In this document: positions 1-64,000 of the stretch, one piece after another
Layout of the letters: each line of letters begins with the position of its first letter
How positions within the stretch are numbered: position 1 is the first letter of the stretch
Source: Aminomonas paucivorans DSM 12260
GTDB taxonomy: Bacteria; Synergistota; Synergistia; Synergistales; Synergistaceae
Reading direction: 5' to 3'
Assembly (NCBI RefSeq): GCF_000165795.1
Contig: NZ_CM001022.1
Coordinates: 1,397,812-1,461,811 of the forward strand
Length of the DNA: 64,000 nt
Made by a program: the position numbers and the translations under genes
Notes under the pieces: generated by a model
Database searches by the model: none
What the model was told of the DNA's origin: nothing
Seen by the model: the letters and a program-made list of their open reading frames with translations, nothing else

Positions 1-2
1 AG

Positions 3-254
3 CCGGGCAAGTGCAAGTCTCACCCGGAGCACGAGATCTACCCCTACCTGCTTCGCAGTGTCTCCATTGACAGGCCGAACCAGGTATGGAGCACGGACAT
101 CACCTACCTTCCCATGAACAGCGGCTTCCTGTACCTTGTGGCGGTGATCGACTGGCACAGCCGGTACGTCCTGTCCTGGGGACTGTCCAACACCCTGGAC
201 GCGACCTTCTGCATCGAAGCTCTGGAAGAGGCCCTGTCCCAGGGGACACCGGAG
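3..254 (+). pseudogene. IS3-family transposase OrfB, N-terminal portion
   Basis: This open frame, partial at the left edge, encodes the start of the DDE integrase core. WSTDITYLPM carries the first catalytic Asp, followed by YLVAVIDWHSRYVLSW. It is cut at codon 252-254 by the inner IS5-family element; the read-through past 254 (stop at 285-287) is foreign sequence. Joining base 254 to base 1556 restores the expected PEIFNTDQGSQFTS, which contains the second catalytic Asp. The protein is therefore inactivated by insertion, not by decay. Confidence 0.85.
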
Positions 255-272
255 GGCGCCTCTAGAAATCCG
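255..272 (+). repeat. Left terminal inverted repeat of the IS5-family element
   Basis: It pairs imperfectly with the reverse complement of 1532-1549; the shared core is CCTCTA. It is preceded at 249-254 by CCGGAG, the left copy of the apparent 6-bp target duplication. Confidence 0.7.
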
Positions 273-379
273 ACCATCTGCGACTGAAGGAGCCCCATCA
301 AGGGTAGTACACTGAACCAATCGGGAGTCTCCCGGGAGAAGAAACACCGAAGCCCACCAGGAGAGGTGGTCCTGAGAAG

Positions 380-1415
380 ATGCGCCAGGGGAAACTGTTC
401 TTCGAAGAGATGGCCTATCAGCGACTGGACAAGGGTAAGGATCCCTTGGTGACCCTTGCGGAGACGGTGGACTGGCGTATTTTCGAAGAACCCCTTCGGG
501 CCTTCCGGGAGAGCCTGCGGACCACCGACTCCCCTGCGGGTCGCAAACCCTTCGACCCCCTGTTGATGTTCAAGATCCTGGTGCTCCAGTCCTTGTACAA
601 CCTGTCGGACGACGCCATGGAATACCAGATTCGAGACCGCCTCTCCTTCCAGCGCTTCTGCGATCTTTCCCTGGAGGACCGGGTCCCCGACGCCAAGACG
701 CTGTGGCTGTTTCGGGAACAGTTGACCCCAAGCGGGTCTGGTGGAACTCCTCTTCGCCCGGTTCGATGAAGCCCTTCGCCAGATGGGGTTGGAGGCCCGG
801 AAGGGACAGATCGTGGATGCCTCCCTGGTCAGCGTCCCCATCCAGAGAAACAGCCGGGAGGAGAACCGACAGATTCGGGAAGGCAACCCACCCCAGGAAT
901 GGAGCGAAGCCAAGTCTCGCCAGAAGGACACCGAAGCGAGATGGACTGTGAAGAACGGCAAGAGCACCTTCGGGTACAAGAACCACATCGAGGCGGACGT
1001 CTCCTGCAAACTCATTCGGCGTTATGCCGTCACCCCCGCCTCGGTGCACGACAGCCAGGTTTTCAAGGAATTGCTGGATCCCGGGAACACCAGCAAAGAC
1101 GTCTGGGCAGATGCGGCCTACCGTTCCGCTTCCCACCTGGAGTACCTGCGCCAGGAGGGGTACCGGGAGCACATCCAGAGGAAGGGGACCTCGGGGCACC
1201 CCCTGACCGGATGGGAGAAACAGGGCAACCGCACCCGATCTCGAACCCGCAGCCGGGTGGAACACATCTTTGCGGCCCAGAAACAGCAGGCGGGGACCCT
1301 TCTGCTGCGCAGCATCGGCCTGGCCCGAGCAAAGGCCCGCATCGGCCTTCGCAACCTGATCTACAACCTCCAGCGCTTCACCTACTTGGTGACGCAGGTC
1401 TACGTATGGGCCTGA
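380..1415 (+). pseudogene. IS5-family transposase, frameshifted
   Basis: The first part (380 to about 729) has the N-terminal helical domain of IS5-group transposases (FKILVLQSLYNLSDDAMEYQI). The second part, in the next frame to 1415, has the DDE core: GQIVDASLVSVP, FGYKNHIEADV, WADAAYR and the C-terminal RSRVEHIFAAQK. The frame changes at a run of four C at 726-729. With three C the sequence would read REQLTQAGLVELLFARF, the expected continuous protein of about 345 residues. A +1 change is needed, which is not the usual -1 programmed shift of IS elements, so this looks like a mutation or a sequencing error. Confidence 0.8.
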
Positions 1416-1531
1416 GGGGCAAGAGTGGCCCCTGATCCCTGGGAAAAGCCCTCCAGGGGGAGAGCCGAGCCCCAGCAGAGCCTACATGGGGGTGCACCCC
1501 GTCTGTTGCACGCAAAAGCGGTTCGAAAAAC

Positions 1532-1549
1532 GGGTTTTGTAGAGGTTCC
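1532..1549 (+). repeat. Right terminal inverted repeat of the IS5-family element
   Basis: It is the partner of 255-272. It is followed at 1550-1555 by CCGGAG, the right copy of the apparent target duplication, after which the outer transposase frame continues. Confidence 0.7.
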
Positions 1550-1555
1550 CCGGAG

Positions 1556-3251
<1,696 letters not shown>

Positions 3252-3481
3252 CACGGGGAAGGGGGGCTTCTCTTTTCCTGTCTGCTCCTGTCTGCCGGAG
3301 GCAGGAAAGCCCTCCAAAGCCTGCGGATGTCCCGGTGACCTCTTCATGGGACCTCCTGGGGAATCGCTCTCAGGAAGAGGCCTTGGCAGCGTTCTGCCCA
3401 GGTTTCCCCGGAGCGGAGGTTCTTCCTGCCCCCCGAATCCCACCCCAGGCTCCGTCGCCAAGCCCCTGTCTTTTCCCTTTG

Positions 3482-3518
3482 AGCCCCTTCCCTGTGCCCA
3501 AGGGGGCAGGGGCTTTTT
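3482..3518 (+). terminator. Rho-independent terminator after the phytase-like gene
   Basis: AGCCCCT (3482-3488) pairs with AGGGGCT (3508-3514), an inner GCCC/GGGC pair extends the stem, and a T run follows at 3514-3518. It sits in the only long gene-free stretch outside the IS (3252-3644), which otherwise holds only the promoter at 3563-3591. Confidence 0.6.
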
Positions 3519-3562
3519 CTGGTGCACGATTCCGAAATTGTTTGTTCTGGTGCTTCGGTCCT

Positions 3563-3591
3563 GTGACGAGAGGCTCGGTTTCCCCTATACT
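3563..3591 (+). promoter_or_regulatory. Sigma-70 type promoter for the surface protein and pilB
   Basis: GTGACG at 3563-3568 (4 of 6 match to TTGACA), a 17-base spacer, and TATACT at 3586-3591. It lies after a terminator and about 55 bases before a gene with a strong ribosome binding site, so the position is sensible. Confidence 0.5.
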
Positions 3592-3644
3592 CAATCCAGC
3601 TGCAATCTCACGTCCGGCCGAGTGGGCCGAAGGAGGAGACGCCC

Positions 3645-4409
3645 TTGTCCTGGAACCGTCTTGTTCGCACCCTGATGTTCGCCCTTCTGGGGGCGGCTCT
3701 TTGTTGCGCCCCCGCCCTTGGGACTCCCGCCGCCCCGGACGAGCCCTACCCGGCGGATGGAGCTTCCTCCGTGAGCCCTTATTCCCAGCTTCGCTGGGCC
3801 TGCGAGAGCGCCGACCAGTACGAGGTCTACCTTGGGACGACCCCGGACTTCCTCGACCCCGTGGGCACCGTAGCCACCAAGGCCTTCAAGCCCGTACCCA
3901 TCTTTGCCCCGGGACACACCTACTACTGGAGGATCGTGGCGCTGGAGACCGGAACGGGGAAAAGTGCTCCGGGCCCCGTCTGGTCCTTCACCACGGGAAC
4001 CGCCACGAACCTGCCCTCCAACCCCAACCCTCAGGACGGGGCCACGGAGGTCCGCCTTCACCCCACCATGACCTGGGACAGCGATGCCGCCCAATGGGTC
4101 GTCCGTTTCGGCACCTCCGAGACGGGGCTAAGCCAGACCCTGACCACCGCAGTGCGATCCTATTCTCTCAGCGAAGACCTGAAACCCGGCGTCCAGTACT
4201 TCTGGCAGGTGACGGCGATCTACCCGGGGGGCATCCTCCGGGACGGCCCCGTCTGGACCTTCACCGCCACCCGGACGGTCCCCCCGTCTCCGGGAGATCT
4301 CACCTGGGACAGCGGCGGCGGCTGCTCCGTCTGGGGTTCCGGCCTCTCCGGCGTGGGGGTCTTCCTGGCCGCAACGGGGGTTCTCCTGGCGTCCCGGCGC
4401 CGCAGGTAG
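3645..4409 (+). CDS. Secreted FN3-like repeat protein with Synergist-CTERM sorting signal
   Basis: The TTG start has AGGAGGAG at 3631-3638. A signal peptide covers residues 1-26 (MFALLGAALCCAPALG). Two fibronectin-III-like beta-sandwich repeats follow; each begins with a P..G...V....L.W pattern and ends YYWRIVAL or YFWQVTAIY followed by PVW.FT. The C-terminus has SGGGC, a hydrophobic helix (GLSGVGVFLAATGVLLA) and RRRR, the tripartite layout of the Synergist-CTERM sorting domain. The protein is thus predicted to be exported and then processed or anchored at the cell surface. It lies 11 bases before pilB and may share its mRNA. Function beyond a surface role is unknown. Confidence 0.75.
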   Translation: MSWNRLVRTLMFALLGAALCCAPALGTPAAPDEPYPADGASSVSPYSQLRWACESADQYEVYLGTTPDFLDPVGTVATKAFKPVPIFAPGHTYYWRIVALETGTGKSAPGPVWSFTTGTATNLPSNPNPQDGATEVRLHPTMTWDSDAAQWVVRFGTSETGLSQTLTTAVRSYSLSEDLKPGVQYFWQVTAIYPGGILRDGPVWTFTATRTVPPSPGDLTWDSGGGCSVWGSGLSGVGVFLAATGVLLASRRRR

Positions 4410-4420
4410 AGGCGGGCCCC

Positions 4421-6112
4421 ATGGCGGAAGTCCAGCGCCACCTTCGGCTGGGAGACCTGTTGGTTCAGGCGGGGGCCATCTCCGAGGTCAACCTGGAGTC
4501 GGCCCTGCAGGAGCAGAAGGGCTCCTTTCTGCGCCTGGGGGAGATCCTCCTCAAGAACGGCTGGCTCACGGAAAAGCAGCTTGCGGAGGCCCTGAGCCGC
4601 CAGATGAAAATTCCCCTGGTCTCGCTGGCCCGGTACCGCCCCAGTCCGGAGGCCCTCAAGATCATCCCCGAATCCCTGGCCCGAAGGCTGGAAGTGGTTC
4701 CTCTGAGCATTCTGGAGACCGAAGCCGTGTCCGTGGCCATGTCGGACCCCCTGAACGTTCTGGCTCTGGACGAGTTGCGCATGGTGACGGGCCGGAACAT
4801 CGAACTCAGCGTCGCCACCGCCTCGGACATCCGTCGGGCCTTCGACCAGTTCTACCGCGTCCAGGCCAGCCTGGAGGAGGCCATGGTGGAGGTGATGGAG
4901 GACCGTAAATCCTCCGGGATCGGGACGGACGGCGGGCTGAACCTCCTGGACATCAGCGTGGACGACGCGCCGGTGGTGAAGCTGGTGAACAACATCCTGG
5001 AGCAGGCGGTGCGGGAGGGGGCCTCGGACATCCACATCGAGGGGTTCGAGCGGAACTCCCGGGTGCGTTTCCGCATCGACGGGACCCTCTTCGACGCCCT
5101 GGAGTACCCCAAGAACCTGCACCCCGCGGTGTGCTCCCGCATCAAGATCATGAGCGGCATGGACATTTCCGAGCGTCGTCGTCCCCAGGACGGCCGCCTG
5201 CTGGTGAAGATCCTCTCCCGTAAGGTGGACCTGCGCGTTTCGTCCCTTCCCGCCCTCTACGGCGAGAAGATCGTCATGCGTCTCCTGGATCAGGAGAACG
5301 CCATGGTGGGTTTGGAAAAGCTGGGCCTGGAACCCCAAGAGCGGGGGCTGGTGGAGGACATGATCGCCTACCCCTACGGCATCGTTCTGGTCACGGGGCC
5401 CACGGGAAGCGGAAAATCCACCAGCCTCTACTCCCTCCTGGAGATGCTCAACACCCCCCAGGTGAACATCATCACCGTGGAGGACCCGGTGGAGTACACC
5501 ATCCAGGGGGTCAACCAGGTGCAGGTGAACGAAAAGGCGGGGCTGACCTTCAGCGAGACCCTCCGTTCCATCCTGCGCCAGGACCCGGACAAGATCATGG
5601 TGGGGGAGATCCGGGACCAGGAGACCGCCCAGCTCGCCATCCGGGCGGCCCTCACGGGACACCTGGTGCTCTCCACCCTGCACACCAACGATGCCCCCAG
5701 CGCCGTGGCCCGGCTGGTGGACATGGGCATCCAGCCCTTCATGGTGGCCTCCTCCCTGGTGGCGGTGGTGGCCCAGCGACTGGTCCGCCGCCTCTGCCCG
5801 GCCTGCAAGAAGGAACAGGTCCTCCCCCCGCAGGTGCTCAAGGGCTTCGGACTGCCGGAGGACGCGGTGACCTACCTTCCCGTGGGGTGCGAAGAGTGCC
5901 GAGGCACGGGGTACAAGGGCCGGACGGCCATTTTTGAAATCCTCCTGGTGGACGAGGACGTCCGCCGGGCCATCGTGGAGGAGCTTCCCTCCCACGCCCT
6001 CCGGCAGCTGGCGGTGAGCAAGGGCATGACCACCCTCCGTCAGGCGGGGATCCGCAAGATCCTGGCGGGGATCACCAGCGTGGAGGAAATGATGAGCGAG
6101 ACCATGCAATAG
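4421..6112 (+). CDS. pilB: Type IV pilus extension ATPase PilB
   Basis: The 563-residue protein is of normal length for PilB/GspE. The N-terminal part (about 8-150) is the MshEN/T2SSE-N type (LRLGDLLVQAGAISEVNL). The ATPase domain has Walker A GPTGSGKST near residue 326, an Asp box (TVEDPVEY), Walker B KIMVGEIRD and a His box (GHLVLSTLHTND). A zinc-binding tetracysteine is present (C459, C462, C490, C493), as in true extension ATPases. It powers pilin polymerisation at the inner membrane platform PilC. The ATG at 4421 was chosen because homology begins there; the ribosome binding site is weak (GAGGCGGG). Confidence 0.95.
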   Translation: MAEVQRHLRLGDLLVQAGAISEVNLESALQEQKGSFLRLGEILLKNGWLTEKQLAEALSRQMKIPLVSLARYRPSPEALKIIPESLARRLEVVPLSILETEAVSVAMSDPLNVLALDELRMVTGRNIELSVATASDIRRAFDQFYRVQASLEEAMVEVMEDRKSSGIGTDGGLNLLDISVDDAPVVKLVNNILEQAVREGASDIHIEGFERNSRVRFRIDGTLFDALEYPKNLHPAVCSRIKIMSGMDISERRRPQDGRLLVKILSRKVDLRVSSLPALYGEKIVMRLLDQENAMVGLEKLGLEPQERGLVEDMIAYPYGIVLVTGPTGSGKSTSLYSLLEMLNTPQVNIITVEDPVEYTIQGVNQVQVNEKAGLTFSETLRSILRQDPDKIMVGEIRDQETAQLAIRAALTGHLVLSTLHTNDAPSAVARLVDMGIQPFMVASSLVAVVAQRLVRRLCPACKKEQVLPPQVLKGFGLPEDAVTYLPVGCEECRGTGYKGRTAIFEILLVDEDVRRAIVEELPSHALRQLAVSKGMTTLRQAGIRKILAGITSVEEMMSETMQ

Positions 6113-6123
6113 GAGGCGTGGAC

Positions 6124-7254
6124 ATGGCGACCCCGGGTTTCCGTTCTCTGCTCTACGAACTCATCCGGCGCAGCGGCAGCGACCTGCACCTGGGAGTGGG
6201 CACCAGCCCCGCCGTCCGCGTGGACGGCACGCTGGTCTACCTCAACACCCCCGCCCTGACCCATGCGGACCTCCTGGAGCACCTGGGGGAACTGCTTCCT
6301 CCAGGGAAGGGGGAAGTGTTGGAACGAGAAAAGGAGTTGGACTTCAGCTTCTCCTACCTGGAGGGGAGCGAGTCCGCCCGGTTTCGGGTAAACTGCTCCT
6401 TCGAGCGGGGCAACCCGGCCGTGGCGCTGCGCATGATCCCCACCAACGTGCGCACCACCCGTCAGCTGTGCCTCCCCCCCTCGGTGGACCAGGTGGCAGA
6501 GCGGCTGCGGGGACTCTTCCTCGTCACGGGCCCCACGGGTTCGGGGAAGAGCACCACCCTGGCGGCCCTGGTGCAGCAGGTGAACATGACCCGGCCCTGC
6601 CACGTGGTGACCGTGGAGGACCCGGTGGAGTATCTGTTCCGCTCCGAGCGGGCCATGATCCACCAGCGGGAGGTGGGGACGGACACCCACTCCTTCGCCG
6701 AGGCCTTAAAGCGCGTGCTTCGCCAGGACCCGGACGTCATCATGATCGGGGAGATGCGGGATCTGGAGACGGTTTCCGCGGCGGTCACCGCCGCCGAGAC
6801 GGGACACCTGGTGTTGGCCACCCTTCATACCCCCGACGCCCCCCAGACGGTGGACCGGATCGTGGACGTCTTCCCGTCCTACCAGCAGCCCCAGGTGCGG
6901 ATGCAGCTTGCCAACATCCTGGTGGGCATCTGCTCCCAGCAACTCATCCCCCTTCCCGGAGGGGGCCGCACCGTGGCCACGGAGCTTCTCTGGGCCACCC
7001 CGGCGGTGCGCAACTGCATCCGGGAGGGCAAGACCTCCCAGATCAAGAGCCTCCTCCAGACGGGAGCCGCCCAGGGCATGCACACCATGGACCAGGACCT
7101 GGCCCGGCAGTATCGGGAGGGGGTCCTTCCCCGAGACCTGCTCCCCCAGTTCGCCTTCGACCCCAAGGAACTGGAAAGGCTCCTCCTCCCGGGGGGAGAG
7201 GGGGCGTTCTCTGGGTCCAGAGGCCCGTTGCGCAATTCCGAGACAACGCTATAA
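6124..7254 (+). CDS. pilT: Type IV pilus retraction ATPase PilT
   Basis: The 376-residue ATPase has the PilT N-terminal PAS-like domain (RRSGSDLHLGVGTSPAVRVDG), Walker A GPTGSGKST near residue 136, VTVEDPVEY, Walker B DVIMIGEMRD and the PilT C-terminal signature AVRNCIREGKTSQI. It drives pilus depolymerisation and twitching. ATG 6124 is preferred over GTG 6118 because AGGAGG at 6111-6116 is correctly spaced only for the ATG. The gene follows pilB by 11 bases. Its last codons contain the promoter for pilC. Confidence 0.95.
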   Translation: MATPGFRSLLYELIRRSGSDLHLGVGTSPAVRVDGTLVYLNTPALTHADLLEHLGELLPPGKGEVLEREKELDFSFSYLEGSESARFRVNCSFERGNPAVALRMIPTNVRTTRQLCLPPSVDQVAERLRGLFLVTGPTGSGKSTTLAALVQQVNMTRPCHVVTVEDPVEYLFRSERAMIHQREVGTDTHSFAEALKRVLRQDPDVIMIGEMRDLETVSAAVTAAETGHLVLATLHTPDAPQTVDRIVDVFPSYQQPQVRMQLANILVGICSQQLIPLPGGGRTVATELLWATPAVRNCIREGKTSQIKSLLQTGAAQGMHTMDQDLARQYREGVLPRDLLPQFAFDPKELERLLLPGGEGAFSGSRGPLRNSETTL

Positions 7255-7255
7255 T
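7228..7255 (+). promoter_or_regulatory. Strong sigma-70 promoter for pilC and the pilin operon
   Basis: TTGCGC at 7228-7233, a 16-base spacer and a perfect TATAAT at 7250-7255, overlapping the pilT stop codon. It is AT-rich in a GC-rich setting. Transcription would begin near 7262, just before the hairpin at 7265-7289. Confidence 0.65.
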
Positions 7256-7264
7256 TATGTAGAG

Positions 7265-7289
7265 GATGATTATTTCAATAACCATCATC
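7265..7289 (+). promoter_or_regulatory. Inverted repeat at the predicted pilC transcription start
   Basis: GATGAT (7265-7270) pairs with ATCATC (7284-7289); TAT/ATA extends the stem around a TTCA loop, with ACC bulged. It could be an operator or a 5' mRNA hairpin that protects or regulates the pilC-pilin message. Function is inferred from position only. Confidence 0.45.
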
Positions 7290-7306
7290 TTGTTTGAGGT
7301 GGTGCG

Positions 7307-8530
7307 GTGAACTTCCAATATCGAGCCCGAGGAGCAGGCGGCGTCGTGCAGACCGGCACGGTGGAGTTTGCCAACCAGGACGGGGCGGTGGACTGGATCC
7401 GCAAGCAGGGGTGGGTGCCCATCTCCGTCACCGAGGCGGGAGAGAGGGGCAGCAGCAAGAGCCGGCAGGGAACAGCCCGACGTTCCCTCTTCGCCCCGAG
7501 GATCCGCCTCAAGGACAAGGCCCTGGCCTTCCGGCAGATGTCCACCATGGTGGCCGCAGGCATCACCGTGGCCGGGGCGCTCAACATCCTGGAGGACCAG
7601 ATCCAGAACAAGGCCCTGGCGGCGGCCTTCACCCGAGTGGGAAAGGGGGTGGCGGCGGGATTCTCCCTGGGGACATCCCTGCGCAGGGAAGCGGCCTTTT
7701 CTCCCCTCATGGTGGCGCTGATCCAGGCGGGGGAGGAAGGGGGCGTGCTGGACCTGAGCCTCCAGCGCCTCTCGGACTTCCTGGAAAAACAGGAAGCCCT
7801 TCGGCGCAAAGTCCTCTCCGCGGTCACCTACCCCCTGGTGGTGCTTCTGGTGTGCGCCCTGGTGATGGTGCTGCTGGTGTTCGTGGTGATCCCCAAGTTC
7901 TCCGCCGTCTTCAGCCATCTGGGGGTCCCCCTGCCCTGGGTTACGCGAGCCATGTTCGGCAGCGCCCTGTGGCTGAAAGACCACCTGCCCCATATAGGCG
8001 TCGCCCTTGCCCTGTCCACCCTGGGTCTCCTGGGGCTGCGTCGCCTGGAGAGCTTTCGCAACGCCTGGGACAAATGGAAGCTCCGCATGCCCCTCTTCGG
8101 GGACATCCTGTACAAAAGCGTCCTGGCCCGCAGCTTTCGCACCTTCGGAACCCTGGTGGCCTCGGGAGTGCCGCTGCTTCAGTGCCTGGAGATGTCCTCC
8201 CAGGTGGCGGACAACCACCACGTGGCCCGCTCGTACCTGACCCTGCGGGACGCGGCGGAGAAGGGCGTTCCCCTTCACGCGGTGGCCAAGAAGAACAAGC
8301 TCTTTCCCCCCATGGTGTGCCACATGATGGCCATCGGGGAGGAGACGGGAAAGCTGGAGGAGATGCTGGGGAAGATCGCCGACTGGTACGAGATGGAGCT
8401 GGAGGAGAAGGTCAAGCAGCTCACCTCCATCCTGGAGCCGGTGCTCATCCTCTTCGTGGGGGGCGTGGTGGCCCTGGTGGCCCTGGCCATCTTCCTGCCC
8501 ATCACCCAGGCGATCCAAAGCATGATGTGA
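7307..8530 (+). CDS. pilC: Type IV pilus inner-membrane platform protein PilC
   Basis: The 407-residue GspF/PilC protein has two T2SSF domains (about 70-190 and 275-400), each starting with the family pattern (FRQMSTMVAAGITVAGALNIL and FRTFGTLVASGVPLLQCLEM). Membrane segments lie near 170-190, 225-245 and 375-395; VNFQYRARGA is the usual start. The GTG at 7307 has TTGAGGT upstream. PilC anchors the ATPases and loads pilins. It is the first gene after the promoter at 7228-7255. Confidence 0.95.
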   Translation: MNFQYRARGAGGVVQTGTVEFANQDGAVDWIRKQGWVPISVTEAGERGSSKSRQGTARRSLFAPRIRLKDKALAFRQMSTMVAAGITVAGALNILEDQIQNKALAAAFTRVGKGVAAGFSLGTSLRREAAFSPLMVALIQAGEEGGVLDLSLQRLSDFLEKQEALRRKVLSAVTYPLVVLLVCALVMVLLVFVVIPKFSAVFSHLGVPLPWVTRAMFGSALWLKDHLPHIGVALALSTLGLLGLRRLESFRNAWDKWKLRMPLFGDILYKSVLARSFRTFGTLVASGVPLLQCLEMSSQVADNHHVARSYLTLRDAAEKGVPLHAVAKKNKLFPPMVCHMMAIGEETGKLEEMLGKIADWYEMELEEKVKQLTSILEPVLILFVGGVVALVALAIFLPITQAIQSMM

Positions 8531-8566
8531 GCAAGAGAACCACAACACATAGAGGAGGTCGTTATC

Positions 8567-8980
8567 ATGCGGAATGGTGCCCTGAAGAACCTGAGGGAAC
8601 GGAAGCGCAAGGGATTCACCCTGGTGGAGCTGCTCATCGTCATCATCATCATCGGGATCCTTGCAGGAGCGATGTTGCTGGTGGCGGGGGCGGGAACGGA
8701 TAAGGCGGAAGCCACGAAGATCGTCAGCGACCTGAGGTCTTTGAAGAGTGCATCGTTGATGTACTATGCTGATAAGAATTCATGGCCGTCTAAGATTGAC
8801 GATATTAAGGATTATATGGATCGCGAGATTGGAGCAAATTTTACAATTACAAGTAAAGATGGAAACCCTTACGTACAGAGGACTGATATAGACAAGAAGG
8901 TTATTGTTAAGCTGAATGACATGGCAACTGCTTCGGGTATCAGCGTAGATGCTACCGCAGCTGCCATGAGGATTAAATAG
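8567..8980 (+). CDS. pilA: Major type IV pilin (prepilin)
   Basis: The short, positively charged leader ends at the prepilin peptidase site G|FTLVELLIVIIIIGILAG, with Glu5 present. The mature protein is about 121 residues, with the usual hydrophobic N-terminal helix and a small globular C-terminal domain. The start ATG has AGAGGAGG upstream. Bases 8761-8940 contain 68 G+C in 180 (38%) by hand count, far below the neighbours. The conserved helix is GC-rich and the exposed domain is AT-rich, so the gene looks mosaic. Its strong leader and position after pilC make it the likely major subunit. Confidence 0.9.
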   Translation: MRNGALKNLRERKRKGFTLVELLIVIIIIGILAGAMLLVAGAGTDKAEATKIVSDLRSLKSASLMYYADKNSWPSKIDDIKDYMDREIGANFTITSKDGNPYVQRTDIDKKVIVKLNDMATASGISVDATAAAMRIK

Positions 8981-9002
8981 GAACTGAAGGCCCTGTAATC
9001 GA

Positions 9003-9347
9003 TTGACGCGCAGACATGCCTTTGCCCTGGTGGAATCCCTGATCGCCCTGGTGATTCTGACGATCGTCCTCTTTTCCCTGGCCGCGTCGGTGCTGTTTTC
9101 TCATGTCATGGCGCTGCACACGCTGCAGAAGGAGGGGGCCTACCGGGTGGGGCTGGAGGCGTTGGAGACGCTGGAGGCGGGGTCGATCCCCGTCTCCGGC
9201 GTCCTTCCCTACCAGGTCACGTTGGCCTCCGCAGACCTGGCGGAGGGACGAAGCCACACCGCCCGGGTCACCTGGCAATCCCCCCTGGGACCTCGGGAGA
9301 CGACGTTGCAGAGGGTGGTGCCCCGAAATGCCTCCCTGGTCCCTTAG
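9003..9347 (+). CDS. Minor type IV pilin-like protein (PilV/GspI type)
   Basis: The 114-residue protein begins MTRRHA|FALVESLIALVILTIVL, a type III signal with Ala rather than Gly before the cleavage point and Glu5 kept. The TTG start is imposed by the frame; a weak GAAGG precedes it by 12 bases. It overlaps the next gene by 20 bases, suggesting coupled translation. Minor pilins prime assembly and may present PilY1 at the tip. Confidence 0.75.
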   Translation: MTRRHAFALVESLIALVILTIVLFSLAASVLFSHVMALHTLQKEGAYRVGLEALETLEAGSIPVSGVLPYQVTLASADLAEGRSHTARVTWQSPLGPRETTLQRVVPRNASLVP

Positions 9348-10215
9348 AACCCCCTCCCGTCCCAACCTTAGGGCCTTCACCCTGGTGGAGCTTCTGGTGA
9401 CCCTTCTGCTGGCCGCCCTGGTCATGGGGGCCACCCTCTCCTTGCTTGCGGTCTACGTGCGCCACTTCCAGCGGGTGGACGCCCTGGCCTCGGCGCAGAT
9501 GCGGGGGGAGATGGTGGCGGCCATCCTGCGCAACCCGATCCAGCACGCGGGTTTGGGGCTGTCCGACGACGTGCCCTCCCAGGTCTTTCCAGGCCTCGGG
9601 GAGGTCCAGACCTGGGGGCGGACCCTGGAGGCGACAAGCAACGACACGGCGCTCCGTGCGGTGTACGGGGTGCCCAGCGGACTGGTCCTGGTGGTGTCGG
9701 ACAGCGTGACCCTCAAGGCTTCCGGCTCCAGCGGCGACACCGTCGCCCTGACCCTTTCCGCCCCCGTGCCTGCGGACATGGCGGAGGTCGACGGGACCCG
9801 CACCAAAGGGTGGGTGTTCTTCGCCGCCTCGGAGAAACCCCTGAGGGTGCAGGCCCTTGCGGGGGCCACCCTGACCCTGCGCAACCCCCAGAGCACCGAC
9901 GTCACCCTGGCGCCTTACGACGAACTGCTTTGGGTGCGGGCCCTGCGGGCCACCCGGCAGGGGGACACCCTCTACACGGAGGACGTGACCCTGTCGCCCC
10001 CCGCTCCCCGTCTGGAGGAGGGCAGTCTCTCGGACCTGCGTTTCCAGGTGCAGGGGGGAACCTGTACGGTCCACGTCCTGGCATGCGGCCAGGGGGGAGA
10101 GGGGACCCCGGGCATCCCGCCGGGCTGGCCCGCCTCCTTCGGCACGGTCCTTCCCGCGGCCAAAGCCCAGGCCCCCCACGCCTACGTCCGGGCCGCCTGG
10201 AGGGTGCGCAATTGA
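9328..10215 (+). CDS. Minor type IV pilin-like protein (PilW/GspJ type)
   Basis: The 295-residue protein has an N-terminal A|FTLVELLVTLLLAALVMGATLS segment after an 18-residue leader, then a large beta-rich domain. The size and the QMRGEMVAAILRNPIQHAG helix fit PilW-type minor pilins. ATG 9328 follows GAGGGTGG. It overlaps the genes on both sides (20 bases upstream, 4 downstream). Confidence 0.75.
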   Translation: MPPWSLRTPSRPNLRAFTLVELLVTLLLAALVMGATLSLLAVYVRHFQRVDALASAQMRGEMVAAILRNPIQHAGLGLSDDVPSQVFPGLGEVQTWGRTLEATSNDTALRAVYGVPSGLVLVVSDSVTLKASGSSGDTVALTLSAPVPADMAEVDGTRTKGWVFFAASEKPLRVQALAGATLTLRNPQSTDVTLAPYDELLWVRALRATRQGDTLYTEDVTLSPPAPRLEEGSLSDLRFQVQGGTCTVHVLACGQGGEGTPGIPPGWPASFGTVLPAAKAQAPHAYVRAAWRVRN

Positions 10216-10868
10216 GGCGTCCGGGATTTTCCCTGGCCCTGGTCATGCTGGTGCTGCTGGCGGGGATCGCCCTGGTGGGGGCGGCCTTCACCGTGGGGAC
10301 GAACCTGTTCTCCACGACCCAGGGGGGGATCCAGCAGGAACAGCTCTACAACGCCGCCCAGGCGGGGATCACCCGGGGGGAGGCGTGGATTCTGGCCCAG
10401 ACCTCCGCAGGAAAGTTCCCCCGTTACCAGGCCTCCGCGGACCTCTCCCCGGCGGGCATGGGGGCCAACAAGGACCTGGGGGGACGGACGGTCCCCTTCG
10501 GCAACCTGGTGGCCCACGGGGACAACGGGACGGGGGCTCCGGGGGTCTTCGCCTTCTCTCAGGAGGGATGCGAGGTGTTCTGCGTGGTCTACCAGACCAA
10601 CTACCCCGTGACGCCGAACTACGTGCCGGGCATCCCCCCGAAGCTGGGAGCCATCGCCGCCCTCTCCGCCCAAAGCGGTGACGTGTCCCTGCAGCCCTCC
10701 AACCCCACCAGCGCCGGAGGCATGGGGAGCACGGGGTCGGCGGCGCAGGTGGGGGACCTGCCTGCGTACTTCCTCCGCAGCACCGCCACGAGGAAGAGCT
10801 TCCTCCACGGGGAGAATCTGTCCGTGACCCTGGAGGAAGCCCTGGAAGGAAGGGGGACGGCGCCATGA
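10212..10868 (+). CDS. Minor type IV pilin-like protein (PilX/GspK-like)
   Basis: The TTG start overlaps the previous stop (TTGA) and has GGAGGG at 10199-10204. The N-terminus RRPG|FSLALVMLVLLAGIALVGAAF is a class III signal lacking Glu5, as in PilX- and GspK-type tip subunits. The remaining 190 residues are Gly/Ala/Pro-rich with one cysteine pair (EGCEVFCVVY). It overlaps the adhesin gene by ATGA, so the tip subunit and adhesin are probably translated together. Confidence 0.7.
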   Translation: MRRPGFSLALVMLVLLAGIALVGAAFTVGTNLFSTTQGGIQQEQLYNAAQAGITRGEAWILAQTSAGKFPRYQASADLSPAGMGANKDLGGRTVPFGNLVAHGDNGTGAPGVFAFSQEGCEVFCVVYQTNYPVTPNYVPGIPPKLGAIAALSAQSGDVSLQPSNPTSAGGMGSTGSAAQVGDLPAYFLRSTATRKSFLHGENLSVTLEEALEGRGTAP

Positions 10869-13800
10869 AAAAGCCCCACCTGTTAGGGTGTATCCTTGCG
10901 GCGGCTCTTGCCGCACTGGGGGCCCTCGCCTCCGGCAGCTTCGGCGACGACCCCTTGGAGCTGCACCCCTTCACCAAGGAGGCCCCCCCGGGGGTGGGGA
11001 ACAACGAGCCCCCCAACGTCTTCATCCTGGTGGACACCAGCGGGTCCATGCTGTGGACCACTTCCGGGGACGTGAACGACGTGCCCGCACCGACGGGTCA
11101 GTATTCCGGTCCTCCGGGCAGTTATCCCATGCCTTACCTACTCCCGGATCCGGTAGAACATGAAAACCCTGTGTCTGGGGACAAATACTATTTTTACGAG
11201 TCCTCCGAGACCTGGTGTACCTACGGAGACGGATCGCAACCCTATTCTGGCCAGGCCTATTGGGGGAGGGACCTGGACCCGTCCAATAACATATGGAACA
11301 ATGAGAACTGCTATGCCCAGGACAACGATCATTTGCGATACCAGAGCGGCAACACCGCCCGCCTTGTGCCCAACGATAGCCGAGCTTTCAAAATGAAGCT
11401 GGTGTTGTGGCGTCTGCTGCGTGACCGAGAGATCATTCGAAATGCTCGTGTAGGATTGGCAACCTACAAACAAACCCCAAAATGGGGGCCCGTAGCGGAT
11501 TGGTACCGTGGAAAGGGAACTCCGTTGACTTACCGAGACAAATCCTGGCCCAACGGTCTTTTTGATAATAATTCGCACAGTGGTTTTTATACCTACACGT
11601 ATAGCGTGCAAATTAGCAGGGGTGTCGATATTAGCGAGAACGAATCAAGCAAACGAGCCATGTTCCTCCAGGAGCCAGCGCCGCTTTATTCTGACGATTT
11701 GACCTTGCCTGCACGAAACCTAGTCACTCGCTGGTTTGACGGGATGGAGAGCGACAACAACCCGGAGTTTCGGTTCGATGGGAAACGTCCCCTTGTACAA
11801 GCTATTACCTATTCAGATGTTGACTACGAACACATATGGGTTTGGAATAAACACCTTGGTAAATGGGAAAAGAACATGAAGTATATCGAAATCTGCTACC
11901 CAACAGAGGGCTCATTGGCAGATCTCTTTGCTGCCCGCAAAGGTACACCAACGGAGAAGGGTACCTATGATCGTGCGGATAAGCTGAAGGACAGAAAGCC
12001 CCTCTACATCCAGCAGTGGTGTCAGGGGAACTACGCCATCGTTCTCACAGCGGGGGGACAGAATCGGGACAACCTGGACCCGGTGGCGGCGGTGAAAGCG
12101 CTTCACGATACCCGGCTCACCTACACAGGGTGGGGAAACGACCCGGAGGGGAAGCCCTACCGCTCCCAGCCCGTGAAGGTCTTCATCGTGGCCTTCGCCA
12201 ATCCCGATCCCACCTCCCCCAAGGGACTGGCCCTGAAGCGGACTCTGGAGCGCATGGCGGACGTGGGGGACGACGGGGAGGAGAACGGCTCCGCCGTGCC
12301 CTTTTACGGCAACGACGTGAAGTCCCTGTTGGATTCCTTCAAGAGCATCTTCCGGATCATCCAGAACGCCAGCGGCACCGGGGGAGCCCCCCTGGTGAGC
12401 CCCCAGCAGGACGGCTCGGCGGAGGTGTTCTTCAACAGCTTCCTCCCCCAGGACCGGCGCCAGTGGGTGGGGGAGGTCACCTGCTGCACCCACGGGGTGA
12501 CGGGAAACCTTCTGGAGAAGTGGCGGGCCTCCCAGAAGCTCAACGCCCGGTCCTACTCCACCCGGACCGCCTATGTGCCCGACTATGTCCAATCGGGCAA
12601 TCGTGGTCTGTTGCCGGTGCAGTTCTCCGGGACTCCCCCCGTCCTGGCTCACGGGGCGGCTCTGGGGGAGAAACTGGGGCTTGCCCCGGTGACCCAGGGG
12701 GGGAAGACCGTCTCCGTGGGGGAGCAGGCGACCCTCTTCCTGCGGTGGCTGTTGGGGGACAAGACGGTGTCCCAGGGAGATCTGGGCATCCTGTGGAACG
12801 AGGACTACCCGGAGGACTATCCGGGAAAGAACGACCGGGAACGATACAAGCTCACCGACGCCTACCACGGGGGCATGGTGGAGGTGGGGAAGGGGACCCT
12901 GGCCTTTCCCGACCGGCCTTCCACTCTGTACGCCCAGACCAACCAGGGAATGCTTCACGCCTTCAAGGTGTCCGATGGGACGGAGCGTTGGGCCTTCATC
13001 CCCCCGCAGGTGATGGAGGGCAAGAGGCTGTTGGGACTCAAGCGGAACAACAATGCCTGGCTGCGCTCCGAATCCCTCCCCCGGTACCTGCTGGACGGGC
13101 CCATCGCCGTGGAGGACGCAACCTTCTCCGACGGCACCGTCCACACGGTGCTTCTGGGGCTCACGGGGCGTGGCGGGGCGGGGCTCTATGCCCTGGATGT
13201 CTCCGATCCTGATTCCCCCACGTTCCTCTGGGCGGTGGAGAACGACTTGTTCGCGTACGAGGCCTCCTCCGGCTCACCGAAACTGAAACCAAAGGAAGAA
13301 AGACAGGTGCTCCGCTGGTCTCGGGGTTCCACAGGGGTGACCCGGACGGCCTATGCCCACGCAGGTCTTCCCTTCTCCTGGAACTACCGAGAGCTGCTCT
13401 GGACGGTGGCCTACCCCCCCGTGGGCTGGGTGGAGGACGGCACGGGGAGGCGATACGTCTTTCTCCTGAGCAACGGGGCCAACCCCACCAACCTGCAGGG
13501 ACCGGGGAACGCCAACGGGGCGGTCTACCTGGGGGATCTGCAGACCGGGGCGGTGATCGGGCGATATGATGAGGGTAAAGAAGCGGGAAAGGACAAAGGG
13601 GCCAGCGTCAGTCCCGGGAACTTCCTGGCTTCCCCCCTGGTTCTCAAAGAGGGGGATTCCCGCAAGCTGGGGACGTTCCTGGTGGGGGACGACCAGGGGG
13701 GAGTCTGGAGAGGAGTCTCAAGCTTTACCTCCACAGGGCGCTCCTTTACGAGGATTTTGTCTCCCAGCGTGTTCCCCGGTTCCCTGGGGATCGCCTATTC

Positions 13801-14440
13801 CCTGGCAGCGGGGGGACAATGGGGCGGGGTGTGGCTCTGCGGGGTGACGGGGGACGCGGAGGGGTTGGTCTCCGGCTCCAACACCCAGGGAGTGTTCTTC
13901 AGCGTCCGTCTGAGGGAGGCGGAAGCGGGGAACATTAAATCTCACACCGACCTGGACGAGGTTCTCCAGGGGGATCAGTCGGCCTCCGATTCCCCCAAGG
14001 GGTTCTTCCTTCGTTTCGAGCACGCCGCGGGTTTTGAGGAGCTGCCCACCACCCCGCCGGTGGTGAAGAACGGGCATGTGGTCTTCGCCACCTTCAAGCC
14101 CGACATGAGACCCTGCAAGGCGGGAAGCGCCCGCCTCTACTCCCTCAACCTGGCGACGGGACGGGGGGACTGGGAGGGGGAGCAGAAGTACCGGGAAGTG
14201 GAGAACGTGAAGATCTCCGGCCTGACGGTGCACGGAAACAAGATCTACGCGGGGGTGACGGCCCTGCTGGGAAACCCGGACGCGCAGCTCAAGGCGGCTT
14301 TCGGGGGCAGTGCCACCCGGAATCCCGGGTCGGGAAACCAGAACCTCCTGGTGCTGGACACCCCGCCGGGTTTCCCCAAGGATCCATCGTCCGCCAACGT
14401 GGGTCGGTACCATCGCCTTTTCTGGAAAAAACGTTTTTAG
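10865..14440 (+). CDS. pilY1: PilY1-like pilus tip adhesin with VWA domain
   Basis: The 1191-residue protein starts with a signal peptide (1-23). A von Willebrand factor A domain follows, with MIDAS motif DTSGS at 57-61. The C-terminal half is the PilY1 beta-propeller, recognisable by FFNSFLPQDRRQWVGEV, YAQTNQGMLHAFKVSDG and LGLTGRGGAGLYALDVSD. PilY1 proteins regulate pilus retraction and bind surfaces in a Ca-dependent way. Bases about 11140-12000 are AT-rich compared with the flanks (74 G+C in 180 over three sampled lines: 11521-11640 and 11821-11880). This stretch encodes an aromatic and Asn-rich insert in the VWA domain. It lies between minor pilins and pilM, as expected for tip-complex genes. 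Confidence 0.85.
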   Translation: MKKPHLLGCILAAALAALGALASGSFGDDPLELHPFTKEAPPGVGNNEPPNVFILVDTSGSMLWTTSGDVNDVPAPTGQYSGPPGSYPMPYLLPDPVEHENPVSGDKYYFYESSETWCTYGDGSQPYSGQAYWGRDLDPSNNIWNNENCYAQDNDHLRYQSGNTARLVPNDSRAFKMKLVLWRLLRDREIIRNARVGLATYKQTPKWGPVADWYRGKGTPLTYRDKSWPNGLFDNNSHSGFYTYTYSVQISRGVDISENESSKRAMFLQEPAPLYSDDLTLPARNLVTRWFDGMESDNNPEFRFDGKRPLVQAITYSDVDYEHIWVWNKHLGKWEKNMKYIEICYPTEGSLADLFAARKGTPTEKGTYDRADKLKDRKPLYIQQWCQGNYAIVLTAGGQNRDNLDPVAAVKALHDTRLTYTGWGNDPEGKPYRSQPVKVFIVAFANPDPTSPKGLALKRTLERMADVGDDGEENGSAVPFYGNDVKSLLDSFKSIFRIIQNASGTGGAPLVSPQQDGSAEVFFNSFLPQDRRQWVGEVTCCTHGVTGNLLEKWRASQKLNARSYSTRTAYVPDYVQSGNRGLLPVQFSGTPPVLAHGAALGEKLGLAPVTQGGKTVSVGEQATLFLRWLLGDKTVSQGDLGILWNEDYPEDYPGKNDRERYKLTDAYHGGMVEVGKGTLAFPDRPSTLYAQTNQGMLHAFKVSDGTERWAFIPPQVMEGKRLLGLKRNNNAWLRSESLPRYLLDGPIAVEDATFSDGTVHTVLLGLTGRGGAGLYALDVSDPDSPTFLWAVENDLFAYEASSGSPKLKPKEERQVLRWSRGSTGVTRTAYAHAGLPFSWNYRELLWTVAYPPVGWVEDGTGRRYVFLLSNGANPTNLQGPGNANGAVYLGDLQTGAVIGRYDEGKEAGKDKGASVSPGNFLASPLVLKEGDSRKLGTFLVGDDQGGVWRGVSSFTSTGRSFTRILSPSVFPGSLGIAYSLAAGGQWGGVWLCGVTGDAEGLVSGSNTQGVFFSVRLREAEAGNIKSHTDLDEVLQGDQSASDSPKGFFLRFEHAAGFEELPTTPPVVKNGHVVFATFKPDMRPCKAGSARLYSLNLATGRGDWEGEQKYREVENVKISGLTVHGNKIYAGVTALLGNPDAQLKAAFGGSATRNPGSGNQNLLVLDTPPGFPKDPSSANVGRYHRLFWKKRF

Positions 14441-14453
14441 GTCGGGGGGATTC

Positions 14454-15410
14454 GTGTTGGGTTTCTTCCGCAAGAGGCGCAGGTCCGGAGCAGGGCTGTT
14501 CGCCTTCGGCACCACGATGCAGTACCTATCCCTGGGGGGGACGAAGGGCTCTTTCTCCGTGGAGAAATGCGTCGATCTGCCCCAGGAGCTTCCCCCTTCC
14601 CAGGGGGATCTGTTCGCCGATGCCGACACCCTGGAGGCCAACCTGCTCCGGCTGAAGGAACGGCTGGGCGGGAAGTGGGGGCCTCCCGTCTCCGTGGGCA
14701 TCCAGGCCAAGGACGTGCTGGTGCGCATCGTGGAGATGCCCCGCCTGGAACCGGAAGACCTGCGGGACGCTTTCCGGTTCGAGTTCGACAAGTATTTTCC
14801 CTTCCCTGCCCAGGAGGCCTGTTTCGACATCGCCCCCATCGACCATCCTTCCGCCAGGGAAGGGGGAGACCAGGTCCATGCGGTGGTGGCGGCCTGCCGT
14901 CTTCACCCCATGGAGCTGTTCCTGACCGCAGCGGACCGCCTGGGCCTGGAAGTGGAGGCGGTGGAGCCCAGCATGTTGTCCCTCTTCCGCTGCCTTCAGG
15001 GACCGAACCTGCCTCCTGAAGAGGGGAACCTCTACGTCATGGCGGGGCTCCATTCGTCCCTCCTGGTGGTGGGGTACCGGGACCACGGCATCCTCTTCCG
15101 CAACGTGGCCCACGGGTTTCAGGAAAAGGAGCTGGAGGAGGGGCGGCTGCAGGCCTTCGCCCGAGAGGTCTACTCCACGGCGAACTTCTCGAACAGCCAG
15201 TTCCGCAACCTGCCCATCCGAAAGATCTATCTGGGAGGATACGGCAGCCGGTACGGCGAGGTCTTGAGGGAGGGGATCGAGAGCATGTCGGGGATTCCCG
15301 TCACCCTGGTGGACCCCTGGGACCTGTGGAACGTCCAGCGGCGCCCGGACCCGCCCCTCGGGTGGGAAGTCGTCCTGGGCCTGGCGCTTCGGAGCCAGGA
15401 CCGGCCATGA
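14454..15410 (+). CDS. pilM: Type IV pilus assembly protein PilM
   Basis: The actin-like cytoplasmic protein of about 318 residues carries the PilM core IVEMPRLEPEDLRDAFRFE followed by YFPFPAQEACFDI. PilM links the cytoplasmic ATPases to PilN. GTG 14454 and TTG 14457 are adjacent possible starts; GGGGGGA at 14444-14450 suits either. It is the first gene of the pilMNOPQ set and abuts pilN by ATGA overlap. Confidence 0.85.
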   Translation: MLGFFRKRRRSGAGLFAFGTTMQYLSLGGTKGSFSVEKCVDLPQELPPSQGDLFADADTLEANLLRLKERLGGKWGPPVSVGIQAKDVLVRIVEMPRLEPEDLRDAFRFEFDKYFPFPAQEACFDIAPIDHPSAREGGDQVHAVVAACRLHPMELFLTAADRLGLEVEAVEPSMLSLFRCLQGPNLPPEEGNLYVMAGLHSSLLVVGYRDHGILFRNVAHGFQEKELEEGRLQAFAREVYSTANFSNSQFRNLPIRKIYLGGYGSRYGEVLREGIESMSGIPVTLVDPWDLWNVQRRPDPPLGWEVVLGLALRSQDRP

Positions 15411-15994
15411 GGGTTCTGCTGGATCTGCGGCCCCCGAAGCTGATCAAGCGGCCCGCATCCCAGGTCTCCTGGGTGCGGGTGCTTTTGGGGCTTCTGGGGG
15501 GAGGAGTGCTTTTCCTGGCCCTGGTAAACCTTGGGTACGGGACGTTCCGGGTGGTCCAGTTCCACCGGGAGGCGGCCCGGCTGGAACAGGAACGGCAACA
15601 GTTGGAGGCCCAGGCGGGAAAGCTGGGTTCGGAGGCGGAGCGATTGAAAAAACGCCAGGCCGACCTGGAGGGACAGCTTGCCTTTCTGCAGGAGGACCTG
15701 CCCTCCCTGGAGCTTCTGTCCGCCCTGGACGTGCTGACCCCCCAGGGGGTGTCCCTGGCGGGGCTCCAGCTTAAGGGAAAGGCCCTGACCCTTCGAGGGA
15801 GCGCGGAGAACCAGGACCAGATCGTGGCGTTCACCACGGCCCTTTCGGGACATCCCCTCTTCGCCAAGGTCCTGCTGCCCACTGCCGATCCCCCGGGGGA
15901 AGGGGAGACGACGGGGAGGCTTTCCTTCTCCCTGGAATGCGTGCTGCAGGACTGGAGCGCCTACCTGACGAAGCTGCGAAGCGGAGGGCCCTGA
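15407..15994 (+). CDS. pilN: Type IV pilus assembly protein PilN
   Basis: The 195-residue bitopic protein begins MRVLLDLRPPKL, the PilN cytoplasmic peptide that binds PilM. It has one membrane helix (about 24-46), a coiled coil (about 52-90, rich in Glu/Gln/Arg/Leu) and a small periplasmic domain. PilN and PilO form the alignment subcomplex between the inner platform and the secretin. Confidence 0.85.
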   Translation: MRVLLDLRPPKLIKRPASQVSWVRVLLGLLGGGVLFLALVNLGYGTFRVVQFHREAARLEQERQQLEAQAGKLGSEAERLKKRQADLEGQLAFLQEDLPSLELLSALDVLTPQGVSLAGLQLKGKALTLRGSAENQDQIVAFTTALSGHPLFAKVLLPTADPPGEGETTGRLSFSLECVLQDWSAYLTKLRSGGP

Positions 15995-15996
15995 GG

Positions 15997-16506
15997 ATGC
16001 GAAGAATCCAGATCCAACCTCTCTGGCTGCTGGCGATGCTGCTGCTCCTCCTGGTGGGGGGCGCCCAAGGGCTTCTCCTCCGGGAAGCCCGATCCTCCCA
16101 GACCCAGGTGGCGGAGCTGAACCTCCAGTGTTCCGCCCTGAACTACGCCAACGAGCAGCAGACCCTGCGCGTGGCGGGGCTGAAGGAGGCCCAGACGGTC
16201 CTTTCGGGAGTGCGCTACCGTCCCTTCGAGAACGCCGTGGGGCTGTACTCCTTTCTGGACGAACTCATCAAGGTCCACGGTCTGGAGCGGGGCAACGTGA
16301 TCCCCGTGCCTGCCTCTCCCGGGCGGTTTTCCGTGCAGGTGGAGGTCACGGGGGACTACTATGGGTTGGTGAAGACCCTGGGGGCCCTGCGACAGGAGGA
16401 ACGGGCGCTACGGGTGGAGGCCCTGAACGTGGACGCCCTTTCGGGGGATCGGGTGAAGGGAACCTTGACGCTGGGGACCCTGATGAAGGAGGTTCCCGCC
16501 CCATGA
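15997..16506 (+). CDS. pilO: Type IV pilus assembly protein PilO
   Basis: The 169-residue bitopic protein has a membrane helix at about 8-27, a short coiled coil, and a ferredoxin-like periplasmic domain ending FSVQVEVTGDYYGLVKTLGAL, which is the usual PilO core. The ATG is two bases after the pilN stop; the pilO stop overlaps the pilP start (ATGA). Confidence 0.85.
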   Translation: MRRIQIQPLWLLAMLLLLLVGGAQGLLLREARSSQTQVAELNLQCSALNYANEQQTLRVAGLKEAQTVLSGVRYRPFENAVGLYSFLDELIKVHGLERGNVIPVPASPGRFSVQVEVTGDYYGLVKTLGALRQEERALRVEALNVDALSGDRVKGTLTLGTLMKEVPAP

Positions 16507-17117
16507 GCCGCAGAGAAGCCCTGGCAAACGACTGGAGAGACCTGAGTTTCCGCTTTCGGCAGACCACCCCGGCGGGAAGGCGCCTGAGGTTCGGGCTGTT
16601 TCTGCTGTTGTTCGCCTTGGTGGGACTGGAGGCGGGGGTCCTTCGGGAGCTTTGGAGGCTCAAGGCCGAGGAGCCCCGGGTCCTGCGGGGGAACCCCGCG
16701 GCGGAGGAAATGAAGGCTTTCCAGGAACGGCTGCCTCAGCAGAGGGCCTTCCTGGAGCACCGGGGCCGCTCCCTCCAGACCGCCCAGCTCGCCGAGGCGG
16801 TGGGGAGACGCCCCTTTGACGGAGGGGTGACGGTGCCCCTTCCCGCGCCGGAGATCCCGCCGGAGCCCGCCTGGGCCAATCAGCCCCCGCCTCCTCCCCC
16901 GGAGCCCCTGCCCCCCATGATCACCCTGAAGGCGGTGATGGTGCTGGGCAACAAGGCGGCGGCGGTGGCGGACATCGAGGGAGAGGCCCCGGCCCGGATC
17001 CTGAGGGTGGGTACGGAGTTCGGAAGCGGCCAGGGTCGGGTGGTGCGCATCACCCCGGAGGGGGTACGCATCAAGTGGCGGAGCCGCATCGAAGACATCG
17101 GGCTGCAGCCGTATTAG
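16503..17117 (+). CDS. pilP: PilP-like type IV pilus protein
   Basis: It sits where pilP is expected. The C-terminal 65 residues form a homology-region-like beta domain (ITLKAVMVLGNKAAAVADIEG, LRVGTEFGSGQGRVVRITPEGV), which docks on the secretin N-domains. Unlike classical PilP it has no lipobox cysteine. A membrane helix at about 29-48 anchors it instead, and a proline-rich linker with six consecutive prolines (128-133) follows. The identification rests on position and C-terminal domain. Confidence 0.75.
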   Translation: MSRREALANDWRDLSFRFRQTTPAGRRLRFGLFLLLFALVGLEAGVLRELWRLKAEEPRVLRGNPAAEEMKAFQERLPQQRAFLEHRGRSLQTAQLAEAVGRRPFDGGVTVPLPAPEIPPEPAWANQPPPPPPEPLPPMITLKAVMVLGNKAAAVADIEGEAPARILRVGTEFGSGQGRVVRITPEGVRIKWRSRIEDIGLQPY

Positions 17118-17143
17118 CCTCACACCTTCGGAGGAAAAGAGGG

Positions 17144-18874
17144 ATGACCTTGCGGACATGGCGACGTACCATTCTCCTCCCTTTCCTGTGGGGGTGTTTG
17201 CTTGTAGGTGGTTTCCCCGGGGTTTCCGGGGCCGCGCCGGTTTCCGGAGACCAGGGACCGCTCATCCGGGACGTGTACGTGAATCAGGCGGGTTCGAACC
17301 TTTGCGTCCTGGAGATCGACGGGCTGGACCTGCCCGCACCGCAGCCTCAGAAGCAGCCTTCCTCGGACAAGGGGTTGCGCTTCCTCCTGGAGGCTCCCAT
17401 GGACGACCAGGGTATGAAGAAGGACTTCTCCCTTCCCCTGGTTCGCTGGGTGTCCCTGGAGAAGGTGCCCCAGGGGACCTTGCTGACCGTTCGGGGGGAC
17501 TATCCCCTAGACTGCACCTCCGTGACCGGCCAGGGGACCACCCGTCTGGTGTTCCAGCTTGCCCGACGGGAAGAGGCTGTCCCGACCCCCACGGAGGCGC
17601 CGCCGCGAAAGACCGTTTCGGGGCTGGACCCCCTTTCCTTATCCAACCCCGTTACCCTGTCCCTGCGGGACGCGGAGCTGCGGGACGTGTTCCGCATGCT
17701 GGCGGACCTTACGGGGTACAACATCCTCTGCGATCCCTCCGTGCCCCCGGGGAACGTCACCCTCACGGTGAAGGCGGTGCCCCTGCGGGAGGTGTTCGCC
17801 TACCTCATGCGGACCTATGACGTCACCTACGCGATGATGGGCAAAACGATCCTGGTGGGCAAGGCGGACCCCCTGGCCAAGGCACTGGGTCGGGAGGAGA
17901 CCCAGGCCTTCCAGATCGCCTACGGGGACCTGAAGCAGATTCCCGGCCAGATCCAGACCCTCTTCGCCCTGGCCAAGCCGGTGGTGGTGGACGAGCGGCT
18001 GCGTACCATCTATGTGTCCGCCCGGAAGGACCAGATGGAGTCGATCCGCAAGTTCCTGGACAAGGCGGACCATCCGGGACAGCAGGTGATGCTCCAGGCC
18101 CGGATCGTGGAGATCGGGGACGACGGCAAGGAGGAGTTGGAATCCCTCATCAGCCGGGTCTACAAGAACTGGTGGTTCGCCTTCGACAACAACGGGGGGA
18201 TGATCGGCTACACCCGCATCAACAAGCCGGACCTCTACGACGACGACGCCAACGACAACCGCATCGTCAAGCCCGGGGGACTGGACCTGAGCGTGGTGGC
18301 CCAGAACCCGGACCTGAACTTTCTGGACGCGGGGCTTCGCGCCCTGGAGACGGCCAACAAGGGGCGGATGCTGGCCAGCCCCTCCGTGGTGGTCCACGAC
18401 GGGAAGAAGGCCAAGATCGCCCTTACGGAGAACGTGAAGTACATCTCCGCCCGGGATCAGGCGGGGAATCCCACCTATTCGGAAGAGCGGGTGGGCCCCA
18501 CCATCGAGTTCACCCCCACGGTGGGTCGGGATCGGGTAATCACCATGGAGATGACCCTCAAGACGGGGGAGGTCACCAAGTACATCCGGGGCGGCATGGG
18601 GGAGCAGGTGCCCCAGACCAGCACCCGGGAAGTGAACTCCACCGTGCGCATCCGCAACGGGGAGCCCTTCGTGGTCGGGGGGCTCTTCCGGGACGGACAG
18701 ACCCACTCGGAAAACAAGATCCCCATCCTGGGGGACATCCCTCTCCTGGGGGAACTCTTCCGAAACCGGACCACCCAGAAGATCCACACGGAGGTGGCTA
18801 TGATCGTGATCCCCTACCTCCTGGACGTTCCCGCCTCGGGGGTGTCCAGCCGGAGCATTCTCCTGACGCCCTAA
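17144..18874 (+). CDS. pilQ: Type IV pilus outer-membrane secretin PilQ
   Basis: The 576-residue protein has a signal peptide (1-30), an N-terminal beta domain (AMIN-like, about 45-140) and an N0/STN domain (VTLSLRDAELRDVFRMLADLTGYN). N1 domains and the secretin core follow, with FVVGGLFRDGQ and the signature IPILGDIPLLGELFRNR. It forms the outer-membrane pore for the pilus, direct evidence for a diderm cell. The ATG at 17144 has GGAGGAAAAGAGGG upstream. It closes the pilus locus. Confidence 0.95.
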   Translation: MTLRTWRRTILLPFLWGCLLVGGFPGVSGAAPVSGDQGPLIRDVYVNQAGSNLCVLEIDGLDLPAPQPQKQPSSDKGLRFLLEAPMDDQGMKKDFSLPLVRWVSLEKVPQGTLLTVRGDYPLDCTSVTGQGTTRLVFQLARREEAVPTPTEAPPRKTVSGLDPLSLSNPVTLSLRDAELRDVFRMLADLTGYNILCDPSVPPGNVTLTVKAVPLREVFAYLMRTYDVTYAMMGKTILVGKADPLAKALGREETQAFQIAYGDLKQIPGQIQTLFALAKPVVVDERLRTIYVSARKDQMESIRKFLDKADHPGQQVMLQARIVEIGDDGKEELESLISRVYKNWWFAFDNNGGMIGYTRINKPDLYDDDANDNRIVKPGGLDLSVVAQNPDLNFLDAGLRALETANKGRMLASPSVVVHDGKKAKIALTENVKYISARDQAGNPTYSEERVGPTIEFTPTVGRDRVITMEMTLKTGEVTKYIRGGMGEQVPQTSTREVNSTVRIRNGEPFVVGGLFRDGQTHSENKIPILGDIPLLGELFRNRTTQKIHTEVAMIVIPYLLDVPASGVSSRSILLTP

Positions 18875-18949
18875 GCTGGCGGGGATGGGCACGATGCGCT
18901 ATGCTACGGGGGAACGGAAACGATACGAGTTCATTCGGGAGGTTCGTGT

Positions 18950-19522
18950 ATGGCACAAATCGTGGACACCAGCGACCTGCGTCCGGGCATGAAGATCAAG
19001 TGGGAGGGGGGCATGTGGACCATCCTGGAGTGCTCCCACCACAAGATGGGCCGGGGCGGCGCCATCGTGCGGGGAAAGCTGCGGAACCTGGAGACCGGGT
19101 CCGGGGTGGAGCAGTCCTTCAAGTCCGGCGAGCGGTTCGAGCGCATCATCTTCGATGAGAAGCCCGCGCAGTTCCAGTACCGGGACGGGGACCACTACGT
19201 CTTCATGGACATGGAGAGCTTCGATCAGGTCTTCCTTTCCGCCGAGTCCCTGGGGGACGCGGTGAAGTACCTGGTGGACAATCTGGAAGTGCAGTTCGAG
19301 ATGTACGAGGGCAAGGTCATGGGGGTCGAGCTTCCCAACTCCATCACCATGAAGATCGTGGAAACCCCTCCCGGCTTCAAGGGGGACACCGCCTCGGGGA
19401 GCGGCAAGCCCGCCACCCTGGAGACGGGGTTGGTGGTCATGGTCCCCTTCTTCATCGAGAACGGCGAGGTGATCGTGGTGGACAGCCGCACCGGGGAGTA
19501 CCTGGAGCGGTCCAAGAAATAG
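18950..19522 (+). CDS. efp: Translation elongation factor P
   Basis: The 190-residue, three-domain EF-P relieves ribosome stalling at polyproline. Domain I starts MAQIVDTSDLRPGMKI. The tip loop reads HHKMGRGGA, so residue 35 at the modification site is Arg rather than the Lys used by EpmA/EpmB or the deoxyhypusine-like systems. The C-terminal signature (VVDSRTGEYLER) is standard. CGGGAGG precedes the ATG. It lies 75 bases after pilQ. Confidence 0.95.
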   Translation: MAQIVDTSDLRPGMKIKWEGGMWTILECSHHKMGRGGAIVRGKLRNLETGSGVEQSFKSGERFERIIFDEKPAQFQYRDGDHYVFMDMESFDQVFLSAESLGDAVKYLVDNLEVQFEMYEGKVMGVELPNSITMKIVETPPGFKGDTASGSGKPATLETGLVVMVPFFIENGEVIVVDSRTGEYLERSKK

Positions 19523-19551
19523 GGACGAGAGAGCCGAAAGGGGAGAGTGCC

Positions 19552-19950
19552 ATGGCCGCAAGGGAGAAGATCGCCTATCTCAAGGGATTGATCGACGGGC
19601 AGAAGCCCGCAGACCCGGATACCGCGAAGCTGCTCGGGGCGGTGGTGGACGCTCTGGACGGCCTGGCGGACGATCTGGAGAACCAGGGGATCCGCCTGGA
19701 GGAGCACCGAGAGATCCTGGACGAGGTTTCCGAGTATCTGGACCAGATCGACGAAGACCTCTGTGCCTTGGAGGACCGCATCGAGTCCTGCGAGGACGAG
19801 GAAGAGGGGGAAGACGAAGAGGAGGACTACATCTCCGTCTGCTGCCCCCACTGCCGGAAGGACTTCTTCTACGACCCCACGGCCTACGAGGAGGACGAGG
19901 ATCTCCTCTGCCCGCACTGCGGCGAACCTTTCAAACAGCCCGAAATCTAG
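19552..19950 (+). CDS. Zinc-ribbon protein with acidic linker (CD1247-type N-terminal domain)
   Basis: The 132-residue protein has an N-terminal helical domain (MAAREKIAYLKGLIDG, predicted coiled coil to about residue 75). A run of about 13 acidic residues follows, then a zinc ribbon with two CxxC pairs (CCPHCRKDFF and CPHCGEPF). The N-terminal domain matches the type named after a Clostridioides protein, found in Firmicutes and Synergistota. No biochemical role is known to me. It sits between efp and an Asp23-family gene with good ribosome binding sites, so it is probably co-transcribed. Confidence 0.7.
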   Translation: MAAREKIAYLKGLIDGQKPADPDTAKLLGAVVDALDGLADDLENQGIRLEEHREILDEVSEYLDQIDEDLCALEDRIESCEDEEEGEDEEEDYISVCCPHCRKDFFYDPTAYEEDEDLLCPHCGEPFKQPEI

Positions 19951-19986
19951 GGCACGGGACGACACATCACGAAGGGGGATTCCAGC

Positions 19987-20463
19987 ATGAGCGAATCGAA
20001 CGAGCACATCGAGCCGAACATGCAGTACGACCCTGAGGCGGGGGGAGACCCCATGGTGGACCAGTCCGGTCTGGAGGGAAAGATCCGCATCTCCGAGGAC
20101 GTCATCGCCCAGCTTGCGGTGAAGGCCCTTTCCACCATCGAAGGAGTGCAGCCCGCGAGCCCCGGCCTGATGGCGAACCTGCGTCTGGGCAGGAAGACCA
20201 CCAACGGGGTGCGCATCTCCGTGGGGGACGGGGAGACTCCGGAGATCCAGGTGGATACCTACATTGCGGTAAAGTACGGCCTTCGCATTCCCGATGTGTG
20301 CTGGGACGTGCAGGAGGTCATCAAGGAGCAGGTGGAGCGGTTCACCGGCTACGGGGTGAAGGCGGTGAACGTCTTCGTCCAGGGAATCACCTTCCAGGAC
20401 CGCAAGACCTCGGAGTACGCGGAGGTCGGTCCGGTGGATTCCTCCTTCGGCGACGAGGCGTAA
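19987..20463 (+). CDS. Asp23/Gls24 family envelope stress protein
   Basis: The 158-residue protein has the Asp23 core: IRISEDVIAQLAVKALSTIEGV, VRISVGDGETPEIQVDTYIAVKYG and VQEVIKEQVERFTGYGVKAVNVFVQGI. Family members in Gram-positive bacteria coat the inner face of the membrane via AmaP or small membrane partners. The small membrane protein encoded next could be such a partner (inference). GAAGGGGG precedes the ATG. Confidence 0.85.
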   Translation: MSESNEHIEPNMQYDPEAGGDPMVDQSGLEGKIRISEDVIAQLAVKALSTIEGVQPASPGLMANLRLGRKTTNGVRISVGDGETPEIQVDTYIAVKYGLRIPDVCWDVQEVIKEQVERFTGYGVKAVNVFVQGITFQDRKTSEYAEVGPVDSSFGDEA

Positions 20464-20481
20464 GAGCCCCGTCTCGTTTCG

Positions 20482-20519
20482 GGCCGGCTACTCCCCCCCA
20501 CGGAGGAGGGCCGGCCTTT
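20482..20519 (+). terminator. Terminator-like hairpin after the Asp23 gene
   Basis: GGCCGGC (20482-20488) pairs with GCCGGCC (20510-20516), CTCC/GGAG pairs inside, and TTT follows. The short T run suggests partial termination, since the next gene starts only 25 bases later without an evident promoter. Confidence 0.5.
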
Positions 20520-20544
20520 GTGTTCGCAAGGGAGGGATGGTGCG

Positions 20545-21021
20545 ATGCTCTTCCTCTGGAAGACCACTCGACTGGGCAAGATCTGGCTGGACGGGGAGTC
20601 CCTGCGTCGGCTGGTGACCCAGCGTCTGCCCGAGGGGTATGTGTGCCAGGAAGCCTCTTTCGTGGGGGACCAGGCGCTACTGCACCTCTTCGTCAGCCTG
20701 CCCGAGGGGGAGGACCCTCAAAAGCGCCTCCTCTGCTCTCAAAGGGTGGAGTCCTGGTTCCACCCTTCGGGGATCAAGGTACAGATCCACTGGACGGAAA
20801 GACGCCCCGAAGAACCCGCAAGCCCCGCAAAGGGGATCTGGAAGACCCCTCTTTTCTGGGCGGCGGCAGGTGCGGCGGTGGTGGCCCTGAGCCAGCTTGG
20901 TTTCAAGGGGATCCTCCGCTCCGTCCTCGCAGGGGTGTTCGCCTATGGAGCCGCCTGGGTCTGCCTGACCGAGGACGGGAAAAAGCTGGTCCAATCCATC
21001 ACCAAGGAATTTCGGAGGTAA
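20545..21021 (+). CDS. Small membrane protein of unknown function
   Basis: I do not recognise this 158-residue protein. The first 90 residues are soluble and mixed alpha/beta in look. Residues 103-118 and 124-141 are hydrophobic and could form a helical hairpin, followed by a charged tail (EDGKKLVQSITKEFRR). The ATG is preceded by GGGAGGG at good spacing. Position between an Asp23-family gene and nusB resembles the place of Asp23 membrane partners in other phyla. Confidence 0.6.
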   Translation: MLFLWKTTRLGKIWLDGESLRRLVTQRLPEGYVCQEASFVGDQALLHLFVSLPEGEDPQKRLLCSQRVESWFHPSGIKVQIHWTERRPEEPASPAKGIWKTPLFWAAAGAAVVALSQLGFKGILRSVLAGVFAYGAAWVCLTEDGKKLVQSITKEFRR

Positions 21022-21024
21022 CCG

Positions 21025-21495
21025 TTGAATCGACAGCTGATGCCGCAGAAGCGGCGACGTTCCCGAGAGATCGCCCTGCAACTGGGCTATGAAATGGACG
21101 TGCGCGAACGCCTCTCCGTGGAGGACGTTCTGGCCGCCTTCCCCTTGGAGGAAGAGGACCCGGAGATTCGGGACTACGCCTGCGCCCTGGTTTCCGCCCT
21201 TGACCGCCACAAGGGGGCCATCGACGAGCTGCTGCGGGAGCAGCTGGTGGGGTGGCGCCCGGAGCGCATGGTGGCGGTGGACCGGGCGGCCATCCGCCTG
21301 GCCCTCCTGGAGGGGGTCTTTGAGAAACTGGTTCCCCTGGCGGTGGCCATCTCCGAGGCGGTGGAGCTGGCCAAAACCTTCGGCACGGAGGACTCGGGGC
21401 GCTTCGTGAACGGCGTTCTGGGGCGCATCGTGCGTTCCCTGGAGCCCAAGGCGGGCTCGGATGCCCCCGGCGACTCCCCGTCTTCTGGATGTTGA
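21025..21495 (+). CDS. nusB: Transcription antitermination factor NusB
   Basis: The 156-residue all-helical protein has the family features: QKRRRSREIALQLGYEMDV at the N-terminus, VDRAAIRLALLEG in the middle and AISEAVELAKTFGTEDSGRFVNGVLGRI at the C-terminus. It binds boxA RNA with S10 during rRNA antitermination. TTG 21025 has GGAGGT at 21014-21019. The 3' end overlaps xseA by 35 bases. Confidence 0.92.
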   Translation: MNRQLMPQKRRRSREIALQLGYEMDVRERLSVEDVLAAFPLEEEDPEIRDYACALVSALDRHKGAIDELLREQLVGWRPERMVAVDRAAIRLALLEGVFEKLVPLAVAISEAVELAKTFGTEDSGRFVNGVLGRIVRSLEPKAGSDAPGDSPSSGC

Positions 21496-22684
21496 CGAGC
21501 TGACCGAACGGATCCGGGAACAGCTATCCACCCCGGAGTTCGGTCAGCTTTTCGTCAAGGGAGAGATCCAGGGGCTCAAGCACCATCCCAGCGGCCATGT
21601 CTACTTCACCCTCCTGGGGAAGAACGCCCGGGTTGCCTGTGCCCTCTTCCGATCCCAAGCGGAGCGGGTCCTTCTCTGGCCGAAGGAGGGGGACGAGACG
21701 GCGGTGCAGGGACGTCTGGACGTGTACCCACCCCGAGGCTCCTACCAGCTCCTGGCTTCCCGGATCTGGCCCCTGGGGGTGGGGGAACAGGCCCGGGCCA
21801 AGGAGCTGCTTCGGGAAAAGCTGAACCAGGAAGGCCTCTTCGACCCTCGCCTGAAACGCCCCTTCCCGCAGTACCCCCTCCGGGTGGGCGTGATCACCTC
21901 CCGTTCCGGAGCGGCGTTTCACGACGTCCGCCGCGTGGCGGCCCTCCGGTTTCCCCCCGCTCGGCTTCTCTGGATTCCCTCTCAGGTACAGGGCGTGGAG
22001 GCGGCGGACAGCCTGGTCCGCGCCTTTCGAAGGCTCCAGGGGGAGGAAGAGCTGGACTGCGTCCTCCTGGTGCGGGGGGGCGGCTCCCGGGACGACCTGA
22101 ACCCCTTCGACGACGAAGGGGTGGTGCGGGCAATCCGGCAGTGTCCTTTCCCCGTGGCCGTGGGGGTAGGGCACGAGGTGGACCGGACGCTTTCGGACCT
22201 GGCGGCGGACCTCTCCGCACCGACCCCTTCCGGAGCGGCGGAGAGGGTGTTGCCCGACCGGGAGGAGTGCCTCCGCCGGATCCGTAGGGAACAGGAATCC
22301 CTTCGCGGACCGGTGGCTCGGAAGGTCCGCAGCCTGGGGGAGCGACTTCGCCTCTGTTCCTTCGCCCTGGAAAGGCCGCTTCGACGGCGCTTCCTGGACC
22401 CGAGGGTGGGGGATCTCTCCCGGAATCTGTCCCGTCTGCGCGAGGCGGCGAGGGCATGTCTGCGCGTCCAGCAGGACCGGCTTCGGTCGGAAATGGCAGC
22501 CCTGGACGCCCTGTCCCCCCTGGCTCCCCTGCGGCGCGGGTATGCCCTGGTGTCGTCCCCTTCGGGACGGCGGATTTCCCGGATCGCCTCGTGGGAGGGG
22601 GAGACGGAACTTCGAGTCCGCTGGCTGGATGGGGAGGCCCGTGTGCGGGTGCTTCAGGTGGAACGGGAGGAGGAAGGGCCATGA
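21461..22684 (+). CDS. xseA: Exodeoxyribonuclease VII large subunit
   Basis: The 407-residue protein has an N-terminal OB-fold (LFVKGEIQGLKHHPSGHVYFTLLG), a catalytic domain (VGVITSRSGAAFHDV, LVRGGGSRDDLNPFDDE, PVAVGVGHEVDRTLSDLAAD) and a C-terminal coiled-coil region. It degrades single-stranded DNA with XseB. No xseB follows; the stop overlaps mtnA (ATGA). The start inside nusB is the one that gives the standard N-terminus. Confidence 0.92.
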   Translation: MPPATPRLLDVDELTERIREQLSTPEFGQLFVKGEIQGLKHHPSGHVYFTLLGKNARVACALFRSQAERVLLWPKEGDETAVQGRLDVYPPRGSYQLLASRIWPLGVGEQARAKELLREKLNQEGLFDPRLKRPFPQYPLRVGVITSRSGAAFHDVRRVAALRFPPARLLWIPSQVQGVEAADSLVRAFRRLQGEEELDCVLLVRGGGSRDDLNPFDDEGVVRAIRQCPFPVAVGVGHEVDRTLSDLAADLSAPTPSGAAERVLPDREECLRRIRREQESLRGPVARKVRSLGERLRLCSFALERPLRRRFLDPRVGDLSRNLSRLREAARACLRVQQDRLRSEMAALDALSPLAPLRRGYALVSSPSGRRISRIASWEGETELRVRWLDGEARVRVLQVEREEEGP

Positions 22685-23694
22685 TGCCCGAAACGCTGCG
22701 GTACCATCGGAAAGAAGAAGCGCTGGAGGTGTTGGACCAGAGGGCCCTGCCCTTCCAGGTGCGCCACCTTCGCTGCCGCAGGGCCTCGCAGGTGGCGGAG
22801 GCCATCGAATCCATGGCGGTGCGGGGGGCTCCCGCCATCGGCTTGGCGGCGGCCTTCGGTCTGGCCCTGGAGGCCCTCCACGCGCCGGAAGGGCTTCCCG
22901 AGGCCGCAGAGAGGCTGGCTCGTTCCCGCCCCACGGCGGTGAACCTCTTCTGGGCCCTGGAGCGGATGAGGCCCCTCTTCCCCCTGCCTCCCGAAGAACG
23001 GGCGGAGAAAATGCTCGCGGAGGCGGAAACCATGCTGGAGGAGGACCGGGAACGGAATCGCCGCATGGGCGCCTTCGGCGCCTCCCTTCTGCCCCAGACG
23101 GCTCGGGTGATCACCCACTGCAACGCCGGAGCCCTGGCCACGGGGGGATTCGGGACCGCCCTGGGGGTCCTGCGCGCGGCACGGGAGCAGGGGAAAGAGC
23201 TGGTGGTCTATGCGGACGAGACCCGCCCCCGGCTTCAAGGGGCCAGGCTGACGGCCTTCGAACTGTTCGAGGAGGGGTTCTCGTTTCAGGTGCTCTGCGA
23301 CGGCATGGCCGCGGCGCTGATGCGGACCCGTGGGGTGGACGCGGTGATCACCGGAGCGGACCGCATCGCCCGCAACGGGGACTGCGCCAACAAGATCGGG
23401 ACCTACGGCCTGGCGATCTGCGCCCGCCACCACCGCATCCCCTTCTACGTCGCCGCTCCCTGGTCCACGGTGGATCCTGCGACCCCCACGGGCGACCAGA
23501 TTCCCATCGAGGAACGGGACGCCTCGGAGGTCCGTCGCATGGGGGAGGAACGCCTCTTCCCCGACGCCTACCCCGTGTGGAACCCCGCCTTCGACGTCAC
23601 CCCGGCGGAGCTGGTCACCGCCATCGTCACGGAGACGGGGATCCTGCGACCGCCCTACGAGGAATCCATCGCCGGGTACGGGAAGAACCACTAA
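22681..23694 (+). CDS. mtnA: S-methyl-5-thioribose-1-phosphate isomerase
   Basis: The 337-residue eIF2B-like sugar-phosphate isomerase has both catalytic residues in context: Cys in THCNAGALATGGFGTALG and Asp in ITGADRIARNGDCANKIGTY. It converts 5-methylthioribose-1-phosphate to the ribulose form in the recycling of methylthioadenosine. It overlaps xseA by four bases and is followed by ahcY and mtaD, all acting on SAM by-products. Confidence 0.92.
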   Translation: MMPETLRYHRKEEALEVLDQRALPFQVRHLRCRRASQVAEAIESMAVRGAPAIGLAAAFGLALEALHAPEGLPEAAERLARSRPTAVNLFWALERMRPLFPLPPEERAEKMLAEAETMLEEDRERNRRMGAFGASLLPQTARVITHCNAGALATGGFGTALGVLRAAREQGKELVVYADETRPRLQGARLTAFELFEEGFSFQVLCDGMAAALMRTRGVDAVITGADRIARNGDCANKIGTYGLAICARHHRIPFYVAAPWSTVDPATPTGDQIPIEERDASEVRRMGEERLFPDAYPVWNPAFDVTPAELVTAIVTETGILRPPYEESIAGYGKNH

Positions 23695-23754
23695 AATGGA
23701 CATCCCTCCCCCACGACTCGGGGGAGAAGGGAACGACCTGAGGAGGGGACGGCA

Positions 23755-24999
23755 GTGGAAGAGTACCGCGTCGCGAACCGGGAACTGGCCCCCATGGGCT
23801 TCAAGAAGATCGACTGGGCATGGCACGCCATGCCCGTCTTGCGTTTCTTGGAGGAACGGGAAAAGGAACGGCTTCCCCTCCAGGGGGTCACCGTGGCCTG
23901 CTGCCTCCACCTGGAGGCGAAGACCGCCTGCCTGCTTCAGGTGCTTCATCGCCTGGGGGCCACTGTGGCCGCGGCGGGAAGCAACCCCCTTTCCACCCAG
24001 GATGACGTGTGCGCCGCCCTGGCCTCTTCGGGAGTCCACGTGTTCAGCCACCATGGCATGTCCGCGGCGGAGTATGGGGAAAACCTGCGCCGTTGCCTGG
24101 CGTGGAACCCCCAGGTGCTCATCGACGATGGGGGAGACCTGGTGGCCCTGATCCACGAGGAACGGCGGGACCTGATTCCCCGGCTTCGGGGCGGCTGCGA
24201 GGAGACCACCACGGGGATCAAGCGTCTGAAGGCCATGGAGGCGGAGGGAGCCCTGCAGTTCCCCATGCTGGCGGTGAACGACGGTCTGAGCAAGCACCTG
24301 TTCGACAACCGCTACGGCACGGGGCAGTCCGTCTGGGACGCCATCCTCCGCACCACCAACCTCCTGGTGGCGGGGCGGGTGGTCGTGGTGGTGGGCTACG
24401 GCTGGTGCGGCAAAGGCGTGGCCAAGCGGGCCTCCGGCCTGGGCGCCCGGGTGGCGGTGGTGGAGATCGACCCGCACCGCGCCCTGGAGGCCTTCATGGA
24501 CGGATTCGAGGTCCTGGACCTGCGTCAGGCCGCTGCGGTGGGGGACGTCTTCGTCACCGTCACGGGAAACACCCAGGTGCTTCGGGAGGAGCACTTCCGT
24601 CTGATGAAGGACGGAGCGCTTCTGGCCAACGCGGGGCACTTCGACGTGGAGGTGTGCATCCCCCACCTGAAAGCCCTTTCCGTGGAGGTTTGGGACAGCC
24701 GCCCCCAGATCCGCTCCTACCGCATGGAGGATGGGCGGACCCTTCACCTTCTGGGGGAGGGACGCCTGGTGAACCTGGCGGCGGGGGACGGGCACCCCGT
24801 GGAGATCATGGACCTCAGCTTCGCCCTGCAGCTTCTCTCGGCGCTCCACGTGCACCAGAACGATCTGACCCCGGGGGTCCACAAGGTCCCGGAGGAACTG
24901 GACCGCCGGGTGGCCCGCGCCAAGTTGGACGCCATGGGGCTGCGTCTGGAGACGCTTACCCCGGAGCAGGAGACCTACCTGGCCTCCTGGAGGGAGTAG
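23755..24999 (+). CDS. ahcY: Adenosylhomocysteinase (possibly S-inosylhomocysteine hydrolase)
   Basis: The 414-residue, NAD-dependent enzyme is of the short type found in archaea and Thermotoga-like bacteria, lacking the roughly 40-residue insert of the long enzymes. Features are ETTTGIKRL, NDGLSKHLFDNRYGTGQS, the NAD-binding GYGWCGKGVAKRASGLGA and the C-terminal HPVEIMDLSFALQ. It cleaves S-adenosylhomocysteine. The GTG start has GAGGAGGGG upstream. The adjacent deaminase makes S-inosylhomocysteine a plausible alternative substrate, as shown for the Methanocaldococcus enzyme (inference here). Confidence 0.9.
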   Translation: MEEYRVANRELAPMGFKKIDWAWHAMPVLRFLEEREKERLPLQGVTVACCLHLEAKTACLLQVLHRLGATVAAAGSNPLSTQDDVCAALASSGVHVFSHHGMSAAEYGENLRRCLAWNPQVLIDDGGDLVALIHEERRDLIPRLRGGCEETTTGIKRLKAMEAEGALQFPMLAVNDGLSKHLFDNRYGTGQSVWDAILRTTNLLVAGRVVVVVGYGWCGKGVAKRASGLGARVAVVEIDPHRALEAFMDGFEVLDLRQAAAVGDVFVTVTGNTQVLREEHFRLMKDGALLANAGHFDVEVCIPHLKALSVEVWDSRPQIRSYRMEDGRTLHLLGEGRLVNLAAGDGHPVEIMDLSFALQLLSALHVHQNDLTPGVHKVPEELDRRVARAKLDAMGLRLETLTPEQETYLASWRE

Positions 25000-25014
25000 A
25001 GGGGGGAGTTCGTC

Positions 25015-26295
25015 ATGGGGACCCTGATCCGCGACGTGGTGGCGTGGGATTGTCGCGAGGTGGCGGCGAAGCGGGCGGACCTGGTCCTGGAGGAGGGACG
25101 CATCGCGACGATCCTGCCTCCCGGAGAAGGGGAGGGGGAAATCCTCCTGGACGGGAAGGGACAGACGGCGCTTCTGCCCGGGTTCGTCAACGCCCACACC
25201 CATGCCGCCATGAGTCTGCTCCGTGGCCTGGGGGAGGAGCTTCCCCTGATGGACTGGCTCGAGAAGCGCATCTGGCCGGTGGAGAACAACCTCAAAGCGG
25301 AGCACGTCCGGGCGGGGACCATGTCGGCCATCCTGGAGATGCTCGCCACGGGGACCACCGCCTTTGCGGACATGTACTTCTTCATGGACCAGGTGGCGGA
25401 CGGGGTGGAGGAATCGGGTATCCGGGCAAACCTCGCTCGGGGGCTGATCGGGGATGACCCGTGCAAGCTCAAGGACGGTCTGGCTCTGGCAGACCGTTTC
25501 CCCTCCGACCATCGTCAGGTGCGGGTCGATTTGGGACCCCATGCCCCCTACACCGTCCCGGCGGAGGTCCTGTCGAGGATCGGGGCCCTGGCGGTGGATC
25601 GGGGGCTGGGGGTCCATTCCCATTGGCTGGAGACCCAGTGGGAGTCGGGTTACTTCGCGGAGGAACTGAAGTGCGACCCCGTGGACCTTCTGGAACGCAG
25701 CGGCTTCTTCGAAGCCCCGCAGCTGGTGCTGGCCCACGGCGTGTGGTTCCGGCCGGAACACCTTCCTCGCCTTGCCCGGCAGAACGTGACGGTGGTCCAC
25801 AACCCCTGCAGCAACCTCAAGCTGGGAAGCGGTCTGGCCCCGGTGGCGGAGATGCTGGCCCAGGGGGTGCGGGTGGCCTTGGGTACCGACGGGGCGGCCA
25901 GCAACAATCGTCTGGACATCTGGGGAGAGATCCGGGCCGCCGCGCTGGTGCACAAGGGATGGAAGCAGGACCCCACCCTGGTGACGGCCCAGCAGGTCCT
26001 CACTATGGCCACCCGAAACGGTTCCCTGGCCCTAGGTTTCGGGCGTTGCGGCCTTCTGGAGCCGGGCTTCGAGGCGGACTTCGTGGCGGTGGACCTGCGG
26101 CGCCCTCACTATGTGGGATGGGATGAGGAGAATCTGGCGGGCTACCTGGTGTACGCCGGGTCCTCCGCAGACGTGTGCGCCACCCTGGTGGGGGGGCGAG
26201 TGCTGTACCAAGGGGGATCCTATCCGAACCTCGACGCCCCGCGCATCCTGGAGAGCGCCCGGAAGGTGCGGCAAGAGCTGATCGAAGGCAAGTAA
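25015..26295 (+). CDS. mtaD: 5-methylthioadenosine/S-adenosylhomocysteine deaminase
   Basis: The 426-residue amidohydrolase has metal-binding HTH (GFVNAHTHAAMSLLRG), the second His set in HSHWLETQWE, AHGVWF and catalytic Asp in GTDGAASNNRLDIWGE. It deaminates methylthioadenosine and S-adenosylhomocysteine to inosine forms. It closes the mtnA-ahcY-mtaD group; alaS follows after 43 bases that include a G/C-rich inverted repeat without a T run. Confidence 0.9.
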   Translation: MGTLIRDVVAWDCREVAAKRADLVLEEGRIATILPPGEGEGEILLDGKGQTALLPGFVNAHTHAAMSLLRGLGEELPLMDWLEKRIWPVENNLKAEHVRAGTMSAILEMLATGTTAFADMYFFMDQVADGVEESGIRANLARGLIGDDPCKLKDGLALADRFPSDHRQVRVDLGPHAPYTVPAEVLSRIGALAVDRGLGVHSHWLETQWESGYFAEELKCDPVDLLERSGFFEAPQLVLAHGVWFRPEHLPRLARQNVTVVHNPCSNLKLGSGLAPVAEMLAQGVRVALGTDGAASNNRLDIWGEIRAAALVHKGWKQDPTLVTAQQVLTMATRNGSLALGFGRCGLLEPGFEADFVAVDLRRPHYVGWDEENLAGYLVYAGSSADVCATLVGGRVLYQGGSYPNLDAPRILESARKVRQELIEGK

Positions 26296-26338
26296 AACGC
26301 CCCCCGTCTGGCTGAGGGGGATCTGGAGGGAAGAACCC

Positions 26339-28981
26339 ATGCAATGGCAACCTGCGGCAAAGCTCAGAGAACAGTTCCTTTCCTACTTCGAGGAGAAGGG
26401 AAGCAGGCGATATCCAAGTTTCTCCCTGGTCCCCGACGACCCGACGCTCCTGTTCACCATCGCCGGGATGGTGCCCTTCAAGCCTTACTTCCTGGGGCTG
26501 AAGACTCCGGAGGTGACCCGGGCCACCACGGCGCAAAAGTGCGTGCGCACCAACGACATCGACAACGTGGGCCGCACGGCCCGACACCACACCTTTTTCG
26601 AGATGTTGGGAAACTTCAGCTTCGGGGACTACTTCAAGGCGGAGGTCATCCCCTGGGCCTGGACCTTCCTGACGGAGCGGGTGGGGCTGGATCCGAACCG
26701 GATGTACGCCACGGTCTACCGGGACGACGACGAGGCGGCGGACATCTGGCGGAACTCCGTGGGCCTCGCTGCGGATCGGGTGATCCGCCTGGGGGAGGAG
26801 GACAACTTCTGGGCCGCTGGCCCCGTGGGGCCTTGCGGCCCCTGTTCGGAGCTGCTCTACGACCAGGGACCGGCGTTCTCCTGCGGTTCTCCGGACTGCG
26901 CCCCCGGGTGCAGCTGCGATCGATACCTGGAGATCTGGAACCTGGTGTTCATGCAGTTCAACCGGGACGAAGCTGGCGTCCTCACCCCCCTGCCCAAGAA
27001 GAACATCGACACGGGCATGGGGCTGGAGCGCCTCTCCTCGGTGGTGCAGCAGGTGAAAAGCGATTTTGAGACGGACCTTTTCCGCCCCCTGGTGGACAAG
27101 GCCTGCTCCCTTGCGGGGGTCTCCTACGGGGCGGGTCCGGGAAGCGATCTGGCGGTGCGGGTCATTGCGGACCACCTTCGGGCCACGGCGTTCATGATCG
27201 CCGACGGCATCCTTCCCTCCAACGAGGGGACGGGGTACGTGCTGCGCCGACTGCTGCGCCGGGCGGTGCGTTTCGGCCGTCTCCTGGACCTGCGGGAACC
27301 CTTCCTCCTGGAGCTGCTCCCCCAGGTGGAGGCCACCCTGGCGGATCCCTACCAGGAGCTGCTGAGGTACCGCTCCACCATCGCCCAGGTGGTGGACCTG
27401 GAGGAGCGCCGCTTCGGCCGTACCCTGGAGCAGGGAAGCGACCTTCTGGAACAGGAGATCGGGTGCACCAAGCGCTCCGGGGGGAAGGAGCTTTCCGGTG
27501 AGGTGGCCTTCGAACTCTACGACACCTACGGCTTCCCCGTGGAGCTGACGGAGGAGATGTGCTCCGAGGCGGGACTTTCGGTGGACCAGAAGGGCTTCGC
27601 CCAGGCCATGGAACGCCAGAAGGAGCGCGCTCGGGCTTCCAGCAAGCAGACCTGCGCCACCATGGGTTCCAACGCCTACACGGAGCTGGCGGACCGACAG
27701 GGCCCCACGGTCTTCCTGGGATACGAGATGGAGGAGGCTCGGGGAACGGTTCTGGCGCTCCTTCGGGACGGGGTCCTTCTGGATCGTGCCGAGGAAGGGG
27801 AAACGGCGGAGGTGGTGTTGGACCGGACGCCGTTCTATGCGGAGCGGGGCGGCCAGGTGGGAGACCAAGGAACTCTTTCCGGCGAAGGGCTGGAGGCGGA
27901 GGTGGAGGACACGGTCCACCCCTGCGGGGACCTGGTGGCCCATCGGGTTCGGATCCGAAAGGGCGTCCTGCTGCCCGGGGCGACCCTGGAGGCTCGGGTG
28001 GACGGTGCGCGGCGGGGGGACATCCGGCGGCACCACACCACCACCCACCTGCTCCACGAGGCCCTGACCCAGGTGCTGGGGGATCACGTGCGCCAGGCGG
28101 GCTCCCTGGTCTCCCCGGAGGGACTCCGCTTCGACTACAACCACTTCGCCCCCCTGACGCCGGAACAGATCCAGGAGGTGGAGGACCGGGTCAACGAGCA
28201 GGTCCTGAAGAACCTCCCCGTGACCACCCGGGAGACGGATCTGGAGACCGCCAAGGCTCTGGGGGCCAAGGCCCTCTTCGAGGAGAAGTACGGGGAACGG
28301 GTCCGGGTGGTCTCGGTGGAGGGGTATTCCACGGAGCTTTGCGGGGGCACCCACGTGTGCGCCACCGGGGAGATCGGCCTGGTGAAGGTTCACAAGGACG
28401 AGGGCATCGGGGCGGGGCTGCGGCGCATCCAGGCCACGTCGGGGCGAGCGTCCCTTCGCTGGTCTCAGGAAGTATCCACGGTCCTGCGGGACGTCACGTC
28501 CCTGCTGACGGTGGACCCGGACGCGCTCTGCGAGAAGACCGCCTCCCTCCTGGAGGAGCACAAGGCCCTGGAACGCAAGTGGAGACAGGCGCTGCTCCAG
28601 ACGGAACTGATGCGTCTCGACGCGGTGGTGATGGGACGCAAGCGGGTGGGGGACGTGGAGGTGGTCATCTCCTTCTACGAGGACCTGGACACGGACCTGC
28701 TCCGGCAGATCGGGGACCAGGTGAAGGGACGCTTCCCCTCCTCCGTCTCCGTCCTGGCCACGAAGAACGCGGAGAAGTTCCTGGTGGTCATCATGGCCAC
28801 CGACGAGGCGGTGGCCAAAGGGGTGCACGCGGGCAAGCTGGCCAAGTCCCTGGGAGCCCTCCTGGGGTGCAACGGAGGCGGCAAACCCCAGATGGCCCAG
28901 GTGGGCGGCAAGTTCACCACCCCCCTCAAGGGCCCCCTGGAGTCGGTTCCCCAGATGGTGGCGGAGCAGATGAAGGGATGA
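26339..28981 (+). CDS. alaS: Alanyl-tRNA synthetase
   Basis: The 880-residue protein is full length. It has the class II catalytic core (TAQKCVRTNDIDNVG, HHTFFEMLGNFSFGDYFK), the tRNA recognition region, the editing domain (HHTTTHLLHEAL and CGGTHV, zinc ligands) and the C-Ala domain ending GGGKPQMAQVGGK. GGAGGG precedes the ATG. No T-box leader is visible in the short upstream region. Confidence 0.96.
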   Translation: MQWQPAAKLREQFLSYFEEKGSRRYPSFSLVPDDPTLLFTIAGMVPFKPYFLGLKTPEVTRATTAQKCVRTNDIDNVGRTARHHTFFEMLGNFSFGDYFKAEVIPWAWTFLTERVGLDPNRMYATVYRDDDEAADIWRNSVGLAADRVIRLGEEDNFWAAGPVGPCGPCSELLYDQGPAFSCGSPDCAPGCSCDRYLEIWNLVFMQFNRDEAGVLTPLPKKNIDTGMGLERLSSVVQQVKSDFETDLFRPLVDKACSLAGVSYGAGPGSDLAVRVIADHLRATAFMIADGILPSNEGTGYVLRRLLRRAVRFGRLLDLREPFLLELLPQVEATLADPYQELLRYRSTIAQVVDLEERRFGRTLEQGSDLLEQEIGCTKRSGGKELSGEVAFELYDTYGFPVELTEEMCSEAGLSVDQKGFAQAMERQKERARASSKQTCATMGSNAYTELADRQGPTVFLGYEMEEARGTVLALLRDGVLLDRAEEGETAEVVLDRTPFYAERGGQVGDQGTLSGEGLEAEVEDTVHPCGDLVAHRVRIRKGVLLPGATLEARVDGARRGDIRRHHTTTHLLHEALTQVLGDHVRQAGSLVSPEGLRFDYNHFAPLTPEQIQEVEDRVNEQVLKNLPVTTRETDLETAKALGAKALFEEKYGERVRVVSVEGYSTELCGGTHVCATGEIGLVKVHKDEGIGAGLRRIQATSGRASLRWSQEVSTVLRDVTSLLTVDPDALCEKTASLLEEHKALERKWRQALLQTELMRLDAVVMGRKRVGDVEVVISFYEDLDTDLLRQIGDQVKGRFPSSVSVLATKNAEKFLVVIMATDEAVAKGVHAGKLAKSLGALLGCNGGGKPQMAQVGGKFTTPLKGPLESVPQMVAEQMKG

Positions 28982-28988
28982 CGCGCCG

Positions 28989-29423
28989 GTGACGGAGGGT
29001 CGGGTTCTCGCCCTGGACTTGGGGACGGTTCGGGTGGGGGTCGCCTTGAGCGACCCCACCCGCCGGTTCGCTCAACCCCTGGACGTCCTCCCCGCGCAGG
29101 AGAACTGGATCCAGAGGGTTCGGGAACTGGTGGTCACGCATCAGGTGACCCTGGTGCTGGTGGGATTGCCCACACGCACCGACGGGACCGCCGGGCCGGA
29201 GGTGGAACGGGTGCGAGGGTGGACGGAGGAGCTGCGCCAGGGGATCCCCCAGGTGCCCATCCAGTTCTACGACGAACGCTTCACCACCCGCATCGCCCAG
29301 CAGGCCCTCCTGGCGGGGGACGTCTCCCGCAAGGGGCGGAAGCAACGGGTGGACAAGGTGGCGGCGGCGGTGCTGCTGCAGGGGTTTCTGGACGGAGGCT
29401 GCACGGGTGGAAGGTCTTCCTGA
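28989..29423 (+). CDS. ruvX: RuvX/YqgF family nuclease
   Basis: The 144-residue RNase H-fold protein has the family start RVLALDLGTVRVGVALSDP, VLVGLPTRTDGTAGPE and YDERFTTRIAQQALL, then a C-terminal DKVAAAVLLQGFLD with the catalytic Asp. Members process the 16S rRNA 5' end or resolve Holliday junctions. GTG 28989 is 7 bases after alaS, and the end overlaps mutS by 17 bases. Confidence 0.9.
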   Translation: MTEGRVLALDLGTVRVGVALSDPTRRFAQPLDVLPAQENWIQRVRELVVTHQVTLVLVGLPTRTDGTAGPEVERVRGWTEELRQGIPQVPIQFYDERFTTRIAQQALLAGDVSRKGRKQRVDKVAAAVLLQGFLDGGCTGGRSS

Positions 29424-31986
29424 AGGCGTCAAGCTGACCCCCATGCTGGAGCAGTACCTCCACTGGAAGAGACAGTACCCCGGGTACCTCCTCTTCTTCC
29501 GCATGGGGGACTTCTTCGAACTCTTCTTCGACGACGCCGTGGCGGCCTCGGAACTCCTGGATCTCACCCTCACCGCCCGGGACGCCGAAAAGGCCATCCC
29601 CATGGCGGGGGTGCCCCACCACGCCGTGGACGGATACCTGGCTCGGCTGGTGGAGGCGGGGCGTCGGGTGGCCCTGTGCGATCAGGTGACGGAACCCGAC
29701 GGCAAGACCCTGGTGGAGCGGCGGGTGGTCCGGCTGGTCACCCCCGGGACCTTCGTGCCCCCCGAATCGGGACAGGAGGGGCTGCTGGCCGCCTGCATCC
29801 CCGGCAAGCCCTGCTGGGCCCTGGCCCTTCTGTCCATGTCCACGGGACGGTTCGAGGCGGGAAACCTGCCGGAGCAGGAGGCCCGGTCCTACCTTCTTTC
29901 CTTTTCCCCCCAGGAGACCCTCGTCCCTCGGGGGCTGGAGGGTTTCTCCCTGGAGGGTCCCCTGGTGGAGCGGGAGAGGGACCTGTTCTCCGTGACCGCA
30001 GCGGAGGCCCTCCTGAAGCACCGCCACGGAGTCCTTTCCCTGGAGGGGTTCGGCTTCGAGCCCCGGGACGCCGCCCTGGGAGCGGCGGGGGCAGTGCTTC
30101 GGTACGTGGAGGAGACCCAGTTCGGCAGGACGGGACACCTGCAGACCCTCCGGCGCATCCAACCCCGATCGGGGCTTCTGCTGGACCCTTCCTCCCAATG
30201 CAACCTGGAACTGGTGGAGGGGCGGGGCGGATCCCTCTACGGCATCCTCAACCGCTGCAAGACCCCTCTGGGGAGGCGGCTCCTTCGGGAGTGGATCCTC
30301 CATCCCCTGAACGACCCCGAGGCCATCGAGCTGCGCCAGGAGGCCGTGCAGGCCCTGGTGGACACCCCGTCCCTTCGGGAATCCCTTCGACGGGTCCTCG
30401 AAGGGCTCCCGGACGTGGAGAGGGCCCTGTCCCGCCTGCACCTGAACACCGGGGGACCCCGCGATCTGGGGGCCTGCCGGGATTTTCTCAGCCGCCTTCC
30501 GCGCCTGGAGTCCTTTCGGGACCGGCCCCCCCTTCTCCCCTGGCTGCCCGAACCCTGTCCGGGGAGGGAGGAACTGGGGGAGTCTCTGTCACGAGCCCTG
30601 GAGGAGACCCTTCCCCGCAACCTCCGGGAGGGAGGGGTCATCCGTCCCGGACACGATGGAGAGCTGGACTCCCTGCGCCAGTGCCTGGGAGACGCGAAGG
30701 GATGGCTTCGGTCCTACGAGGAGGGGGAGCGGGCCCGCACGGGGATCCGCAACCTCAAGGTGGGGTTCAACCGGGTGTTCGGCCACTACATCGAGGTGGG
30801 GAAGGCGGCGGCGGACCGGGTCCCTGGGGAATACCAGCGCCGGCAGACCCTGGTGAACTGCGAACGCTACGTTACCGAGGAGCTGCGCACCTTCGAGGAT
30901 CGGCGCTGCGGCGCCGAAGGCGCCCTGGCGGAGCGGGAGGAACGTCTTTGGAACGACCTGCTGACCCGGACCCTCTCCCGAACCGCGGATCTGCAGGCCG
31001 CAGCCCGCAAGGTGGCGGAGCTGGACGTGCTGCACGGCTTTGCCGAGGTGGCCGCCGCCCGGGGCTACTGCCGCCCCCTGGTGGACGAGGGGGAGACCCT
31101 GTCCATCCGGGGGGGACGTCACCCCGTGGTGGAAGCCGCCCTGACCCCGGAACCCTTCACTCCCAACGACCTGGAGCTGGACGGAGACCAGCGGAGGATG
31201 ATCCTCCTCACGGGGCCCAACATGGCGGGGAAGTCCACCTTCCTGCGCATGGGAGCGCTGCTCGTCCTCATGGCTCAGATGGGCTCCTTCGTCCCGGCGG
31301 AAGAGGCCCGGATCGGGCGCATCGACCGCCTCTTCACCCGCATCGGGGCCCGGGACGACCTCAACCGAGGGAAAAGCACCTTCATGGTGGAAATGATGGA
31401 GACCGCCCAGATCCTCAACGGCCTGGGACCAAGAAGCCTGGTGATCCTCGACGAGATCGGTCGGGGGACCTCCACGGACGACGGCATGAGCATCGCCTGG
31501 GCGGTGATGGAGTTCCTTCAGGAGGAAACGGAGCTTCGTCCCAAGGTCCTCTTCGCCACCCATTACCACGAACTCACCGCCCTGGCGGAAAAACTGCCGG
31601 GGGTCCGCAACTGCAGCGTGGCGGTGGAGGAGACCCCCCGGGGGCTGGCCTTCCTCCATCACGTGGTGCCCCGCCCCGCCAGCCGCTCCTACGGAGTGGA
31701 CGTGGCCCGGCTGGCGGGGTTGCCCGAATCGGTGCTCCTGCGCTCCCGGGAACTCCTGTCCCGATTCGAGGCTCGCCGTAGGGAAGGGACGGAGCTGCTT
31801 CCCCAGGAGGAACGCCCCCGGAGCGGGGAAACGGGACAGCGCCGCCTGTTCGACGTGGACCTGGAGGCCCTGCTGGAGGAACTATCGCTCTGCGACCCGG
31901 ATCGCATGACCCCCCTTCAGGGTCTGGAGACCCTGTACCGTCTCCGGGAGAAGGGACGCATGATCTGGGGGAGGGACAAGGCATGA
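29407..31986 (+). CDS. mutS: DNA mismatch repair protein MutS
   Basis: The 859-residue protein carries the mismatch-reading Phe-x-Glu in FFRMGDFFELF and the MutS core/lever domains (HLNTGGPRDLGACRDFL, RNLKVGFNRVFGHYIEV). The ATPase has Walker A GPNMAGKSTFLR, LVILDEIGRGTSTDDG and ATHYHELT. GTG 29407 gives the normal start (KLTPMLEQYL). It is coupled to mutL by ATGA. Confidence 0.96.
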   Translation: MEGLPEGVKLTPMLEQYLHWKRQYPGYLLFFRMGDFFELFFDDAVAASELLDLTLTARDAEKAIPMAGVPHHAVDGYLARLVEAGRRVALCDQVTEPDGKTLVERRVVRLVTPGTFVPPESGQEGLLAACIPGKPCWALALLSMSTGRFEAGNLPEQEARSYLLSFSPQETLVPRGLEGFSLEGPLVERERDLFSVTAAEALLKHRHGVLSLEGFGFEPRDAALGAAGAVLRYVEETQFGRTGHLQTLRRIQPRSGLLLDPSSQCNLELVEGRGGSLYGILNRCKTPLGRRLLREWILHPLNDPEAIELRQEAVQALVDTPSLRESLRRVLEGLPDVERALSRLHLNTGGPRDLGACRDFLSRLPRLESFRDRPPLLPWLPEPCPGREELGESLSRALEETLPRNLREGGVIRPGHDGELDSLRQCLGDAKGWLRSYEEGERARTGIRNLKVGFNRVFGHYIEVGKAAADRVPGEYQRRQTLVNCERYVTEELRTFEDRRCGAEGALAEREERLWNDLLTRTLSRTADLQAAARKVAELDVLHGFAEVAAARGYCRPLVDEGETLSIRGGRHPVVEAALTPEPFTPNDLELDGDQRRMILLTGPNMAGKSTFLRMGALLVLMAQMGSFVPAEEARIGRIDRLFTRIGARDDLNRGKSTFMVEMMETAQILNGLGPRSLVILDEIGRGTSTDDGMSIAWAVMEFLQEETELRPKVLFATHYHELTALAEKLPGVRNCSVAVEETPRGLAFLHHVVPRPASRSYGVDVARLAGLPESVLLRSRELLSRFEARRREGTELLPQEERPRSGETGQRRLFDVDLEALLEELSLCDPDRMTPLQGLETLYRLREKGRMIWGRDKA

Positions 31987-33746
31987 CCATACGCAGGCTC
32001 TCGGAGGACGTGTTCCAGCGCATCGCCGCGGGGGAGGTGATCGAACGCCCCGTTTCGGTGTGCAAGGAGCTTCTGGAGAACGCCCTGGACGCGGGGGCTT
32101 CCCGGATCTCCGTGACCCTCCTGCAGGGAGGAAAGACCTCCCTGATCGTGGAGGACGACGGCTGCGGCATCCCCTTCGACGAACTCCCCTTGGCGCTGGA
32201 ACGCCATGCCACCAGCAAAATCTTCTCCCTGGAGGACCTGGACCGGATCGGCACCCTGGGCTTTCGCGGGGAGGCCCTGGCGAGCATCGCCACCGTGAGC
32301 CTGCTGGAGATTCGCAGCCGGGCGACGGGGGAGGATCGGGGCGGGATGATCCGAAGCGAGGGGGGATCGGTGGTGCTCCACCAGCCCCTGCCGTGCCCTG
32401 AGGGAACCCGCATCCAGGTGGAGGAGCTGTTCTTCAACCTTCCCGCCCGCCGCAAGTTCCTCCGCGCCCCAGGAGCGGAGACCCGCAGGGTGGGGCAACT
32501 GATCCAGGAGATGGGGCTGATCCACCCGGAGGTCCGGCTGACTCTGCGGTCCGAGGGACGGGTGCTCTTCGACACCGAACCGGGGAGGGACACGGAACGG
32601 GCCCTGCGGGACCACTGGGGCTGTGGAGCCGCCCGCTCCCTCTCCGTCTCGTCGGGGGGGGTGGAGGCGGAACTGTGGTGGAGCGGTCCCAAGGAGGGAC
32701 GAACCCCTCTGGTCCTCTTCGCCAACGGCCGCCGGATTCAGGATTCGTCGGTGAGGGGAGCCCTGCTCGCCGGAGCGGGAACCTGCGGGGGGGATTGGCT
32801 GGTGGTCCTGCGTCTGCCCCCGGAGGATCTGGACGTGAACGTCCACCCCGCCAAGACGGAGGTCCGCTTCCGCCGTCCCGGGGAGGTCTTCGACCTGGTG
32901 CGTCGCGGCGTGGCGAAGCTGGTGGAGGGGGGGACCTTCGGGGATCACTGGGTTCTCCCGGGCGTCCCTGACCTCTCGTCGCCCCCGTCGTCCGGAGAAC
33001 CCTACCGGGAAAGGACTTTCCCCTCTTCCCCCGCCCCGAACCCGCCCTCCTGGGATCGGGCCTTCCCCCAGCGGGTGGCGGAGGCTCGGACATTCGGCGC
33101 CCCCCGCTTGGGGTCCCTGTTTCCCCCCCTGGAAAGGGGCGAGGGAGCCCCTTCCTCCCGAGCCCCGTCGCTTGAACCCGAAGCGGTCTACCTGGGGCAG
33201 GCCCAGAGAGGGTATCTGCTCTTCGACGGCCCCTCGGGGCTGTGGGTGCTGGACCCCCACGCGGCGCAGGAACGGATTCTTTACGAGCGCCTGCGAAGCT
33301 CCTGGGGACGGGGGACCGTACAGAGCCTCGCGGTTCCCGTGGACCTTCCCGGTTCCCTGGCCCCCACGGTGGAATCCTGTCGCCCGGACCTGGAGGGTCT
33401 GGGTTTCCGCTTTCAAGCCCCATCGCAGGAGACCCCGGAGGGTTGGAAGGTGACGGGGATTCCCCACCTCCTGGCGCTGTACCCCCTGGCCCCCCTGGAC
33501 TGGCTTCGCCTGGCCCTGGCGGAGGAGGGCGTCGCGGACCCCGCGACGCTGGTGAAGCGCATGGCCGACCGGGCCTGCAAGGCCTCCTTGAAGTTGGGCG
33601 AGAGGCTCCAGGAAGAGGAAGCCCGGACGCTGCTCCGGGACCTGCGGGCCTGCGAGACCCCCTATGCCTGTCCCCACGGAAGACCCACCCTCTTCACCCT
33701 TTCCTGGGAGGAGATCGCCTCTCGCCTGGGAAGGTCCTCCTCATGA
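31983..33746 (+). CDS. mutL: DNA mismatch repair protein MutL
   Basis: The 587-residue GHKL ATPase has RIAAGEVIERPVSVCKELLENALDAG, DDGCGI and GFRGEALASI at the N-terminus. A proline-rich linker follows (about 325-390). The C-terminal domain has DPHAAQERILYE, a variant of the DQHA(x)2E(x)4E metal site, plus ACKASLK and CPHGRPT. These imply a nicking-endonuclease MutL, as in bacteria without MutH. It overlaps both mutS and miaA. Confidence 0.95.
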   Translation: MTIRRLSEDVFQRIAAGEVIERPVSVCKELLENALDAGASRISVTLLQGGKTSLIVEDDGCGIPFDELPLALERHATSKIFSLEDLDRIGTLGFRGEALASIATVSLLEIRSRATGEDRGGMIRSEGGSVVLHQPLPCPEGTRIQVEELFFNLPARRKFLRAPGAETRRVGQLIQEMGLIHPEVRLTLRSEGRVLFDTEPGRDTERALRDHWGCGAARSLSVSSGGVEAELWWSGPKEGRTPLVLFANGRRIQDSSVRGALLAGAGTCGGDWLVVLRLPPEDLDVNVHPAKTEVRFRRPGEVFDLVRRGVAKLVEGGTFGDHWVLPGVPDLSSPPSSGEPYRERTFPSSPAPNPPSWDRAFPQRVAEARTFGAPRLGSLFPPLERGEGAPSSRAPSLEPEAVYLGQAQRGYLLFDGPSGLWVLDPHAAQERILYERLRSSWGRGTVQSLAVPVDLPGSLAPTVESCRPDLEGLGFRFQAPSQETPEGWKVTGIPHLLALYPLAPLDWLRLALAEEGVADPATLVKRMADRACKASLKLGERLQEEEARTLLRDLRACETPYACPHGRPTLFTLSWEEIASRLGRSSS

Positions 33747-34678
33747 CTCGGCCTCAGGAGACCACCCTGGCCCTGATCGGCCCCACCGCCGTGGGGAAGA
33801 CGGAATTGAGCCTCCATCTGGCGGAGGAGGTGGGGGGAGAGATCCTGTCGGTGGACTCCCGCCAGGTGTATCGGTACCTGGACGTGGGGACCGACAAGGT
33901 CTCACCGGAGACCAGGAAACGGGTCCTCCACCACGCCATCGACGTGGCGGATCCCGACGACCCCTTCTCCGTGGCGGATTTTCTGGCCCTGGCCCGAGAC
34001 GCGATCCGGCGCATCCGGGCCCGAGGGCGCATCCCCCTGTTGGTAGGGGGGACCCCTTTTTACTACAGGGCCCTGGAGGGCGGCCTGCTCTCCCAGTCGC
34101 TGCCCTCGGACGCGCAGGTCCGCAGCCGTCTGGAGGAGGAGGCCCGAGAACGGGGCAGAGAGATCCTCCACGGGGAGCTGGCCGCCCTGGACCCGGAAGC
34201 GGCGCGGCGCATCCACCCCCGGGACGTGCACCGTACCGTCCGTGCCCTGGAGATCTTCCGGTGCAGCGGACAGACCCCCAGCTGGTGGTATGCCCAGGGC
34301 AAGACCCTGGGGGGAGAGTTCCGCATCCGTTACGTGGGCCTGATCCGGCCCCGAGAGGAGCTTTGGCGGCGCATCGAAGAGCGGGTTCGCTTCCAGTTCT
34401 CCCACGGGTACCCCGAGGAGGTCCGGTGGCTTCTGGACCAAGGTTACGACCCGCGTCTGCCGTCCCTCCAGGGGTTCGGGTACCGGGAACTGACCGCATG
34501 GTGCCGGGGGACGATGACCCTGGAGGAGGCGCTGGAGGGGGACATCCGCGCCACCAAGGCCTTCTCCCGAAGACAGATGACCTGGTTCCGGCGATTTACT
34601 CCCTGCGTGTGGTATGATCTTTCAGAAAGATCCCGCGAGGATGTCCAACAATCCCTGCGGGAGGCGGTCATTCCGTAA
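33743..34678 (+). CDS. miaA: tRNA dimethylallyltransferase
   Basis: The 311-residue protein has the P-loop GPTAVGKTELS, the substrate motif VDSRQVYRYLDVGTDK, LLVGGTPFYYRALEGG, and the C-terminal RRQMTWFRRF. It prenylates A37 of tRNAs reading U-starting codons. The start overlaps mutL by ATGA, reproducing the mutL-miaA pairing known in other phyla. Confidence 0.95.
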   Translation: MTRPQETTLALIGPTAVGKTELSLHLAEEVGGEILSVDSRQVYRYLDVGTDKVSPETRKRVLHHAIDVADPDDPFSVADFLALARDAIRRIRARGRIPLLVGGTPFYYRALEGGLLSQSLPSDAQVRSRLEEEARERGREILHGELAALDPEAARRIHPRDVHRTVRALEIFRCSGQTPSWWYAQGKTLGGEFRIRYVGLIRPREELWRRIEERVRFQFSHGYPEEVRWLLDQGYDPRLPSLQGFGYRELTAWCRGTMTLEEALEGDIRATKAFSRRQMTWFRRFTPCVWYDLSERSREDVQQSLREAVIP

Positions 34679-34701
34679 CCTGGGAGGCAACCACGGACGA
34701 C

Positions 34702-35544
34702 GTGAAACTGATCGTAGCCAACCCCACGGGGCTCTGTTTCGGCGTGCGCAGGGCCATCGAGCAGCTGGAAACCACCCTTCAGGACAACCGGGAAGTGTTC
34801 GCCCTCGGCAGTCCCATCCATAACCCCCAGGAAGTGGAGCGACTGGAAAAAAAGGGCCTTCACGTGGTGGAGACGCCCGAGGAAGTCCCGGAGGGGGCCG
34901 TGGCCTTCATTCGGGCTCATGGCGTCTGTCCCGAGACCCACCGGAGGTTGGAGGCCCGCTGCCGCGTCGTGGTGGACGGGACGTGCCCCTTCGTGCGCAA
35001 CGCCCAGGCTCGGGCACGCTCCCTGGCGGAAGAGGGGTACCCGGTGCTGATCCTGGGAGACCGCAACCACCCCGAGGTCCAGGGGATTCTGGGGTACGTG
35101 AACGGGACGGCCCTGGTGGTCTCGGAAACCGAAGAGCCCGAGGGGATCCTGCAATCCCTCCCCAAGGAACGGATCGGTGTTCTGAGCCAGACCACCCAGA
35201 AGGTGGCGGCCCTTTCGGATCTTGTGGGGCGCCTGGTCTCGTGGATTCCGGAGGTTCGAGTATATAATACGATCTGCCGAGCCACGTTGGCCCGCCAGGA
35301 GTCGGTCTGTCGTCTGGCCGCCACGGTGGACGGCATCCTCATCATCGGAGGACGCAACAGCGCCAACACGCGGAAGCTGGCGGAAATCGCCCGGGATGCG
35401 GGAGCACCGACCCTGTGGATCGAGCACGCCGGAGAACTGGACCGCAGTTGGCTGGAACAAATGGGTTCCGTCGGAGTGGCCGCCGGGGGAAGCACCCCCG
35501 ACTGGTTGATCCGGGAATTGATCGAAACGCTAGAGAAACTGTAG
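34702..35544 (+). CDS. ispH: 4-hydroxy-3-methylbut-2-enyl diphosphate reductase
   Basis: The 280-residue protein performs the last step of the MEP isoprenoid pathway. The three Fe-S cysteines lie in TGLCFGVRRAIEQLE, VDGTCPFVRNAQ and YNTICRATLARQ. The GTG start has GGGAGG 14 bases upstream, rather far. It sits directly before rpsA, the pair that is fused into one polypeptide in many Clostridia. Confidence 0.95.
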   Translation: MKLIVANPTGLCFGVRRAIEQLETTLQDNREVFALGSPIHNPQEVERLEKKGLHVVETPEEVPEGAVAFIRAHGVCPETHRRLEARCRVVVDGTCPFVRNAQARARSLAEEGYPVLILGDRNHPEVQGILGYVNGTALVVSETEEPEGILQSLPKERIGVLSQTTQKVAALSDLVGRLVSWIPEVRVYNTICRATLARQESVCRLAATVDGILIIGGRNSANTRKLAEIARDAGAPTLWIEHAGELDRSWLEQMGSVGVAAGGSTPDWLIRELIETLEKL

Positions 35545-35567
35545 GTCGCGAGGAGGATGGAGAGGTT

Positions 35568-37076
35568 ATGGTGGACGAGTTGATCAGGGAAGGTTCCGAA
35601 GCGTACGAACCCGAGACGGAAACGATGGAGAGCATCATGGAGCAGTTCGACTCCGTGGATATCCATCGCGGGAAGGTTGTCGAGGGGACCATCGTCGATG
35701 CACGGGAAGACGGCTGGCTCGTGGACGTGGGCTACAAGTGCGAGGGTTTCCTGCCCCGCCGGGAGTGGACCCACCGGGTCCTCGTGGAGACGGTGGGAGA
35801 ACCCCAGGTGGGTGACCGGGTTCGCGTTCAGGTCACCAACGTGGGGCAGGGCGAGGATGCCCAGCTCAGTCTGAGCCGGTGGCGGTGCGAGTTCGACGAA
35901 CGCTGGACGAACCTCGAAGAGAAGCTCGCCGAGAGCGAAATCCTCCAGGTCCAGGGGATCCGCAAGGTCAAGGGCGGGCTCATCGTGGACTGCTGCGGCA
36001 TCGAGGGCTTCATCCCCATCTCCCACCTGGCGGAGGAAGGGCGGGGCATCAACCCCTCCCGGCTGCTGGAGCAGGCCTTCCCGGTGAAGATGATCGAGAA
36101 GGACCGGCGTAAGCGGCGCCTGGTGCTCTCCCGGCGGAGCATGCTGGAGGAGGAGCTTTCCTCCCTGCGGGAGGACTTCTACGCCAACGTGCACGAAGGC
36201 GACGTGCTGGAGGGCGACGTGAGCAGCATCACCTCCTTCGGGGTCTTCGTGAACCTGGGAGCCCTGGAGGGTCTCGTCCACATCAGCGAGCTCTCCTGGC
36301 AGCGGAACGCCAAGGCCCGGGACCTGGTGAACAAGGGAGACCACGTGAAGGTCAAGGTCATCGGCATCGACCGGGAGACCAACCGCATCTCCCTGAGCAT
36401 CAAGCAGACCCTGGACGATCCCTGGTTCACGGTGCACGAACGGTGGCAGAAGGATGCCCGCACCGAGGGCACCGTGACCAACCTCACCGACTTCGGCGCC
36501 TTCGTGGAGATCGAGCCCGGGGTGGAGGGGCTCGTCCATATCGGCGACCTGAGCTGGAGCCGCATCAAGCATCCCCGGGAGGTCCTGAAGAAGGGCCAGA
36601 AGATCGACGTGGTGGTGCTGGACGTGGACACGGACCGCAAGCGCATCAGCCTGGGCTTCAAGCAGCTTCACGACCCCTGGCGGGACGTGGAGGAGCGCTA
36701 CGGCAAGGACCAGATGGTCAACGTGAAGGTGGTCCGCCTGGCGGACTTCGGCGCCTTCGTGGAGCTGGAAGAAGGGGTGGAGGGACTGATCCACATCTCC
36801 CAACTGAGCCGCCAGCGGGTGGACAAGCCCCAGGACGTGCTTCAGGAAGGACAGGAAGTGGAGGCCCGCATCCTGGAGGTCAACCCTGCGGAGCGGCGCA
36901 TCCGCCTGAGCCTGCGCCCCCAGTCGGAGGAGCCCGCGGAGGAACCCCGCCGGCGGGACGACGACCGCAAGAAACGTCGCAGCGACGGCGACCACGGCTC
37001 TTCCTCCCCCAAGAACTACTTCCCCCAGGAAGAAGCCTCCGTCACCATCGGGGACTTCCTGAAGTTCAACCAGTAA
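35568..37076 (+). CDS. rpsA: 30S ribosomal protein S1 (five S1 domains)
   Basis: The 502-residue protein has five S1 OB-folds that I can count. They start near GKVVEGTIVDAREDGWLVDV, ILQVQGIRKVKGGLIVDC, GDVLEGDVSSITSFGVFVNL, ARTEGTVTNLTDFGAFVEI and MVNVKVVRLADFGAFVEL. A charged, disordered tail (EEPRRRDDDRKKRR) follows. It recruits mRNAs to the 30S subunit. GAGGAGG lies upstream of the ATG, 23 bases after ispH. A perfect hairpin follows the gene. Confidence 0.92.
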   Translation: MVDELIREGSEAYEPETETMESIMEQFDSVDIHRGKVVEGTIVDAREDGWLVDVGYKCEGFLPRREWTHRVLVETVGEPQVGDRVRVQVTNVGQGEDAQLSLSRWRCEFDERWTNLEEKLAESEILQVQGIRKVKGGLIVDCCGIEGFIPISHLAEEGRGINPSRLLEQAFPVKMIEKDRRKRRLVLSRRSMLEEELSSLREDFYANVHEGDVLEGDVSSITSFGVFVNLGALEGLVHISELSWQRNAKARDLVNKGDHVKVKVIGIDRETNRISLSIKQTLDDPWFTVHERWQKDARTEGTVTNLTDFGAFVEIEPGVEGLVHIGDLSWSRIKHPREVLKKGQKIDVVVLDVDTDRKRISLGFKQLHDPWRDVEERYGKDQMVNVKVVRLADFGAFVELEEGVEGLIHISQLSRQRVDKPQDVLQEGQEVEARILEVNPAERRIRLSLRPQSEEPAEEPRRRDDDRKKRRSDGDHGSSSPKNYFPQEEASVTIGDFLKFNQ

Positions 37077-37097
37077 ACCCAGAGCAGAAGAAAGGTT

Positions 37098-37125
37098 GCG
37101 GGCCGATTCGGCAGAATCGGCCCGC
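37098..37125 (+). promoter_or_regulatory. Perfect 12-bp hairpin between rpsA and def
   Basis: Arms at 37098-37109 and 37114-37125 are exact complements around a GGCA loop. There is no T run on the + strand, so it is not a standard terminator. It may be an mRNA processing, stability or regulatory element that sets different levels of S1 and the downstream genes. It also occupies the def leader, 12 bases before the ATG. Confidence 0.55.
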
Positions 37126-37137
37126 ACATTCGAGAAC

Positions 37138-37641
37138 ATGGCAAAACTATTGGACATCTGCGTCTTTCCCGATCCCGTCCTCCGTGTTCCCACGGAAAAG
37201 GTGGCGGACTTCGGTCCGTCCTTTCAGTCTTTTCTGGAGGACCTCTGGAACACCATGTACCTGCGGGACGGTGTAGGGCTGGCGGCCCCTCAGGTGGGCA
37301 TCTCCCGGAAGGTCACGGTGGTGGACGCGCAGGGTCAGAAGTTCGTCCTGGCCAATCCGGAGATCCTGGAGCGGGAGGGCGAGACGGTCGCCGAAGAGGG
37401 ATGTCTCAGCTTCCCGGGGATCTTCGTCCCCGTGCTCCGACCCACCCGGATCCGCCTCCGTTACCAGAACGAACGGGGCGAGCCCGTGGAGAGGGAGGTC
37501 GTGGATTTCCTGGCCCGGGTCTTCTCGCACGAGATCGACCACCTGAACGGACGCCTCCTGATCGACCACGTTTCCCCCCTGCGGAGACAGTTCATCCAGC
37601 GCAAGCTCAGAAAAGCGGCGAGCGAGGCGGATCTGCCGTGA
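37138..37641 (+). CDS. def: Peptide deformylase
   Basis: The 167-residue metalloenzyme has the three motifs GVGLAAPQVG, EGCLSFPG and HEIDHLNGRL, which hold the catalytic Glu and the Cys/His/His metal ligands. ATG 37138 gives the standard N-terminus; an upstream in-frame start at 37096 would lie in the rpsA hairpin. It overlaps fmt by GTGA; both act on formyl-methionine. Confidence 0.95.
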   Translation: MAKLLDICVFPDPVLRVPTEKVADFGPSFQSFLEDLWNTMYLRDGVGLAAPQVGISRKVTVVDAQGQKFVLANPEILEREGETVAEEGCLSFPGIFVPVLRPTRIRLRYQNERGEPVEREVVDFLARVFSHEIDHLNGRLLIDHVSPLRRQFIQRKLRKAASEADLP

Positions 37642-38618
37642 CGATCCCCGCTTCCTGGGCTGTGGTCAGCTCCGGCCCCTTCGGAGCCCTTTGGCTGGAG
37701 GAACTGCTTCGCCTGGGCGCGACCCCCCTCTGGGTGGTCTGCGGCGCACCGAAGCCCTCCGGCCGGGGCCTCAAGATGCACCCGCTGCCCGTGGAAGAGG
37801 TCGCCAGGAAAGGAAACCTGCCCCTGTTCTCCTCCCCCCGGCCGGAGGAGGAGGCTTTGCGGCTTTGCTCCGAGCCCCAAGGGAGCGATCCCGGGGCGTC
37901 CCTCCCCCAGGTGCTCTTCGTGGTGGACTGCGGCAGGGTGATCCGCGAACCCCTGCTCTCTCTCCCCCCTCAGGGCTGTGTGAACCTTCACCCCTCCCTC
38001 CTTCCGGACCTGCGCGGCGCCGCTCCCATCCCGCGCTCCCTGCTCCGGGGCGACCAGACGACGGGGACCACCCTCTTCCGCCTGGTGGAGGGCATGGATG
38101 CAGGTCCCGTCTTCGCCCAGCAGACCCTGACCGTGGACTCCGAGGACGACGCGGAAACCCTCTCCAAACGCCTGGCGGCTCTGTCCGCCCGCCTGGCCTG
38201 GGATTTCCTGCAGAATCCTCCCGCTTCCCCCACCCCCCAGGACGAATCGAAGGCCACCCAAGCCCCGAAGATCCTTCCCCACGAGACCCGCCTTTCCTGG
38301 GGGCGCCCAGCTTGTGAGATCGGCTGGGCCATCCGGGCCTTCTCTCCTAGACCAGGGGCTTGGACCCTTCATCGGGGCAAACGGCTTCGGATCCTCCGCG
38401 CGACCCCCCTGGCACCCGAGGAGCTGCCCGTTTCGCTTCTCCCCGGGCAAATCCATCTTGCCCCCAAGGCCCCGGTGGTCTTCTGCGGAAGCGGGGCGCT
38501 GGCCCTCCTCTCGGTGCAGCCGGAGGGCAAAGCCCCCATGTCGGCACAGGACTGGATTCACGGGGGGCGCCTTCGGGAGGGGGAGGGATTTGACGAGGAA
38601 GGGGAGTCCACGTCATGA
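37638..38618 (+). CDS. fmt: Methionyl-tRNA formyltransferase
   Basis: The 326-residue protein contains the formyltransferase signature HPSLLPDLRGAAPIPRSLL followed by TGTTLFRLVEGMDAGPV, and a C-terminal OB-like domain (EIGWAIRAFSPRPGAWT). It formylates initiator tRNA. The first 60 residues are shorter and more diverged than usual around VVSSGPFGALWLEELLRLG. Start GTG overlaps the def stop. Confidence 0.9.
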   Translation: MTIPASWAVVSSGPFGALWLEELLRLGATPLWVVCGAPKPSGRGLKMHPLPVEEVARKGNLPLFSSPRPEEEALRLCSEPQGSDPGASLPQVLFVVDCGRVIREPLLSLPPQGCVNLHPSLLPDLRGAAPIPRSLLRGDQTTGTTLFRLVEGMDAGPVFAQQTLTVDSEDDAETLSKRLAALSARLAWDFLQNPPASPTPQDESKATQAPKILPHETRLSWGRPACEIGWAIRAFSPRPGAWTLHRGKRLRILRATPLAPEELPVSLLPGQIHLAPKAPVVFCGSGALALLSVQPEGKAPMSAQDWIHGGRLREGEGFDEEGESTS

Positions 38619-39181
38619 TCCACAAGCTCGGGGAAACGCCGGGAATCGAGACCTTCGAGGAACGGAAGGTCCTCTACCGAGGACGCATCCTGACCCTGGC
38701 GGTGGATCGGGTGCGCCTGCCCTCCGGGGCGCCTCGGGATCGGGAAGTGGTGACCCATGCCCCGGCGGCGGCGGTGCTTCCCCTACCGGACGAGCGCACG
38801 GTCCTGCTGATCCGCCAGTACCGTCACCCTGCCCGCCAGGTCCTCTGGGAGATTCCCGCAGGATTGGTGGAGGAGGGGGAGTCTCCGGAGGAGACCGCCG
38901 CTCGGGAGCTTCAGGAGGAGACGGGATTCGCCGCCCGCCGCTGGGAGACGGGGCCGCGGTTCTTCACCTCTCCCGGCTTCAGCGACGAGGTCATCCACCT
39001 GTTCGTGGCCCGGGACCTGACCCCTTCCCCCCTGCCAGGGGACGAGGACGAGTGGATTGCCCCGGTCGCCGTCCCCGTGCAGGATCTGGAGCAGATGATC
39101 CGTTCCGGCGCCTTCGTGGACGGCAAGACCCTTTTGGCGCTCTCCTGGTACCTCGGCCAGTGCCGCACCCGGGAAGGCTGA
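38615..39181 (+). CDS. Nudix hydrolase, ADP-ribose pyrophosphatase type
   Basis: The 188-residue protein has a complete Nudix box (G-LVEEG-E-SPEETAA-REL-QEE-TGF) and the NudF-type strand RTVLLIRQYRHPARQVLWEIPAG before it. It probably hydrolyses ADP-ribose or a related sugar nucleotide. It overlaps fmt by ATGA and xerD by about 22 bases. Confidence 0.88.
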   Translation: MIHKLGETPGIETFEERKVLYRGRILTLAVDRVRLPSGAPRDREVVTHAPAAAVLPLPDERTVLLIRQYRHPARQVLWEIPAGLVEEGESPEETAARELQEETGFAARRWETGPRFFTSPGFSDEVIHLFVARDLTPSPLPGDEDEWIAPVAVPVQDLEQMIRSGAFVDGKTLLALSWYLGQCRTREG

Positions 39182-40086
39182 AGACCGCCGCTCCTTCCGG
39201 GGGGACGTCCCTCTGCCTCCCCTTCGAATCCTTCCTGACGTACCTTGCCCTGGAGCGAGGGGCCAGCGAACACACCCTGCGGGCGTACCGCTCCGACCTG
39301 ACCCATTTCGAGGATTTCTGCGCCCGCCGGGGAAAACCCCCTTGTCCTCCCGAGGAGAACGAACTGACCCTCTTCCTGCGGGAACTGCAGCGACAGGGGT
39401 TGGCTGCAAGCAGCGTCCAGCGCCGGGCAGCCTGCCTTCGTTCCTTTCTCCGCTTCCTTCAGGAACAGGGGGAACCCGCAGCATCGCGGGAACCCCTCTC
39501 CCTTCCCGACCGCCCCGCTCCCCTGCCTCAGATCCTGACGGAGGGGGAAGTGGGGCGTCTGCTGGAAACGTGTGACGGCAGCGCCTCCCTGGACCTGCGG
39601 GACCGGGCCCTCTTCGAACTGATCTACGGCTGCGGCCTGAGAGCCTCCGAGGCCTGCTCCCTGCGACTGCGCGACGTGGACTTCACCGGGGGAACCCTCC
39701 GGGTTCAGGGGAAGGGCAACAAGACCCGCATCGTCCCCCTGTTGGGGGAGGTGCGCAAGGCGGTGGAGCGCTATCTCGCGGCGGGTCGGGGGGAAGCCCC
39801 GGGGGATCCGGAAGCCCTCCTCCTTTCCCGAAACCGCCGTCCCCTCCGAAGAGAGGACCTCTGGCGCATCGTGCGCCGTCGGGGCGTCCAGGCAGGCATC
39901 CCCTCCAGCCGCCTCCACCCGCACATCCTCCGCCACTCCTTCGCCACCCATCTGCTCCGGCACGGCATGGACCTCCGCACCCTGCAGAGCCTGTTGGGAC
40001 ACGCCTCGCTGGGGACTACCGAAAAATACACCCACTTTGACCAGGAGCTGCGGGATGTGTACGATCGAGCACATCCCCGGGCATGA
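39160..40086 (+). CDS. xerD: Tyrosine recombinase XerC/XerD
   Basis: The protein has the SAM-like N-terminal domain (FLTYLALERGASEHTLRAY) and the catalytic domain with all six residues: Arg in GLRASEAC, Lys in QGKGNKTR, HILRHSFATHLL, GHASLGTTEKYTH. It resolves chromosome dimers at dif. Start choice is uncertain. GTG 39160 gives 308 residues and overlaps the Nudix gene; CTG 39178 would give a more usual 302. Confidence 0.9.
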   Translation: MPHPGRLKTAAPSGGTSLCLPFESFLTYLALERGASEHTLRAYRSDLTHFEDFCARRGKPPCPPEENELTLFLRELQRQGLAASSVQRRAACLRSFLRFLQEQGEPAASREPLSLPDRPAPLPQILTEGEVGRLLETCDGSASLDLRDRALFELIYGCGLRASEACSLRLRDVDFTGGTLRVQGKGNKTRIVPLLGEVRKAVERYLAAGRGEAPGDPEALLLSRNRRPLRREDLWRIVRRRGVQAGIPSSRLHPHILRHSFATHLLRHGMDLRTLQSLLGHASLGTTEKYTHFDQELRDVYDRAHPRA

Positions 40087-40101
40087 GAGAGGAGAGAGAA
40101 G

Positions 40102-40935
40102 ATGACCCCTCGAGAAAAGGTTCTAGAGGCGCTGGAGAGCCTGCGCCGTCACAGGACGTCCGGACCGGAGGCGATCCTCGTCCTGGGTTCCGGCCTGGGA
40201 GGTTTCGTGGATTCCCTGCAGCGCCCTCAGTGCGTTCCCTACGAGGACATCCCCTGGTGGCCTCGCTCCACTGCCCCGGGACACCAGGGCAAGCTGCTCC
40301 TGGGGGAGTTCGAGGGGCTGCGACTCGCGGTCCTTCAAGGGCGGGTTCACTACTACGAAGGCTACTCCCTGGAGGAGGTGACCTTCCCCATCCGGGTGCT
40401 GGGGGAGTGGGGAGCCCGGGTCCTCTTCGCCACCAACGCGGCAGGGGGCATCGATCCCACCTACCCAGCGGGGCAGTGGGTCACCCTGGAGGACCACATC
40501 AACCTCCTGGGGACCAATCCCCTCATCGGTCCCAATGAGGACGCCTGGGGACCTCGCTTCCCGGACATGACCGAGGCCTATGACCGGGAACTGCTCTCGG
40601 TCCTCCAGAAGGCCTCCGAACAGACAGGGGTCTCCCTGCGCCGGGGGGTCTACGTGGCCTTCCCCGGCCCCTCCTTCGAGACCCCCGCGGAGATCCGCAT
40701 GGCCCGGACCCTGGGGGCATCCCTGGTGGGCATGTCCACGGTGCCCGAGGTCATCGTGGCCCGCCACATGGGCATGCGGGTCTGCGCCCTGTCCTGCGTG
40801 GCCAACCCCGCGGCGGGCATGGGAGACCAGAAACCCCTGAGCCACGAGGAGGTCCTGGAGGAAGTGGGCAGAGCCTCGGGGCAGCTGGAACCGCTCCTTA
40901 AGGCCTTTTTCCGGGAGCTGCGCCATGTCCTTTGA
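40102..40935 (+). CDS. punA: Purine nucleoside phosphorylase, trimeric type
   Basis: The 277-residue PNP has ILVLGSGLGGFVD (phosphate loop), APGHQGKLLLG, the LQGRVHYYEGY loop, FATNAAGGI and VAFPGPSFETPAEIRM with VGMSTVPEVIVARH. It splits purine nucleosides with phosphate. GAGAGGAGAGAGAAG precedes the ATG. It overlaps the pyrimidine phosphorylase gene by 11 bases, forming a nucleoside salvage pair. Confidence 0.92.
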   Translation: MTPREKVLEALESLRRHRTSGPEAILVLGSGLGGFVDSLQRPQCVPYEDIPWWPRSTAPGHQGKLLLGEFEGLRLAVLQGRVHYYEGYSLEEVTFPIRVLGEWGARVLFATNAAGGIDPTYPAGQWVTLEDHINLLGTNPLIGPNEDAWGPRFPDMTEAYDRELLSVLQKASEQTGVSLRRGVYVAFPGPSFETPAEIRMARTLGASLVGMSTVPEVIVARHMGMRVCALSCVANPAAGMGDQKPLSHEEVLEEVGRASGQLEPLLKAFFRELRHVL

Positions 40936-42235
40936 CGTCCTCCCCTTCATCGAGACCAAGCGGGACGGGGGAGAGCACGCCCCCGGGGAGATGAAGGCCT
41001 TTGTGGAAGCTCTCCAGACGGGGAAGGTGAAGGACTACCAAGTTTCGGCGTGGCTGATGGCGGCGTTCCTGCGGGGGCTGTCCTCGGAGGAGCGCCGCTG
41101 CCTCACGGAATGTCTGGCCGATTCGGGGCGACGCATGGAGCTGCCCCCCTCCATGGCCTCCGTGGACAAACACAGCACCGGAGGGGTGGGAGACAAGACC
41201 ACCCTGGTGCTGGTCCCCCTGGTGGCCTCCTGCGGGGTTCCGGTGGCCAAGCTCAGCGGCCGGGGCCTGGGTTTTACGGGAGGCACGGTGGACAAGCTGG
41301 AGGCCATCCCGGGGATGAGGACCCACCTGGAGATGTCCGTCTTCCGCAGCCAGGTGGAGCGCATCGGCTGTGCCGTGAGCGGCCATTCGGCGGAACTGGC
41401 CCCCGCGGAGGGAAAGCTCTACGCCCTGCGGGACGTGACCGGGACCGTCCCCTCCAAGGACCTCATCACCACCAGCATTGTGAGCAAGAAGATCGCCGGA
41501 GGTGCCCGATCCTTTGTCTACGACGTGAAGTGGGGCAACGGAGCCCTGATGGAGCGGTTCGAAGAAGCGGAGCAGCTGGCCCGGCTCCTGGTGGACCTCT
41601 CGCGTTCCCTGGGCCACCCCAGCCGCGCCCTCCTCACCAGCATGGAGCAGCCCCTGGGGCAGTGGGTGGGCAACGCGGCGGAGGTCCGGGAGGCCGTGAC
41701 GATCCTTCAGGGAGGCGGGCCTGCCTCCACCCGGGAGGTGTGCCTCGCCCTGGGAGGGGAGATGCTCTGCCTGGCGGGAGCCGTTTCCACCCCCGAGGAG
41801 GGGGAGAAGCTCTGCGCGGCAAGCATCGGGAAGGGGAAGGCCCTGGAGAAGTTTCGCCAGCTCCTGGAGGCCCAGGGGGGCGATCCGAGGGTGCCCGATG
41901 CCCCCGAGGCCCTGTTGCCCCTGGCGGAGGACTCCCTTTCCCTTGCGGCCGTCGGAGAGGGCTGGCTGGCCTCCGTCCCCACCCGCAGGCTGGGAGAGGC
42001 GGTGCGTCGCCTGGGAGGGGGGCGCCTGACCCAGACGGACACGGTGGATCCCGGGGTGGCCCTCCGGCTCCACAGGAACATCGGGGACCCCGTTTCCCCG
42101 GGCGAACCGCTGGCGACCCTGTACGGCCGGGACAAGGCGCGCCTGGAGGAGACCCGGAGGGCCCTGGAGGGGACCTTCGTGATCTCCCCGCGTCCCGTGG
42201 AACCGGTCCGGTGGGTGCGTCGCAGGCTGGGATGA
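40925..42235 (+). CDS. Pyrimidine-nucleoside (thymidine) phosphorylase
   Basis: The 436-residue protein has the family signature SGRGLGFTGGTVDKLEAIPG, the phosphate loop DKHSTGGVGDKTT and SKKIAGGARSFVYDVKWGNG. It converts thymidine and uridine to base plus sugar phosphate. Whether it is DeoA or Pdp type cannot be decided by eye. It is coupled to the next gene by ATGA. Confidence 0.92.
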   Translation: MSFDVLPFIETKRDGGEHAPGEMKAFVEALQTGKVKDYQVSAWLMAAFLRGLSSEERRCLTECLADSGRRMELPPSMASVDKHSTGGVGDKTTLVLVPLVASCGVPVAKLSGRGLGFTGGTVDKLEAIPGMRTHLEMSVFRSQVERIGCAVSGHSAELAPAEGKLYALRDVTGTVPSKDLITTSIVSKKIAGGARSFVYDVKWGNGALMERFEEAEQLARLLVDLSRSLGHPSRALLTSMEQPLGQWVGNAAEVREAVTILQGGGPASTREVCLALGGEMLCLAGAVSTPEEGEKLCAASIGKGKALEKFRQLLEAQGGDPRVPDAPEALLPLAEDSLSLAAVGEGWLASVPTRRLGEAVRRLGGGRLTQTDTVDPGVALRLHRNIGDPVSPGEPLATLYGRDKARLEETRRALEGTFVISPRPVEPVRWVRRRLG

Positions 42236-42813
42236 GCCGAAGGGAGAACCCTCTTTCCCCTGACTCGGGGGCCCTGCGCGATCGGGACAGGGAAAACCAC
42301 CTGATCGCCTTCCTCCCGCTGGTCCGTTCCTGGGCCCGCAGGCTCTGCGGAGGGGACGAGGCCTTCCGGGAGGACCTGATCCAGGAAGGCCTCGTGGCGA
42401 TTCTGAAGGGTCTGGACGCCTTCTCTCCCGAACGGGGCCCCCTGCCTCCGTTTTTGGGAGCCTGCGTGCGCAATCGCCTCCTCTCCGTCCTGCGACGCTA
42501 CCGCCGGGAGCGGCGGGTTCTGCTGTTCGGGGAGGTCCCCCCGGAGGTGGAACGAAACGCTTCGGAGGACGCGCCGGGGACGTGGGAGTGGGAAGGAGAC
42601 CTGGAGCGCCTCCGAACCCGCCTCTCCGAAAAGGAGACGGTGGTCCTGGCTGCCTACCTGGAAGGGGGCAGCGTGGCGAAAGCCGCGGGTCTGCTTCGTT
42701 GGCCCCGCAAAGAGGTGGACAACGCCCTTCAGCGGGTACGCCGGAAGGCGCGCCTCCTGGAGAGTCCCCCGGTCTCCTCGGGACGCCTTGAAAGGGATGG
42801 AAGAAACGGGTAG
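42232..42813 (+). CDS. Small sigma-70 family protein
   Basis: The 193-residue protein has sigma region 2 (about 20-90: ENHLIAFLPLVRSWARRL, then FREDLIQEGLVAILKGLDAF) and a C-terminal helix-turn-helix region 4 (LSEKETVVLAAYLEGGSVAKAA). It resembles sporulation- or SigH-like group 3 factors but has no clear orthologue that I can name. It is translationally coupled to the nucleoside phosphorylase gene. No anti-sigma gene lies next to it. Its 3' end contains the tRNA-Sec promoter. Confidence 0.75.
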   Translation: MSRRENPLSPDSGALRDRDRENHLIAFLPLVRSWARRLCGGDEAFREDLIQEGLVAILKGLDAFSPERGPLPPFLGACVRNRLLSVLRRYRRERRVLLFGEVPPEVERNASEDAPGTWEWEGDLERLRTRLSEKETVVLAAYLEGGSVAKAAGLLRWPRKEVDNALQRVRRKARLLESPPVSSGRLERDGRNG

Positions 42814-42816
42814 GAT
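42788..42816 (+). promoter_or_regulatory. Promoter of the tRNA-Sec gene
   Basis: TTGAAA at 42788-42793, a 17-base spacer and TAGGAT at 42811-42816, with the start expected near 42823. It lies inside the last codons of the sigma-factor gene and 23 bases before the tRNA. Confidence 0.65.
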
Positions 42817-42839
42817 GTCTGCGGCACCCATGCAGTTTC

Positions 42840-42936
42840 GGAGGCGAGTCGTGGCTGGTGCTGCGTCCGGGCTTCAAACCCGGTGGGAGTCGGTTCAGCC
42901 GGCTCCGGTGGGTTCGATTCCCACACGCCTCCGCCA
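42840..42936 (+). tRNA. selC: tRNA-Sec (anticodon TCA), CCA encoded
   Basis: This 97-base RNA has all the selenocysteine tRNA hallmarks. The acceptor stem pairs GGAGGCG with CGCCTCC (eighth position A opposite A), followed by discriminator G and encoded CCA. The D stem has six pairs (CGTGGC with GCTGCG) and a 4-base loop. The anticodon arm is CCGGG/CCCGG with loop CTTCAAA. The variable arm is long (GGAGTCGG with CCGGCTCC). The T arm GTGGG-TTCGATT-CCCAC is standard. It reads UGA with SelB. It is a single-gene unit with its own promoter and terminator. Confidence 0.95.
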
Positions 42937-42941
42937 TTCTG

Positions 42942-42983
42942 CCCCTTTTGCGCCAGGTAGCGGCGCGAAAGGGTTCTTTTTTG
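42942..42983 (+). terminator. Rho-independent terminator of tRNA-Sec
   Basis: A 12-bp stem (42943-42954 with 42962-42973, one G-U pair) and a 7-base loop are followed by TTCTTTTTT. It starts only seven bases after the CCA end, which isolates the tRNA from tmk. Confidence 0.85.
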
Positions 42984-43004
42984 TGGCGGGAGAGAGTCGA
43001 GGGA

Positions 43005-43643
43005 ATGATGGAGACGACGAAGGAAGGCCTTTTCCTGACGCTGGAGGGCATCGACGGTTGCGGAAAGAGCACCCAGGCCGGGAGGCTGGCCTCCTGGCTG
43101 CGGGAGCGTGACCCTCGGCGCCCCGTCCTCTGGACCCGGGAGCCCGGAGGGTGGCCGGGGGGAGCGGACTTTCGCGAACGGATCCTTCGGGGACAGTGGG
43201 AACACCCCTGGAGCGAGGTCTTCCTGTTTCTGGCGGATCGGTGCGAGCACGTCCTGCGGGAAATCCTTCCCGCCCTCGCAAGGGGAGAGCAGGTCCTGTG
43301 CGAGCGCTACCACGATTCCACCCTGGCCTACCAGAGCTTCGGACGAGGTCTTCCCCTGGAGGCGCTGCGCCGCTTCTCCCGGGACTGCCGTTTCCCCCTG
43401 CCCCACCGCACCCTCCTTCTGGATCTCCCCGTGGAGGATGCCCTGCGGCGTCTTCAGCAGCGCGAAGGGGCAGCGGACCGTCTGGAAGGGGAGGGCAGAC
43501 CTTTCCTGGAACGGGTTCGTCGGGGGTTTCTGTGCCTTGCGGAGGCGGAACCGGAGCGGTACGCCGTGGTGGATGCCCGGGGAGACGAAGAACAGGTGTT
43601 CGCCCGATTGTGCCGCGCCGTGGAAGAGAGGACCCTCCCATGA
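43005..43643 (+). CDS. tmk: Thymidylate kinase
   Basis: The 212-residue kinase has P-loop LEGIDGCGKSTQ, the TREPGG motif, CERYHDSTLAYQ and the lid region around RLQQREGAADRLEGEG. It phosphorylates dTMP. Two adjacent in-frame ATGs (43005 and 43008) are possible. It opens the tmk-yaaR-holB-ricT cluster, an order familiar from Firmicutes. Confidence 0.93.
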   Translation: MMETTKEGLFLTLEGIDGCGKSTQAGRLASWLRERDPRRPVLWTREPGGWPGGADFRERILRGQWEHPWSEVFLFLADRCEHVLREILPALARGEQVLCERYHDSTLAYQSFGRGLPLEALRRFSRDCRFPLPHRTLLLDLPVEDALRRLQQREGAADRLEGEGRPFLERVRRGFLCLAEAEPERYAVVDARGDEEQVFARLCRAVEERTLP

Positions 43644-44083
43644 AGGTAGAGGGGCCGAGGAAGCCGCGAAGCGACGCCGCAGGCGCCGCCTCCGGGGATG
43701 CCAAGGGGAGACAGGGATCTCCCGGGGCGACCACGGCGGGACAGGAATCGGCCTTCCAGAGCACCTTCGAGGAGATGGAGGCGGTCCGGCTCATCGAAGA
43801 GCTGGAGCAGGTGGGAGACCGCCTTTCCCGCTATCCTTCCCTTTCCCTCATGGCCCGGTATCGGGGGCTGGTGCGTCTGCTGCTTCGCAAGGCCCAGGAG
43901 GGCATTCGGGTGCGAAGGGATTTTCGCTGGCGCAGAACGGAACGGACCCTCTACGTCCTGATCCAGCGGACCGATTCGGCCCTTGAGGAGATGGAGGAGA
44001 TCCTCCGGAGGGAAGGCGACAGGACGCGCCTCCTGGACCTGGTGGAGGAGGTCAAGGGATGCCTGATCTCGATGCTCTCCTGA
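43640..44083 (+). CDS. YaaR family protein (DUF327)
   Basis: The 147-residue helical protein has a low-complexity N-terminus (about 1-38), then the YaaR core (FEEMEAVRLIEELEQVGDRL, YRGLVRLLLRKAQEGIRVRR, TLYVLIQRTDSALEEM). Its function is unknown. It lies between tmk and the delta-prime gene, as yaaR does in Bacillus. It overlaps both neighbours. Confidence 0.8.
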   Translation: MKVEGPRKPRSDAAGAASGDAKGRQGSPGATTAGQESAFQSTFEEMEAVRLIEELEQVGDRLSRYPSLSLMARYRGLVRLLLRKAQEGIRVRRDFRWRRTERTLYVLIQRTDSALEEMEEILRREGDRTRLLDLVEEVKGCLISMLS

Positions 44084-44835
44084 AAGCCAGTCCGGATTGG
44101 GCGCGCCTTGACCGAAGGATCGCGGGGAAAAACCTTCCTCAGACCCTGGGGTGTTTTCTTCCCGCGACCCACTGGGAGAGTTTTCTGGGACGGGTAGCGG
44201 CAAGGGTGCTAGCGGGTGAGGAGGCGGTTGCGGCCTTCTCCGAAGGGGAGGCAGCTCATCCGGACCTTCTCCGCTACGGGACTCCGGACCAGCCCCCGGG
44301 CATCGAACAGTGCCGCCCCTTGGGGGGAGACCTGTCTCTGGCCCCGGTGACGGCATCCTTTCGCCTGGGAGTGGTCTTCTGCGCCGACCGGCTCTCCCTG
44401 CCGGCAGCCAACAGCCTCCTGAAGGTGGCAGAGGAACCGCCGGAACACGGAAGGCTCCTGCTCCTGGCGGAACGGGACGCCCTGATCCCCACCCTTCGAA
44501 GCCGCCTCACCCCGTTTTTCTTCTCCGCCCCAGAGGAGATCCCCGCCGCGCCTTATCCTGACTCGGAAGAAGCATGGCTCGCCTTCCTGGAAAGGCACAG
44601 CGCCCCCGAGTCGAACCGCCGCAGCGCCTCGGCGGACCTGCGGGAAGAGCTGCAGGCCTGGACGAGGTACTGCCTGGAGAAGGGCGCCTACTCCCAGGCG
44701 GACACGCTGAACCATCTTTCGGAAATCCTGTCCGGGATCCCTCTCGCCTCTTCCATGGCGACGGATCTCGTGGCCTTGACCCTAGGGGAGGGATTGCAGC
44801 TTGATTCGTTCTTTGGCCCTGTTCGGGAAGCCTAG
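44059..44835 (+). CDS. holB: DNA polymerase III delta-prime-like subunit
   Basis: The 258-residue protein has a clamp-loader core reduced to GVVFCADRLSLPAANSLLKVAEEPP, equivalent to the AANALLKTLEEPP of delta-prime, then a sensor-like LLLLAERDALIPTLRSR. It lacks a P-loop and the four-cysteine zinc motif, and it is shorter than the usual 300-330 residues. The assignment leans on that motif and on the gene order with tmk and yaaR. The last 35 bases overlap the next gene. Confidence 0.75.
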   Translation: MPDLDALLKASPDWARLDRRIAGKNLPQTLGCFLPATHWESFLGRVAARVLAGEEAVAAFSEGEAAHPDLLRYGTPDQPPGIEQCRPLGGDLSLAPVTASFRLGVVFCADRLSLPAANSLLKVAEEPPEHGRLLLLAERDALIPTLRSRLTPFFFSAPEEIPAAPYPDSEEAWLAFLERHSAPESNRRSASADLREELQAWTRYCLEKGAYSQADTLNHLSEILSGIPLASSMATDLVALTLGEGLQLDSFFGPVREA

Positions 44836-46219
44836 GTACCTGGGAATGCTCTCCCTGCCGGACGACGCGGACATACCCCGGGGGGAGACGCTGCTGGTCC
44901 AGTCTCCCCGGGGGGAGGAAATGGCCGTTCTGGTGGGGACCCTGACGGCGGATCGGGAGAAGGCCCTCCGGTCCATGCGGGTCCACCAGGATCCTTCGGA
45001 GGGCAAAAGCTCCGAGCCTGCAGCCTTCGACCTCCAGTTCCTCTCCGTGGCGGGAGAGGAGGAGGTGAACCGCATGGAGGAGCTGCGAGCGGAGGAGGGG
45101 CCCATCCTCCTCCGCGCTCGGGAGATCCTCAAGGGACACCAGCTCTCCATGAAGCTCATCGACGTGGAGTACCTGGTGGACCGGAAAAAGCTGTTCTTCT
45201 ACTTCACCTCGGAGCAGCGGGTGGACTTTCGGGCCTTCGTGCGGGATCTGGCCAAGGAACACCGCACGCGGATCGAAATGCGCCAGGTGGGGGTCCGGGA
45301 CGAGGCGAAGATCATCCGCGGCCTGTCTCCCTGCGGGCGCCCCTGCTGCTGCAGCTACTGGCTCCAGCAGTTCGCCCCCATCTGCATCCGCATGGTGAAG
45401 GAGCAGAACCTGGCCCTTAACCCCACGAAGATCTCCGGAATCTGCGGCCGTCTCATGTGCTGCATGAGCTACGAACATCCGGTCTACCGGGAACTCTGGT
45501 CCGGATTGCCCAACCCGGGCTCCAAGATCAAGACCCCCATGGGAAACTACGTCCTCCAGGGGGTGGACCTGCGCACCCGCTCGGTGCGCTGCAGCGCCCC
45601 CATGGGGGGAGACCGGACCGTGCCGGTGGATCGCTTCCAGGAGTTCCGGGAGGCGGTGCTGGCAGGTCAGGACTGGGATCTGGCCCCGAAGGGGGAGGGG
45701 GCTCGGCAGAACGGAGAATCTTCCCGTCCCGGCCGCAGGGAGGAAGGGGGACGCCCCCGGCGTTTCGAGAAAGGCGACTCCCCCCGCCCCCGCAAGGGTG
45801 CGGCGTCCCAGCCGGAGGCCCCCTCCCAACCCCCTGTTTCGGCAGGTTCGGGCGGGGCCGCTCCGGGGCAGGACGAGACGGCGGCTCCGTCGAAAAAGCG
45901 CTCCCGCAGAAAGCGCAAGCGCCCCTCGGGCAACAAGGAGCTTGCGGCCGTCGGGACAACCCCGGGGCTTCAGGAAGGGACTTCTCAGGAAGCCCGTCCT
46001 CCCCGCCCTCCCAAACCGAGGCAACCGGGAGAGGGGAAAGGCGAAGGGAAACCGCGCCCGCAAGAGGGGACGGGCTCCACCCCGCCCCAGGGGGAGGAAG
46101 GGAAGAAACCCTCCCGCAAGCGGCGCAGGCGTTCCCGCAGCAACCGCCCCAAGGAGGGAGCCCCGGGAGCGGAAGCGGGGACTCCCCCGAGGGGCAGCGA
46201 CGGAGGTGAAGGGCAATGA
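44801..46219 (+). CDS. ricT: PSP1-domain protein (RicT/YaaT-like) with long basic tail
   Basis: Residues 1-290 form a PSP1/RicT protein. They include the Fe-S-associated cysteines in CGRPCCCSYWLQQF and CGRLMCCMSYEHPVY, and MKLIDVEYLVDRKKLFFYFTS. RicT works with RicA and RicF to direct RNase Y in Bacillus. Residues about 300-472 are low-complexity, rich in Pro, Gly, Arg and Lys (SKKRSRRKRKRPSG, SRKRRRRSRSNR), absent from the Bacillus protein and likely to bind nucleic acid. TTG 44801 has GGAGGG upstream. It overlaps ftsY by ATGA. Confidence 0.85.
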   Translation: MIRSLALFGKPRYLGMLSLPDDADIPRGETLLVQSPRGEEMAVLVGTLTADREKALRSMRVHQDPSEGKSSEPAAFDLQFLSVAGEEEVNRMEELRAEEGPILLRAREILKGHQLSMKLIDVEYLVDRKKLFFYFTSEQRVDFRAFVRDLAKEHRTRIEMRQVGVRDEAKIIRGLSPCGRPCCCSYWLQQFAPICIRMVKEQNLALNPTKISGICGRLMCCMSYEHPVYRELWSGLPNPGSKIKTPMGNYVLQGVDLRTRSVRCSAPMGGDRTVPVDRFQEFREAVLAGQDWDLAPKGEGARQNGESSRPGRREEGGRPRRFEKGDSPRPRKGAASQPEAPSQPPVSAGSGGAAPGQDETAAPSKKRSRRKRKRPSGNKELAAVGTTPGLQEGTSQEARPPRPPKPRQPGEGKGEGKPRPQEGTGSTPPQGEEGKKPSRKRRRRSRSNRPKEGAPGAEAGTPPRGSDGGEGQ

Positions 46220-47160
46220 AGGGACTCTGGAAGGGGTTCTGGGATAAGGTCAAGGACATCCGGTCCCGGTGGGAGTACGGCGTGGCGGGGCTCTTCTCCG
46301 ACGACCCGGTGAGCGAGGAGTTCTTCGAGAAGCTGGAAGAACACCTCCTGGCGGGGGACGTGGGGCTGGAGCTGACGGAGTCCCTGCTGGAAGACCTTCG
46401 TTCCTTCGCCAAGAGGGAGAAGGTGGGCAAGGCCTCGGACCTGAAGCAGCACTTCGCCCAGGAGATCAAGGACACCCTGCAGCGGGTCCCCAAAATGGGG
46501 GAACCCCTTTCTTTCGACGGCCCCCTGGGGGTGATCCTCCTCGTGGGGGTCAACGGCAGCGGGAAGACCACCACCGCCGCCAAGCTGGCCGCGTCCTTCC
46601 GGAAACGGGGGGAGACGGTGGTGCTGGCCGCCGCGGACACCTTCCGGGCGGCGGCTATCGACCAGCTCCGCATCTGGGGAGAGCGCACGGGGACCCGGGT
46701 CATCGCCCAATCCCCGGGGAGCGACGCGGCGGCGGTGGTGTTTGACGCCCTCCAGGCGGTGAAGTCCGTCGGCCGGGGCGTGGTGGTGGTGGACACGGCG
46801 GGGCGCCTGCACACCAAGCACAACCTCATGGAGGAACTGACGAAGATCCACCGGGTGGCCCGCCGGGAGGTGGACCCCTCCTGCATCGAAACTCTCCTGG
46901 TGCTGGACGCGGTGACGGGGCAGAACGGCCTCGTCCAGGCGGAGACCTTCCACGCCGCCTTCCCCCTGACGGGCTTCGTGCTCACCAAATTCGACCACAC
47001 TGCCCGGGGGGGAATCCTCCTCTCCCTGGCCTCCCGTCTGGCCCTTCCGGTTCGATACGTGGGGCTGGGGGAAAAGGAGGAGGACCTGGATTCCTTCGAC
47101 GTGGACTCCTTCGTGGAGGGGCTGCTTTCTCTGAAACAGGAGGTCCCCTCGGATGCTTGA
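46216..47160 (+). CDS. ftsY: Signal recognition particle receptor FtsY
   Basis: The 314-residue NG-domain GTPase has GVNGSGKTTTAAKLA, DTFRAAAIDQL, VDTAGRLHTK, LTKFDHTARGG and the closing box VGLGEKEEDLDSFD. The acidic A domain of E. coli FtsY is absent, leaving an N-terminal amphipathic helix (KGLWKGFWDKVKDI) for membrane contact. It is coupled to both neighbours by short overlaps. Confidence 0.95.
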   Translation: MKGLWKGFWDKVKDIRSRWEYGVAGLFSDDPVSEEFFEKLEEHLLAGDVGLELTESLLEDLRSFAKREKVGKASDLKQHFAQEIKDTLQRVPKMGEPLSFDGPLGVILLVGVNGSGKTTTAAKLAASFRKRGETVVLAAADTFRAAAIDQLRIWGERTGTRVIAQSPGSDAAAVVFDALQAVKSVGRGVVVVDTAGRLHTKHNLMEELTKIHRVARREVDPSCIETLLVLDAVTGQNGLVQAETFHAAFPLTGFVLTKFDHTARGGILLSLASRLALPVRYVGLGEKEEDLDSFDVDSFVEGLLSLKQEVPSDA

Positions 47161-47974
47161 GGTGGATGGATCGCCCCTCCTGGAAGCCCGCCTTCAGGAG
47201 GTACTGCGGCATCTGTTCCGCAGCGGGGCGGATTGCCTGGTGCATCGAAACGCCCAGGGGATCCTGACCCTTCACAAGGACGAACTGATTTCCTCCATGG
47301 AACGGGACGGTGCCCTGCGCCTTTGTGACCTCCTGGCCCGATTGGAGGACCGAAGGGGGGAGCTGCTGCCGGATATGGGATCCCCGGAGCGCCTTTTGCT
47401 CCTGGAGGGGGAGACCCTGTCCCTCCTCATGGCGGAGGAGCTGCGTCAACCCCACCGAACCGCCTCGGACCTCCCCGAATGGTGGAGTGTCCCCCTGCCC
47501 CTGATCCGTCTCCGGAAAGACAGGGCGGAGCGGAACGAAACGGCGGAAGCCCATTTCCCCGACGGGGAATCCCTGGCCCGGGAAGTGCGCGGGGCCCTCT
47601 CGTCGCAGGACCTTCTCTGCCACCTGCCCGCCCGGGGGGGGGAGGAGCGCACCCTGGCGCTGCACCCCCTGACGGAGGACGTGGTCCTTCTGGAGGACAT
47701 CACCGCGGACTGCACCGCCGCAGAGGAACTGGCCTGGTGGGCGGCGGTGGGACACTCCCTGGTGGAACGGCTGCGGCAGAACGGCATCCGGACGGGACGG
47801 TTCTCCCCGGAGGACGACCTGCCCCAGGACGGAGAGGTGATCTCCTGCCTCTGGGAGGGGGACCTGCTGGGATACCTCCACATCCCTTGCCCGGAGCCGG
47901 AGAAGCCCGAGGAGGCTGCCCCCGGTGGGACCAAGAGGAAGACTGCTCGTCGGCGTCCTGCTGCCGGCCAGTGA
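47153..47974 (+). CDS. Protein of unknown function downstream of ftsY
   Basis: I do not recognise this 273-residue soluble protein. There is no signal peptide or membrane segment. It is rich in Leu, Glu and Arg, with LVHRNAQGILTLHKDELISSM near residue 30 and a basic tail (GGTKRKTARRRPAAG). It starts eight bases inside ftsY and overlaps the next gene by 50 bases, so it is probably translated with both. Long overlap with a GC-rich tail means the C-terminus could be shorter in vivo. Confidence 0.65.
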   Translation: MLEVDGSPLLEARLQEVLRHLFRSGADCLVHRNAQGILTLHKDELISSMERDGALRLCDLLARLEDRRGELLPDMGSPERLLLLEGETLSLLMAEELRQPHRTASDLPEWWSVPLPLIRLRKDRAERNETAEAHFPDGESLAREVRGALSSQDLLCHLPARGGEERTLALHPLTEDVVLLEDITADCTAAEELAWWAAVGHSLVERLRQNGIRTGRFSPEDDLPQDGEVISCLWEGDLLGYLHIPCPEPEKPEEAAPGGTKRKTARRRPAAGQ

Positions 47975-48476
47975 TCCCGAATGGGAGGCTTGGGTCCGGG
48001 CGGGGATCCGCCGGACCTGGGGACCTCCCCAGGAGGAAGCGGGACCGTTCCCCTTCCCCTGGACGGATTACTACGGGGAGATCGCTCCTCGGCTGGAGCG
48101 GCGTTTCTGGGCCTTCCCGGGGCTTCGGCCTCAGGAGCACCTGGCGGATTGGAAGCTTCAGGCCCAGGCCCTGGAACGGGAAAGCGGCAACCCGAGGAGG
48201 ATCAACGTGGACCCGGGGTATCTGGAGGGGGCGAAACTCCTCCTGGCCTCGCGAAAGAACCACGCCCACCGGATCTACCTCCGGGACGGGATCTACGGGG
48301 AGGTCACCCTGACGTGCCGGGGAGGCCGTTTCACCCCCTTTCCCTACACCTTTCCAGATTATCGAAGCGGCCTGTACGATCCCTTCCTGCGGGCCCTGCA
48401 GCGTGAATGGAGACGCCTTCTCCGGACCGAAGGGGCCGAGAGAGCGGAGAAACAGAGAAAGGAGCCGTCGGCATGA
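47925..48476 (+). CDS. DUF4416 family protein
   Basis: The 183-residue protein matches the DUF4416 pattern: LLVGVLLPASDPEW, TDYYGEIAPRLERRFWAF, NVDPGYLEGAKLLLASRKNHAHRIYLRDGIYGEVTL and PFPYTFPDYRS. Function is unknown; some databases label it GTP-binding without a visible P-loop, and I see none here. GTG 47925 has GAGGAGG upstream, and the stop overlaps purB. Confidence 0.75.
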   Translation: MGPRGRLLVGVLLPASDPEWEAWVRAGIRRTWGPPQEEAGPFPFPWTDYYGEIAPRLERRFWAFPGLRPQEHLADWKLQAQALERESGNPRRINVDPGYLEGAKLLLASRKNHAHRIYLRDGIYGEVTLTCRGGRFTPFPYTFPDYRSGLYDPFLRALQREWRRLLRTEGAERAEKQRKEPSA

Positions 48477-49771
48477 TCGAACGCTATGAGACCCAAGAGA
48501 TGCGCCGGATCTGGTCCGAGGAGAAGCGGTTTGACCTGTGGCTTCAGGTGGAGCTGGCGGTCTGCCGGGCCTGGGCCCGGGACGGGGTCATCCCCCAGGA
48601 GGCCTTGGGGGAGATCGAGGCCAAGGCGGGCTTCGACATCCCCCGCATCCGGGAGATCGAGGCGGTGACCCAGCACGACGTGATCGCCTTCGTCAGCTCC
48701 GTGGCGGAGAAGATCGGCGAGGCGGGACGATACGTGCACCTGGGCCTCACCAGCAGCGACGTCATCGACACCGCCTCCTCCCTACAGCTCTGCCAGGCCG
48801 CAGATGTGCTCCTGGAGGAGCTGCAGTCCCTCCGCAGGAGCGTCGGGGCGCTGGCATCGACCCATCGCCTCACCCCCTGCGCGGGGCGGACCCACGGCAT
48901 CCATGCGGAACCCACCACCTTCGGACTGAAGCTCCTCAACCACTACGCGGAGCTGGGGCGGGACCACGCCCGCATCGCCGCCGCGACGGAGGAGATGCGG
49001 GTGGGAAAGATCTCCGGGGCCGTGGGCACCTACGGTAACTGTCCCCCCCACATCGAAGCCCGGGTCTGCGAGGAACTGGGTCTTCGGGCGGACCCTGTAT
49101 CCACACAGATCATCCAGCGGGACCGCCACGCGGCGCTGGTGGGTGCCCTCGCGGTGATGGGCGGCTCCCTGGAGCGCCTGGCCCTGGAGATCCGCCACCT
49201 CCAGCGCACCGAGGTCCTGGAGGCCCTGGAACCCTTCGGCAAGGGCCAGAAGGGCTCCTCCGCCATGCCCCACAAGAAGAACCCCATCCTCTGCGAGCGG
49301 ATCTGCGGCATGGCACGCCTCCTGCGGGGCTACGCGGGCACGGCCCTGGAGAACATCGCTCTCTGGCACGAACGGGACATCAGTCACTCCTCCGTGGAAC
49401 GCATCCTCTGGCCCGACGCCTTCCACCTGGGCCATTACATGCTCCGCACGCTGAAGAAGGTCCTGGACGGGCTGACCGTGGACCGGGAACGCATGAGCCG
49501 GAACCTGGACCTCACCCACGGCCTTCTCTTCAGCGGACGGGTGCTCCTGGAACTCATCGACCGTCTGGGAATCTCCCGGGAAGCGGCCTACGCCCTGGTG
49601 CAGGAACAGGCACTCCGGTGCTGGGAAGAGGGCAGACCCCTCCTGGAACTTCTGCGGGAGGACCCGCGTCTCCAGGGTGTCCGGCGGGAGGACCTGGAAG
49701 CCCTCTTCCAGATGGACCACTTTACGAGGTATGTCGGGGAGATCTTCTCCCGTTTTCCCGAGCTGGGTTGA
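48473..49771 (+). CDS. purB: Adenylosuccinate lyase
   Basis: The 432-residue fumarase/aspartase superfamily enzyme has the signature GSSAMPHKKNPI, HVGLTSSD-like HLGLTSSDVIDT, and GRTHGIHAEPTTFGLK. It acts twice in purine synthesis (SAICAR and adenylosuccinate cleavage). GAAAGGAG precedes the ATG. Confidence 0.96.
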   Translation: MIERYETQEMRRIWSEEKRFDLWLQVELAVCRAWARDGVIPQEALGEIEAKAGFDIPRIREIEAVTQHDVIAFVSSVAEKIGEAGRYVHLGLTSSDVIDTASSLQLCQAADVLLEELQSLRRSVGALASTHRLTPCAGRTHGIHAEPTTFGLKLLNHYAELGRDHARIAAATEEMRVGKISGAVGTYGNCPPHIEARVCEELGLRADPVSTQIIQRDRHAALVGALAVMGGSLERLALEIRHLQRTEVLEALEPFGKGQKGSSAMPHKKNPILCERICGMARLLRGYAGTALENIALWHERDISHSSVERILWPDAFHLGHYMLRTLKKVLDGLTVDRERMSRNLDLTHGLLFSGRVLLELIDRLGISREAAYALVQEQALRCWEEGRPLLELLREDPRLQGVRREDLEALFQMDHFTRYVGEIFSRFPELG

Positions 49772-49804
49772 AGTTCCCCGGCACAATCAAAGGAGGTGCT
49801 GCAC

Positions 49805-50797
49805 GTGTCTGTCCCGGAACGCAACATGGCCCTCGAGCTGGTTCGGGCCACCGAGTCCGCAGCCATTGCCGCAGGGCGATGGATGGGTCGAGGAGACAAG
49901 AACGGAGCGGATGGGGCTGCGGTGAACGCCATGAGGTACATGCTGAACACCATCCACATGGACGGGGTGGTGGTGATCGGCGAGGGGGAGAAGGACGAGG
50001 CCCCCATGCTCTTCAACGGCGAAAAGCTGGGCACGGGAGACGCTCCCCAGGTGGACATCGCCGTGGATCCCATCGACGGCACGAGGTTGTGCGCGGAGGG
50101 GCAGCCCAACGCGGTAAGCGTGGTGGCGCTGGCGGAGAAGGGGACCATGTACAACCCCCAGCACATCTTCTACATGGACAAAATCGCCACGGGCCCTCAG
50201 GCCGCCGACGCCATCGACATCGAAGCCCCGGTGGAGGAGAACATCCGCCGGGTGGCCAAGGCTTGCCACAAGGCGGTGGAGGACGTGACGGTGGTGGTTC
50301 TGGACCGGCCGCGCCACGAACACCTGATCCGCTCCATCCGCAACGTCCGCGCCCGAATCCGTCTGATCCGGGACGGAGACGTGGCGGGAGCCCTCATGAC
50401 CTGCAAGGCGGAAAGCGGCATCGACCTGCTGGTGGGGGTCGGCGGTTCCCCCGAAGCGGTCATCACCGCCTGCGCCATCAAGTGCGTGGGGGGAAACATG
50501 CAGTGCAAGCTCTGGCCCCGCAACGAGGACGAGGCCGCCCTGTGCCGGGAGAAGGGCATGGACCTGAACCAGGTCCTCACGCTTCAGGACCTGGTCTCCA
50601 GCGACAACGTGTTCTTCGCCGCCACGGGGGTCACGGACGGGGAGTTCCTCAAGGGCGTCCAGTACCAGGGGGACATGATCAAGACCACCTCCCTGGTGAT
50701 GCGCTCCAAGAGCGGCACCCTCCGTTACGTGGAGGCGCTGCACCAGCTCCGCAAGCTGGAGAAGATCAGCGGCATCGACTACGCCCCGAAGAGCTGA
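49805..50797 (+). CDS. glpX: Fructose-1,6-bisphosphatase class II (GlpX)
   Basis: The 330-residue Li-sensitive phosphatase has VVVIGEGEKDEAPML and DIAVDPIDGTRLCAEG (metal site), and SGIDLLVGVGGSPEAVITACAIK. It is a gluconeogenic enzyme that may also act on sedoheptulose bisphosphate. GTG 49805 is chosen because AGGAGGT at 49791-49797 has correct spacing; a GTG inside that site (49796) is not usable. A terminator follows. Confidence 0.93.
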   Translation: MSVPERNMALELVRATESAAIAAGRWMGRGDKNGADGAAVNAMRYMLNTIHMDGVVVIGEGEKDEAPMLFNGEKLGTGDAPQVDIAVDPIDGTRLCAEGQPNAVSVVALAEKGTMYNPQHIFYMDKIATGPQAADAIDIEAPVEENIRRVAKACHKAVEDVTVVVLDRPRHEHLIRSIRNVRARIRLIRDGDVAGALMTCKAESGIDLLVGVGGSPEAVITACAIKCVGGNMQCKLWPRNEDEAALCREKGMDLNQVLTLQDLVSSDNVFFAATGVTDGEFLKGVQYQGDMIKTTSLVMRSKSGTLRYVEALHQLRKLEKISGIDYAPKS

Positions 50798-50810
50798 CAC
50801 GAGGCGACAG

Positions 50811-50853
50811 ACAAAGGGGAGGGCGGGCCGTTGCGGCCCGCCCTCCCCTTTGT
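50811..50853. terminator. Bidirectional terminator between glpX and cysS
   Basis: A perfect 19-bp stem (50811-50829 with 50835-50853) around a GTTGC loop. The stem has ACAAAGGGG / CCCCTTTGT outer ends, so it gives a T-containing 3' side on both strands. It lies between convergent genes. Confidence 0.85.
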
Positions 50854-50874
50854 CCTAACCTGCGATTCGTGTCC

Positions 50875-52278
50875 CTAGACCCGCTTCCACCTCGGCCCCT
50901 GGGGGGTATCCTCCAGCAGGATGCCCCGCGCGAGAAGCTCGTCCCGGATGGCGTCCGCCCGGGCGAAGTCCCGTCCCTTTCGGGCGGCCTGCCGTTCCTG
51001 GATCAGCCGGTCCACGTCCTCCTCCAGGCTCTCCTCCGGGGCAACCCCCAGGATTCCCAGAATGTCCTCCACTTCGAGGAAGAAGGTCTTTGCCTGTCCC
51101 AGGGCCTCCAGGTCCGCATCGGGGCGCTCTCCCAGGGAGGAGTTCACCCCCTTGACCACGTCGAACACCACCCCGATGGCCCCTGCGGTGTTCAGGTCGT
51201 CGTCCAGGGCGGCGAGGAAGCGCTCCCGTCCCTCTCGGAGCATCCGACGAAGGGCACCGTCCGGTTCGGCAGAGGCGCTGCGGTGTCCCAGGGCGAACTC
51301 CAGCTCCGTCCACCCGTTCCGCAGCCGCTCCTGGGCCGCCGTGGCCTGCATCAACCCCTCCTCGGAGAAGTTGATGGGGGAGCGATAGTGGGCGGAGAGC
51401 ATGAACAGGCGGATCGCCAAGGGAGGAAAACGCTTCCGGGCCTCCCGGGCGGTGAGGAAGTTCCCCAGGGACTTGGACATCTTCTCCTTGTCGATCATGA
51501 GGTAGCCGTTGTGCACCCAGTAGCGGACGAAGGGCTTCCCCGTGGCGGCCTCAGACTGGGCGATCTCGTTCTCGTGATGGGGGAAGATGAGGTCGCAGCC
51601 CCCGCCGTGGAAGTCCAGGGTCTCCCCCAGGTGCCGGCGGGACATGGCGCTGCACTCGACGTGCCACCCCGGACGCCCCATCCCCCAGGGGCTCTTCCAG
51701 GCGGGTTCTCCGGGCTTTTGGGCCTTCCAGAGGGCGAAGTCCAGGGGGTGGCGCTTGCGCGGGTCCACCTCCACCCGGGCGCCGGACTGAAGCTCCTCCA
51801 GGCTCTGTTTCGAGAGGACCCCGTAGGCGGGATAGCTCTTCACGTCGAAGTACACGTCCCCCTCCACCGCGTAGGCATGACCCCGGTCCAGGATGGCCTG
51901 GATCAGCTCGAGAATGGCGGGGATCTCCTCCGTGGCCCGGGGATGGACTGTGGCCCGGCGAACTCCCAGGGCGTCGGCGTCCTCGAAGTACGCGGCGATG
52001 AAGCGTTCCGCCAGCTCGGGCACCGAAATGCCCAGCTCCGCCGCCCGGCGGATCATCTTGTCGTCCACGTCCGTGAAGTTCTGCACGTAGGTCACCGTGT
52101 ATCCCTGATGCTCCAGATACCGCCGCAGGACGTCGAAGACGATGAAGGGACGGGCGTTCCCGATGTGGAAGAAATCGTACACCGTGGGGCCGCACACGTA
52201 GAACCGCACCTCCCCGGGGTTCTGGGGAACGAAGACTTCCTTCCTGCGGGTCAGATCGTTGTAGACTGCAAAGGCCAC
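50875..52278 (-). CDS. cysS: Cysteinyl-tRNA synthetase
   Basis: The 467-residue class I synthetase has VCGPTVYDFFHIGNARP (HIGH motif and first zinc Cys), ECSAMSRRHLG, GGGCDLIFPHHENE (zinc ligands) and KMSKSLGN. This is the only minus-strand gene in the window. The GTG start has GAGGAGGT upstream and a promoter at 52315-52343. Confidence 0.96.
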   Translation of the reverse strand: MAFAVYNDLTRRKEVFVPQNPGEVRFYVCGPTVYDFFHIGNARPFIVFDVLRRYLEHQGYTVTYVQNFTDVDDKMIRRAAELGISVPELAERFIAAYFEDADALGVRRATVHPRATEEIPAILELIQAILDRGHAYAVEGDVYFDVKSYPAYGVLSKQSLEELQSGARVEVDPRKRHPLDFALWKAQKPGEPAWKSPWGMGRPGWHVECSAMSRRHLGETLDFHGGGCDLIFPHHENEIAQSEAATGKPFVRYWVHNGYLMIDKEKMSKSLGNFLTAREARKRFPPLAIRLFMLSAHYRSPINFSEEGLMQATAAQERLRNGWTELEFALGHRSASAEPDGALRRMLREGRERFLAALDDDLNTAGAIGVVFDVVKGVNSSLGERPDADLEALGQAKTFFLEVEDILGILGVAPEESLEEDVDRLIQERQAARKGRDFARADAIRDELLARGILLEDTPQGPRWKRV

Positions 52279-52314
52279 GAGGGCACCTCCTCGGATGAGC
52301 TGTTCCGTTGTGCT

Positions 52315-52343
52315 ATCCTATATCACGTTTCGTGGCCCTGCAA
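52315..52343 (-). promoter_or_regulatory. Promoter of cysS
   Basis: Reading the minus strand, TTGCAG (complement of 52338-52343), a 17-base spacer and TAGGAT (complement of 52315-52320). It lies about 37 bases before the GTG. The -10 is identical to that of tRNA-Sec. Confidence 0.6.
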
Positions 52344-52413
52344 AGGACCGGAGCTACTCGGGGAGAGAGGCCGCCCGCGACAAGCGGGCTTTGGGGGCGG
52401 GAGAGGAGCCAGG

Positions 52414-53880
52414 GTGTCCAGGGAGAGGGTTCTCGAACAGGTTCGGCAGCTGCCTGACCGACCGGGAGTGTATCTGATGCACGACCGGGAGGGCCGGGTG
52501 ATCTACGTGGGCAAGGCGAAGTCCCTGCGCAAGAGGGTGTCCTCCTATTTCCGACACGGGGGGTTCGCCTCCCCCAGGCTTCGCAAGCTGGTGGAGTCCA
52601 TCGAGGACCTGTCCACCATCCGCACCGGTTCGGAGGCGGAGGCCCTGATCCTTGAGGCCCGGCTGATCAAGCAGTACCAGCCCTTCTTCAACGTGGAGCT
52701 GAAGCTGGGGGAGCGCTACCCCTACCTCAAGATCACCGACGAACCTTTTCCGCGCCTCGTGGTCACCCGCTATCGCGGCCAGGACGGGGCGCTTTATCTG
52801 GGACCCTACGTGCGGGTCTCGGAGCTGCGGACCCTCCTGCGGTTCATCGAACGCTTCTTCCCCCTGCGCACCTGCAAGGCTCCCTGCGATCCGAACCCGA
52901 GCCGAAGGCCCTGCATGAACCACGCCCTGGGACGGTGCCTTGCCCCCTGCGCGGGCCTCTGTACCGAACAGGAGTACCGGGAGCGGGTGGCGGACGTGGC
53001 CCTGCTGCTTCAGGGGAAGGGGACGGACCTGGTGGAGCGCCTTCGATGTCGGATGAACCAGGCGGCCCGCAACCTGGCCTTCGAGGAGGCTGCCCGGCTT
53101 CGGGACACCATCCGGGCCATCTGGCGCATCGGGCGACAACAACCCCGCGTGGCGGCCCCGGGGGAAGACGAACCCTGGCAGGCCCTGCTTCGGGTGCAGG
53201 AGGCCCTGGGACTGCCCACCCTGCCCTGGCGCATCGAAGGCTACGACATCTCCCACACCGCGGGGGGACAGGAGGTAGGGGTTCGGGTGGTCTTCGAGCA
53301 GGGAAGGCCCAACCCTTCCCTCTATCGGCGATTCCACTTGGACGAGTCTCTGGGGGGGGACGACTTTCGGGCCCTGCGGGAAACCCTGAGCCGCCGTTTC
53401 CGGAAAAACCCGGGTGGGAAACCCGCCTTGGGGGAGGACGACCCCAGGCCGCAACTGGTGCTCATCGACGGGGGACCGATCCAGTTGGAATTCGCCCGGG
53501 AAACCCTGGAGGGGCAAGGCGTCTTCACGCCCCTGGTGGCCCTGGCGAAGCGGGAGGAGGAGCTGTTTCTGCCCGGAAGGGCAAACCCCCTTCGCCTCCC
53601 CCGGGAGGATCTGGCGCTGCGCCTTCTCCAGCAGGTGCGGGACGAGGCCCATCGGTTCGCCGTCACCTCCCACCGCTCCCGCAGGGACAGGCTGCTCCGG
53701 GCGAGCAGGCTGGAAAGCATCCCCGGAATCGGAAAGGGAAAGGCTGCCCAGCTGCTTTCGCGCTTCGGGAGCACCAAGGCCATCGCAAGGATGGCCCCGG
53801 AGGACTTGGCCCGGACACCGGGGATCGGAACCGTACTGGCCCAAAGGATCCTGACGGCTTTGAAGGAGGAACAGCGTTGA
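52414..53880 (+). CDS. uvrC: UvrC excinuclease subunit, compact form
   Basis: The 488-residue protein has the GIY-YIG domain (GVYLMHDREGRVIYVGKAKS), the four-cysteine cluster region, and a UVR motif (LRCRMNQAARNLAFEEAARLRD). The RNase H-like endonuclease has EGYDISHTAGGQEVG, LVLIDGGPIQLEFA and RDEAHRFAVTSHR. Two HhH motifs close it (SIPGIGKGKAAQLL). UvrC is usually about 600 residues; here about 100 residues are missing between the UVR motif and the endonuclease domain. GTG 52414 follows GAGAGGAG. The stop overlaps ribD (TTGA). Confidence 0.92.
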   Translation: MSRERVLEQVRQLPDRPGVYLMHDREGRVIYVGKAKSLRKRVSSYFRHGGFASPRLRKLVESIEDLSTIRTGSEAEALILEARLIKQYQPFFNVELKLGERYPYLKITDEPFPRLVVTRYRGQDGALYLGPYVRVSELRTLLRFIERFFPLRTCKAPCDPNPSRRPCMNHALGRCLAPCAGLCTEQEYRERVADVALLLQGKGTDLVERLRCRMNQAARNLAFEEAARLRDTIRAIWRIGRQQPRVAAPGEDEPWQALLRVQEALGLPTLPWRIEGYDISHTAGGQEVGVRVVFEQGRPNPSLYRRFHLDESLGGDDFRALRETLSRRFRKNPGGKPALGEDDPRPQLVLIDGGPIQLEFARETLEGQGVFTPLVALAKREEELFLPGRANPLRLPREDLALRLLQQVRDEAHRFAVTSHRSRRDRLLRASRLESIPGIGKGKAAQLLSRFGSTKAIARMAPEDLARTPGIGTVLAQRILTALKEEQR

Positions 53881-55013
53881 CCCAGTGCACGAAGACAGAG
53901 ACCCTGCCCCTTTCGGAAAGACGGGAACACCAGTACTTCATGCACATGGCCCTGAGCCTGGCGCTCCGGGGCACCGGCTTCGTGAGCCCGAACCCCCGGG
54001 TCGGGTGTGTGGTGGTTCGGGAAGGGAAAGTGGTGGGATGGGGGTACCATCGTCGCTACGGCGGCCCCCACGCGGAAGTGGAGGCCCTCCGCCGCGCCGG
54101 AACGTTGGCGGAAGGGTCCACGGTCTACGTGAACCTGGAACCTTGCAGCCACCAGGGCAAGACTCCTCCCTGCGCCCCTCAGCTCGTGGAGGCGCGGGTG
54201 GCACGGGCGGTGGTGGGGATGAGGGATCCCAACCCCCGGGTGGACGGGCGGGGCATCGACCTGCTCCGGGACGCGGGGATCGAGGTGTTGGAATCGGTCC
54301 TTCCGGAGGAGGCCCGTTGGATCAACCGAGGTTTCATCCGACGCATGACCCGGGGACGTCCCTGGGTCACCCTGAAAGGGGCCCTGTCCCTGGACGGCAC
54401 CACGGCCCTGGAATCGGGGGAAAGCCGCTGGATCACCGGCCCTCTGGCCCGGGATAAGGCCCATCTCCTGCGGGGGGAACACGACGCGATCCTGGTGGGA
54501 GTGGGAACGGTGCTCCTGGACGATCCGGAGCTGACGGTTCGAAGCGTGGAGGGGGTCTGTCCCCGCCGCGTGGTCCTGGACGGGGCCCTGCGGACCCCAC
54601 AGACCGCCAAGGTGCTCGCCTCCGGAGGCTGCACCTTCTTCACGGAGCAGGATATGCCCCAGGGGGCGGGCCAGAGGTTGGAGGAGCGAGGGGCGGAGAT
54701 CTGCCGGGTGCCCCGGGGACCGGAGGGGGGGCTATCCTTGGTCCCCGTGCTGGAACACCTGGCCTCCGCGGGGATCAACACCCTCCTGGTGGAGGGTGGC
54801 GCCCGGGTCGCCGGGTCCTTCCTCCGGGAGAAGCTGGTGGACGAGGTCTCGTTGTTTCTTGCCCCCAAACTCCTCGGCCGGGGGCTCCAGTTGGGAGAAA
54901 GCTGGGGGTTGGAGCATCTGGACCAGGGCTTTGACCTGCGCTCCTGTCGGATCCGTCAGGCGGGAGAGGACCTGTGGCTTGAAGGAGTCCCCACGTGTTC
55001 ACCGGCCTTGTAG
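53877..55013 (+). CDS. ribD: Bifunctional pyrimidine deaminase/reductase RibD
   Basis: The 378-residue protein has an N-terminal deaminase (HAE zinc site in GGPHAEVEAL, PCSHQGKTPPC) and a C-terminal reductase (TLKGALSLDGTTAL, GVGTVLLDDPELTVR, LLVEGGARVAGSF). It carries out steps 2 and 3 of riboflavin synthesis. TTG 53877 overlaps the uvrC stop and has AAGGAGGA upstream. No FMN riboswitch precedes it, since it is directly joined to uvrC. Confidence 0.94.
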   Translation: MTQCTKTETLPLSERREHQYFMHMALSLALRGTGFVSPNPRVGCVVVREGKVVGWGYHRRYGGPHAEVEALRRAGTLAEGSTVYVNLEPCSHQGKTPPCAPQLVEARVARAVVGMRDPNPRVDGRGIDLLRDAGIEVLESVLPEEARWINRGFIRRMTRGRPWVTLKGALSLDGTTALESGESRWITGPLARDKAHLLRGEHDAILVGVGTVLLDDPELTVRSVEGVCPRRVVLDGALRTPQTAKVLASGGCTFFTEQDMPQGAGQRLEERGAEICRVPRGPEGGLSLVPVLEHLASAGINTLLVEGGARVAGSFLREKLVDEVSLFLAPKLLGRGLQLGESWGLEHLDQGFDLRSCRIRQAGEDLWLEGVPTCSPAL

Positions 55014-55687
55014 AGGCCACGGGACGGGTCCGGAACCTGCGCCCGGAGGCCCGGGGACTGTGGAGCCTTGCCCTGGAGACGGAGACGGCCTTCTGCGAGT
55101 CCCTGAAGGCGGGGGATTCGGTCTGTGTCTCCGGCGCCTGCCTCACCGTGGTGGGGATGGGCAAGGGGATCTTCCAAGCCCAGATGATGGCCGAAACCCA
55201 CAGGAGGACCACCCTGGGAACCCTGCGTCCCGGGGATCGGGTGAATCTGGAGCGGGCCCTTGCCTTGGGAGGTCGGTTGGACGGCCACCTGGTGCAGGGA
55301 CACGTGGAGGGGGTCGGCACCCTGGAGCGGGGGGAAGACGAAGGGCCGACCCGGTTACTGACCTTTTCCCTCCCGCCGGAACTGGTCCCATTCTTGGTTT
55401 CCAAGGGCTCCGTGGCGGTGGACGGCGTCAGCCTCACGGTGATCGAAGCGGGGCGGGAGCGCTTCTCCGTAGGCCTGATCCCCACCACCCTGCAGGGGAC
55501 GACCCTGCAGGGCCTGAAACGGGGAGACCGAGTCAACCTGGAGACAGACCTCGTGGGGCGCTACCTCTACCGTTTCTGGGAGTGTCGGAACCTGGAACCC
55601 TCGACGTCCGGAAAAAGGGAACCCTCCGGGCTGAACTGGGATAAACTACAGCAATATGGCTGGGACCAGGGGGGGAAACGATCATGA
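54995..55687 (+). CDS. ribE: Riboflavin synthase alpha chain
   Basis: The 230-residue protein has two lumazine-binding barrels, the first starting [10 protein letters not shown] (family N-terminus) and the second with [12 protein letters not shown] and VGLIPTTL. It makes riboflavin from two lumazines. The C-terminal 25 residues are extra. It overlaps ribD by 19 bases and ribBA by 4. Confidence 0.93.
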
Positions 55688-56913
55688 GCACGGAAACGAT
55701 GGACGGGGTGCTGAGCAGCGTCGATGTGGCCTTGGAGGCCCTCCGGCGGGGGAACATGGTCATCGTGGTGGACGACGCCCAGCGGGAGAACGAGGGAGAC
55801 CTGGTCATGGCGGCGGAGCACTGCCGGGCCGAGGACATCAACTTCATGGCCCGGTTCGCCCGGGGGCTCATCTGCGCTCCCGTGGACGAAGAGACCGCAC
55901 GGCGACTCGCCTTGGACCCCATGGTGGAACACAACACGGACCTGCACTGCACCGCCTTCACGGTGAGCGTGGACGCGAAGGACCGGACCACCACGGGAAT
56001 CTCCGCGGCGGAACGAGCCATCACCGCCCGGCTCCTGGCGGACCCGGAGGCCCAGTCGGAGGACCTCCGGCGCCCGGGACACCTCTTCCCCCTGATCGCC
56101 CGTCGCGGCGGGGTGCTGAAGCGGGCGGGGCACACGGAGGCGGCGGTGGATCTGGCCAAGCACGCGGGGCTGCGCCCCGCGGGGGTCATCTGCGAGATCA
56201 TGAACGAGGACGGCACCATGGCCCGACTCCCCCAGCTGGTGGAGTTCGCTCGGGTCCACGAGCTGCCCATCATCTCCATCGAGGATCTGATCCGCTTCCG
56301 TCGCCGGGAGGACCGACTGGTGCGCCGGGAGGTGGAGATCCATCTGCCCACCGCCTACGGCGACTTCCGCCTGGCGGCCTACCGGTTCCTCCTGGACGAG
56401 AACCCCGAGCGGGTGCACCTGGCCCTGATCAAGGGGGACATCCGCAGCCGGGAGGACGTGCTGGTGCGGGTCCACTCCGAATGCCTCACCGGAGACCTCT
56501 TGGGCTCCCTGAGGTGCGACTGTGGCCCCCAGCTCCACCGGGCGCTGGAGCGCATCGAGGAGGAGGGCGTGGGGGTGCTCCTCTACATGCGCCAGGAGGG
56601 CCGGGGCATCGGCCTGCTGGCCAAGCTGAAGGCCTACGAACTCCAGGAAAAGGGGATGGACACGGTGGAGGCCAACGAGGCCCTGGGATTCGATGCGGAC
56701 CTGAGGGACTACGGCGAGGGAGCCCAGATCCTGGCGGACCTGGGGCTGCGGCGCATCCGTCTCCTCACCAACAACCCCCGGAAAATCATCGGCCTGGAGG
56801 GCTACGGCCTGGAGGTCTCCGAGCGGGTTCCCCTGGAGATCGCCCCCAACCCCCACAACGAACGGTATCTCAAGACCAAGTCCTGCAAACTGGGACACTA
56901 CCTGCACGTCTAG
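55684..56913 (+). CDS. ribBA: 3,4-dihydroxy-2-butanone-4-phosphate synthase / GTP cyclohydrolase II
   Basis: The 409-residue fusion has the RibB domain ([48 protein letters not shown]) and the RibA domain with zinc cysteines ([19 protein letters not shown]) and [19 protein letters not shown]. Both entry steps of riboflavin synthesis are therefore present. Confidence 0.95.
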
Positions 56914-56927
56914 AGGAGGCTTGGATC

Positions 56928-57410
56928 ATGCGCGTGGTTTCTGGCAAGCTGGTCGGGTCGGGACTTCGATTCGGCATCGTCGTCTCCCGTTTCAACGAAC
57001 TCATCTCCGGAAAGCTCCTGGAGGGGGCCAAGGACATCCTGGTGCGCCACGAGGTGCGCCATCAGGACATCGACGTCTTCTGGGTCCCCGGGGCCTGGGA
57101 GATCCCCCTGGCGGTGAAGGAACTGGCCCTTTCGGGGCGCTACGACGCCCTTCTGGCCTTGGGGGCGGTGATCCGAGGGGACACCCCCCACTTCGACTAC
57201 GTGGCCGCGGAGACCAGCAAGGGGCTGGCCCACGTGGGGCTGGAGCATCGGATGCCCGTGGCCTTCGGGGTACTCACCTGCGACGATCTGGAACAGGCGC
57301 TGCTGCGGGCGGGAAGCAAGGCGGGCAACAAGGGGGTCGATGCGGCTCTGGCGGCCCTGGAGATGGCCCAGCTCCTCAGGCAGATCCGTACCCCGGAAGA
57401 GGCCCAGTGA
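56928..57410 (+). CDS. ribH: 6,7-dimethyl-8-ribityllumazine synthase
   Basis: The 160-residue protein has [36 protein letters not shown] and the catalytic His in [14 protein letters not shown], with [24 protein letters not shown] precedes the ATG. It completes the ribD-ribE-ribBA-ribH operon. Confidence 0.95.
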
Positions 57411-57411
57411 C

Positions 57412-58686
57412 ATGTTGGACCTGAAGTGGGTCCGGGACCATCTGGAGGAGACCCGGACCTTCCTGAAGAACCGAAACCATAGCTTCGACCTGGACGGACT
57501 GATGCAGGTGGAGGAACGGCGCCGATCCGTGCTGGGGGAGGCGGAAACCCTCCAGGCCCGGCGGAACGAGGGATCCCGACGGGTCGGGGCCCTTCGCGGG
57601 CGCGGCGAGGACTCCTCCGCGGCCATGGAGGAGATGCGCCTCCTGGGGGAACGGGTCAAGGAGCTGGAGACGGAACAGAAACGGCTGGACGAGGCGCTGG
57701 TGGACCGGATGCTCCAGATCCCCAACCGACCCCACGAAAGCGTCCCCGTGGGAGCCAGCGAGGAGGACAACCCGGAGGTGCGCCGCTGGGGAATCCCTCG
57801 CTCCTTCCCCTTCGAACCGAAACCCCACTGGGAGCTGGGCGAGGCCCTGGGAATCCTGGACTTCGAGCGAGGGGTGCGCCTGGCGGAAAGCCGCTTCGTG
57901 GTCCTCAAGGGCTGGGGAGCCAGGCTGGAGAGGGCCCTGACCCAGTTCATGCTGGATCGGCACACCCAAAACCACGGCTTCCTGGAAATCGCCCCTCCCT
58001 ACCTGGTGAACTCCAAGACCATGAGGGGAACGGGACAGCTTCCCAAGTTCGCCGAGGACCTCTACCGGTGCAGCAACGACGACCTCTGGCTCATCCCCAC
58101 CGCGGAGGTGCCCATGACGAACCTCCACGCCGGGGAGATCCTGCAGGAGAAGGAGCTTCCCCTGTACTACACCGCCTACACCCCCTGCTTCCGCCGGGAG
58201 GCGGGGACCTACGGTCGGGACATGAAGGGGATGCTGCGGGTCCACCAGTTCGACAAGGTGGAGCTGGTGAAGCTCTGCCGCCCCGAGGACAGCTACGAGG
58301 AGCTGGAGAGCCTCACCCGGTGCGCCGAAAGCATCCTCCAGGACCTGGAACTTCCCTTCCGGACCATCTGCCTGTGCACCGGGGACATGGGCTTCTCTGC
58401 CGCCAAGACCTACGATCTGGAGGTCTGGATTCCCTCCCAGAACTGCTACCGGGAGATCAGCTCCTGCAGCAACTGCGAGGATTTCCAGTCCCGCCGCATG
58501 GACACCCGATACCGTCCCGAGGGAGGGGGAAAGCCCCGTTTCGTCCACACCCTCAACGGATCGGGCATCGCCGTGGGGCGTTGCCTCATTGCCCTCCTGG
58601 AGAACTACCAGGAGGAGGACGGGGCCGTGAGGATCCCCCAGGCTCTGGTTCCCTATCTGGGAGGGAAGGAACGTCTCGTCCCTTGA
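57412..58686 (+). CDS. serS: Seryl-tRNA synthetase
   Basis: The 424-residue class II synthetase has an N-terminal coiled-coil arm (about 30-105), motif 2 ([20 protein letters not shown]) and motif 3 ([19 protein letters not shown]). It charges tRNA-Ser and also supplies Ser-tRNA-Sec, which ties it to the selC gene in this genome. It begins one base after the ribH stop. Confidence 0.96.
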
Positions 58687-58716
58687 AGGAAGCGGGTCAG
58701 TCGCAAGCAATTCTCT

Positions 58717-58757
58717 GGGGATCAGGGAACGACGCGCTCCGCCGCACCCTGATCCCC
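58717..58757 (+). repeat. Perfect 11-bp inverted repeat upstream of the WecG fusion gene
   Basis: Arms 58717-58727 and 58747-58757 are exact complements with a 19-base spacer. It lies between serS and the next ribosome binding site. No T run follows, so it may be an RNA leader element or an operator rather than a terminator. Confidence 0.5.
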
Positions 58758-58789
58758 CACGAACCCTCCGAGGGGAGGTGCGCCGCGCC

Positions 58790-60577
58790 GTGTTCTCTCT
58801 AGCTCCCGAGGAGATCCACCTGCTCACCGTCCTGGGGGCCCTGGCGGTGGTGTGCCTTCTGGTCCAGCGGTTCTTCAAACCCTATCTGGAGAGGGACCAG
58901 TATTACTACCTCAAGGACATCACCCTCATCGGCGCCTGGGCACTGTGCGGCATTTGGTCCCAAAGCCCCCTGCTGCGAGCCACCATCACCGCAGGGGTGG
59001 CGGCGGCCCTGCTGGGCTTCTGCCAGCGGGTCCAGAAGAAGTGGGATCTTCGTCCGGGCTTCTGGCTCATCGGCCTGGGCCTCGCCCTGTGGGGCCCGCG
59101 CATCACCTTCTTCGGCCTCCCCCAGGGGGCCTTCCACTACCTGTCCGAAATCCCCTCCCTGCTGGTGAGCGCCTTCTGGATCGGCCTCTTCCCGTGCCTG
59201 TTCCAGGAGATCGACGAGGTCCCCGGCCTGGGGGGAACCCTGCTTGCCGCAGGGTGGACCCTCATGCTGGCGGTGACCCTGTTGGCCTCGGGGGGGTGGA
59301 ACGACGCGGTCTTCGCGTCCCTTACGGGCTTCGTCTTCATCCTGGTTTTCTGGAGTCGCCACATCCACGTCTACCGCCGTCTGGGGGAACCTCTGGCCGC
59401 CCTGTGGGGAACCCTCATGGCGGGCACCGCCATCCTGGGAGTCACCAAGGGGCTGACCTTCTCCACCCTCCTGGTTCTCCCCCTGGGGCTCTTCGCCCTG
59501 CCACTGCTGGAGGCGTCCATCCACCTTCTGAGCACCGCCTTCGCCTCCCGCAGGACGGGCAACCTGGTGCTCTACCGGCTCCTCATCAATCAGGGGGTGG
59601 ACCACCCCACGGCGGTGCACACGGTGACGGCCCTGTGCACCCTCCTGGGTCTCTTCGTGGTCTCCGGACAGATGGGGTTTTCCTCCGTCCCCTTCGTCCT
59701 GGCGGGACTCCTTTTCCTCTGCGTCTCTTCGGTGGTACTCTGGGCCTTCCTCTTCCGGAGGAATCCCCATCCGGAAAGGCGACCCCGAATCTGGGGAGCG
59801 GTGGTGGACAACGTGTCCCTCCACTATGCTCTGGGGAAGGTCCGCAGTTGGGTGGGAGGGGGCGAACCCCACCGCATCTTCACCGTGGACGCCCTGGCGG
59901 CCCTGCGAAGCCGCTCCGATGAGGCCTATCGGGAAGCGGTGGGGGAGGCGGACCTGGTGCTCCCCGACGGCAAGGGGCTGATCTGGGCGTTCCGCTTTCT
60001 GGGAACCCCCATCCAGGAGCGCCTGCCGGGGGTGGAGTTCGTGGAACACCTCTGCCGCCAGGCCTCCGGGGAGGGGTGGCCGGTCTTCTTCCTGGGAGGC
60101 AAGCCGGGGATTGCGGAGAAGGCCGCCCGTGCCCTGGGCGAACGACATCGGGACCTGGTCGTGGCGGGCTGTCGGGACGGCTACTTTCGACCTTCCGAAG
60201 AACCGGAAGTCCTGGAGGCCATCCGCAACAGCGGGGCTCGCGTCCTTTTTCTGGGACTGGGGGTCCCTCGGCAGGAGCTCTGGCTGCACCTCCATGCCCG
60301 CACGGCGCCGGGAAGCCCCGCGGCCCTTCCGGGGATCGTGGGGATGGGAATCGGGGGAAGCATGGATGTCCTCTCCGGGGAGCTGCGTCGAGCCCCCGCG
60401 CTATGGCAACGGTGGGGGATGGAATGGCTCTACCGCACCCTGCAGGAGCCTTGGCGGTGGAAACGGGTGATCCGCCTGCCCCTGTTCGTCCTGCTGGTCC
60501 TCTGGACCCGACTGGTGGGGGATTCGCTTGCTAAGGAACAAGAAGATTCGGGCTCGAACCGACAAGGAGGTTTCTGA
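58790..60577 (+). CDS. Membrane fusion protein: degenerate WecA-like domain plus WecG/TagA glycosyltransferase
   Basis: The 595-residue protein has about eight membrane segments (1-325), whose spacing follows WecA/TagO/MraY. The catalytic motifs are lost: no DD pair; FQEIDEVPGLGG where NxxNxxDGxDGL is expected; LVLYRLL near residue 258 in place of HIHH-LL. The C-terminal part (334-560) is a WecG/TagA/CpsF transferase: LPDGKGLIWAFRFLG, VFFLGGKPGIAEKAA, GCRDGYF and LFLGLGVPRQELWL. It probably adds a sugar to a lipid-linked intermediate at the membrane. GTG 58790 suits AGGGGAGG upstream; GTG 58778 overlaps that site. Confidence 0.8.
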   Translation: MFSLAPEEIHLLTVLGALAVVCLLVQRFFKPYLERDQYYYLKDITLIGAWALCGIWSQSPLLRATITAGVAAALLGFCQRVQKKWDLRPGFWLIGLGLALWGPRITFFGLPQGAFHYLSEIPSLLVSAFWIGLFPCLFQEIDEVPGLGGTLLAAGWTLMLAVTLLASGGWNDAVFASLTGFVFILVFWSRHIHVYRRLGEPLAALWGTLMAGTAILGVTKGLTFSTLLVLPLGLFALPLLEASIHLLSTAFASRRTGNLVLYRLLINQGVDHPTAVHTVTALCTLLGLFVVSGQMGFSSVPFVLAGLLFLCVSSVVLWAFLFRRNPHPERRPRIWGAVVDNVSLHYALGKVRSWVGGGEPHRIFTVDALAALRSRSDEAYREAVGEADLVLPDGKGLIWAFRFLGTPIQERLPGVEFVEHLCRQASGEGWPVFFLGGKPGIAEKAARALGERHRDLVVAGCRDGYFRPSEEPEVLEAIRNSGARVLFLGLGVPRQELWLHLHARTAPGSPAALPGIVGMGIGGSMDVLSGELRRAPALWQRWGMEWLYRTLQEPWRWKRVIRLPLFVLLVLWTRLVGDSLAKEQEDSGSNRQGGF

Positions 60578-60579
60578 TC

Positions 60580-60885
60580 GTGAAGATGGACAAACTGCTG
60601 AAGCAGGCACAGCGCATGCAGGCCCAGATGGCCTCTCTCCAGGAGGAATTGGCGAAGGTCACCGTGGAGGGGACCTCCGGGGGCGGTATGGTGCGAGCCT
60701 CCGTCAACGGGCATGGAGACCTGCTGTCCCTGAAGATCGCCCCGGAAGTGATCGACCCCCAGGACCCGGAGATGTTGGAGGACCTGGTCCTGTCGGCGGT
60801 GAACGAAGCCATCCGGAAGAGCAAGGATCAGGCCAACGGCCAGGTGAACCAGCTCACCGGGGGGATGAGCTTCCCGGGCTTCTGA
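60580..60885 (+). CDS. YbaB/EbfC nucleoid-associated protein
   Basis: The 101-residue protein has the N-terminal helix MKMDKLLKQAQRMQAQMASLQEELA and the beta core VRASVNGHGDLLSLKI. It is a dimeric DNA-binding protein usually placed just before recR, as here. GTG 60580 has AAGGAGG at 60564-60570; ATG 60586 is an alternative. Confidence 0.92.
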   Translation: MKMDKLLKQAQRMQAQMASLQEELAKVTVEGTSGGGMVRASVNGHGDLLSLKIAPEVIDPQDPEMLEDLVLSAVNEAIRKSKDQANGQVNQLTGGMSFPGF

Positions 60886-60898
60886 GCCCTAGCCTCCC

Positions 60899-61510
60899 AT
60901 GGATTCCCTTCCGTATCTGGACCAGCTCATCGAACGGTTTCGGGCCTTCCCGGGGGTGGGGGAGAAGAGCGCCCGCCGGATGGCGTTCTTCCTTCTCCAA
61001 CAGCCCACCCCGTGGGTGGAGTCCCTGGCGGAGATCCTGCGCGGGGCCCGGGAACACATCCACCCCTGCCCGATCTGCGGGGCGTTGACGGACCGGGACC
61101 CCTGCCCCCTCTGCTCCGATCCGGGACGCAGGTCGGAGCTGCTCTGCGTGGTGGAGACCCCGGAGGATTGCATCGCCCTGGAGCAATCCGGCGTGTTTCG
61201 GGGCCGCTACCACGTGTTGGGGGGGCGGGTCTCCCCCCTAGAGGGGGAGCAGATCCCCCCGGAGCGTCTGGACGCTCTTCGGCAGCGCATCCAGGACGGA
61301 GGGATCGGGGAGGTCATCCTCGCCATGAACCCCCGCGTGGAGGGAGACCTGACCGCGTTCACCGTACAGGAAAGCCTGGCGGGGCTCCCCGTGAAGCTGA
61401 GCCGCCTGGCCTGCGGCCTCCCGGTGGGGGGAAGCATCGGATTTGCCGACCGGGTCACGCTTCACGTGGCCATGGAGGCGCGACAACCCTTCTCCTCCGA
61501 GGAAATCTGA
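60899..61510 (+). CDS. recR: Recombination protein RecR
   Basis: The 203-residue protein has a helix-hairpin-helix (FRAFPGVGEKSARRMAFFLL), a four-cysteine zinc finger (CPICGALTDRDPCPLC), the Toprim domain (LLCVVETPEDCIALE, ILAMNPRVEGDLTAFTV) and the C-terminal Walker-B-like part. It loads RecA with RecF and RecO. Confidence 0.95.
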   Translation: MDSLPYLDQLIERFRAFPGVGEKSARRMAFFLLQQPTPWVESLAEILRGAREHIHPCPICGALTDRDPCPLCSDPGRRSELLCVVETPEDCIALEQSGVFRGRYHVLGGRVSPLEGEQIPPERLDALRQRIQDGGIGEVILAMNPRVEGDLTAFTVQESLAGLPVKLSRLACGLPVGGSIGFADRVTLHVAMEARQPFSSEEI

Positions 61511-61562
61511 GAGAGGCCGCACGATAAAACAAGGCAACAGAACCATCGAAAGGAGTGGTCAA

Positions 61563-62732
61563 ATGGCAGAGTCAGGAATGGTTCGGATCGTCCGCGGCAC
61601 CTTGCGTTCCTTGTTAACTCTCCTGGGCGGGGTTGCGGGGTACCAGATCGCCCAGTTCATCATTCGGGAAAGCTGGTGGCCCCAGATCACCCAGCCCCAC
61701 CCTGTGGGTTGGATTAGCCTCTGCGTGGTCCTGTTCGGCCTGTTCGGCTTCATACTTTCTCCTCTTTTCTGGCTTGGGCTGGGCAAGTTCGGCCAGCTGT
61801 TCGAAACACACCTGCAGACCGTGGGCCTCCCGGAGATCTTCGTGTCCCTGTTGGGCCTCATCCTGGGACTCCTGGTGGCCAACCTCATCGCCCTCCCCAT
61901 GGCGGACATTCCGGGGGTAGGGGTCTACGTGGCGGTGCTTCTGAACGTCTCCCTTGGGTACCTGGGGGTGCGCCTCTGCGTACGCCGGCGCGAGGACATC
62001 TGGACCTTCCTTTCCTCCGTGGGGGGCATTCGGGAACGTCTTCCCTTCAAGGGACGGAGGCGGGAAAAGGGAACGACGAAGGAGGACCCGCGGGAGGACG
62101 GGGAAATAGAAGCCCCGGAAAGGCAGGTCCCCAAGATCCTCGACACCAGCGTCATCATCGACGGCCGTCTCCTGGACGTGGCGACCACAGGCTTCCTGGA
62201 GGGGCCGCTTCTGCTGCCCCGGTTTGTCCTTTCGGAACTGCAGGCGGTGGCGGACAGCACCGACCCGGTTCGACGCACCCGGGGCCGCCGGGGGCTGGAC
62301 GTGGTGAACGACCTCCAGAAGATTCCCGGACTGGTCCTGGAGATCCGGGAGGTCACCCTGAAATCCCTGGGACGGGACGTGGTGGACGAGGCCCTGGTGG
62401 TCCTGGCCAAGAGGCTTCAGGGAAAGGTCCTGACCACGGACTACAACCTGAACAAGATCGCCCAGATCGACGGGGTCCCGGTCTTGAATGTCAACGACCT
62501 GGCCAACGCCCTCAAGCCCATGCTGCTGCCCGGCGAGGCAGTGAGCGTGGACATCATCCGGGAGGGCAAGGAACCCCATCAGGGGGTCGGGTACCTGGAC
62601 GACGGGACCATGATCGTGGTGGAGGAGGGAGAGCGCTTCATCGGGAGAAGGGTGGATGTGGTGGTCACCTCCATGCTTCAGACCTCCGCCGGAAGGATGG
62701 TGTTCGGCCGCCTGAGAAGGGAACGCCCATGA
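61563..62732 (+). CDS. Membrane PIN-TRAM domain protein (YacL-like)
   Basis: The 389-residue protein has four membrane helices (about 10-150), a charged linker, a PIN nuclease-like domain (KILDTSVIIDGRLLDVA, VVDEALVVLAKRL, VLTTDYNLNKIA) and a C-terminal TRAM domain (EGKEPHQGVGYLDDGTMIVVEEG). Acidic residues of the PIN site are present. The family is a membrane-tethered putative RNase, found next to ispD in many bacteria, as here. GAAAGGAG precedes the ATG. Confidence 0.88.
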   Translation: MAESGMVRIVRGTLRSLLTLLGGVAGYQIAQFIIRESWWPQITQPHPVGWISLCVVLFGLFGFILSPLFWLGLGKFGQLFETHLQTVGLPEIFVSLLGLILGLLVANLIALPMADIPGVGVYVAVLLNVSLGYLGVRLCVRRREDIWTFLSSVGGIRERLPFKGRRREKGTTKEDPREDGEIEAPERQVPKILDTSVIIDGRLLDVATTGFLEGPLLLPRFVLSELQAVADSTDPVRRTRGRRGLDVVNDLQKIPGLVLEIREVTLKSLGRDVVDEALVVLAKRLQGKVLTTDYNLNKIAQIDGVPVLNVNDLANALKPMLLPGEAVSVDIIREGKEPHQGVGYLDDGTMIVVEEGERFIGRRVDVVVTSMLQTSAGRMVFGRLRRERP

Positions 62733-63928
62733 CCTCTTCCTGGAGCTTCGTGGTCGTGGCCGCCGGTCGGGGTTCGCGCCTCGGGGGCCTTCCGAAGCAG
62801 CTTCGCCCCTTGGGCGGACGCCCCCTCTGGGCCTGGAGCGTGGAGACCGCAAGGACTCTCCGGAAGGAGGGACACCTGCGGGAATGCGTCCTCGTGGTCC
62901 CGGGGGATCTCGCCGAGACCCCGGCCTTTCGAGACCTTCCCCGCCCGGGAGAGGGCGATCTGCCCCTTCGGATCGTCCCGGGAGGGGAACTGCGGGGAGA
63001 CTCCGTTCTGGCGGGGCTGGATGCCTGCACGGGAGATTGGGTCCTGATCCACGATGCGGCACGCCCCTTTCTGTCCCCGGCCCTCTGCCGAAACCTCATG
63101 GCGGCGGCGGAAGAGACAGGAGCCGCCGTTCCGGTGCTCCCCTGCGCCGACGCCCTCAAGGCGGTGGACCCGGCCACCGGAGCCATCCTGGGCCCGGTGG
63201 ACCGGGGAGGTCTCCGCCGCACCCAGACCCCCCAGGCCTTCCCCCGCCTGCCCCTGCTGCGGACCCTCCGGGAAGCGGGCGGAGAGGTGCTGGATGAGGC
63301 CCAGGCGTGGTTGGACGCGGGGCGTCCCCTGACCCCCGTGGAGGGAGATCCGAGGACGTTCAAGATCACCGATGCCTGGGATTGGGAGGTGGCGGTCCAG
63401 ATGGCGGAAAAGACCCGGTCGCACCGCTGCGGCCACGGTTTCGACGTGCACCCCCTCGTTCCGGGGCGCCCCCTGATCCTGGGGGGCGTGAGGCTGGAGG
63501 GGGCCCCCCTGGGACTGGACGGGCACTCGGATGCCGACGTGATCTGCCATGCCGTGGCGGACGCCCTTCTGGGAGCGGCGGGGGAACCGGACATCGGTCT
63601 GCTCTTTCCCGCCACGGAGGAGCGCTACCGGGGGGCCGACAGCCTGGAGCTGCTCCGGCAGGTGGTCGCTCGGGTGCAGGGCAAGGGGGAAATCCAGTGG
63701 GTGGATGTGACCCTGCAGGCCCAGATCCCGCGCCTGAAACCCCATCTGGAGCGGATCCGCGCAAACCTGGAAGGGGTCTTTGCGTTCCGGGATGGAGACG
63801 TTTTCCCTGGACAGGATCGTAGGATCGTGAACCTTAAGGTAAAATCGGGGGAATCTGTAGGATCCGTGGGGAGGGGAGAATGCATGGTCTGCCACGCCAT
63901 CGCCACCTTGGTCCTGGATTCCCGATGA
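62729..63928 (+). CDS. ispDF: Bifunctional IspD/IspF (MEP pathway)
   Basis: The 399-residue fusion has an N-terminal cytidylyltransferase (VVVAAGRGSRLGGLPKQL, LIHDAARPFLSP, RRTQTPQAF) and a C-terminal cyclodiphosphate synthase (GHGFDVHPLVPGRPLILGG, GHSDADVICHAVADALLGA, DIGLLFP). It performs the third and fifth MEP steps (IspH acts last, 27 kb upstream). It overlaps both neighbours by ATGA. Confidence 0.95.
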   Translation: MTSSWSFVVVAAGRGSRLGGLPKQLRPLGGRPLWAWSVETARTLRKEGHLRECVLVVPGDLAETPAFRDLPRPGEGDLPLRIVPGGELRGDSVLAGLDACTGDWVLIHDAARPFLSPALCRNLMAAAEETGAAVPVLPCADALKAVDPATGAILGPVDRGGLRRTQTPQAFPRLPLLRTLREAGGEVLDEAQAWLDAGRPLTPVEGDPRTFKITDAWDWEVAVQMAEKTRSHRCGHGFDVHPLVPGRPLILGGVRLEGAPLGLDGHSDADVICHAVADALLGAAGEPDIGLLFPATEERYRGADSLELLRQVVARVQGKGEIQWVDVTLQAQIPRLKPHLERIRANLEGVFAFRDGDVFPGQDRRIVNLKVKSGESVGSVGRGECMVCHAIATLVLDSR

Positions 63929-64000
63929 GACGCCGCGCCCTTTGGCGAGTTCCCCTCCTTCTTCTGGCGGCCGTGGCATACCTGTCAGCCGGGGGAAGGG
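63925..64000 (+). CDS. Start of an unidentified membrane or secreted protein (partial)
   Basis: The ATG overlaps the ispDF stop. The 25 visible residues (RRRALWRVPLLLLAAVAYL) are a basic stretch plus a hydrophobic helix, i.e. a signal peptide or membrane anchor. The gene continues beyond the window and cannot be named. Confidence 0.5.
   Translation, partial: MRRRALWRVPLLLLAAVAYLSAGGR

Follow-up and report, generated by a model that had tools for sequence, protein, structure and literature searches.

The locus

The window analyzed here is the whole stretch of 64,000 nucleotides from positions 1,397,812 to 1,461,811 of contig NZ_CM001022.1 of Aminomonas paucivorans DSM 12260. On its forward strand, between positions 58790 and 60577, a single uninterrupted open reading frame free of frameshifts encodes a protein of 595 amino acids, in which a membrane domain of predicted polyprenyl-phosphate sugar-1-phosphate transferase (PNPT) fold that has lost its catalytic residues precedes a WecG/TagA glycosyltransferase (GT) domain. 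An alternative GTG at position 58778 would lengthen the N terminus by four codons. The GTG at 58790, which was also the choice of the preliminary description, is favored as the start because a Shine-Dalgarno-like sequence stands 11 nucleotides before it. Judging by names read off the translations, the neighboring genes are housekeeping genes: uvrC, ribD/C/BA/H, and serS upstream, and ybaB, recR, a gene for a PIN-domain protein, and ispDF downstream. The features discussed below are as follows, with positions in the window.

58771 to 58778, plus strand: Shine-Dalgarno-like AGGGGAGG, read from the sequence
58790 to 60577, plus strand: pseudo-PNPT::TagA fusion gene, 595 amino acids, start codon GTG at 58790
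58790 to 59755, plus strand: pseudo-PNPT domain (residues 1 to 322), ten helices of the MraY fold plus TM11 (residues 300 to 322), predicted to have its N terminus outside and its C terminus inside
59015 to 59029, plus strand: place of GxxDD, here GFCQR (residues 76 to 80), both Asp lost
59204 to 59227, plus strand: place of NxxDGxDG, here QEIDEVPG (residues 139 to 146), D142 and G146 invariant, second Asp replaced by P145
59354 to 59389, plus strand: place of N...FxGD, here SRHIHVYRRLGE (residues 189 to 200), R190 invariant, Asp replaced by Glu
59564 to 59581, plus strand: place of HxHHR, here LVLYRL (residues 259 to 264), histidines lost, Y262 invariant
59780 to 60505, plus strand: WecG/TagA domain (GT26, GT-E fold; residues 331 to 572), T365, D393, R549, and R556 invariant

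The C-terminal glycosyltransferase

Pfam family PF03808 matches residues 387 to 560 with an E-value of 7e-61 (205 bits against a cutoff of 27.4). The best solved relative of this half in a PDB sequence search is TagA/TarA of Thermoanaerobacter italicus (E-value of 1e-43), and Foldseek superposes the half on TagA chain 7n41 with a TM-score of 0.95. The catalytic residues of TagA are Thr37, Asp65, Arg214, and Arg221 (PMC6493773); their counterparts here, T365, D393, R549, and R556, are invariant in 54 homologues, so that the GT half is expected from its sequence to be active. The proposal that the C-terminal half keeps the WecG/TagA motifs, made in the preliminary description, is borne out by these matches. 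The GT domain shares about 30% identity with TagA/TarA of T. italicus and Bacillus subtilis, together with their catalytic residues and C-terminal appendage. However, TagA is a stand-alone, peripheral protein that its appendage tethers to the membrane, as seen in B. subtilis (PMC6493773), whereas the fusion has an integral pseudo-PNPT domain with 11 transmembrane (TM) helices in front of its GT. Because the fusion retains the appendage, an extra membrane domain is not obviously needed, which counts against the explanation that we favor below. The fusion scores 135.7 bits against the UDP-ManNAc-specific TarA equivalog NF041710, short of its cutoff of 350; hence, the assignment of ManNAc as the donated sugar rests on pathway context.

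The N-terminal half and its predicted PNPT fold

Searches of Pfam, NCBIfam, and PDB sequences with the fusion protein alone left its N-terminal domain undetected, and Pfam gave no match to this half in the fusion protein or in 50 relatives, the cutoff of PF00953 not being reached. Weak matches to HisH in the PDB sequence search were rejected as chance. An AlphaFold2 model of residues 1 to 328, based on a 51-sequence alignment, had a pLDDT of 88.8 and a pTM of 0.86. With this model as the query, ranks 1 to 34 in Foldseek were all PNPT chains (MraY or DPAGT1), and the VIA Z-score on MraY/DPAGT1 was 21.3 to 23.4 over 263 to 286 residues, compared with 5.1 for the next unrelated fold. In hhalign, the fusion family aligned in register with TagO (E-value of 2e-4) and WbpL (8e-5) of its own genome, and reversed TagO and WbpL controls gave E-values of 0.2 or worse; the match to the MraY of the same genome was weak and not significant (0.05). 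Ranked by their PF00953 scores in a genome search, the four orthologous fusions of f11, a deep-branching family of Synergistota (genomes G061, G062, G063, and G064), reach 41.5, 40.1, 37.7, and 27.0 bits (cutoff of 27), and three of the four exceed the cutoff by hmmscan as well (37.2, 36.3, and 32.1 bits).

These computations show a predicted MraY/WecA/DPAGT1 (PNPT) fold for the N-terminal half. They agree with the PNPT membrane plan that the preliminary description had read from the sequence, for which an unrelated predicted fold had been named as the contrary outcome. The likeness to WecA, TagO, MraY, and DPAGT1 (PF00953) extends across the whole N-terminal domain and, in the f11 orthologues, includes a PF00953 match; in contrast to that superfamily, the fusion lacks the DD pair, the second Asp of DGxDG, and HxHH, and the A. 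paucivorans protein itself escapes PF00953.

Eleven long helices are present in the model. Helices 1 to 10 match MraY, and helix 11 (residues 300 to 322) lies mostly outside the aligned fold. Lysine and arginine residues are more numerous in the odd loops, with the exception of loop 5, and after TM11; this positive-inside count places the N terminus outside and the GT domain inside, on the side of the UDP-sugars. With this support, we infer that the GT domain is cytoplasmic.

Loss of the active site

We compared the active-site columns by aligning the fusions with the live PNPTs of the same genomes, using 54 homologues. Most homologues have Gln-Lys/Arg instead of the DD pair and Ile/Leu and Gln instead of both Asn residues in NxxNxx. 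Pro replaces the second DGxDG Asp in 46 of the 54, and HxHH is absent. Neither the 54 homologues nor the f11 fusions retain DD, the second DGxDG Asp, or HxHH, and the comparison shows that the domain no longer has the PNPT catalytic residue set. The position of the FxGD Asp is occupied by Glu (32/54), Asp (3/54), or other residues (19/54). D142, the first Asp of NxxNxxDGxDG, and G146 are kept throughout (54/54). The preliminary description had every active-site motif replaced; this stands for DD, the second Asp of DGxDG, and HxHH, has to be withdrawn for D142 and G146, and is partly wrong for FxGD. Y40, D43, R190, W206, Y262, and H272 are likewise invariant (54/54), and E241 is found in 53 of the 54 and corresponds to Asn in f11. 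The enrichment of conserved residues at the old PNPT active-site columns is borderline (P values of 0.05 to 0.3) and does not serve as evidence here. In f11 the site reads NAxSxLDEIKG where live PNPTs have NAxNLxDGxDG and is already dead; therefore, the loss is older than the split of the main lineages of the phylum.

Distribution, age, and selection

A survey of Synergistota for the fusion, suggested in the preliminary description, found exactly one WecG per genome, always as the pseudo-PNPT fusion, in 47 of 47 complete relatives. Across the phylum, 114 of 116 complete genomes gave a match to the N-terminal domain; of the remaining two, G063 was recovered with a full-length profile, and G106 is represented by a fragmented assembly. 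Acetomicrobium hydrogeniformans (L167) is among the carriers of the fusion. When GTDB contigs were scanned with an alignment of closer homologues, 52 loci were returned, 50 with the full fusion frame and two cut or broken, all of them in Synergistota, a result that by itself does not show restriction to the phylum.

Related fusions occur outside Synergistota in two genomes of family f27 (L192 and L193) and one of family f131 (L195). The PNPT motifs are lost in all three, and the f27 and f131 genomes carry a separate PNPT. The N-terminal domains from f27 match the family profile with E-values of 1e-23 to 5e-25, and that of L195 is undetected on its own. In f27 the fusion adjoins a gene of the UDP-glucose/GDP-mannose dehydrogenase family, so its product may differ there; an NAD-dependent epimerase is also encoded among the next genes. 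The fused GT domains may share one origin, which a p-AU of 0.32 neither rejects nor demonstrates. Other long-frame WecG hits outside the phylum were rejected as pseudo-PNPT fusions, being read-through frames or other fusions. Loci L194 and L199 (genomes G200 and G348) have two WecG/TagA domains side by side.

Gene order around the fusion was compared with that in relatives, and serS lies near the fusion gene even in f11, the deepest branch. The dN/dS values of the N-terminal domain range from 0.02 to 0.12 and are lower than those of the GT domain in 8 of the 10 pairs for which they could be computed, showing strong purifying selection on the domain. Together, the status of the fusion as the sole WecG in 47 of 47 genomes, the retained proximity of serS, and the low dN/dS show that the dead state is not of recent date.

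Pathway partners

The A. paucivorans genome encodes three ordinary PNPTs, namely, MraY and a WbpL-type enzyme, encoded in a mur and a glycan cluster, respectively, and TagO. The tagO gene lies near uppS and dxr and is directly followed by a UDP-GlcNAc 2-epimerase gene (above the cutoff of the wecB equivalog), so that the active wecA/tagO and the epimerase, both marked for a search in the preliminary description, lie next to each other. Directly upstream of tagO (L107:4009-5124, plus strand), one gene combines ribose-5-phosphate isomerase B (PF02502) and uracil phosphoribosyltransferase (PF14681). In most complete relatives the PNPTs number two: an MraY-like enzyme and a TagO-like enzyme, the gene for which lies, by coordinates, near that for the epimerase in most genomes. 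Every complete relative has separate PNPTs above the PF00953 cutoff, with intact motifs in those that were read. PNPTs, UDP-GlcNAc 2-epimerase, and CsaB are each present in 47 of 47 complete relatives; CsaB exceeds its curated cutoff in 42 of 61 genomes and does so in A. paucivorans. At two loci (L189 and L190, from A. paucivorans and G060), the gene immediately upstream of csaB encodes a multihelix membrane protein of about 650 amino acids with VNSFCHxH...LLRVFNG or a similar sequence.

The same enzyme set, present in all complete Synergistota relatives, builds the pyruvylated, SLH-binding secondary cell wall polymer of Paenibacillus alvei (TagO-MnaA-TagA-CsaB), where MnaA, TagA, and CsaB yield a pyruvylated lipid-linked repeat precursor in vitro, the TagA product being pyruvylated at the lipid-linked stage (PMC6030368). 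Synergistota differ in that TagA is fused to a dead PNPT, that tagO-mnaA, the fusion, and csaB are at separate places, and that the host is diderm. Outside Synergistota, genome G307 encodes a 637-amino-acid CsaB (L223:1716-3626, minus strand; TIGR03609, 227.8 bits, above the cutoff) fused to WecG/TagA. This chain unites a pyruvyltransferase with the enzyme making its acceptor, and we count it as gene-fusion support for a CsaB-TagA pathway. A TagO-MnaA-TagA-CsaB pathway in Synergistota, with ManNAc transfer by the fusion, is a well-supported inference from this context.

Synergistetes are among the phyla reported to have SlpA/OmpM-like SLH tethers (PMC9388160). SLH domains (PF00395) are present in A. 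paucivorans and in 38 of 47 complete genomes, and one OmpM-like protein of A. paucivorans (L188:1733-3238, plus strand) has SLH followed by a barrel-like C-terminal part. Its SLH motif is TRYE, not TRAE; TRYE is also found in Veillonella OmpM1, which binds polyaminated peptidoglycan (PMC10628300). As far as the sequence tells, the ligand of the A. paucivorans SLH may be either a pyruvylated polymer or polyaminated peptidoglycan.

Proposed role of the fusion

What could a PNPT contribute that no longer has its catalytic residues? What the evidence supports best is that selection has preserved a dead PNPT ahead of an intact TagA domain, in an apparent core pathway. Beyond this, we consider it fairly probable that the protein is a TagA-type UDP-ManNAc transferase held at the membrane by the dead PNPT, with the latter docking GlcNAc-PP-undecaprenol, pairing with TagO, or both. 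An active TagO, mostly encoded beside the UDP-GlcNAc 2-epimerase, would produce GlcNAc-PP-undecaprenol; the GT domain, anchored to the inner membrane on its cytoplasmic side by the 11 predicted TM helices, would accept it and add ManNAc; and CsaB would pyruvylate the ManNAc, leading to an envelope glycopolymer of the SLH-binding kind. On this reading the pseudo-PNPT domain would be no mere anchor. It probably binds GlcNAc-PP-undecaprenol, the product of its former reaction, and presents it to the attached GT; alternatively or in addition, it probably pairs with the active TagO and so couples the two steps. Solved PNPTs are dimers. A role as a receptor for GlcNAc-PP-undecaprenol or as a partner of TagO would explain the choice of the PNPT fold over any anchor.

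A related solution is known from eukaryotes. In the Alg7-Alg14-Alg13 assembly, a membrane partner holds the second glycosyltransferase beside the first, a PNPT-type enzyme, which is the placement that we propose for the fusion. However, the PNPT of that assembly is active, and its membrane partner, Alg14, does not have the PNPT fold.

A simpler view is that the N-terminal domain is a mere membrane anchor and its fold a leftover without a binding role. The lost catalytic set, the delivery of the GT to the cytoplasm by TM11 and the positive-inside pattern, and the borderline enrichment at the old active-site columns would suit such an anchor, but its dN/dS is as low as that of the GT, and the invariant D43, D142, R190, W206, Y262, and H272 and near-invariant E241 exceed what an anchor needs. 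Moreover, B. subtilis TagA already has its appendage as a tether (PMC6493773). A scaffold or lipid receptor accounts better than a bare anchor for the strong purifying selection and the invariance of polar residues, and we regard the anchor as unlikely.

It is less probable still, and in our view hardly to be expected, that the domain has gained a new activity, such as another reaction on a lipid phosphate or assistance with the transport of the lipid intermediate, by means of D142, R190, E241, and H272. The invariance of charged residues speaks for it, but residues vary at the site of the catalytic FxGD Asp, E241 is Asn in f11, and the Mg-binding DD pair is absent throughout. Some residual chemistry is remotely conceivable, given the invariant D142 and the Glu in place of the FxGD Asp; overall, residual or new catalysis by the domain is unlikely. 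That the domain is a functional PNPT whose active site is atypical, which would make the protein a bifunctional TagO-TagA, is extremely improbable: despite the PNPT fold, the conserved D142 and G146, and an acidic residue at the FxGD position in 35 of 54 homologues, DD, the second Asp, and HxHH are lost in these homologues and in f11, and each complete relative keeps the separate PNPTs noted above.

The scaffold or lipid-receptor reading can be extended to the whole phylum, as a possibility that we put forward tentatively and with some doubt. A dead TagO paralogue would bind lipid-linked GlcNAc and/or heterodimerize with the live TagO and channel the intermediate to the fused TagA, in a pathway that would supply the wall anchor for the outer membrane of Synergistota. 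The tether proposed for this outer membrane is the SLH protein OmpM, and no report of its wall ligand in Synergistota was found in the literature searched.

We found no description of a pseudo-PNPT::TagA fusion in the open literature searched; the preliminary description had likewise known of no protein of this design. Both halves belong to known families, and it is their combination, its universality in the phylum, and the dead first enzyme that appear undescribed in that literature. Profile libraries show the fusions only as WecB/TagA/CpsF glycosyltransferases, and hence the membrane half has been overlooked.

PNPTs start most undecaprenyl-linked glycans. A dead but conserved PNPT joined to the enzyme of the following step would be a sign that this step depends either on a receptor for the lipid made in the first step or on a physical link to that step. 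Our reading suggests that a worn-out enzyme was retained as a holder of the lipid-linked substrate or as a partner of the active first enzyme. Given the distribution of the fusion and its partners, a TagO-TagA-CsaB route may well be universal in the diderm Synergistota.
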